DNA of 27,103 nucleotides from a virus. Positions 1 through 27,103 of the stretch are shown here, piece by piece. Both the position numbers and the translations under genes were made by a program. The notes beneath the pieces were generated by a model that searched no databases, was not told the origin of the DNA, and worked only from the letters and a program-made list of their open reading frames with translations. The first letter of the stretch is position 1. The number at the start of each line of letters is the position of its first letter. The DNA lies in the IMG/VR virus record IMGVR_UViG_3300023174_000556, positions 1 through 27,103 of that record. The stretch is one strand, 5' to 3'.

Positions 1-2
1 AT

Positions 3-1154
3 AAAACTTTTCGTATTCACAAGCCTCACGGATACAAGCAAAAAAGTGCTGATAGGAACTTTCGCATCTTGGCGGATACCCTTGAACCCGCACCCAACTC
101 GCTTTACTACACGGCTCAAGAAGCCTACCTATCCAATCAAGTCGAACGTTGCATTGATTATAGCAAGAGGGCTTTAATGTTCCCAGAGTTAGACGATACG
201 CTCCGATACGATGTGCTTTGCAATTTGGGACGATGCACCGGGAAAGACGAAAGGCTAAAGTGGTTAGGCCAAGCAATCACGCTTCAACCAGACCGCCGAG
301 AAGCCCATTACTATACTGCGATGGAATACGCAAGCCGAGGGCAATGGAACAAGGCTTATGCATCTAGTCGAAGTGCTATGACGCTTCAAAGGCCAAAGAC
401 CCACTATTGGAATCAAGTCGAGGATGTCTATGATTGGAAAGCCCTAGACCTTTACCAGATCGCTTGCGTGTGCGTGGGCAATAATGAGGAGTCCGAAAAG
501 ATGTTGAAGATGTGGCCGACTCCTAAAATCACGCTCGTTCACGCAACCAGAGGCAGACCGCAACTGGCTTGGCAAAGAAGGTATCAATGGCTATCGCTTG
601 CCCAAAAGCCCCTAGAGATTCAATGGATTTTTGCAGTAGATCACGACGAGAAGGTGGACTATACCCCGCATCAAGCCATTCGATGCAACCCCGGAGGAAT
701 CATAAATGCTTGGAACGAGGGGGCAAAACACGCAAAAGGTGATGTGATTATTCAAATGAGCGATGATTGGTCTCCATGCAAGCATTGGGATGCCCTAATT
801 TTGAACGCTATTGGGGATACAAAGGCCGAGAAAGTGCTGGCAGTATCAGATGGGCTTCGCCAAGACAAACTGCTTTGTATGGCCATTTTAACGCAAAATA
901 GGCTAAACAAGCAGGGATATATGTTCCATCCAGACTATCAAGAGTCAGACGGCATCTATTCAGACAATGAGCATACGGAGAGAGCCTATGCCGATGGGGT
1001 GGTTATTGAGGCAAAGCACATTCAGTTTAAGCATGAAAACCCAATGTTCACTAAAGGCAACCCAGACGAACAACTTAAAAATCATAACAAGCCAGAGTTT
1101 TACGAAAAGGGCAAGGCCATATATGAAAAACGCAAAGCAAATAATTGGGCGTAA
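3..1154 (+). CDS. TPR-containing glycosyltransferase (5' truncated)
   Basis: The frame is open to the left edge of the window, so the first in-frame TTG at 69 is probably internal and the gene starts upstream; 383 residues are visible. The N-terminal half is helical and TPR-like (two-helix repeats with Tyr/Ala/Leu spacing). The C-terminal half, beginning about residue 176 of the visible part, looks like a GT-A fold: a beta strand ITLVHATRGRP, then a strand ending in QMSDDW, a DXD-type metal/nucleotide-sugar site near nt 756-770. Proteins with TPRs next to a family 2-like glycosyltransferase domain are known in phages and bacteria. It heads a cassette of sugar and methyl transferases. The acceptor is unknown; virion protein or host glycan are both possible. 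No terminator separates it from the next gene. Confidence 0.7.
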   Translation, partial: KTFRIHKPHGYKQKSADRNFRILADTLEPAPNSLYYTAQEAYLSNQVERCIDYSKRALMFPELDDTLRYDVLCNLGRCTGKDERLKWLGQAITLQPDRREAHYYTAMEYASRGQWNKAYASSRSAMTLQRPKTHYWNQVEDVYDWKALDLYQIACVCVGNNEESEKMLKMWPTPKITLVHATRGRPQLAWQRRYQWLSLAQKPLEIQWIFAVDHDEKVDYTPHQAIRCNPGGIINAWNEGAKHAKGDVIIQMSDDWSPCKHWDALILNAIGDTKAEKVLAVSDGLRQDKLLCMAILTQNRLNKQGYMFHPDYQESDGIYSDNEHTERAYADGVVIEAKHIQFKHENPMFTKGNPDEQLKNHNKPEFYEKGKAIYEKRKANNWA

Positions 1155-1350
1155 AAAAGACCTTGGAAGTCTTGTCTTTGGCAAGGCCAGAAAAGCCCCC
1201 AAAATGGTTGAAGTAGATGTTAGCTACGATGAGAAATGTGAAAATGCTTTATTTAAGGCTGGTATGATGGCGTTAAAATATGATAAAGAAGCCGTGATCG
1301 CCTATGTCATTCGCAAGGCTTTAGAGGAAAAGATTAAATGCAAGAAGTAA
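1123..1350 (+). CDS. Small hypothetical protein in the glycosyltransferase cassette
   Basis: A 75-residue lysine-rich protein. I chose ATG 1123 because an AAGG sits about 7 bases upstream and it would couple to the end of the preceding gene (32-base overlap); ATG 1204 is an alternative giving 48 residues without a clear ribosome binding site. The C-terminal half is predicted helical (ALFKAGMMALKYDKEAVIAY). It overlaps the start of the next methyltransferase gene by 13 bases, so it is translated in the same unit. I do not recognise a family. Confidence 0.5.
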   Translation: MKNAKQIIGRKKDLGSLVFGKARKAPKMVEVDVSYDEKCENALFKAGMMALKYDKEAVIAYVIRKALEEKIKCKK

Positions 1351-1946
1351 CCATTCAAGATTCGTTCGGGCAAGCATTGGCAAAACATACCAAGGGGCTT
1401 CGTATTGGGTTAGAGATCGGTGGAGGAACCGGGGACGGCTCCACGCAATGCATCCACACCGATAAACTATTTTCTATTGAGAATCACCCAGACCGCATTG
1501 GCCGCCATCGCATGAACCTAGACGCAAAGGGTGGAGTTTCGGTGCAAGGCACGGCAGTTATTTCTGGATTGTGGATGAACAAGGCAGATGTAAAGGAGTT
1601 TTACCGCATCACAAAAACCAATCTTAATCAATACCCGCTAGAGCAAATCTTTAGCTGGCACGATGAGTGCATACAAAATGCCAAGGACTACCAGACAAAC
1701 GCAATTGAAGACATTCACTTTGATCACAATGCGGATTTTAACTTTGTGCTGATTGATGGATCGCCATTCTCCGGGGAAGCAGAACTTCGATGCGTAAGGC
1801 CGTTCTTGGCGGATAAAGCAATCATAGCCTTGGATGATACAAACGACATCAAGAACTGGACGAATTACCACAAGCTAAAAGGATTCGCTAAATTGCTTTG
1901 GGAGGATTGGTCAGTGCGGAATGGGGCGGCCATCTTCCAGCTATGA
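1338..1946 (+). CDS. Class I SAM-dependent methyltransferase-like protein
   Basis: 202 residues. A glycine-rich SAM-binding loop IGLEIGGGTGDGST lies at residues 23-36, followed by an acidic strand end (SIEN, about 46-49) where class I enzymes bind the SAM ribose. A later strand FVLIDGSPFSGEAEL (about 136-150) and an acidic LDDTND (165-170) fit the distal part of the Rossmann fold, as in sugar or small-molecule O-methyltransferases. The substrate cannot be read from sequence; the glycosyltransferases on both sides make a sugar or glycosylated product the natural guess. ATG 1338 lies inside the end of the preceding gene, and the stop overlaps the next ATG. Confidence 0.65.
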   Translation: MQEVTIQDSFGQALAKHTKGLRIGLEIGGGTGDGSTQCIHTDKLFSIENHPDRIGRHRMNLDAKGGVSVQGTAVISGLWMNKADVKEFYRITKTNLNQYPLEQIFSWHDECIQNAKDYQTNAIEDIHFDHNADFNFVLIDGSPFSGEAELRCVRPFLADKAIIALDDTNDIKNWTNYHKLKGFAKLLWEDWSVRNGAAIFQL

Positions 1947-2455
1947 CCAAGGGCGTGATTACATCCGAGGCTCCACAGATTCATTGGGAGCATCTTAATG
2001 TTGCTGGTGGTCGTGTGCTGGACTTGGGGTGTGCGTTCTGGACTGAAGGCGAAAGACAAGAGGGCAATGGAACTGCAAAGTATTTCCTATCTAAAAAGCC
2101 AGAGTTTTATATGGGCGTGGATACAAATCAAGGGGACATAACCACTCTTTCCGCACAATATCCAAGCGGAGTCTTTAAGTGTGAAATGGTAGATTCATGC
2201 GATCAGATTTCAGAATGGATTAAATCCAATTCAATTACACATATTAAATGCGACATCGAGGGACACGAAACAAACTTCCTAAAGATGGATAATGTTGGAA
2301 CACTTAAAGAAATTGCAATAGAACTTCACGCATCGGACTTGTGGTTAAAAGAGTTTATGGTTTGGTTTGATTCGATTGGTTTTGAATGTTATCGTTACGA
2401 TTCAGTTTCTTTCTGTTCCGAGATTAGCGTTATCTATGGGCGATTAAAGTGCTAA
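1943..2455 (+). CDS. FkbM-like methyltransferase
   Basis: 170 residues from ATG 1943, which overlaps the TGA of the preceding gene (ATGA); an upstream in-frame start at 1898 would cost a 49-base overlap. Residues 25-30 read VLDLGC (SAM motif I) and about 101-109 read IKCDIEGHE, the Asp-Ile-Glu-Gly motif typical of FkbM-family O-methyltransferases. It is shorter than most family members, so the fold may be minimal. It probably O-methylates a sugar or sugar-linked product, by context. It is coupled to the following glycosyltransferase, whose GTG start lies within its last codons. Confidence 0.6.
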   Translation: MTKGVITSEAPQIHWEHLNVAGGRVLDLGCAFWTEGERQEGNGTAKYFLSKKPEFYMGVDTNQGDITTLSAQYPSGVFKCEMVDSCDQISEWIKSNSITHIKCDIEGHETNFLKMDNVGTLKEIAIELHASDLWLKEFMVWFDSIGFECYRYDSVSFCSEISVIYGRLKC

Positions 2456-3216
2456 CAATTTTTACCATCGTTCTCAATGGGATGCCCTACATAAATAGGC
2501 ATCTTGATGAGTTCAAGAAGCTCAAGATTCCTTGGCAGTGGAGGATTGTAGAGGGAGTTTCAGAACCACTAGGATGCACCCGATGGTGCAAGCAAGTTCC
2601 AGACAAATACCATAAGAACTTTGTAAGCGTGGACGGAACGCACGAATATCTAAACAGCATTAACGAACCAAACGTTTCGGTTTATTGGCAAGCGAAGTCT
2701 TTCCCCGGAAAGCTGGCAATGATTAAAGAGGCTTTGCATGGAGTGGAAAAAGGAGTGGTTATGGAAGTGGATACCGATGAAATGTGGAGAGCCGACCAGC
2801 TAGATGCAATCTATGGGCATCTAAAAGGATGCGAGGAAGGTCGAGCGATGCAGTTCCATTGCAATTACTATGTCGGGCAAAACAAGAAAGTTGTGACCAA
2901 GCAGGGTTTTGGGTCGAACTGGTATGAATGGTTTCGAGCGTGGAAGTGGGGGAAGGGCATTGAGTTTGTAAGCCACGAACCGCCCAAGCTAAATGTGAAT
3001 GGCCTTATGATTCCAAGAGGAATGACCGAGGCGTGGGGCTTAACCTTCGAGCATTTTGCCTATGCGACTAAAGAGCAAGTGCAGTTCAAAGAGGACTTCT
3101 ATGGCTACAAAGGATTGGTCGAAGGATGGGAAAAGCTACAAGAAATCAAAGGCCCGGTTAGGCTTGCAGACTATATGTCATTTGTAGCAGACAAGAGCGT
3201 TGCCGATGACTGCTAA
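2449..3216 (+). CDS. GT-A-type glycosyltransferase-like protein
   Basis: 255 residues with a GTG start at 2449 overlapping the previous gene by 7 bases. The N-terminus LTIFTIVLNGMPYI is the first beta strand and loop of a family 2-like glycosyltransferase, and MEVDTDEMW places a DXD motif at residues 108-110. The C-terminal part is Trp/Tyr/Phe-rich, as expected for sugar acceptor binding. Established for the fold: DXD coordinates the metal and the nucleotide-sugar phosphate. Inferred: a cytoplasmic enzyme acting with its neighbours on a shared glycan. It overlaps the next gene by 11 bases. Confidence 0.65.
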   Translation: MLTIFTIVLNGMPYINRHLDEFKKLKIPWQWRIVEGVSEPLGCTRWCKQVPDKYHKNFVSVDGTHEYLNSINEPNVSVYWQAKSFPGKLAMIKEALHGVEKGVVMEVDTDEMWRADQLDAIYGHLKGCEEGRAMQFHCNYYVGQNKKVVTKQGFGSNWYEWFRAWKWGKGIEFVSHEPPKLNVNGLMIPRGMTEAWGLTFEHFAYATKEQVQFKEDFYGYKGLVEGWEKLQEIKGPVRLADYMSFVADKSVADDC

Positions 3217-3877
3217 AACCATCATTTATCGGGAGCGTCTTGGAGATGTGCTTCGATGCCTACCAGCCGCCAAATTTCTAGCCGATAAAGGCCACGAAGT
3301 TTTTATTGATTGCTACGAGCAATATGCGGGGGTTTTCGATATGGTTTCATATTGCCAACGAGGGAACAAAGGCGATCAGATAGACTTGCAGATTTGGCCT
3401 ACTCGCTACGATGCTTTTATAAAAAGCCGTAAGCCTTGGCACGATTTTGTTTATGACCATCCAGAAATCAAGGATGCAGAAAAGACAAACATTGTTCTGG
3501 ATAAGCTAGACGAAAAGCCAGCCAAGGGGCTCCCAGAAACCTATAACCTAGTTGCACCATTTGGGATTAGTCAAAGCGACTATCGAAACCCCCTTTTAAT
3601 CATTAAGGATGCACGACAACAATTAGGAAAAGACAACTTCTATGTGCTAACCCCGCCAGACATTAAGATTCAAGGGCTAGACACCTACACGGCTCCAAGC
3701 GTTGCGGAGATGGCAAAGGCTATTCGTGGAGCAGAGAACTTTTGGGGAATCAATAGTTCTCCGATGATCTTGGCTTCGGCTGTTAGGCGGGGCAAAGAAA
3801 CGATGCTTTTTCCAGAGAGAAACGATTTTGCCATTCAGAATGTTTGGGACTTTGACGGCCTAATAAAAGCTGATTGA
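3206..3877 (+). CDS. Family 9-like (heptosyltransferase-like) glycosyltransferase
   Basis: 223 residues from ATG 3206; an in-frame TTG at 3200 is a less likely start. The opening KTIIYRERLGDVLRCLPAAK matches the beta strand, Gly-Asp turn and helix that start GT9 ADP-heptose:LPS heptosyltransferases. The region AEMAKAIRGAENFWGINSSP near residue 170-190 corresponds to the C-terminal donor-binding segment of GT-B enzymes. At about 220 residues it is roughly two thirds of a usual GT9 protein, so it may be a reduced form. Last gene of the sugar cassette. Its TGA lies inside a TTGACA motif that recurs before other late genes. Confidence 0.6.
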   Translation: MTAKTIIYRERLGDVLRCLPAAKFLADKGHEVFIDCYEQYAGVFDMVSYCQRGNKGDQIDLQIWPTRYDAFIKSRKPWHDFVYDHPEIKDAEKTNIVLDKLDEKPAKGLPETYNLVAPFGISQSDYRNPLLIIKDARQQLGKDNFYVLTPPDIKIQGLDTYTAPSVAEMAKAIRGAENFWGINSSPMILASAVRRGKETMLFPERNDFAIQNVWDFDGLIKAD

Positions 3878-3890
3878 CACACCTAAAAGG
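3874..3890 (+). promoter_or_regulatory. TTGACA leader motif before the neck gene
   Basis: TTGACA at 3874-3879 followed by AAAAGG, 19 bases before ATG 3893. The same hexamer sits 19-24 bases before the tail tube, fibre and holin-like genes. It resembles a -35 box, but I see no -10 box at 16-18 bases, so it may instead be a leader element. Confidence 0.35.
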
Positions 3891-3892
3891 TT

Positions 3893-4210
3893 ATGTCTGG
3901 CACGATTGACACAACCTACTTCTCCACCGATTTAACCTATATGATCGGAGACCTATGGGCGAGCGTAACCGGGTTGGGTTCCTCGGCGGTTTCGGCAAGT
4001 GTTACAGACCTTGGGACTGCACAAGAATTGGATATTGGTGGAGATGTCATTAGGATTACACAAAGTTTGGTGGTTAAGGCATCGGCAATATCAGCACCAG
4101 CAATCGGACAGCTTTGCTCTGTTTCTGGAGTCGAAAGAATGATTGCTGGATTTACCAAGGCCGCCGATGATGTTTCCTATACCATCGAACTAGCCGACAT
4201 TACGACCTAA
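3893..4210 (+). CDS. Putative head-tail connector / neck protein
   Basis: 105 residues, rich in Ser, Thr, Val and Ile with alternating beta-strand pattern. The segment MIGDLWASVTG followed by a small beta-barrel-like body and a C-terminal SYTIELADIT resembles short phage neck proteins in this position, but this is pattern recognition only. It opens the virion morphogenesis run and its TAA overlaps the next ATG (TAATG). Position before the tail-terminator-like pair supports a head completion role. An alternative is a minor tail protein. Confidence 0.45.
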   Translation: MSGTIDTTYFSTDLTYMIGDLWASVTGLGSSAVSASVTDLGTAQELDIGGDVIRITQSLVVKASAISAPAIGQLCSVSGVERMIAGFTKAADDVSYTIELADITT

Positions 4211-4626
4211 TGGCCTCTATTGAGCGAGAGGTTGAGAACGCCCTACTCAACGCAATCTCGGCGGTTACTGGCGTTAATTTCTACACAAGTGAACGAGGAA
4301 CGGCCAGAACGCTTCCGAATATCGTTGCCAAGGCATCCATAGGGTCGGAGCAACTAGGACCATTTACCGGGGTATTTAGCACACCAGCAAGCCTTACTTT
4401 TACCGCAAGAGCCGACACAAACTCTAGGGCAGACTTCGATGCCAAGTTTCAAAGCATCGTAGCCCAGCTCTATAGAAGCCCAAACCTTGCCAGCTATATG
4501 ACCAGCAACTCGAATATCACTTGTTATGTCGCAAATGTTACTGGAGAAAGCCCTAGTGTTGTTGCGGCCAATAGAACTTGGAGCAACGAAATAACCATAG
4601 ACATAACATCAACGGCTAAAAAATGA
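4210..4626 (+). CDS. Putative tail terminator-like protein, paralog 1
   Basis: 138 residues. An N-terminal helix (VENALLNAISAVTG) is followed by beta strands, the layout of small siphophage tail-completion proteins. The next gene encodes a clear paralog: the helix, the Tyr-Thr plus Arg-Gly/Gly-Ala turn, a Gly-Val-(Phe/Tyr) strand, an Asp-rich helix and a Ser-Pro-(Ser/Thr) strand near the C-terminus line up along the whole length. Starts by TAATG coupling and overlaps paralog 2 by 4 bases. The tail terminator assignment rests on size, secondary structure and position only. Confidence 0.45.
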   Translation: MASIEREVENALLNAISAVTGVNFYTSERGTARTLPNIVAKASIGSEQLGPFTGVFSTPASLTFTARADTNSRADFDAKFQSIVAQLYRSPNLASYMTSNSNITCYVANVTGESPSVVAANRTWSNEITIDITSTAKK

Positions 4627-5045
4627 GTCAATCCACCCAGATTCTTGTAGAGGATGCGGTTTCCAGCCTTTTAAGTGGCGTTTCCGGTCTTAATCGCTAT
4701 ACCACCAACCGCACCGGGGCTAGGTTGTTTCCGTTCGTTACAATATCGGCAACCATAAACACCCAGCTTCTTGTGCCTTATAGTGGGGTTTATGATTTGA
4801 ATGTGGCCGTGAACTATTCTGATACATCGGCCAAAGCAACCCAAGCAGAGTTTGATTCGGAATATTGCTCTATTTTTGAGGCTTTTTACTCTGAATCACC
4901 AACCTTAACGGACAAGTTACAGAATGTGGCAGTAGGAACAAAAATCTATATGGCTCGGATTACCAGCCAAAGCCCAACCATTAGGGCTAATAAAAGGGCT
5001 TGGCAAAGAGGCTTAACACTAAATGTTTATGCAACGCCTCAATGA
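4623..5045 (+). CDS. Putative tail terminator-like protein, paralog 2
   Basis: 140 residues, diverged tandem copy of the preceding gene. Shared landmarks include VEDAVSSLLSGVSGLNRYT at the start (compare VENALLNAISAVTGVNFYT), a Tyr-Ser-Gly-Val-Tyr strand, an Ala-Glu-Phe-Asp helix start and SQSPTIRANKRAW near the end (compare ESPSVVAANRTW). One copy may be the tail terminator and the other a stopper or neck component. It is linked to both neighbours by ATGA overlaps. Confidence 0.45.
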   Translation: MSQSTQILVEDAVSSLLSGVSGLNRYTTNRTGARLFPFVTISATINTQLLVPYSGVYDLNVAVNYSDTSAKATQAEFDSEYCSIFEAFYSESPTLTDKLQNVAVGTKIYMARITSQSPTIRANKRAWQRGLTLNVYATPQ

Positions 5046-5179
5046 GAACTTTATTACTTATCGCTATGGCTTTTGTCGTTTGCTCTTGCTCCCCGGTGCA
5101 AGTGCAGGGCGATAACTATCCAACCAAATACCCCAACACTCCCACGATGGGCGATGCAGATAGGGCTGGAACGCTATGA
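5042..5179 (+). CDS. Small lipoprotein (45 residues)
   Basis: A 45-residue product. Its N-terminus is Arg followed by a hydrophobic stretch LLLIAMAFVV ending in Cys-Ser-Cys-Ser, a plausible lipobox (Val-Cys-Ser before Cys16), leaving a short Pro/Asn/Thr-rich tail of about 30 residues. This is the shape of a small phage outer-membrane lipoprotein such as Rz1, but it has no overlapping partner and lies in the neck region. ATG 5042 overlaps the preceding TGA and its own TGA overlaps the next ATG, so it is part of the operon. Lipid attachment is a prediction. Confidence 0.55.
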   Translation: MRTLLLIAMAFVVCSCSPVQVQGDNYPTKYPNTPTMGDADRAGTL

Positions 5180-5325
5180 GTAGCGAGGTTGATTGGTCTA
5201 AAATCTCCGATGAGGAGAAGATTCGTGCATTATCTTATTTGTTCGATGAAAATTTTATTGAAGCGTATCAAGATGAAGATGGCGAATGGTTCATTCGGGT
5301 TACCGAAGCAGGGTCGAAGCTATGA
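5176..5325 (+). CDS. Small acidic hypothetical protein
   Basis: 49 residues, strongly acidic (MSSEVDWSKISDEEK at the start, then DEDGEWFIRVTEAG). It has a helix-then-hairpin pattern that could be a tiny winged-helix-like domain. It is held in place by ATGA overlaps at both ends (5176 and 5322). I do not recognise a family. Its position between a lipoprotein and a membrane coiled-coil protein gives no firm function. Confidence 0.5.
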   Translation: MSSEVDWSKISDEEKIRALSYLFDENFIEAYQDEDGEWFIRVTEAGSKL

Positions 5326-5564
5326 GCGAGAACGAGTCTAGCGAAATTAAAGAGCTGGCAATCGCACTTGCCAGAATGGAAGAACGCCAAAAAAGTATTA
5401 GTGCCATGCTTGAGACCAGCCTTTCACGCTATGCAGACCTTGTGAATCGGGTTAATGCCCTAGAGGTCTTGAAGCATAGGATGCTGGGAATGGTTGCCGT
5501 TGCCGGATTTCTATTCACGATTGGGTGGGAGATCGTAAAAACAAAATTTTTATCTAAACCATAA
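5322..5564 (+). CDS. XhlA-like coiled-coil protein with C-terminal membrane segment
   Basis: 80 residues from ATG 5322 (ATGA overlap); an upstream in-frame start at 5286 is less likely. Residues 8-50 form a heptad-like helix (IALARMEERQKSISAMLETS), then one hydrophobic segment at about 54-72 (MLGMVAVAGFLFTIGWEIV) and a Lys-rich cytoplasm-type end. This matches the layout of XhlA/haemolysin-type small phage lysis accessory proteins. It is far from the main lysis cassette at 12584, so it may be an accessory holin, a superinfection factor or a membrane tether. Confidence 0.55.
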   Translation: MSENESSEIKELAIALARMEERQKSISAMLETSLSRYADLVNRVNALEVLKHRMLGMVAVAGFLFTIGWEIVKTKFLSKP

Positions 5565-5565
5565 C

Positions 5566-5580
5566 TTGACATAAAGGAGA
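5566..5580 (+). promoter_or_regulatory. TTGACATA leader motif and strong ribosome binding site of the tail tube gene
   Basis: TTGACATAAAGGAGA immediately follows the stop at 5564. The AAAGGAG is an excellent Shine-Dalgarno sequence for ATG 5590, as expected for a highly expressed virion protein. TTGACA is shared with other late leaders; no matching -10 box is visible. Confidence 0.5.
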
Positions 5581-5589
5581 ACTTTATCT

Positions 5590-5934
5590 ATGCCTGCCGT
5601 CACAATAGGAACTTCGGGGCTTGTCTGGGGCTGTACCGCAGAGGCCATTGGCCTTGTGCAGTCTTTTAGCGAAGCTCGTAACATTTCTAAATCAGAAATT
5701 ACTAACAATGTTGGGGAAATTGTTGGTATCTCTTACTATAACCCCACTACCGCTTACTCGCTATCCGTTGCCGTAACTGGAGCAATTTCCGTTACTGCTG
5801 GAGGTGCTTTGGCGGCACTCGCAAATGCGGCTACGGTAGGAACGACTCGGATTGATTCCTTGACGATCAACAAATCGCCCGATGCGTTTGTTACCCTCGA
5901 TATATCGGCTACTGGCTATCCGAATGTAAGTTAA
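5590..5934 (+). CDS. Putative major tail tube protein
   Basis: 114 residues, beta-rich and low in charge, with alternating Val/Thr/Ser/Gly (SVAVTGAISVTAGGALAALA). It is preceded by one of the strongest ribosome binding sites in the window and followed by a hairpin, both fitting a major structural gene. It lies directly before the frameshifted chaperone genes and the tape measure, the usual place of the tube protein in siphophages. It is short for a tube protein (commonly 140-250 residues), so a minimal tube or a capsid/tail decoration protein remains possible. Function is inferred from position. Confidence 0.55.
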   Translation: MPAVTIGTSGLVWGCTAEAIGLVQSFSEARNISKSEITNNVGEIVGISYYNPTTAYSLSVAVTGAISVTAGGALAALANAATVGTTRIDSLTINKSPDAFVTLDISATGYPNVS

Positions 5935-5935
5935 T

Positions 5936-5952
5936 AGAGGTTCCAATCCTCT
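5936..5952 (+). terminator. Hairpin after the tail tube gene
   Basis: AGAGG-TTCCAAT-CCTCT makes a perfect 5-bp stem just after the TAA, followed by TTATT. The stem is short and the U-tract imperfect, so it could be a weak terminator or an mRNA-stabilising hairpin that separates high tube expression from the chaperone genes. Confidence 0.3.
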
Positions 5953-5971
5953 TTATTGAAATCCTAAAATT

Positions 5972-6352
5972 ATGATGGAAGCCTTTTGGGGAACAACAAA
6001 TATCAAGGTGGCATCTGCCGTTGCCACTTATGGTGGTAAGTTACGCTCTATTGACGGGGTAACAACGCAAGTCTACGAAGATGGCAGGAGGCAGACAACT
6101 TTTTGGTTTCAAGCCGATGGAGCCGGAACAATGGCTAGGGATGAAATGCAATGTCCTTGGGCTGAAATGAAAAGCGATATAGAGTCTCCAATTCGATATA
6201 TTCGTGCCGCCCTTGAGAACCGAGAAACACTTCTTGGCTTGGTCAAGAACAAGGTTGAACCTATCCGCATCATCCAACGAGGCAATCAAACCCTTCTTAT
6301 CCCAGAAAACGCAAAGCCAGAACTCAAGAAAGCAATCCTAAAACACCTATGA
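5972..6352 (+). CDS. Hypothetical protein between tail tube and chaperones
   Basis: 126 residues. The N-terminal half is beta-rich (KVASAVATYGGKLRSIDGV, then QTTFWFQADGAGTM). The C-terminal half is helical and charged (ALENRETLLGLVKNKVE, PELKKAILKHL). ATG-ATG at 5972 has no strong ribosome binding site. It overlaps the next gene by 4 bases, so it belongs to the tail assembly group. I do not recognise a family; a tail completion or additional chaperone role would fit the position. Confidence 0.5.
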   Translation: MMEAFWGTTNIKVASAVATYGGKLRSIDGVTTQVYEDGRRQTTFWFQADGAGTMARDEMQCPWAEMKSDIESPIRYIRAALENRETLLGLVKNKVEPIRIIQRGNQTLLIPENAKPELKKAILKHL

Positions 6353-6729
6353 GCATATCCCTAGAAGAAGAACTAAATTCATCGTTTGTAGCCCCAGAGC
6401 GTGAGTTTATGGGAGAGAGACTGGCCCCATATACCGAGGGTTCTAGGTTGCTTTTATTGCAAGTTAGGGACGATAACGACTCGTCCATTTACTTTATTTG
6501 GGCTTTTATTTACATGCATATTCAGATTGCAAAAAACCGAAGGGATGCAATCAAATTAGCTTGGGATAAAGATTTATTTAGAGAGAAAATCATTGAATAT
6601 ATTGAAGGAAAAAACGAATCTGATAGAGATTCCGCAACAAAAATTGTTTCTTCAATGGTCGATGAGGCACAAAAGGGAAGGGTTGAAGTAATTCAGACTC
6701 ACGGATTACCCGACTCGGGAAACGCATAG
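6349..6729 (+). CDS. Tail assembly chaperone, short (zero-frame) product, gpG-like
   Basis: 126 residues, largely helical and acidic/basic mixed (NRRDAIKLAWDKDLFREKIIEYI). It sits between the tube protein and the tape measure, where siphophages encode a chaperone pair made by programmed -1 frameshifting (gpG and gpGT in lambda). Seven bases before its TAG is GGGAAAC in the phase G GGA AAC, a canonical slippery heptamer. The short protein would be the main product and would coat the tape measure during tail assembly. Starts by an ATGA overlap with the gene before. Confidence 0.7.
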   Translation: MSISLEEELNSSFVAPEREFMGERLAPYTEGSRLLLLQVRDDNDSSIYFIWAFIYMHIQIAKNRRDAIKLAWDKDLFREKIIEYIEGKNESDRDSATKIVSSMVDEAQKGRVEVIQTHGLPDSGNA

Positions 6730-6935
6730 CGCCAGCCGGAACGGCAAATTTTGTCTTCTTGCTGGCCGAAAAGACCGGGTGGAGTGTTGAGTATATTTTA
6801 TGGGAAATGCCTTTATCTTTATTGTGCCAAGCCAGCCATTCTTTCCTATGGTCTGCTGGAGTAAGGTGCAGAAGGATATTGAGAGAGATAGGAAAAGACA
6901 GAAGCGATCTTGAAAGAATGTTGGGTTTAACATAA
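6349..6935 (+). CDS. Tail assembly chaperone fusion by -1 frameshift, gpGT-like
   Basis: Predicted frameshift product: 125 residues in the zero frame to the AAC at 6721-6723, then 70 residues in the -1 frame from CGC at 6723 to TAA at 6933-6935, 195 residues in total. The -1 extension is protein-like, including LLAEKTGWSVEYILWEMP and a Trp/Leu-rich helix, similar in character to T domains (a short helical piece beginning after a Trp-Ser pattern). It has no credible start codon or ribosome binding site of its own and would otherwise leave a 200-base gap in a tightly packed operon. In lambda the T extension recruits tube subunits to the tape measure complex. Confidence 0.75.
6717..6723 (+). promoter_or_regulatory. 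Slippery heptamer for -1 ribosomal frameshifting
   Basis: GGGAAAC read as TCG GGA AAC in the zero frame, exactly the X XXY YYZ phase. Lambda uses GGGAAAG for its G/GT genes. The zero-frame stop TAG follows one codon later at 6727-6729, and the -1 frame stays open to 6935. Confidence 0.8.
6731..6766 (+). promoter_or_regulatory. Stem-loop downstream of the slippery site
   Basis: GCCAGC at 6731-6736 pairs perfectly with GCTGGC at 6761-6766. A competing smaller hairpin GCCG-GAA-CGGC lies at 6735-6745. The 7-base spacer from the heptamer is in the range known for frameshift-stimulating structures. Confidence 0.55.
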
Positions 6936-6945
6936 TCAAGATTAT

Positions 6946-7731
6946 ATGCTTACGATTAGCCTATTAAACCAAGCAAAGTTTGTTCACAAATTGCAACAAT
7001 ATCAGCAAGTTTCACGCAAGAATATGGCTGATGTTATCAATAGCAAACTTGGAGATGTTGCGGTTACGGCTATTGGTACTACCTACCGAACAAACACGGC
7101 TCAAATTGCTTCCGAGCTTCAAAGGATTCAGACTACAACCAAAATGAAAAAGGTTTTTAAGCCAATAGGTTTGGATGCAAAGGGAAGATTAAGAAAAAGG
7201 AAAATAGGTCAGCACTTGGTTAAAGAATCTAAATCAGTTGCATACGAAGGAACATATAGGTTGGTTAATTGGTTATTGAAAAATAGGGGGCTTCCCACGC
7301 TTGGTAAAACCAAACTTGGCCTTGGTGGTCTTGGAATGGGAACCAAACCCGGAACGATTGGTGCCTTGGCTCGTAGGCTTGTAGCTGGAAGAAAGCGTTC
7401 AGTTAATTACATAAGAAACGGATGGGCGGCGGCGGCGGCTATATTTGGCAAAAGGGCAAGCCTTTCAAGGGGTGATTATAGTAAAGCCGCAATTATGCGT
7501 CTTGGAGGAGGTAGCAAGGCAGATTCAAATAAAGCCAGAATGGAGGGCATTATATTTAATCGTGCTGGCGATAAAGACACTAGATATTATCCAGTAAGAA
7601 AAAGATCAGTTTCTGGTGCCGTAAAGGTTGGCTTGCCGGGTCTTTTAGAGGCAATAGACAAAGTTATGAAAGATATGGCAGTTTATCTTGCTAAAAAAGA
7701 TAAAGAGTCGAGTGACAAGTTAAGACTATAA
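6946..7731 (+). CDS. Basic hypothetical tail-region protein
   Basis: 261 residues, very rich in Lys, Arg and Gly, with an N-terminal helix (KFVHKLQQYQQVSRKNMAD) and a Gly/Leu-rich centre containing a run of five alanines after a Trp. It lies between the chaperones and the tape measure, and its stop is one base from the next ATG. I do not recognise a family. The charge and size would fit a structural or assembly protein that contacts nucleic acid or the acidic parts of other tail proteins. Confidence 0.55.
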   Translation: MLTISLLNQAKFVHKLQQYQQVSRKNMADVINSKLGDVAVTAIGTTYRTNTAQIASELQRIQTTTKMKKVFKPIGLDAKGRLRKRKIGQHLVKESKSVAYEGTYRLVNWLLKNRGLPTLGKTKLGLGGLGMGTKPGTIGALARRLVAGRKRSVNYIRNGWAAAAAIFGKRASLSRGDYSKAAIMRLGGGSKADSNKARMEGIIFNRAGDKDTRYYPVRKRSVSGAVKVGLPGLLEAIDKVMKDMAVYLAKKDKESSDKLRL

Positions 7732-7732
7732 T

Positions 7733-9247
7733 ATGGCTGACGCAACCCAAGAACTAATGCTCCGAGTCCGTGGGGACAATAGTGGAGTCGATAAAGCCGT
7801 TGATGGCACAACTAAAGCAATAGGACGATTAAAACTTAGCGGTGAAAAGGCCAGAGCCGCTTTTGGTCAATTTACAAGTGGCTTGAAAGATGCAACCAGC
7901 GCAAGTGATATTGCTGGTTCTGCGGCGAATGCATTAGGCAACACTTTTATAAAAAGCCTAAAAGGGGCGGCAATTGTTGGTGCCGCAAAAGTTTTATCTT
8001 CAGAAATAGAACAGGTTGCCACATCGTTAAAAGAAGCGGCAACTGCCGCTCAAAAAGCATTTGATGATATAGAAAAAGCTGGACAGGCGATGGATTTGAA
8101 TGAAGCGCAATCGCAAATTTCTGCCATAAACACTCAGCTTGCAATTACAAAAAACAAGGTTGATGAAATTGAAAGGCATCCGTTTAAAAACTTTATATCG
8201 AATGTTTCTGGCGCTACGGATTCCTTAAAAGAACTTGTAAAAACCGAGGAACGCTTGCGTGATATGAAGTTTGCCGAAGGAATGGTAACGCAAAACGCAA
8301 CCGAGGAAAGATTGGCTGGATTAAATGACGAAGAAAAAGCGTTAGCGGCGATTGACCAAGAATACGAAAAACGAAACAAACTCGCAGAACAAATTACAGA
8401 CCCGCAAGCATATCAAGAATTTCAAAACGCAAGCGCAGAAAAACACGCAAGGGACAGAAACGCACTTCTTGATAAACAAGCCAAAACTAGAGCAGACAAG
8501 GAACAACAATATCAAGAGGAAGTTTTTAGGGCTGAAATGGCCGCTTCTAAATTTGAAAGAGAAACAAAAGAAAAGGCTGACAAAGAGTTGGCAGACCAGA
8601 GAAAAGCAGACGCCGATTCGGCCCACAAAGAAGCTCTTTACAACATAGAGGAAGAGGCAAAATTACAAGAGAAATTAGATAAAAATAAATTCGATAGAGA
8701 AATACGTGATGCTCGCCAAGTTGTAGAAGCGCAAAAGCAAGCCAAAATAAATTTAGATAGAGGAGCGCAAGCTCAAAAGCAATTTGGTGGTGGATTGCTT
8801 GGTGCATCGGCATCTGGAAGAGTTGCATTGGAGTCGGCTCAAAAACAAAGAGAAAGACAAGTAAAACAAGAAAACTTTAAGACTCAAGAGGCATACTTTG
8901 AAGAGAAGGCAAAAGTAGAAAACGAAAAAAGAATTAGAATGGGATTGTCTGGCGGGGTTACTGCGGGAGATATAAAAAGACAAGAAGCAGAAAGAGTTGC
9001 GGCGGCAAATGCTCCAACTATTGCAGAACAAGCGCAAGCTCAAGCTCAAGGCATTAGCCCAGAACAAGTGGCGATTGGGAATGTTCTCCAGAAGCAAGCA
9101 GTTAGTCTTGGGTATCAAGCACCCCCGCAGGAAGAAACCAGAGACGCTTGGAAGGGTGAATTAACCAAAACAATGAAAACCATGCTAGACACCCTAAATT
9201 CTCTCATGTCTGCCCCATTGGTTACATCTGGGGCCGGGGGCACATAA
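7733..9247 (+). CDS. Tail tape measure protein
   Basis: 504 residues. The N-terminus (ELMLRVRGDNSGVDKAVDG) has the pattern common at the start of tape measure proteins: a beta strand with Gly-Asp-Asn then a helix linking to Ala/Gly-rich membrane-like sequence (about 60-105). Residues from about 105 to 400 are charged coiled coil with many Lys/Glu/Ala/Gln. By the usual 1.5 Angstrom per residue rule this predicts a rather short tail, near 75 nm at most. It follows the frameshifted chaperones directly. Its TAA overlaps the next start (TAATG). No lysozyme or peptidase domain is visible. Confidence 0.7.
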   Translation: MADATQELMLRVRGDNSGVDKAVDGTTKAIGRLKLSGEKARAAFGQFTSGLKDATSASDIAGSAANALGNTFIKSLKGAAIVGAAKVLSSEIEQVATSLKEAATAAQKAFDDIEKAGQAMDLNEAQSQISAINTQLAITKNKVDEIERHPFKNFISNVSGATDSLKELVKTEERLRDMKFAEGMVTQNATEERLAGLNDEEKALAAIDQEYEKRNKLAEQITDPQAYQEFQNASAEKHARDRNALLDKQAKTRADKEQQYQEEVFRAEMAASKFERETKEKADKELADQRKADADSAHKEALYNIEEEAKLQEKLDKNKFDREIRDARQVVEAQKQAKINLDRGAQAQKQFGGGLLGASASGRVALESAQKQRERQVKQENFKTQEAYFEEKAKVENEKRIRMGLSGGVTAGDIKRQEAERVAAANAPTIAEQAQAQAQGISPEQVAIGNVLQKQAVSLGYQAPPQEETRDAWKGELTKTMKTMLDTLNSLMSAPLVTSGAGGT

Positions 9248-9921
9248 TGAGTGCAATTATAGTTGGTTCCCCAATATCGGGTTCTAAAGTCTTGCAAAAA
9301 CAAGACTTTCGCAGGGATGTCAATGGAATGGAATCCATTACAGAAAATTATATAATTCGCACCGAAGATCGAGAAACTATTTCACCAGTTAAAGACACAA
9401 CTCACGCTTCTTTTTCCTCAGCAACTAAAAAGTATTCAAGAATGGCAGTTGAAACTATCAGCTATGGGGAACAAGACGGAGGGCTTACAGCAATGTCTGT
9501 TTCATATGTTGGCCTTACAAGTTCAACCGGATTGCCACAACCCTATGTGCGAATGATTCCAACTTTTGGAACTGGAGTTTATGGTTCTCCATTAACCATT
9601 GAAGCGGAGTTCATTACAGACATTACCGAAGCTCAATTATCCTCCGGCCAGCTCGTTAAAGACATACCAGCTTCCGTAAGATATATTTATGGAGCCGCCT
9701 TGGTTCAAATGCCTTATGAGTTAAATGGTTTTACAATGCCAGCAAATCCAAGACCACCGGGAATTATTCAGAAAACTAGTTTAGGTGGAGAAATTGTTTA
9801 TCTTGGGTATTGCGTGGATAGTGTTGCATCGGAAAGAAGGGGGCAATTTTTAACGGCACGAGTCACATTCAAAGAAAAACAATATGGAACTGGCGCATTT
9901 GTATATGCTAATAGGCTATGA
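9247..9921 (+). CDS. Putative distal tail protein
   Basis: 224 residues, mostly beta (ETISYGEQDGGLTAMSVSYVGL, TARVTFKEKQYGTGAF). Directly downstream of the tape measure is where siphophages encode the distal tail protein that closes the tube tip, and the size and beta content suit that role, but I see no diagnostic motif. It is coupled to both neighbours by stop/start overlaps, so it is co-translated with them. Alternative: a baseplate hub component. Confidence 0.45.
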   Translation: MSAIIVGSPISGSKVLQKQDFRRDVNGMESITENYIIRTEDRETISPVKDTTHASFSSATKKYSRMAVETISYGEQDGGLTAMSVSYVGLTSSTGLPQPYVRMIPTFGTGVYGSPLTIEAEFITDITEAQLSSGQLVKDIPASVRYIYGAALVQMPYELNGFTMPANPRPPGIIQKTSLGGEIVYLGYCVDSVASERRGQFLTARVTFKEKQYGTGAFVYANRL

Positions 9922-10178
9922 GGGAAAACAATCTTACAGAACTTAAAGGCAGTTCTAGGCTTGCCTTGGGATTCTTTAATAGCCTCATACGCAGAATTGA
10001 ATGCACAAAGCCTATTGCCGGGGACGGAATAGCAGTTCAACCAATAGACAATGGATTTCTTGTAAGTGTTTCTGGGGGCATTGGTAGCTTTGGTTCGGGC
10101 GGGGTGAGAACCATAGACCTAAATGTGTGTTCCAATGGCACACCAGATGTAATTCAAGTCTATGGCCCAGCAGTTTAG
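9918..10178 (+). CDS. Small Gly/Ser-rich tail-tip-region protein
   Basis: 86 residues. A short N-terminal helix (RLALGFFNSLIRRIEC) is followed by a beta/turn segment with the glycine-rich SGGIGSFGSGGVRTIDL. ATG 9918 overlaps the TGA of the previous gene. The IAVQPIDNGFLVSVSGG strand pair resembles short linker or hub-associated modules in phage tail tips, but I cannot assign a family. Confidence 0.45.
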   Translation: MRENNLTELKGSSRLALGFFNSLIRRIECTKPIAGDGIAVQPIDNGFLVSVSGGIGSFGSGGVRTIDLNVCSNGTPDVIQVYGPAV

Positions 10179-10180
10179 TA

Positions 10181-10193
10181 TTGACATAGGAGA
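10181..10193 (+). promoter_or_regulatory. TTGACATA leader motif and ribosome binding site of the tail fibre gene
   Basis: TTGACATAGGAGA begins two bases after the previous stop and 21 bases before ATG 10202. AGGAG is a good ribosome binding site. The hexamer is shared with the leaders at 3874, 5566 and 12565. Confidence 0.45.
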
Positions 10194-10201
10194 CACTTAA
10201 A

Positions 10202-11902
10202 ATGGCTCAAAACATCGACTTTTTTATTGATGTTACCAATGGCAACTTGGTGGCGGCTGGATCGGTAAAGAATGGTATTCTTCCCACCTTCACCCGCAAC
10301 GATACCTATAACTTCCGAGTGCGCCTACAAGAGCGAGACACAAATAACTTTCTCCGTGATTTAGACACTACCGGGGCATCCTTAAAGCTCGGTATTGGTG
10401 GCATTGATGACGGCCCAAGCGATGGAGCATTTAAGCTCACAATCAATTCTACAACTTCTAATGCAATTACTTGGAATTCGGACGAGGCTACTGTTGCTTC
10501 AAGAATTTATACCGCAGTTTCCAACAATGTTGCAACTTGCGTAACTTATGGCCTAGAGCCAGATGCCTATTTGCTTACCGCAACCCAGCCCAATACAGCA
10601 ATGTCGTTTGGTGGTTCTAGCTTTACCCTTTTCCCAACTAGCTCGGTTATTATCAGCACTCGGCGTTTTCCCGCATCTAGCGTTCAAGCCCAGCAAATCA
10701 TTAAGCTCCGCAGAAACCCAGCCGTCTATTCTGACACATTCACGGCATCATCGGTTTCTGGTGTGGTTGCTCTTACCAAAACTCAAGTAGGCTCCACAAC
10801 CCGCAACGAAATCTATAACCTTGCTATCGGCCCAGATGCCGAGGGAGGTTCCGTTGTTCTTGCATTTGGAACCAACACGACAACTGCTATCGCTATTGGT
10901 TCGAGTGCCGCCAGCTTTGCTGAAGCACTTACGGCTGTTACTGGCATTGGTGCAAACAATGTTTCCGTGGATTCTGGAAACAACTCTGGAGATTATTCAA
11001 TTTCTTTTGTTCGTTCATTGGGATTACAAGCCGTCACTACCGCACTCACTCTGGATGCTTCCGGGGTTGTCTACGGAAATTATCTTGGCACTAGCGTCAC
11101 GATGGCAACGGCAGAGCTAGACGAACTTTTTGCCGAAGCTGGAACCGACACCATCACACCCACAATCGAGATCGAGCTTACCCAGAACGGAACTCCCAAG
11201 ACAATTTACCAAGGCTCTATTAGCGTCCGCCGTGACCTCATCACAACCGGGGCAGTAGTCCCAGCCGACCAAGCCAGCTACTACACCAAGGCCGAATCCA
11301 ATGCCCTCTTTGTTGAGGACTCAACCTCAAATGTCGATGCAACGAACCGCAAGCTATACAATAGTTATGGAACGGCTTTCCTAGATTGGCAGAACAATAG
11401 CATTGGAACTGGCTCCACAATCCTAGACCTTTCTGGAACTGCAATTACAATTTCTGATGGATATAATTTGGGAGTAGGCACAACAACTGGAACAAAGATT
11501 GGGGTTAGCACGGCTTCAAAGATTGCCTTCTATGGCTCCACCCCAATCACACAACCAGCAAACCCAAATGTCGTAACAAATCTGGTAAATCTTGGGTTAT
11601 TACAAAGTGGCTCAACTACCTATGGAGTGTTTCCACTTTCGTCTAGAACACTCACCACAACCGCATCTTTGAATTTTGGATCGGTTGGTTCAAATTCATC
11701 AACATCCATAACCGTTGCCGTAACTGGTGCGGCCATAAATGATATTGTTTTACTTGGATTACCATCTGCCATTTCAGAAGGTCTTACATTTTTTGGTCAC
11801 GTTGTTGGTAGCGATCAAGTTCACGTTGATTGTGTAAATGCAACAGGTTCAAGCAAGACGCAATCCGCACAAACTTTCCGAATCTCCGTCATCGGCTATT
11901 AA
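10202..11902 (+). CDS. Tail fibre / receptor-binding protein
   Basis: 566 residues, Ser/Thr/Gly/Asn-rich and beta throughout. Near residue 359 it has YYTKAESNALF, a short helix pattern used as a joint in many fibres. Residues around 430-450 contain KIAFYGSTPI, a repeat-type motif seen at the collar-to-tip junction of many siphophage fibres. The last 75 residues (INDIVLLGLP, then DQVHVDCVNATGS) look like a small beta-sandwich tip found at the ends of phage fibre proteins. It sits at the end of the tail module, after the tail-tip genes. It is expected to form trimers and set host range; no peptidase or polysaccharide lyase motif is visible. Confidence 0.7.
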   Translation: MAQNIDFFIDVTNGNLVAAGSVKNGILPTFTRNDTYNFRVRLQERDTNNFLRDLDTTGASLKLGIGGIDDGPSDGAFKLTINSTTSNAITWNSDEATVASRIYTAVSNNVATCVTYGLEPDAYLLTATQPNTAMSFGGSSFTLFPTSSVIISTRRFPASSVQAQQIIKLRRNPAVYSDTFTASSVSGVVALTKTQVGSTTRNEIYNLAIGPDAEGGSVVLAFGTNTTTAIAIGSSAASFAEALTAVTGIGANNVSVDSGNNSGDYSISFVRSLGLQAVTTALTLDASGVVYGNYLGTSVTMATAELDELFAEAGTDTITPTIEIELTQNGTPKTIYQGSISVRRDLITTGAVVPADQASYYTKAESNALFVEDSTSNVDATNRKLYNSYGTAFLDWQNNSIGTGSTILDLSGTAITISDGYNLGVGTTTGTKIGVSTASKIAFYGSTPITQPANPNVVTNLVNLGLLQSGSTTYGVFPLSSRTLTTTASLNFGSVGSNSSTSITVAVTGAAINDIVLLGLPSAISEGLTFFGHVVGSDQVHVDCVNATGSSKTQSAQTFRISVIGY

Positions 11903-11908
11903 GCCGAG

Positions 11909-11920
11909 AGCCGAAAGGCT
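11909..11920 (+). other. GNRA-loop hairpin between fibre and next gene
   Basis: AGCC-GAAA-GGCT, a perfect 4-bp stem closed by a GAAA tetraloop, 10 bases before ATG 11929. It may shape ribosome access or protect the upstream message. It is too small to be called a terminator. Confidence 0.25.
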
Positions 11921-11928
11921 GAAATCCT

Positions 11929-12573
11929 ATGGGTAAAATCTTAACTGCCCAACCATTTCCATTTAACCATTATGATGCGGAGTCTGGTGGTTACCTTCCG
12001 TGCGGAGAGGCCGGAGATTACAACATAAGGGGAACTCAATCAGAAATGATGAGGGCTTATTGGAGGGTAAAAAAATACAGAGTCAATTTTTCCTTTACAA
12101 CATCTGCCCCATATCCAATAACCACAGAAAGTTGTGCGCTTGATTTGGTTTCATCCAAATCAAATGACAGCCTCATACCAACAATTGATGAATCTGAATT
12201 GGTTTGTGGGGCTTATTTGTATCAAAACATAATTTCTAAAACAGATAGAATTACAGATGTTGATGCTTTTTTTAGCTTTGGAAAAGCAGACTATTATTTT
12301 AATTCAGACAAAGATCAAGCATTGGTGCATTTATATTTTAAGAACTTTTTATTTGATAATAACAATGATGATTATCCAGATTGGAATACATCAACAGGCG
12401 GAACTCTCGGCCCAGTTATTTTTGATGGATTTCAAGTATATCTTGGTGATGACCCAATTTATTACAATGCAGTTGATATTGGAATTAGTGCCTTTTCAGC
12501 ATCAATAGTGGCTAATGAGTTTTGGTCTTATGGTGGACTATACAACACATCTACTGGTGAACCCTTGACATAA
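11929..12573 (+). CDS. Hypothetical tail-associated protein, possible adhesin
   Basis: 214 residues, rich in Tyr, Phe, Asp, Asn and Ser, with little Lys. There is no signal peptide, but the aromatic and Asp/Asn content (FDNNNDDYPDWNTSTGG) is like that of sugar- or surface-binding beta proteins. It follows the fibre gene with a 26-base gap and precedes the lysis genes. A second receptor-binding or fibre-accessory protein is the most natural reading. I do not recognise a family. The stop TAA is part of the next TTGACATAA leader. Confidence 0.45.
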   Translation: MGKILTAQPFPFNHYDAESGGYLPCGEAGDYNIRGTQSEMMRAYWRVKKYRVNFSFTTSAPYPITTESCALDLVSSKSNDSLIPTIDESELVCGAYLYQNIISKTDRITDVDAFFSFGKADYYFNSDKDQALVHLYFKNFLFDNNNDDYPDWNTSTGGTLGPVIFDGFQVYLGDDPIYYNAVDIGISAFSASIVANEFWSYGGLYNTSTGEPLT

Positions 12574-12580
12574 GGGCAGG
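12562..12580 (+). promoter_or_regulatory. TTGACATAA leader and hairpin before the lysis cassette
   Basis: TTGACATAAGGGCAGG lies 19 bases before ATG 12584. CCCTT (12562-12566) can pair with AAGGG (12572-12576), which would mask part of the ribosome binding site. That could delay translation of the holin-like gene. Confidence 0.35.
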
Positions 12581-12583
12581 GCT

Positions 12584-12745
12584 ATGAACTTTTTCACAGA
12601 AAATTTTGCAAATATTATGGCCGTTGTGGGTGCAGTCGTTGTCCTCGCTCGTATCATCGTGAAGTTGACCCCGACCCCTGCTGATGACTCGGTTCTTGAA
12701 AAAGTGGTTTCGGTTCTTAAAACCCTCGGACTTCACATCGACTAA
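12584..12745 (+). CDS. Holin-like small membrane protein
   Basis: 53 residues. One membrane segment at about 11-28 (IMAVVGAVVVLARIIVKL) is followed by LTPTPADDSVLEKVV, a Thr-Pro-Thr-Pro-Asp-Asp turn that I associate with small holin-like proteins in phage lysis cassettes. A possible upstream hairpin overlaps the ribosome binding site. The next gene starts one base after its stop, then spanin and endolysin genes follow. With a single membrane segment and no dual start it would be an unusual but not unprecedented holin; a lysis-accessory role is the alternative. Confidence 0.6.
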   Translation: MNFFTENFANIMAVVGAVVVLARIIVKLTPTPADDSVLEKVVSVLKTLGLHID

Positions 12746-12907
12746 ATGATTACTTCAATCCTCGCCGTGATAGCGGGATTGGTTGGTATTGGCGGGTGGT
12801 GGATTAAAAACAGAGCCAAGACCCGAAGGGAAAGAGACGATGAACAAATCGCTTATAGGCGTTCTCTCCGTGATGCGGAGGTGGATGCTTGGATTCATCG
12901 TAGGTAG
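12746..12907 (+). CDS. Putative i-spanin (Rz-like) inner membrane protein
   Basis: 53 residues. An N-terminal membrane segment (ILAVIAGLVGIGGWWI, about 5-20) leads to a very charged helical tail (KTRRERDDEQIAYRRSLRDA). The o-spanin-like lipoprotein begins inside it in another frame, the classical embedded Rz/Rz1 layout. It is much shorter than usual i-spanins, which need a periplasmic domain long enough to reach the outer membrane partner; the orientation rule (tail with many Arg) would also favour a cytoplasmic tail. It could therefore be a small accessory membrane protein instead. Confidence 0.45.
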   Translation: MITSILAVIAGLVGIGGWWIKNRAKTRRERDDEQIAYRRSLRDAEVDAWIHRR

Positions 12908-13121
12908 TTGCCTAACTGGGTGTGCCACAACCCAGCCTTACGACATTGGCCAAGCACCGAACCAAGACTCGATCTCGGACTTTATCCAAAGGTGGGACAA
13001 GCTCGACAGAACCCACGCCACAAAAGACGAATACCGGGAACTCTATGCCCAGACGCTCAAGGCGTTATCTCGATCAATGGAAGAAACAGAACGATGCAGG
13101 ACAAGGTTTGAGGAACAATGA
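12840..13121 (+). CDS. Putative o-spanin / outer membrane lipoprotein
   Basis: 93 residues from ATG 12840, with GAAGGGAAAGAG upstream; longer in-frame starts would lack a signal peptide at the N-terminus. Residues 1-27 are a signal peptide with Lys/Arg then a hydrophobic core, ending in the lipobox LTGC with Cys28 as the lipidated residue. Ala at +2 favours outer membrane sorting. The mature part is helical and charged (FIQRWDKLDRTHATKDEYRE). It overlaps the preceding gene by 68 bases in a different frame and couples to the endolysin gene by ATGA. Role: fusing or disrupting the outer membrane at lysis, if the spanin call holds. Confidence 0.65.
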   Translation: MNKSLIGVLSVMRRWMLGFIVGSCLTGCATTQPYDIGQAPNQDSISDFIQRWDKLDRTHATKDEYRELYAQTLKALSRSMEETERCRTRFEEQ

Positions 13122-13612
13122 CTCTTAAAGAGGCGGCGGAGCGTTCTAGGGGGCATATAGAGCGATTAGAGCCTAGTTTTGGGGCTAGGGTGGCAAAGTG
13201 GTATTCGGAACTGCTAGACAAGAAAATCCCTGCTTTAATCTATTGTTCAATCCGCACCCCAGAAGAACAAGAAGAACTTTACGCTCAAGGTAGAACAAAA
13301 AGCGGAACCAAGGTTACAAATGCTAGGGGCATCCCCGCCCAATCCCTGCATATCGGAGGCCACGCAATCGACTTTGTACCCTTGGCTCGGACTCCTACCG
13401 GGGATTACATCGCTTCTTGGGATGACCATAGCACATACGCTATTTGCCAAAAAATTGCAGAAAAACACGGCTTGCGTCATCTGGATTGGGAGGAACCTCA
13501 TTTAGAGGATTCGACCATTTCTGGGTGGAGAGAATTGGTTTCTCCACAAAAGCAAGAAGTGAAAACAAAAAAGATTTCACTCGTAAATAAAAAGCCTTGG
13601 TCTAGCAGATAA
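13118..13612 (+). CDS. Endolysin, VanY/M15-type L-alanyl-D-glutamate peptidase
   Basis: 164 residues. RTPEEQEELYAQGRT (46-60) and SLHIGGHAIDF (76-86) are the signatures of M15C peptidases, with zinc ligands His78 and Asp85 and the third His128 in EEPHLE. The family cuts the peptide stem of peptidoglycan. There is no signal peptide, so it would need the holin to reach the wall. The final 25 residues are Lys-rich. It is coupled to the lipoprotein gene by ATGA and ends the lysis cassette. Confidence 0.88.
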   Translation: MTLKEAAERSRGHIERLEPSFGARVAKWYSELLDKKIPALIYCSIRTPEEQEELYAQGRTKSGTKVTNARGIPAQSLHIGGHAIDFVPLARTPTGDYIASWDDHSTYAICQKIAEKHGLRHLDWEEPHLEDSTISGWRELVSPQKQEVKTKKISLVNKKPWSSR

Positions 13613-13615
13613 GGG

Positions 13616-13978
13616 ATGACATCTGCAAATGTTGTGCCAGTCAAAAAGTTTTTCAATAAGAAGCACGAACATCACTTAACCCAAATCCAAGCCGCAACTT
13701 GCGAGGCTTTGGAACGGAAATACACGGCTGGTGTCGAGGCTTACAAAACGAATTTGTGGGAGATGCCAGCAATGCGAATGGTGGAGGAGGGCATCAATGA
13801 GGCAGTAGATCAGATAACTTATTTGATGAGCCTTCGCCAATCTATGAAAGTTATATGTGCTTTAGCTCACGAAGGAATGACCGATTTAGAACTGACAAAT
13901 CCCAAGGCTAGGGAATGTTGCCAACTTATTTATACTTCATTAACTGGCGATAGAAATAAGCCTAGTGAAAACGATTAA
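13616..13978 (+). CDS. Hypothetical helical protein, MazG-like pattern
   Basis: 120 residues, nearly all helical. MRMVEEGINEAVDQITYLMSL contains Glu-X2-3-Glu followed by an Asp about four residues on, reminiscent of the metal-binding helices of all-alpha NTP pyrophosphatases (MazG-like), and similar short proteins occur in phages. The rest of the fold is not evident, so function is uncertain. The ribosome binding site AAGGG is close to ATG 13616. It overlaps the GTG start of the phosphoesterase gene by 14 bases. Confidence 0.45.
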   Translation: MTSANVVPVKKFFNKKHEHHLTQIQAATCEALERKYTAGVEAYKTNLWEMPAMRMVEEGINEAVDQITYLMSLRQSMKVICALAHEGMTDLELTNPKARECCQLIYTSLTGDRNKPSEND

Positions 13979-14708
13979 ATTTGTAGCGTGTGGAGACATC
14001 CACGGAAACGAGCAATGCCCTAAAAGCGTTAAAGCTCTATTGGCATTTTGCAAAGATTTCAAACCAGACCTAGTGGTTTGCATCGGGGACTTGTGGGACT
14101 TCAAGGCCATCCGCAAAGGAGCCGGGGACGAAGACCAAGCATCTAGTTTGCAAGAAGATTGGGATTGTGGGGAGGAGTTTATCAGAGAGTTCTTTGCATT
14201 TGGCGAAGAACGAATTTTTCTCCGAGGCAATCACGATGAACGCCTATGGGATTTAGCCAAGAATACATCTAGCGGAATTTGCAGGGATTACGCCAACTCT
14301 GGCATTGAGAATGTCGAGACCATAATGAAGGAAACGAGGGCAAAGATGTTTCCCTACGATTCTATTCATGGCCTCTATACTTGCGGGAGTCTTTCGTTTG
14401 TTCACGGATACGGACACGCCATGCATGGTGCCAAGCAACACTCGGATGCCTATGGGAATGTTTTGTTCGGCCATACTCACGCGATTGATTATTTCCGTAG
14501 CGTTTCGCACGACTTGCGAGAAGCGTGGAATATCGGATGTCTTTCCGAACTTGGGCCTACCTATAATCGTAGCCAAATGCGGCGGCTTCGTTGGCAGAAC
14601 GGATGGGCTTTTGGAATGATTCACTTGGCAGAGAAAAGCCACGATGTTTTCCAAGCCAAAAGGAGGAACGGAAAGTTTACTCTGCCTACTGCAATTAAAT
14701 CCTTTTAG
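13965..14708 (+). CDS. Calcineurin-like metallophosphoesterase
   Basis: 247 residues with a GTG start. All metal-site motifs are present in order: GDIHGN (10-15), GDLWD (41-45), GNHDE (88-92), a His in VHGYG (about 147) and GHTHA (169-173). The family hydrolyses phosphomono- or diesters with two metal ions; the substrate here is unknown and could be nucleotide, cyclic nucleotide or DNA ends. In phages such enzymes commonly lie near nucleotide or DNA metabolism genes, as here. The C-terminal Trp/Arg-rich part (RRLRWQNGWAFGMIHLA) may bind the substrate. Confidence 0.85.
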   Translation: MKTIKFVACGDIHGNEQCPKSVKALLAFCKDFKPDLVVCIGDLWDFKAIRKGAGDEDQASSLQEDWDCGEEFIREFFAFGEERIFLRGNHDERLWDLAKNTSSGICRDYANSGIENVETIMKETRAKMFPYDSIHGLYTCGSLSFVHGYGHAMHGAKQHSDAYGNVLFGHTHAIDYFRSVSHDLREAWNIGCLSELGPTYNRSQMRRLRWQNGWAFGMIHLAEKSHDVFQAKRRNGKFTLPTAIKSF

Positions 14709-14711
14709 CTT

Positions 14712-14996
14712 ATGAGAGACAGGAAATGGAATAAACCAATCAGAGGAGAATGGGCATCTGCATTAGAAAGTTACATTTCAATGCAAGCCGAGGTTGTTCC
14801 TCCCGGTTGGAAAAGAGTTACAGAAACCCTGCAAGCGATGGGATTGAAATCCATTGGTAGCGGTTCACGCTCGAAGATGCTTACAGAGATGGTGGAGAAT
14901 AAAATTTTAGAAAGAAAACAATTCAGAGTGCCAGATTTAAGTGGTCGAAGATTGATGCCCATTGACCACTATCGCCTAGTTTCCAAGGGCAAATAG
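14712..14996 (+). CDS. Small winged-helix-like DNA-binding protein
   Basis: 94 residues. The order helix (ALESYISMQAEVVPPGW), helix-turn-helix (TETLQAMGLKSIGSGSRSKMLTEM), then a wing with a basic strand pair (ILERKQFRVPDLSGRRLMP) fits a winged-helix domain, the second helix being the recognition candidate. It ends just before the main non-coding region with inverted repeats, so an autoregulatory role is attractive but unproven. Confidence 0.5.
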   Translation: MRDRKWNKPIRGEWASALESYISMQAEVVPPGWKRVTETLQAMGLKSIGSGSRSKMLTEMVENKILERKQFRVPDLSGRRLMPIDHYRLVSKGK

Positions 14997-15031
14997 CCTA
15001 ATATCAAGCACTTGCATAAGCCCATATTAGG
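14997..15031 (+). promoter_or_regulatory. Inverted repeat CCTAATAT/ATATTAGG
   Basis: CCTAATAT (14997-15004) and ATATTAGG (15024-15031) are perfect 8-base arms with a 19-base spacer, directly after a stop codon. There is no U-tract, so a protein-binding site is more likely than a terminator. Confidence 0.45.
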
Positions 15032-15035
15032 GCAT

Positions 15036-15051
15036 CTAATAGCAGTATTAG
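15036..15051 (+). promoter_or_regulatory. Inverted repeat CTAATA-GCAG-TATTAG
   Basis: Perfect 6-base arms with a 4-base loop. It carries the same TAATA core as the neighbouring repeat, giving four half-sites in about 55 bases. A/T-rich sequence with TTGATATG follows, but I see no convincing sigma-70 promoter. Confidence 0.45.
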
Positions 15052-15072
15052 CATATTTGATATGTTTAACAA

Positions 15073-15089
15073 GAGCTTTACAAAAGCTC
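15073..15089 (+). terminator. Stem-loop GAGCTTT-ACA-AAAGCTC
   Basis: Perfect 7-bp stem, 3-base loop, 21 bases before ATG 15111. No T-run follows (AATAATG). It could be a weak terminator or a leader structure controlling the next gene. Confidence 0.35.
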
Positions 15090-15110
15090 AATAATGAATA
15101 GAGTGTGGGT

Positions 15111-15365
15111 ATGCAAACAAACCACACCAACACCGAAACCTCCCCGGTTCAAGAGGGAGAAAGCATTTTTAAAATTGAGGTGTATGAAAAAACTTATTAC
15201 ACCTTGGAGGTTTCCGCTTCTTCAATTCAAGCCGCCAAAAAACTTGTTCGAGGAATTAGCGAGGGCAGGGCATCTATTTCCGATTTTCAGCCCAACTCTA
15301 ATGGTGGTTCAATACCTTCTTGTTTTGGAAATGTCGTGATTCAGTCTATCGAGAAAATTAGCTAA
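15111..15365 (+). CDS. Small hypothetical protein at the start of the replication block
   Basis: 84 residues from ATG 15111; an in-frame GTG at 15105 is an alternative. A strand-rich start (IFKIEVYEKTYYTLEVSA) is followed by a helix SIQAAKKLVRGISEG, giving a beta-beta-helix pattern. I do not recognise a family. This frame was preferred over an overlapping +1 frame because its amino acid composition is protein-like. It is the first gene after the control-like region, so it may be early expressed. Confidence 0.5.
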   Translation: MQTNHTNTETSPVQEGESIFKIEVYEKTYYTLEVSASSIQAAKKLVRGISEGRASISDFQPNSNGGSIPSCFGNVVIQSIEKIS

Positions 15366-15392
15366 CCGCTAACCAAAGAAAGGAACCATCAA

Positions 15393-15491
15393 ATGAAAAA
15401 CGAACAACTTATAACTGGAATCTGCATCGGCTTTATCGCTGGGTGCATCTTGGCGATGGTCTGCATCAATGTTATGGCCTCACTAAATTAA
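15393..15491 (+). CDS. 32-residue single-span membrane protein
   Basis: 32 residues with AAGAAAGGA about 10 bases before ATG 15393. After a polar MKNEQL start, the whole remainder is hydrophobic (ITGICIGFIAGCILAMVCIN) with a Gly-X6-Gly spacing and three Cys. No family recognised. It is one of several micro-membrane proteins scattered through this phage. Confidence 0.5.
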   Translation: MKNEQLITGICIGFIAGCILAMVCINVMASLN

Positions 15492-15528
15492 GCTAGACAA
15501 GCCCACGCCAGACCTCACCCTAATCACA

Positions 15529-16074
15529 ATGACATCCTACCCCGCACGCCCGATGCCTTGCGATGCCCCAGCTTGGGATGATTGCTATTCGGGTTTCTAC
15601 ATCGAACCGAAGTTTAATGGCTGGCGGATTCTGGTAGATCAAGAGTTCGGCCAAGTCTGGAACCGCAAGGGGCAACGCTCAACGCTCGAAGCCCCGGTGC
15701 TGGAGCGCATCAAGAACGCCAACATTAACTCTCGCTGGATTGATGGAGAGTGGCTAGGCCAACGCACCAAGTCTGGTGCTGGTAGCTTCATTGTGATTGA
15801 TGCTTGTGAGCCGTTGCCTTATGCGGAACGCCGCAAGCTATTCGAGCATCTGGATGTAGCTACATTTGCTCCACGCTCCAACGCTTTGATGCGGATGCCC
15901 AACCTCACCCACTCCAAACTTCGTGCTTGTTGGGACGAGATGGAGTTTCAAAACAACAAGGCTGGCGAGACAATCTTCGAGGGCTTTGTTATGAAGAAGG
16001 ACAGCAAGTATCCTTGGGTCAAGAACCCTTCTTACTTTTCCCCGGAGTGGCAGAAGATGAGGATTCGCTCGTGA
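15529..16074 (+). CDS. Minimal ATP-dependent DNA/RNA ligase-like nucleotidyltransferase domain
   Basis: 181 residues. EPKFNGWR (26-33) is nucleotidyltransferase motif I, with Lys28 the expected adenylated residue. WIDGEW (70-75) is motif III, EGFVMKK (151-157) is motif IV, and a Trp-X-Lys at 163-165 could be motif V. The ligase OB-fold is absent: the protein ends just after motif V, so it is shorter than most phage ligases. It could be a minimal ligase helped by another protein, or an RNA end-repair enzyme. It overlaps the following membrane protein by GTGA. Confidence 0.7.
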   Translation: MTSYPARPMPCDAPAWDDCYSGFYIEPKFNGWRILVDQEFGQVWNRKGQRSTLEAPVLERIKNANINSRWIDGEWLGQRTKSGAGSFIVIDACEPLPYAERRKLFEHLDVATFAPRSNALMRMPNLTHSKLRACWDEMEFQNNKAGETIFEGFVMKKDSKYPWVKNPSYFSPEWQKMRIRS

Positions 16075-16292
16075 CATTCTTTCTTGTCTGCTTTCTTGTG
16101 CTTCTTGTTTGCCGCACGGCATACGCTTTTGCCAAGCACCTAGATCGCCAAGAGCTAGAGCGGAAGAAGTTTTACTTGGCATTGGCCGAGGACTTGCAAC
16201 GGCTGGACAATATGATTGCACAAGGCAACAAGCCACAACCCAAAGAGCCACGCATCACAACATTTAATAAACGCTGGGCGGGTCGCAACTGA
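16071..16292 (+). CDS. Small membrane protein with coiled tail
   Basis: 73 residues. GTG 16071 overlaps the TGA of the ligase (GTGA), which is why I prefer it to upstream starts. A hydrophobic N-terminus TFFLVCFLVLLVCRTAYAF (2-20) is followed by a charged helix (KHLDRQELERKKFYLALAED) and a basic Pro-rich end. This looks like an inner membrane anchored protein. No family is recognised. The last base of its stop is the first base of the next gene. Confidence 0.5.
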   Translation: MTFFLVCFLVLLVCRTAYAFAKHLDRQELERKKFYLALAEDLQRLDNMIAQGNKPQPKEPRITTFNKRWAGRN

Positions 16293-16648
16293 TGAAACCC
16301 TCCACCAAATTTGAATTGCTTTGGCGAAGCATTGGTGGAGGACAACTCGAAAAAGAACATCGCTTCCACCCGGTTCGCAAATGGCGGTTCGATTACTTTC
16401 ATAAGTCTGGGGTAGCAGTCGAACTAGAAGGCGGTATTTATACTGGTGGCCGTCACACCAGAGGAGCCGGGTTCTTAAAGGATATGGAGAAATATAATGA
16501 GGCCGCAAGCCGAGGCATCCTAGTGTTTCGTGTGCCGTCCCATAAGATCACGGCTGAATGGCTCCGACCAATTCACGCAACCATAAGCAAAGGCGGGTCG
16601 ATGGCATACAATGTTTTACTCAATCAAATCAAGAAAGGAAAACAATGA
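16292..16648 (+). CDS. PD-(D/E)XK endonuclease, VRR-NUC/HJ-resolvase-like
   Basis: 118 residues. The core HPVRKWRFDYF (about 26-36) then VAVELEGG (41-48) gives Asp34 and Glu44-X-Glu46, the metal ligands of a PD-(D/E)XK site, and GGRHTRGAGF (52-61) is a conserved following segment I associate with small phage nucleases of this type. Such enzymes act on branched DNA or ends during recombination. The adjacent ligase-like gene and the following recombination-like protein support a role in repair or recombination. Confidence 0.65.
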   Translation: MKPSTKFELLWRSIGGGQLEKEHRFHPVRKWRFDYFHKSGVAVELEGGIYTGGRHTRGAGFLKDMEKYNEAASRGILVFRVPSHKITAEWLRPIHATISKGGSMAYNVLLNQIKKGKQ

Positions 16649-16872
16649 GCGCATATTATGATGATAAACACAATGCCATCCAAGCAGACTCTTGGAAGAA
16701 GGCCGAGTCTGACGAAAGGATTATGCAATCCAAGGCAGACGATTGGTGGGTAAAGAAAAACTTTGGAGAGAAGATTAAGATGACCGGGAATCTTATTTTT
16801 GCCAGAACGCCAGAAGATTTCCACAAGGAGATCGCTAGGCAAAACAAAAGAATAGCCGAGGGGCTACAATAA
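16645..16872 (+). CDS. Small charged hypothetical protein
   Basis: 75 residues from ATG 16645, preceded by AAGAAAGGA and overlapping the previous TGA. Rich in Lys, Asp and Trp (KADDWWVKKNFGEKIK), predicted helical. No family is recognised. It is placed between a nuclease and the recombination-like protein, so it may be an accessory to either. Confidence 0.5.
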   Translation: MSAYYDDKHNAIQADSWKKAESDERIMQSKADDWWVKKNFGEKIKMTGNLIFARTPEDFHKEIARQNKRIAEGLQ

Positions 16873-16882
16873 AGGAGAACCA

Positions 16883-17674
16883 ATGAGTGATAATCAGTTA
16901 GTAATTCAGAACGGCAACGGAGTCTCAACCCACATTCGCCAAGCGACTGATGTGGCTGGGGCTTGTCGTGCCATAGTAAAAGAAACTTGCCAACGCATAG
17001 GCCAAAAGGATTATGTGCGGGTAGAGGGCTGGCAAGCTATTGCAGTAGCTCACGGATGCGTAGCAAGTGCCAGAGATGTTGAGCGTCTTGAAGATGGCTA
17101 TCGTTGTATCGGCGAGGTAAAGCGAATGGACAACGGCCAAGTTATTTCTCAAGCCGAGGGGTTCTTGGGTGATGATGAGGCTATGTGGGCAAGCCGCCCA
17201 ACCTATGCCAAGCGAGCGATGGTTCAGACCAGAGCAATCAGCAGGGCTTGTCGTTCAGCATTCGCACATATCGTTGTGCTAATAGATTCTAAATTAAGCA
17301 CGACCCCGGCAGAGGAGATTCCTATCGGCGGGTTCGAGGACTTAAACACCGACAAATACGAAGCACCAATCAAAGCCCCAGAGAAGTTTGCCGAAAAGAT
17401 TGTGGCTCAAGTAACCAATGAAAAGCTAGGTGGCGCAAGGGATATGGTGATTAACTTTGGAAAGCACAAAGGCTCTACCCTGCGGGAGATCGCCGCCTTC
17501 CCAAGTGGCAAGGGCTTGGACTATTTGGATTGGTTGGCCAAGCAAGAACTGAAACCCGGTAAGGATGGCAAGCCGTTCAAGAACGACATCATCCGAAACG
17601 AGATCATTCGTGAAATCTTACTAGAAGCAGATGCAGTTAAAAACGAGAATAATGATGACCAAATTCCTTTCTGA
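16883..17674 (+). CDS. Recombination/ssDNA-associated protein with SSB-like C-terminal tip
   Basis: 263 residues with a strong AAAGGAG ribosome binding site. Residues 30-150 (CQRIGQKDYVRVEGWQAIAV, later RAMVQTRAISRACRSAF, ending TPAEEIP) match a phage protein type I recognise in recombination gene clusters, possibly single-strand annealing related. Residues 188-247 (INFGKHKGSTLREIA, LDYLDWLAKQE) look like the small domain found at the C-terminus of exonuclease X-like and DUF3820 proteins. The final residues NNDDQIPF imitate the acidic tip of bacterial SSB, which docks host repair proteins. No standard SSB is visible elsewhere in the window, so this may stand in for it. Confidence 0.6.
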   Translation: MSDNQLVIQNGNGVSTHIRQATDVAGACRAIVKETCQRIGQKDYVRVEGWQAIAVAHGCVASARDVERLEDGYRCIGEVKRMDNGQVISQAEGFLGDDEAMWASRPTYAKRAMVQTRAISRACRSAFAHIVVLIDSKLSTTPAEEIPIGGFEDLNTDKYEAPIKAPEKFAEKIVAQVTNEKLGGARDMVINFGKHKGSTLREIAAFPSGKGLDYLDWLAKQELKPGKDGKPFKNDIIRNEIIREILLEADAVKNENNDDQIPF

Positions 17675-17879
17675 CGCAACGCAAACTATTGGCTCACAGA
17701 TGTTGGGCGAAATCCCAAATATCTTGCGGGAGAACTTTGCAAAGGTAGGCGAGTTGGAACGCAATCGTTGTGCAGAATTAGTTCAACAGATTGCCGATTC
17801 CACGGAAGATCAAGTCATTAAGGATGTTTTGAACGATGTAGTCCTAGCGATAAGGAGGCTCCAAAATGTCCGTTATTGA
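17652..17879 (+). CDS. Small helical hypothetical protein
   Basis: 75 residues from ATG 17652 (ATGATG; 17655 is equally possible). Predicted almost all-alpha: SQMLGEIPNILRENFAKVGE, then CAELVQQIADSTEDQVIKDV. It starts inside the end of the preceding gene and overlaps the next by 14 bases. No family is recognised. Confidence 0.5.
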   Translation: MMTKFLSDATQTIGSQMLGEIPNILRENFAKVGELERNRCAELVQQIADSTEDQVIKDVLNDVVLAIRRLQNVRY

Positions 17880-18087
17880 AATTAATGTGCCTATAACCAA
17901 ATGGTCAATGCTTGTTTGGAAAAATACAAAGGAGTTGCCAAAAGAAAATGAAAGAGTTCTTATGGATATTGATGGTGAGGTGCTTGGCGGTCGTTTCGTT
18001 TCTGGTCAGTTTGTTACTAAAAGCTGGACTGAAAGTGAAACAAATGTTCGGATGTGGGCGGCTTGGCCTAAAGCACCCAAATGGTAA
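17866..18087 (+). CDS. DUF551-like small protein
   Basis: 73 residues. WKNTKELPKENERVLMDIDG and the C-terminal MWAAWPKAPKW match the shape of DUF551 proteins (Pro-Lys-Glu-Asn-Glu-Arg-Val-Leu start, Trp-X-X-Trp-Pro...Pro end), which are common in phages and have no known function. A second frame across 17912-18223 is open, but its sequence is not protein-like. Confidence 0.55.
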   Translation: MSVIEINVPITKWSMLVWKNTKELPKENERVLMDIDGEVLGGRFVSGQFVTKSWTESETNVRMWAAWPKAPKW

Positions 18088-18131
18088 GTTTCCTTTTATA
18101 TACCGCCAAGAGTTTGTGGGAGGTGTTCATT

Positions 18132-18236
18132 ATGGGCATTGGCTTATTTGCCGCCTTTCTCACAACATTATTCTTGGCCGAGATATTATTGGATTTGGTA
18201 AAAGACTTAATCGAAAGGATTAAAAAAATTAAATGA
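18132..18236 (+). CDS. 34-residue amphipathic membrane protein
   Basis: 34 residues, with GGGAGG at about 9-15 bases before ATG 18132. The hydrophobic half (GIGLFAAFLTTLFLAEILLD) is followed by a Lys-rich amphipathic helix. Its TGA overlaps the next ATG, which supports it as a real gene. This shape is shared with small toxin-like and holin-like peptides; no function is assigned. Confidence 0.5.
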   Translation: MGIGLFAAFLTTLFLAEILLDLVKDLIERIKKIK

Positions 18237-18442
18237 GTGTTAAGCGTCTATTGTTGGTGGACGAGTTCCACCGGGTTGTAAGCAAAAGGTTGAAGGAATT
18301 GTTTAAGGACTTCGACCACGCAAAGCGGGAAAACTACAAGGACATTGTGAATCATTTGGACTATTCTCATCGTATCACCAAAGAACTATTGGAACGAGCA
18401 AAGAAATATCAGAAGCGAGACCTTGAGGCCAAGAAGAAATGA
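18233..18442 (+). CDS. Small basic helical protein
   Basis: 69 residues, Lys/Arg-rich and helical (KRLKELFKDFDHAKRENYKD), with a His and Tyr cluster in the middle. It is held by ATGA overlaps on both sides. No family is recognised. A DNA- or RNA-binding role is possible from charge alone. Confidence 0.45.
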   Translation: MSVKRLLLVDEFHRVVSKRLKELFKDFDHAKRENYKDIVNHLDYSHRITKELLERAKKYQKRDLEAKKK

Positions 18443-19170
18443 AGTTGCCGTGGATTAAGTTCTGGGTCAATTCTTGGCTTTCAGATGAATCTGTTCGCTC
18501 CTGTTCTTTAGAGGCAAGAGGTCTTTGGATTGATATGTTGGCACTCATGGCAAAGTCTGAAATTCACGGACATTTATTGATTGGAGGTAAGCCAGCAAGA
18601 GCCGAACAATTAGCAAGAATTGTTGGGCTATCCCCGGAACGCACTATGCAACTGATGGACGAACTACACGCATCTGGTGTGTTCTCTTTCGACAAAGAGA
18701 CCATTATTTCACGCAGAATGGTGAAGGATGAGAGAGTTCGCAAGTCTGGATCTGAAAGGCAGTTGCGATTCCGTAACGCTAATGTAACGCAAGTGAAACG
18801 GATTTGTAACACGAATGAAACGGAGCAGAGGATAGAGGTAAGAGGTAAGAGGATAGATAATACACATACAAGGGCTGATCGCCCTATGCGTGTGGAATGG
18901 ATTGCTTATGCGAAAGAGATTGGGTGGACGGGTGCAGATGTTGAGGGAGCTTTTGATTACTACGAATCGAACGGATGGAAGGTCGGAGGCAAAGCCTCGG
19001 TCAAAGATTGGAAAGCGTGTGCCAGAAATTGTCAGCGAAGAAACCAAATCAAGCCAACGAAAGGAAACCAACCAATGAAGAAAATAGTCAGTCAATGCGA
19101 GAGCCTACCCACCTATAAGGTGATGGGCTTTGCCACACGAGAAGCGTGGGTAAAAGCGGGTTGTCCATGA
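18439..19170 (+). CDS. Replication initiator / helicase loader-like (DnaD or phage O-like)
   Basis: 243 residues. N-terminal about 1-100 is winged-helix-like: WIKFWVNSWLSDESVRSCSL, then GLWIDMLALMAKSEIHGHLL and an HTH (AEQLARIVGLSPERTMQLMD). The C-terminal region about 148-195 (VEWIAYAKEIGWTGADVEGA, then YYESNGWKVGGKASVKDW) resembles the C-terminal module of DnaD-type and phage primosome proteins. The middle (about 105-145) is a low-complexity linker. Replication proteins of this type recruit host helicase and open the origin. No polymerase is visible, so host replisome recruitment is expected. Confidence 0.65.
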   Translation: MKLPWIKFWVNSWLSDESVRSCSLEARGLWIDMLALMAKSEIHGHLLIGGKPARAEQLARIVGLSPERTMQLMDELHASGVFSFDKETIISRRMVKDERVRKSGSERQLRFRNANVTQVKRICNTNETEQRIEVRGKRIDNTHTRADRPMRVEWIAYAKEIGWTGADVEGAFDYYESNGWKVGGKASVKDWKACARNCQRRNQIKPTKGNQPMKKIVSQCESLPTYKVMGFATREAWVKAGCP

Positions 19171-19628
19171 GAGAAATTCTAGACCTACCATTCGCCGCAC
19201 TCGTTTACCGGGTAAAGGTGCTTGAGGAAAAACTCGTAGATCAAGCCAACCAGATAACCACACTAGCCAGCCAAATAGCACAAAATCGCACGGAAATGGC
19301 CTTAAAAGAGGCCAAAGAGGTCGAGGAAGGCATAACTACCATGTTGCAGATTCCAAAGGATTTAATGCCCACTATTGGCAAATATAGGGCAAGGAAGAAC
19401 CGATCTTATGAAATCGTTAAGAAGCGTTGGGCTTTATGGAAGGTGCAATTTGAGTCTGGCCTTTCCCAAAACCAGATTGCAAAGGCTTGGGGTTGCGATC
19501 ACGCAAGCGTTTCATACGCAAAGAAGCGAAACTTTGAGCCGAGGATTACAAGAGGACGGCCACTCGTTGAGTTCCCGGTTAATCCAAGGACGGCGGCACA
19601 ATCCAAAAAAAGGATGGGCTTAATATGA
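19167..19628 (+). CDS. DnaA-domain-IV-like DNA-binding protein
   Basis: 153 residues from ATG 19167 (ATGA overlap). Residues 14-58 are a coiled coil (VKVLEEKLVDQANQITTL). Residues 80-121 are an HTH with RSYEIVKKRWALWKVQF, then SGLSQNQIAKAWGCDHASVS; the Cys-Asp-His-Ala-Ser-Val pattern parallels the Asp-His-(S/T)-(S/T)-Val of bacterial DnaA domain IV, which binds DnaA boxes. There is no AAA+ domain. It could bind phage origin repeats or host DnaA boxes as a partner of the previous gene. Confidence 0.6.
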   Translation: MREILDLPFAALVYRVKVLEEKLVDQANQITTLASQIAQNRTEMALKEAKEVEEGITTMLQIPKDLMPTIGKYRARKNRSYEIVKKRWALWKVQFESGLSQNQIAKAWGCDHASVSYAKKRNFEPRITRGRPLVEFPVNPRTAAQSKKRMGLI

Positions 19629-19906
19629 TTGCGATTCACCAAGCAGACCAGTTCGAGTTGCCCTTTATGCGAACCACTCACCCGGTAAAGATCGAGGGCA
19701 ACGAACAGAATGCTAGAATCCTAGCTCACTTGCAGGGAGGTCGAACTCTCACGGCTCTGGAAGCCTTGGAATGGTTCAAGTGCTTTCGCTTGGCTAGTCG
19801 CATCCACGATATTAAAAAAGCTGGATACGATGTGCAAAAGCGAATGATTAAGACGGCAAGTGGCAAGAGCGTTGCGGAATACTATCTGCAATCGAGCAAC
19901 TTTTGA
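19625..19906 (+). CDS. Helix-turn-helix regulatory-type protein
   Basis: 93 residues. NARILAHLQGGRTLTALEAL, then FRLASRIHDIKKAGYDVQKR, is a winged-helix pattern that I recognise in many phage HTH proteins; the Arg-Leu-Ala-Ser-Arg-Ile helix is the probable recognition helix and the last 20 residues the wing. It is coupled by ATGA to the previous gene and is followed by a 19-base gap. Confidence 0.6.
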   Translation: MIAIHQADQFELPFMRTTHPVKIEGNEQNARILAHLQGGRTLTALEALEWFKCFRLASRIHDIKKAGYDVQKRMIKTASGKSVAEYYLQSSNF

Positions 19907-19925
19907 CCTCATATTGCCTAAATAA

Positions 19926-20792
19926 ATGAACGATATAAGTTCAAAAGCCGATGAACCAACGCACCTCGACTTATTTAGCGGAATCGGAGGATTTGCTCTT
20001 GCCGCTGGATGGGCTGGATTCAAAACCATTGGATTCTGCGACAACGAGCCATACGCACAAGCAGTCCTCAAAAAGCATTGGCCAGATGTGCCAATCCACG
20101 GAGACATCAAAACGCTCGATGGCACGGCATATCGAGGAATCACTATTCTCACAGGGGGTTTTCCTTGCCAGCCGTTCAGTAATGCCGGGAAGCGGAGAGG
20201 CAAGGAAGATGACCGCTATCTCTGGCCGGAGATGCTCCGAATTATACGAGAGGCAAGACCAAGTTGGGTCGTTGGTGAGAATGTTGTTGGAATCATCGGC
20301 TTGGCACTCGACCAAGTGCTTTCTGATTTGGAAAAAGAAAGTTACGAAGTCGAAGCGATCATTATTCCAGCTTGCGGTGTCGATGCCAACCATAGGAGGA
20401 ACCGAGTCTGGATTGTCGCAAGAGCCAAATCTTTGGCCAACTCCAAGAACACCAAGCGGAGGGCCCGACAACTCGGCAAAACGCTTGCGACCATCTGGGC
20501 ATCGGGGGACTACGAACTTGCAGGGAGCGGTAAGAATGTGGCCGACTCCAAAGGCGAACAAAGTTCATCCAACCATCACCGAGGAAAACAGAGAGAAGCT
20601 TGCGAATCGAAACAAAGCCAATCTGGAGGAAGTCATTGCTGGGAATTGCGGGAAGGCAACTGGGCAACTGAACCCAGCGTGGGTCGAGTGGTTAATGGGA
20701 TACCCTATGGGATGGACAGACTTAAAGGACTCGGAAATGCCATCGTCCCGCAAGTCGCATACCAAATCATCAAAGCAATAACAATGGTATGA
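19926..20792 (+). CDS. DNA (cytosine-5) methyltransferase
   Basis: 288 residues, with all core motifs: DLFSGIGGFALAAGW (motif I, 15-29), GGFPCQPFS (motif IV, catalytic Cys81), GENV (motif VI, Glu119), NHRRNRVWIVA (motif VIII, about 155-165) and GLGNAIVPQVA (motif X, near the C-terminus). It methylates cytosine C5 in duplex DNA, probably to evade host restriction. The target recognition region between about 168 and 240 is short and Asn/Ser/Gly-rich. The ribosome binding site is weak. A +1 frame (19951-20781) is open across almost the whole gene and looks protein-like in part; see findings. Confidence 0.9.
   Translation: MNDISSKADEPTHLDLFSGIGGFALAAGWAGFKTIGFCDNEPYAQAVLKKHWPDVPIHGDIKTLDGTAYRGITILTGGFPCQPFSNAGKRRGKEDDRYLWPEMLRIIREARPSWVVGENVVGIIGLALDQVLSDLEKESYEVEAIIIPACGVDANHRRNRVWIVARAKSLANSKNTKRRARQLGKTLATIWASGDYELAGSGKNVADSKGEQSSSNHHRGKQREACESKQSQSGGSHCWELREGNWATEPSVGRVVNGIPYGMDRLKGLGNAIVPQVAYQIIKAITMV
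19951..20781 (+). CDS. Long alternate-frame ORF inside the m5C methyltransferase gene
   Basis: 276 codons without a stop in the +1 frame relative to the methyltransferase. The last 130 codons include LWPTPRTPSGGPDNSAK, MWPTPKANKVHPT and LNPAWVEWLMGYPMGWTDL, sequence of a kind I associate with C-terminal parts of phage methyltransferase-type proteins, so both frames look used. The first half has weaker protein character. There is no good ribosome binding site for ATG 19951. It could be an overprinted gene, or the mark of a frame-switched relative. Low confidence that it is expressed. Confidence 0.3.
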   Translation: MNQRTSTYLAESEDLLLPLDGLDSKPLDSATTSHTHKQSSKSIGQMCQSTETSKRSMARHIEESLFSQGVFLASRSVMPGSGEARKMTAISGRRCSELYERQDQVGSLVRMLLESSAWHSTKCFLIWKKKVTKSKRSLFQLAVSMPTIGGTESGLSQEPNLWPTPRTPSGGPDNSAKRLRPSGHRGTTNLQGAVRMWPTPKANKVHPTITEENREKLANRNKANLEEVIAGNCGKATGQLNPAWVEWLMGYPMGWTDLKDSEMPSSRKSHTKSSKQ

Positions 20793-21091
20793 ACCAGTTT
20801 AAAACACATAGCCAGAAAGCCACGGCCATTCTTTCAGAGCGTTACCCCGGTAATGAGCTAAAGAAAATGTTTGGCGGTTCTAGGTCACAAGACAGCATCG
20901 ACATATTAAGGGATGCGGTTCAAACCCTAATCCTAAACGGCATACCTACTTGCACGATTGCCGAGGCACTAAAGAAAAAGCAGGGAACAATTCAGTATCA
21001 CGCACGATGGCTAGAATCACACGGAAAGATCGAGCGATACAACGCAAAAGGCCATTGGCGGCAAGCGGAGGTTATCAATGAAAATAAATAA
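20789..21091 (+). CDS. Helix-turn-helix hypothetical protein
   Basis: 100 residues. IAEALKKKQGTIQYHARWLESHGKI is a clear HTH with a following helix, so DNA binding is likely. ATG 20789 overlaps the methyltransferase stop. The N-terminal half (AILSERYPGNELKKMFG) is helical. No exact family. It overlaps the next gene by 14 bases. Confidence 0.55.
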   Translation: MNQFKTHSQKATAILSERYPGNELKKMFGGSRSQDSIDILRDAVQTLILNGIPTCTIAEALKKKQGTIQYHARWLESHGKIERYNAKGHWRQAEVINENK

Positions 21092-21629
21092 GATGCGAAA
21101 AGAGAAGATTCAAAAAGAGATCGACAAGCTAAAGACTCCGATTGACAGATGTGATGGTAAAAGAACCAAAGGGGATGAGTCCCCATCAAGGCGATTCCAG
21201 CATTTGTCTGATCGTCTGCACTTCCTCACTATGAGAAAAGCCCTAACCATACTTGCCGTCATCCTTCTTGGGTCGAGCCACGCCGCAAACATCTACATCG
21301 AGGCACCAAAGCCACCAAAGAAAACCATCAAGGCCAGAATCACGGCCTATTGGCTTGGCGAGGACGATTATGGCTATAAAAGCTCAACCGGGAAGCGGCT
21401 GGTTTCTGGTCGTTCTTGTGCCGTTGATCCTAAAGTTATTCCTTATGGGACAACTCTCATTGTGGAGGGAAAGCCCTATCTTGCACACGACACAGGCACA
21501 GATGTAATTAAGCGCAAGGCATCTGGCAAATCAAGACTTCCGGTCATAGACCTATTCTATAAAACGGAGGCACAAGCTAGGCGAGAGCTTGCAAGGGTAG
21601 GCCATACGGCATTAGTTGAGGTTCAATGA
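21078..21629 (+). CDS. 3D-domain protein with internal signal/anchor segment
   Basis: 183 residues from ATG 21078, which has GCGGAGG about 9 bases upstream. Residues 89-183 are a 3D domain: ITAYWLG, AVDPKVIPYGTTL, AHDTGTD and VIDLFY carry the conserved Asp residues (117, 138, 158) named for the family, found in cell-wall-active enzymes of the MltA type. A hydrophobic segment preceded by Met-Arg-Lys begins at residue 52 (ALTILAVILLGSSHAANIY), looking like a signal peptide starting at ATG 21231, which lacks a ribosome binding site. The 51-residue basic extension before it is odd; two start sites are possible. Confidence 0.65.
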   Translation: MKINKMRKEKIQKEIDKLKTPIDRCDGKRTKGDESPSRRFQHLSDRLHFLTMRKALTILAVILLGSSHAANIYIEAPKPPKKTIKARITAYWLGEDDYGYKSSTGKRLVSGRSCAVDPKVIPYGTTLIVEGKPYLAHDTGTDVIKRKASGKSRLPVIDLFYKTEAQARRELARVGHTALVEVQ

Positions 21630-22156
21630 AGCATCAAGGCCAAGACCCTGCGGATTCGATCTTGGCAAGCTACACGCCAGATATGGCGGAAGCTATTGAT
21701 ACCCTCGAAGATCGGGTGAAGGAACGGCTGGCCCAGATGAAAGCGATGAACCCGACCATAGACCTAAACCAGCTTGCAAAGCTAACGGCGGAGGTAGTCG
21801 AGCAAACCATCAAATGCGAGGGCGATTCCCAGATGTTACGCAACAAGCGTGATGATACATTGGACGAAGCACTTTTAGCCCTAGCCACCAACCGAAGCCC
21901 AGACAGCCTTACGGCTATTGCCAAGCGTTACATCAATCCAACCACCGGGAAGCCATATACTAGGGCGGCGATTTCCGCACGACTCTCCGAGCTTACCCAG
22001 AGAACCGGGCTAGTCCTACGAATCCAAAGGTCGGAAAGGGTGCGCCAGATTTACAAGGAAAGGGCGTTGAGGGTGCATAAAAAACGGCGTGAGGAGTGCC
22101 CAAAATGGAACAAGGATGCCTGGATTAAGGGCATCAAATCGAGGAAGGCCAAATGA
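21626..22156 (+). CDS. Hypothetical protein with HTH-like segment
   Basis: 176 residues. DEALLALATNRSPDSLTAIA followed by PTTGKPYTRAAISARLSELT has the look of an HTH in a small terminase or regulator, with a long charged C-terminus (RQIYKERALRVHKKRREECP). A true terminase small subunit is present at 24422, so this is more likely a regulator. No family is assigned. ATGA overlaps on both sides. Confidence 0.5.
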   Translation: MKHQGQDPADSILASYTPDMAEAIDTLEDRVKERLAQMKAMNPTIDLNQLAKLTAEVVEQTIKCEGDSQMLRNKRDDTLDEALLALATNRSPDSLTAIAKRYINPTTGKPYTRAAISARLSELTQRTGLVLRIQRSERVRQIYKERALRVHKKRREECPKWNKDAWIKGIKSRKAK

Positions 22157-22443
22157 GACAAGGCTCCAAAGTGGTCTGCATCAACGACCAGTTCCCAACG
22201 GACATACTGCCCTTTTATACCAACCTACCCATCAAAGACCGCACCTACATCGTGCGGGACTTGGGCATTGGGGTAGCATTAAACGGCGAACCAGGGGAGG
22301 TTGTGGTTTATTTAGAGAGCCTACCCAACCCCTGCTCAACGACCCCACCATTCCCAGAACGAGGCTTCAACGCTGAACGCTTTAGAGAGCTAGAACCACC
22401 CGCTGAAATCGAGGCCGAGGAATTGGCCGAGGCTACGGCATAA
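22153..22443 (+). CDS. Small SH3-like barrel hypothetical protein
   Basis: 96 residues. SKVVCINDQFPTDILPFY, KDRTYIVRDLGIGVA and VVVYLESLPNP form a series of short strands typical of a small barrel, followed by ERGFNAERFRELEPP, a combination I recognise in many phage hypothetical proteins of unknown function. The C-terminus is acidic. It follows the preceding gene by ATGA. Confidence 0.5.
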   Translation: MRQGSKVVCINDQFPTDILPFYTNLPIKDRTYIVRDLGIGVALNGEPGEVVVYLESLPNPCSTTPPFPERGFNAERFRELEPPAEIEAEELAEATA

Positions 22444-22461
22444 CCAAGGAGACATCCCAAA

Positions 22462-22935
22462 ATGAGTGAGAAACAGATCGGAATGGAGCTAAAGAAAACG
22501 GCGGCCTTGCTGGAAAAAGCCAAGGCACAAGCCGTGCAGACGATGGCAGAAACCATAAGCCTAGCGGCGGACTGCGGGGACATCCTACTTTCAGCCCGGA
22601 AAGAGGAGCTAGACATTGATGCCATCCTAGAGATAGCAGAAATAAACGGCGAGATGGGTAGGCGGCTGGAGCGGGTAGCCAAGGCACGACCCTCCCTACA
22701 AGCCCCTGCACCGGGTCAACTAAAGCAGTTGGCATTATGGGCTGGCATCCTACCAGACCCTATCGAAACCAGCACACAGAAGCCCGAACAAGCGTGGCAT
22801 AATTACATCATCAAGGCTCGCCAATGGCTTGCACGCAAGAGCGTTAGCCAATGGACACCAGCCCAACGCACCCAGTTTATCGAGGAGGCACGACCCATAG
22901 TGGAGGCTTACCGGGAGGCGGGGGGGGACGAATGA
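22462..22935 (+). CDS. Helical hypothetical protein
   Basis: 157 residues, nearly all-alpha, with CCAAGGAGAC as ribosome binding site. Residues 10-75 (EKAKAQAVQTMAETISLAAD, then EINGEMGRRLERVAKARPSL) hint at the DUF3102-type phage fold: helix, gap, HTH-like end. The C-terminal half is Trp-rich (ARQWLARKSVSQWTPAQRTQ). The function is unknown. It overlaps a micro-gene at its end. Confidence 0.45.
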   Translation: MSEKQIGMELKKTAALLEKAKAQAVQTMAETISLAADCGDILLSARKEELDIDAILEIAEINGEMGRRLERVAKARPSLQAPAPGQLKQLALWAGILPDPIETSTQKPEQAWHNYIIKARQWLARKSVSQWTPAQRTQFIEEARPIVEAYREAGGDE

Positions 22936-23057
22936 CACAAAAGGGACAGATGACTTACGCAAGATTACACGCCAGAAAAGTAAAAACACAAATGCGACTT
23001 ACACAAGTCGAGTTGTTGTCTATAAGGCACTTACGCCTAAAATGCCACAATGCGTAA
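22932..23057 (+). CDS. 41-residue basic peptide overlapping the repeat region
   Basis: 41 residues from ATG 22932, overlapping the previous TGA (ATGA). Very rich in Arg, Lys and Gln (ARLHARKVKTQMRLTQ). Its DNA contains three of the CTTACGC-like repeats, so the frame may be maintained by the repeats rather than by selection on protein. Moderate doubt that it is a gene. Confidence 0.3.
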   Translation: MTQKGQMTYARLHARKVKTQMRLTQVELLSIRHLRLKCHNA

Positions 23058-23184
23058 GTTCCCCACTATCAACAAGTTAGGAGGCTTCCAAAGCCAAAAA
23101 CCCCTCCAAACAGGTTCCGAGGCGCATGGTTTTTGTGCGAGTTGATTCTAAAACCCTTATGTCAATAGACTTGTGTGCGTAAAT
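22953..23184 (+). repeat. CTTACGC iteron-like cluster
   Basis: ACTTACGC at 22953-22960 and 23029-23036; its reverse complement GCGTAAGT at 23052-23059; variants ACTTACAC at 22997-23004 and GCGTAAAT at 23177-23184. Between them CGACTT-ACAC-AAGTCG (22995-23010) is a perfect palindrome arm pair. Five sites in 232 bases around a non-coding stretch (23058-23206) suggest a replication origin or operator. Confidence 0.5.
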
Positions 23185-23206
23185 TAAACAAGAAAGAAAA
23201 AGCCAA

Positions 23207-24388
23207 ATGAAATATCCTTGCCTATTAACCAAAAAAATTTCTGAAATTTCCCCAGCAAAATATAACCCACGAAAAATTTCTGACGAAGCGATGGGACGGC
23301 TCACCAAGAGCCTTGCAGAGTTTGGAAATATCCAGCCGATCACTTGGAACGCTCGCACTGGGAATGTTGTAGGAGGCCATCAGCGTCTAAAAGTTTATCA
23401 AGCGATGGGAAAGACCGAGGTGGAGGTTTGGGCGGTCGATCTGGACGAACAAAAAGAGAAGGCGGCAAACATCGCACTCAATAAGCTGGCTGGCGAATTT
23501 GATCTACCAGCACTCAAGGACATACTACAAGACATTGATACTGGCGAAATTGACCTAGAAATTACTGGGTTCGGTATGGATGAAATTGCAGAAATGATGG
23601 AGGACGCACCGCCAGAAGTAACCGAGGACGAAGTGCCAGAAGTTCCAGTTGATGCGATTACAAAGCCGGGTGACTTGTGGCTACTTGGAGAACATAGAGT
23701 GCTTTGCGGAGATTCAACAAGCGAGGCAGATGTGTCTAGGCTTATGAATGGAGAAAAGGCAGATATGGTTTTCACCGATCCTCCTTATGGAGTTAATTAT
23801 GATGGAGGGCACGCAACAGATAAGCGTAGGGAAAAACTTAAAAACGATAACTCCACGATAATCTACGATCACTCTGTTCCAAATATGTTTAGGCACTCGA
23901 AAGATGAGGCCGCACTATACTTATGGTTTGCCGCAACCAAGTCGCTTCAAGTCCTACAAGTCCTACAAGAAAATAATTATGTGATTCGCAGTTGGCTTAT
24001 TTGGAATAAAAATCAAGCTCAATTCGGAGCTATTGGGGCACAATATAAACAGAAACACGAACCCTGCTTATATTGTTTCAAAAAAGGACAAAGCCCATAT
24101 TGGAACGGCCCGAACAATGAGGTTTCTGTTTGGGACGAAAAGCGTTCAAGAATAAACGAGTTTCACCCGACACAAAAGCCAGTAGAGCTATCTGCAAGGG
24201 CATTAGCAAATTCTTGCCCAGCAAGCGGTCTGGTTCTCGATCTATTTTTGGGTTCTGGTTCAACTCTTATTGGTGCAGAACAAACTAAACGCAAATGCTA
24301 CGGAATGGAAATCAGTCCAAACTACTGCGATGTTATTGTGAAGCGATGGGAAAACTTTACTGGCAAAAAGGCCACGCTTGCCAAATGA
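23207..24388 (+). CDS. ParB-like domain fused to N6-adenine/N4-cytosine DNA methyltransferase
   Basis: 393 residues. Residues about 10-130 are a ParB/sulfiredoxin-like domain (SPAKYNPRKISDEAMGRLTK, then VVGGHQRLKVYQAM). From about 155 the methyltransferase follows: TDPPYGVNY (catalytic DPPY at 191-194), then the target part, and DLFLGSGST (345-353), the SAM-binding motif. DPPY before FxGxG is the beta-type order. It probably methylates adenine N6 or cytosine N4 in phage DNA. Such fusions are known in phages; the ParB part probably aids DNA binding. It lies directly downstream of the repeat region. Confidence 0.9.
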   Translation: MKYPCLLTKKISEISPAKYNPRKISDEAMGRLTKSLAEFGNIQPITWNARTGNVVGGHQRLKVYQAMGKTEVEVWAVDLDEQKEKAANIALNKLAGEFDLPALKDILQDIDTGEIDLEITGFGMDEIAEMMEDAPPEVTEDEVPEVPVDAITKPGDLWLLGEHRVLCGDSTSEADVSRLMNGEKADMVFTDPPYGVNYDGGHATDKRREKLKNDNSTIIYDHSVPNMFRHSKDEAALYLWFAATKSLQVLQVLQENNYVIRSWLIWNKNQAQFGAIGAQYKQKHEPCLYCFKKGQSPYWNGPNNEVSVWDEKRSRINEFHPTQKPVELSARALANSCPASGLVLDLFLGSGSTLIGAEQTKRKCYGMEISPNYCDVIVKRWENFTGKKATLAK

Positions 24389-24421
24389 ATGAGGACTATC
24401 CCTCCGCAGTAAAGTTATCCA

Positions 24422-25021
24422 ATGATTACACAAAAAGAGCTTTGCGAAAAATGGGGAATGGACAGAGGCCAAATGTCCAGACTTGTGAAAAGAGGTATGC
24501 CCCTCACAAGCGAGGCAGATGCCCACAGATGGAGGCTTGCCAATCAAAAAAGGGTAAGCCGAGTTCAGCCAATTCTTCCCCCATCTTCGACCTTATCCGA
24601 GACATCCGAAAACTCGGACTCCGAGTCGTTAAAGTCGGAAAACTCGCTTGGCAGATTGATTCGGGCAAAGAGGGCGGAACTAGTTGCCTACTCGTTGGTG
24701 GCGAGAGCAAGCAGAGACGGAAACCCGGTTGCAATGAGGGCGGCGATTGCGGGATGGGGCGAAGCAAAGAAAAGAGCAAGCGAAGCAGAAATGGAACACG
24801 CTCAATACGAGGAGGCCACAAGAGCCGTCATCCGAATGGACGAAGTGCGGGAAGTGTTCGGTAAATGGCTTGGTTCAATTAGGAACTTAATGGACGCAAT
24901 GCCAGCATCACTTTCGGCCAGAGCAAACCCAAGCGACCCGGAGTGTGCAAAGCAAGCCATTCAAGAGGGCATAGACCAAATCTTTGTGACGATTCAAAAG
25001 GCCGAGGGTGCTTTCAAATGA
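24422..25021 (+). CDS. terS: Terminase small subunit, Nu1-like
   Basis: 199 residues. The N-terminus ITQKELCEKWGMDRGQMSRL, then RGMPLTSEADAHRWRL, is the winged-helix DNA-binding motif of Nu1-type small terminases. Next is a Ser/Glu-rich linker (about 48-75), then helices including RMDEVREVFGKWLGSIRNLM, typical of the C-terminal oligomerisation region. It recognises the packaging site, probably nearby DNA, and hands it to the large subunit. The gene contains a palindrome flanked by repeats (see findings). Its TGA overlaps the next ATG. Confidence 0.75.
   Translation: MITQKELCEKWGMDRGQMSRLVKRGMPLTSEADAHRWRLANQKRVSRVQPILPPSSTLSETSENSDSESLKSENSLGRLIRAKRAELVAYSLVARASRDGNPVAMRAAIAGWGEAKKRASEAEMEHAQYEEATRAVIRMDEVREVFGKWLGSIRNLMDAMPASLSARANPSDPECAKQAIQEGIDQIFVTIQKAEGAFK
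24608..24646 (+). other. Palindrome with flanking direct repeats in the small terminase gene
   Basis: GAAAACTCG at 24608-24616 and again at 24638-24646, exactly 30 bases apart. Between and overlapping is the palindrome ACTCGGA-C-TCCGAGT at 24612-24626. It encodes the low-complexity linker. Packaging sites of many phages lie in or beside this gene, so it is a candidate terminase binding site. Confidence 0.35.
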
Positions 25022-25101
25022 ACGAAAGCGTTTTTCTTTTGCTTGCTGGATTATGGATTATCTGCATCCTTGGCTCGTTGCTGGATGATATTCTAAAATG
25101 A
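25018..25101 (+). CDS. 27-residue single-span membrane peptide
   Basis: 27 residues (VFLLLAGLWIICILGSLLDD as core). ATG 25018 and TGA 25099 both lie in ATGA overlaps with neighbours, which is the main support. A membrane peptide between small terminase and the next gene is unexpected; function is unknown. Confidence 0.45.
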   Translation: MNESVFLLLAGLWIICILGSLLDDILK

Positions 25102-25406
25102 AAACAACAAAACCCACAAGAATAGCCTTGGCATACTGCCCTAGAACTAGCCATTCCACTCTTTATGTTCCGGGTAGTGGGCAACTCAAAAACTTTGAAG
25201 AAGAATATGGATTTGCTATGTGCGTAGGATGTTGCTCTAAAGAATACCCAAAGACTAGGCAGGGAGTCGGTAGATATTGGATGATTCACTTTCATCACGC
25301 AGTTGTGAGGGACAAGGTTGAACCAGTTGCACTTCACAAAACACTTATGCAGATACCAGAGTTTAGGGATTTATGTTCTCACGATGTTCCATTCTTCGAT
25401 CAATGA
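25098..25406 (+). CDS. Hypothetical Cys/His-containing protein
   Basis: 102 residues. AMCVGCCSKEYP (Cys-X2-Cys-Cys) and a later MIHFHHAVV His group hint at a metal-binding fold but do not define one. It is linked by ATGA to both neighbours and lies in the packaging module. No family is recognised. Confidence 0.45.
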   Translation: MKTTKPTRIALAYCPRTSHSTLYVPGSGQLKNFEEEYGFAMCVGCCSKEYPKTRQGVGRYWMIHFHHAVVRDKVEPVALHKTLMQIPEFRDLCSHDVPFFDQ

Positions 25407-25708
25407 AACGCACCCCACTTAAACGCAAAACTCCACTCAAGCGGAGTGGCAAGCTACGCCGAGTTTCTAAAAAGCGAAAAGGCCAGAACGAAGTCTATAA
25501 GGATGTGCGGGAAAAGTTTCTTGCAAATAACCCGGTCTGCCAAGTTTGTAGATGCAAGATGGCAAGCCAAGTGCATCATCGCCGAGGAAGATTTGGGGAT
25601 AGGCTGAACGAGACCGAGTTTTTCTTGGCCGTGTGCTTTGATTGCCATCACGAAATTCATCAGAACCCACAATGGGCTTACGAGCGTGGATATATGGTTA
25701 AGAGATGA
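25403..25708 (+). CDS. HNH endonuclease
   Basis: 101 residues from ATG 25403 (ATGA overlap). A very basic N-terminus (KRTPLKRKTPLKRSGKLRR) is followed by VCQVCRCKMASQVHH, with Cys-X2-Cys and the catalytic His-His, then AVCFDCHHEIH, completing the beta-beta-alpha-metal HNH motif. HNH proteins encoded beside terminase genes are known to assist DNA cleavage during packaging in several long-tailed phages, which fits this position. Its stop overlaps the start of the large terminase gene. Confidence 0.8.
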   Translation: MKRTPLKRKTPLKRSGKLRRVSKKRKGQNEVYKDVREKFLANNPVCQVCRCKMASQVHHRRGRFGDRLNETEFFLAVCFDCHHEIHQNPQWAYERGYMVKR

Positions 25709-27103
25709 ACCAGATTTTCGATGTTAAGCAATTTGCAAGATCAATCTTTGAGCCAAGGGAAAAACTTTCAATCCCAGAGTGGGCAGAAAAGAATCTAACC
25801 CTTTCGGCTAGGGTAACCAATATCCCCGGAGCGTATTCGACCAAGCTAACTCCTTATGTAAGAGAGCCGTTGGAGGCTTTTGGTGATGACTCGGTTCGCA
25901 GGGTTACGCTCGTATGGGGGGCACAAACATCAAAGACAACGACCATTTTAGCTGGCCTAGCTTATAGAATTGCAGAGCATCCTTGTCCCGCACTATGGGT
26001 TATGCCATCCGAGGCTTTGGCTAGGTCGTTCTCTGAAACTCGGTGGCTTCCGATGGTGGACGATTGCCCTGCATTGGCAAAAGAAAAGCCAGACAACACC
26101 GACAAGATCAAAATCCTAGAGCAACACTTCCGCAGAATGTCACTTTGGTTTGTGGGGTCGAACAGCCCTGCCAATCTTGCGTCTCGTTCTGTTTCATTGC
26201 TGATGCTCGATGAGGTGGACAAATATCCCGATGCGGGGTCGAGCAAGAGCGAAGCAGGGGCATTGCAGTTGGCAGAAGCCAGAGTTGCTACCTACCCAAA
26301 TCACTTAATCATCGCCACATCTACGCCAACCACGGCTGATTCTACAATTTGGGCAGAATGGCAAAAAGGGGATATGCGTTTCTTTTTTGTGCCTTGCCCA
26401 CATTGCAACCACAAACAGAAGCTAATCTGGGGGCAAGTAAAATGGGACGAGGCCGCCAAGATCAAGGAAGCAGTTTATGATTTTAAGCTAGTTAAATCAT
26501 CGGCCTACTATGAGTGCGAGAACTGCAAAGGAAAGATTACGGACGGCCAAAAGACAGCGATGCTCCGGGGTGGAGAGTGGATTCCTACCAACCCCAAGGG
26601 AGAGCCAAACCGCCGAAGCTATCACCTTAACGGACTATATGCCCCTTGGGTTTCGTTTGGCTCCCTAGCGGTGAAGTTCCTTCAAGACAAGTATAGCGGA
26701 ATCATCGGCCTACAAGACTTCGTGAACCGCATCCTTGCCGAACCTTGGCTAGAACACGAACAAGAGCGAATCGAGATCAAAGCGGGTGGTTACAATATGG
26801 GTATTGTTCACCAAGGCGAGAAAACCATTATGTCGGTCGATGTGCAAGAATCTGGTGGGTTCCACACTTGGGCTTTGGTTAGGGCTTATAATGGCGAAGG
26901 AAAGTCTCGGATGGTCTGGGCTGGTAGGCTTGAAACTTGGGGCGATGTGGCGGCGAAGGCTGATGAATTTGAAGTGGAACCTAGATGCGTTGTGATTGAT
27001 ACTGGCGATCAAACCCGCCTTTGCTACGAGTGGATTTGTAAGATGGGCTGGTTAGGTCTTGTGGGTTCGGACAAGGCCAGCTTCTCCGAGATCGTAGGAC
27101 AGC
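25705..27103 (+). CDS. terL: Terminase large subunit, GpA-like (3' truncated)
   Basis: 466 residues are visible before the window ends. The ATPase part has a Walker A-like WGAQTSKTTT (about 71-80; Ser replaces the usual Gly before Lys) and Walker B LLMLDEVDKY (165-174), then the coupling segment IIATSTPTT. A zinc-type CPHC...CENC pair lies at about 231-274. The nuclease part begins at about 376 with MSVDVQ and VIDTGDQ, giving the first acidic metal ligands. This order fits the lambda gpA family (PF05876 type). It packages DNA into the prohead with the small subunit. Confidence 0.9.
   Translation, partial: MNQIFDVKQFARSIFEPREKLSIPEWAEKNLTLSARVTNIPGAYSTKLTPYVREPLEAFGDDSVRRVTLVWGAQTSKTTTILAGLAYRIAEHPCPALWVMPSEALARSFSETRWLPMVDDCPALAKEKPDNTDKIKILEQHFRRMSLWFVGSNSPANLASRSVSLLMLDEVDKYPDAGSSKSEAGALQLAEARVATYPNHLIIATSTPTTADSTIWAEWQKGDMRFFFVPCPHCNHKQKLIWGQVKWDEAAKIKEAVYDFKLVKSSAYYECENCKGKITDGQKTAMLRGGEWIPTNPKGEPNRRSYHLNGLYAPWVSFGSLAVKFLQDKYSGIIGLQDFVNRILAEPWLEHEQERIEIKAGGYNMGIVHQGEKTIMSVDVQESGGFHTWALVRAYNGEGKSRMVWAGRLETWGDVAAKADEFEVEPRCVVIDTGDQTRLCYEWICKMGWLGLVGSDKASFSEIVGQ

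Follow-up and report, generated by a model that had tools for sequence, protein, structure and literature searches.

A predicted lambda G/GT-type tail assembly chaperone frameshift in a tailed phage that most likely infects Verrucomicrobiota

Introduction

The frameshift that yields the gpG and gpGT tail chaperones of phage lambda is described in passages of PMC5009743, which cite Xu, Hendrix and Duda 2004. In that account the binding partner of gpG is the tape measure protein and that of the T domain is the tail shaft subunit, and G is present in large excess (PMC5009743). Shifts of the G-T type are widely conserved in spite of low sequence similarity, and the G-T pair of the haloarchaeal tailed virus HCTV-1 shifts at G_GGA_AAC (PMC5009743).

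The G/GT mechanism is well known and a textbook case. Here we describe a predicted locus of this type in IMG/VR virus record IMGVR_UViG_3300023174_000556, of which the whole stretch of 27,103 nucleotides analysed is referred to as the window. The lambda heptamer is G_GGA_AAG, whereas that of the window ends in AAC, and the window differs further in having an additional gene ahead of the tape-measure candidate, a 6-bp stem with covariation 7 nt downstream of the heptamer, and proteins with no detectable sequence similarity to named chaperone families. HCTV-1 has a heptamer identical to that of the window, likewise within a G-T pair, but its host is archaeal, and the comparison made here covers the heptamer and the G-T pairing.

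Results

The frameshift site

The putative chaperone ORF, G-like and 126 codons long, occupies positions 6349 to 6729 (+ strand) and ends with a TAG at 6727-6729. Within it lies the slippery heptamer GGGAAAC (6717-6723, + strand), followed in the -1 frame by a T-like extension (6723-6935, + strand) that stays open for 70 codons after the heptamer, to the TAA at 6933-6935. Checked to the base, the heptamer is in exact G_GGA_AAC phase and ends 3 nt ahead of the stop, the zero-frame codons being GGA (6718-6720), AAC (6721-6723), GCA (6724-6726) and the TAG itself. The -1 frame was confirmed by direct inspection to be open from 6687 to 6935, as was a 6-bp stem beginning 7 nt past the heptamer, so that on all three of these points an earlier note made from the letters of the window was correct. 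There is no ATG near the heptamer; one TTG, the 15th codon counted from GGG, is the only possible early start after the heptamer in the window, and it falls within a conserved helix. The next gene with an ATG begins at 6946. The predicted G-T fusion has 195 residues, with the predicted junction ...PDSGN-RIAPAG....

A single heptamer is unremarkable, there being 19 in phase in the 24.3 kb of window coding sequence, although GGGAAAC at 6717-6723 is the only one of these within 40 nt of the stop of its own reading frame.

Conservation of the heptamer and stop

Relatives were collected from IMG/VR in scans that used each of the two parts, G and T, and an alignment of each, and all counts below refer to the 115 distinct IMG/VR sequences that have both parts; these share kinship and do not represent 115 independent events. 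The G-alignment scan uses neither the heptamer nor the -1 frame, so the sample that it returned is unselected for them, whereas the T-alignment scan ran on two patterns, of which one (GKR...) takes in the heptamer. An in-phase slippery heptamer is present in all 115 sequences, as GGGAAAC in 108, CCCAAAC in five, and GGGAAAA and GGGAAAG in one each. The zero-frame stop, which may be TAA, TAG or TGA, is at +10 in 104 and at +7 in the other 11. The extension is mostly 69 to 74 codons long, a few being shortened by contig ends (the contig end falls within the -1 frame in 4/115). The earlier note held that homologs without both the heptamer and the -1 frame would refute frameshifting, and we find that none of the 115 lacks either, nor does any of five relatives in Verrucomicrobiota genomes considered below.

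Coding selection and synonymous constraint

Across 451 pairs of sequences the -1 frame has a median dN of 0.21 and a median dS of 1.07, with a ratio of 0.19; it encodes a protein under purifying selection. A -1 frame that is open, selected and lacking a start of its own is what is expected of a heptanucleotide -1 site, and the present one fits this. Synonymous constraint was measured as the frequency of identical codons where the amino acid agrees, observed against expected, and has its highest values at the heptamer and near the two arms of the stem. The -1 frame codons GGG and AAA are invariant (observed 1.00, expected 0.26 and 0.54, respectively), and the excess runs on through the spacer and the 5' arm, as at the ACG at offset 12 (1.00 against 0.26). 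It returns at the 3' arm, at offsets 42 to 48, where the arm codon for Leu at offset 45 is identical at a frequency of 0.56 against 0.19 expected. Most other -1 frame codons are near expectation, with some modest excesses elsewhere.

The downstream stem

The putative stimulatory stem is formed by a 5' arm, GCCAGC (6731-6736, + strand), and a 3' arm, GCTGGC (6761-6766, + strand), that enclose a 24-nt loop. All six pairs form in every one of the 46 aligned sequences. At two pairs both sides vary (C-G to G-C and G-C to A-U), with G-U intermediates, and there are 18 cells in which both sides have changed, compared with 5.7 in shuffles; none of 500 shuffles reached the covariation score. Three of the six pairs are invariant and so uninformative for covariation, and the amino acids encoded by the arms (P-A/G and L-A) are themselves conserved. 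A conserved RNA structure lies a few bases past the heptamer, with a putative role in stimulating the shift. The window sequence folded singly is not exceptional (z of -0.5). A search for a conserved pseudoknot within 130 nt downstream returned this one stem and no other conserved helix, and the window RNA has no match in Rfam. An upstream Shine-Dalgarno-like stimulator was considered and rejected, the 4-mer being present in only 9 of 63 sequences.

Because the heptamer (115/115), the stem pairing (46/46) and the protein encoded in the -1 frame (dN/dS about 0.19) are conserved, the site is more than a chance occurrence.

The tail-module neighbourhood

The cassette is preceded by a tube-like ORF (5590-5934), conserved among the relatives but without a family or phage match, and by an ORF between this and the chaperone (5972-6352). 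It is followed by a conserved tail-module gene of 261 codons (6946-7731, + strand) and then by the tape-measure candidate (7733-9247, + strand), the second gene after the cassette, which is so designated by its position and by PHROG matches in relatives. In relatives L010, L170, L172 and L174 the gene in the same relative position matches tape-measure PHROGs; a portal gene lies upstream in L170 and L174, and L170 also has a protease and a major head protein. The 7733-9247 product has no significant family match and does not align to the L010 tape measure, and neither it nor the tube-like ORF has a match in isolated phages. The site had been placed between tail tube and tape measure, and its position upstream of the tape measure is supported by the relatives, with one gene intervening; it is not directly between the two, as 5972-6352 intervenes on the tube-like side and 6946-7731 on the tape-measure side, and the tube is putative only.

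A four-base overlap between the -1 frame stop and the ATG of the following gene is seen in L010, L015, L048, L050, L131 and L145, as expected for translated neighbours. This overlap also suggests translational coupling of the extension to the next tail gene.

Relatives in Verrucomicrobiota genomes

Genomes scanned first with the G alignment gave no matches, and a scan with the T alignment recovered five relatives, all in metagenome-assembled genomes (MAGs) of Verrucomicrobiota (Chthoniobacterales, Pedosphaera, an unplaced Verrucomicrobia bacterium, Akkermansiaceae and Chthoniobacter). In all five a G ORF ends at a heptamer, CCCAAAC or GGGAAAC, a T-like extension lies behind it, also in -1 phase, and the 6-bp stem, 7-nt spacer and 24-nt loop keep the register of the window. 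L170, L172 and L174, whose tail modules were described above, are among the five. More distant relatives came from a sample of 388 Verrucomicrobiota genomes. Among these, the junction carries CCCAAAC, AAAAAAG, GGGAAAG or AAAAAAC in L180-L182, L184-L187 and L192, L188 and L189-L191 are ambiguous, and L183, a distant relative near a contig end, has no qualifying heptamer; the stem register is not retained in those tested. Judging from its relatives, the window phage probably infects Verrucomicrobiota.

Protein family of the two parts

Relatives of the G part in IMG/VR are 52-94% identical to it. AlphaFold2 models are helical for the G part (pLDDT 82) and have four helices for the T part (pLDDT 83). 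Searches of Pfam, PHROGs, PDB and BFVD tied neither part to a named chaperone family at significance, Foldseek searches with the parts gave no significant match, and tblastn of the G part against isolated phages found nothing. The comparison of the extension with T-domain chaperones that had been proposed as a check on the site produced no significant hit to any named family of chaperones; the second-ranked Foldseek match of the T part is to a Burkholderia phage Mica tape measure chaperone, and is weak (E of 0.93). Low sequence similarity is usual among G-T chaperones (PMC5009743). The -1 shift that this phage appears to use is an ordinary trick of tailed phages, but here it occurs in a protein family absent from the libraries searched.

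Discussion

We interpret the locus as a lambda G/GT-type tail assembly chaperone locus with programmed -1 frameshifting, in a tailed phage whose hosts are most likely Verrucomicrobiota, and put the probability of this reading at about 95%. It draws on what is established here: a conserved sequence arrangement, a -1 frame under coding selection, a stem whose arms covary, and a position upstream of tape-measure genes in relatives. Most ribosomes would translate 6349-6729 to give the 126-residue G-like protein, while a minority would shift backwards by one base at G_GGA_AAC (6717-6723), presumably helped by the hairpin at 6731-6766, and read on to 6933 to give the 195-residue fusion. That slippage happens, and that it is infrequent, is suggested by analogy with lambda gpG/gpGT, and by the same analogy G would coat the tape measure protein and the T part would recruit tail tube subunits. 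E. coli prefers AAG as the A-site codon and the window has AAC, so the efficiency of frameshifting cannot be assumed.

Two other explanations of the -1 frame are much less probable. Were it a separate gene, with ribosomes reinitiating or initiating internally once past the zero-frame stop, the proximity of the stop and start regions would be accounted for, as would the start-like codon of some kind, in many cases GTG or TTG, that 97 of the 115 relatives have in the -1 frame, either upstream of the heptamer or within the 22 codons that follow it. However, ATG is absent from this region in 109 of the 115, 18 of the 115 have no ATG, GTG or TTG there at all, protein conservation starts at the heptamer itself (GKR), and reinitiation has no need of an invariant in-phase slippery heptamer; we regard a separate gene as very improbable. 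A frameshift mutation or an assembly error that split one chaperone gene and left the -1 frame to decay would be harder still to sustain. A shift of a single base would join the frames, and one contig alone could not have excluded this, but the same offset recurs across many metagenomes in the 115 distinct sequences and at the five MAG loci, the -1 frame is under purifying selection, and the zero-frame stop is maintained. On the conserved offset and the coding selection, we consider a split gene already refuted.

A different objection accepts the shift as genuine but denies the stem a stimulatory role, the arms being kept only for the amino acids that they encode (P-A/G and L-A). Three of the six pairs never vary, the register is lost in distant Verrucomicrobiota relatives that retain the heptamer, and the fold of the single sequence is unexceptional, all of which would fit. 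It explains less well the compensatory changes at two pairs with G-U intermediates and none broken in 46 sequences, a covariation score unattained by shuffling, and the raised synonymous conservation at arm codons such as that for Leu, and is thus unlikely, though less so than either a separate or a split gene. A programmed frameshift assisted by the stem remains our preferred interpretation.

As to what is new, we see about even odds that the locus represents an undescribed chaperone family of Verrucomicrobiota phages, in which a fixed RNA module (heptamer, 7-nt spacer, 6-bp stem and 24-nt loop) is held across highly divergent proteins, with an A-site AAC that may be tuned to Verrucomicrobiota tRNAs. 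The cassette could serve as an anchor gene for the tail module of a large group of uncultivated phages and links that group to a likely host phylum, and it offers more than 100 conserved natural signals for testing heptamers and stems in bacteria far from E. coli.

Other observations

In Bacteroides phage p00 (BK010646.1) the ORF directly before the annotated tape measure gene has a T-like segment, FVWQIASATGWSVDYIL, in its -1 frame, with an in-phase CCCTTTT at L169:3884-3890. The T profile match is weak (E of 2e-4, for one genome), sequence search did not recover a G part, and the reading frames are annotated only as hypothetical; the region L169:3474-4204 is likely to contain an unannotated tail-chaperone frameshift.

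Elsewhere in the window, the adjacent ORFs 4210-4626 and 4623-5045 (138 and 140 residues) resemble diverged tandem copies by eye, and the left end upstream of the tail module (3-3877) contains what look by eye like glycosyltransferase, methyltransferase and TPR-type genes. A large terminase gene at 25705-27102 runs off the contig end; its product is about 29-35% identical to terminases of isolated phages, and one related terminase is annotated as similar to that of lambda.
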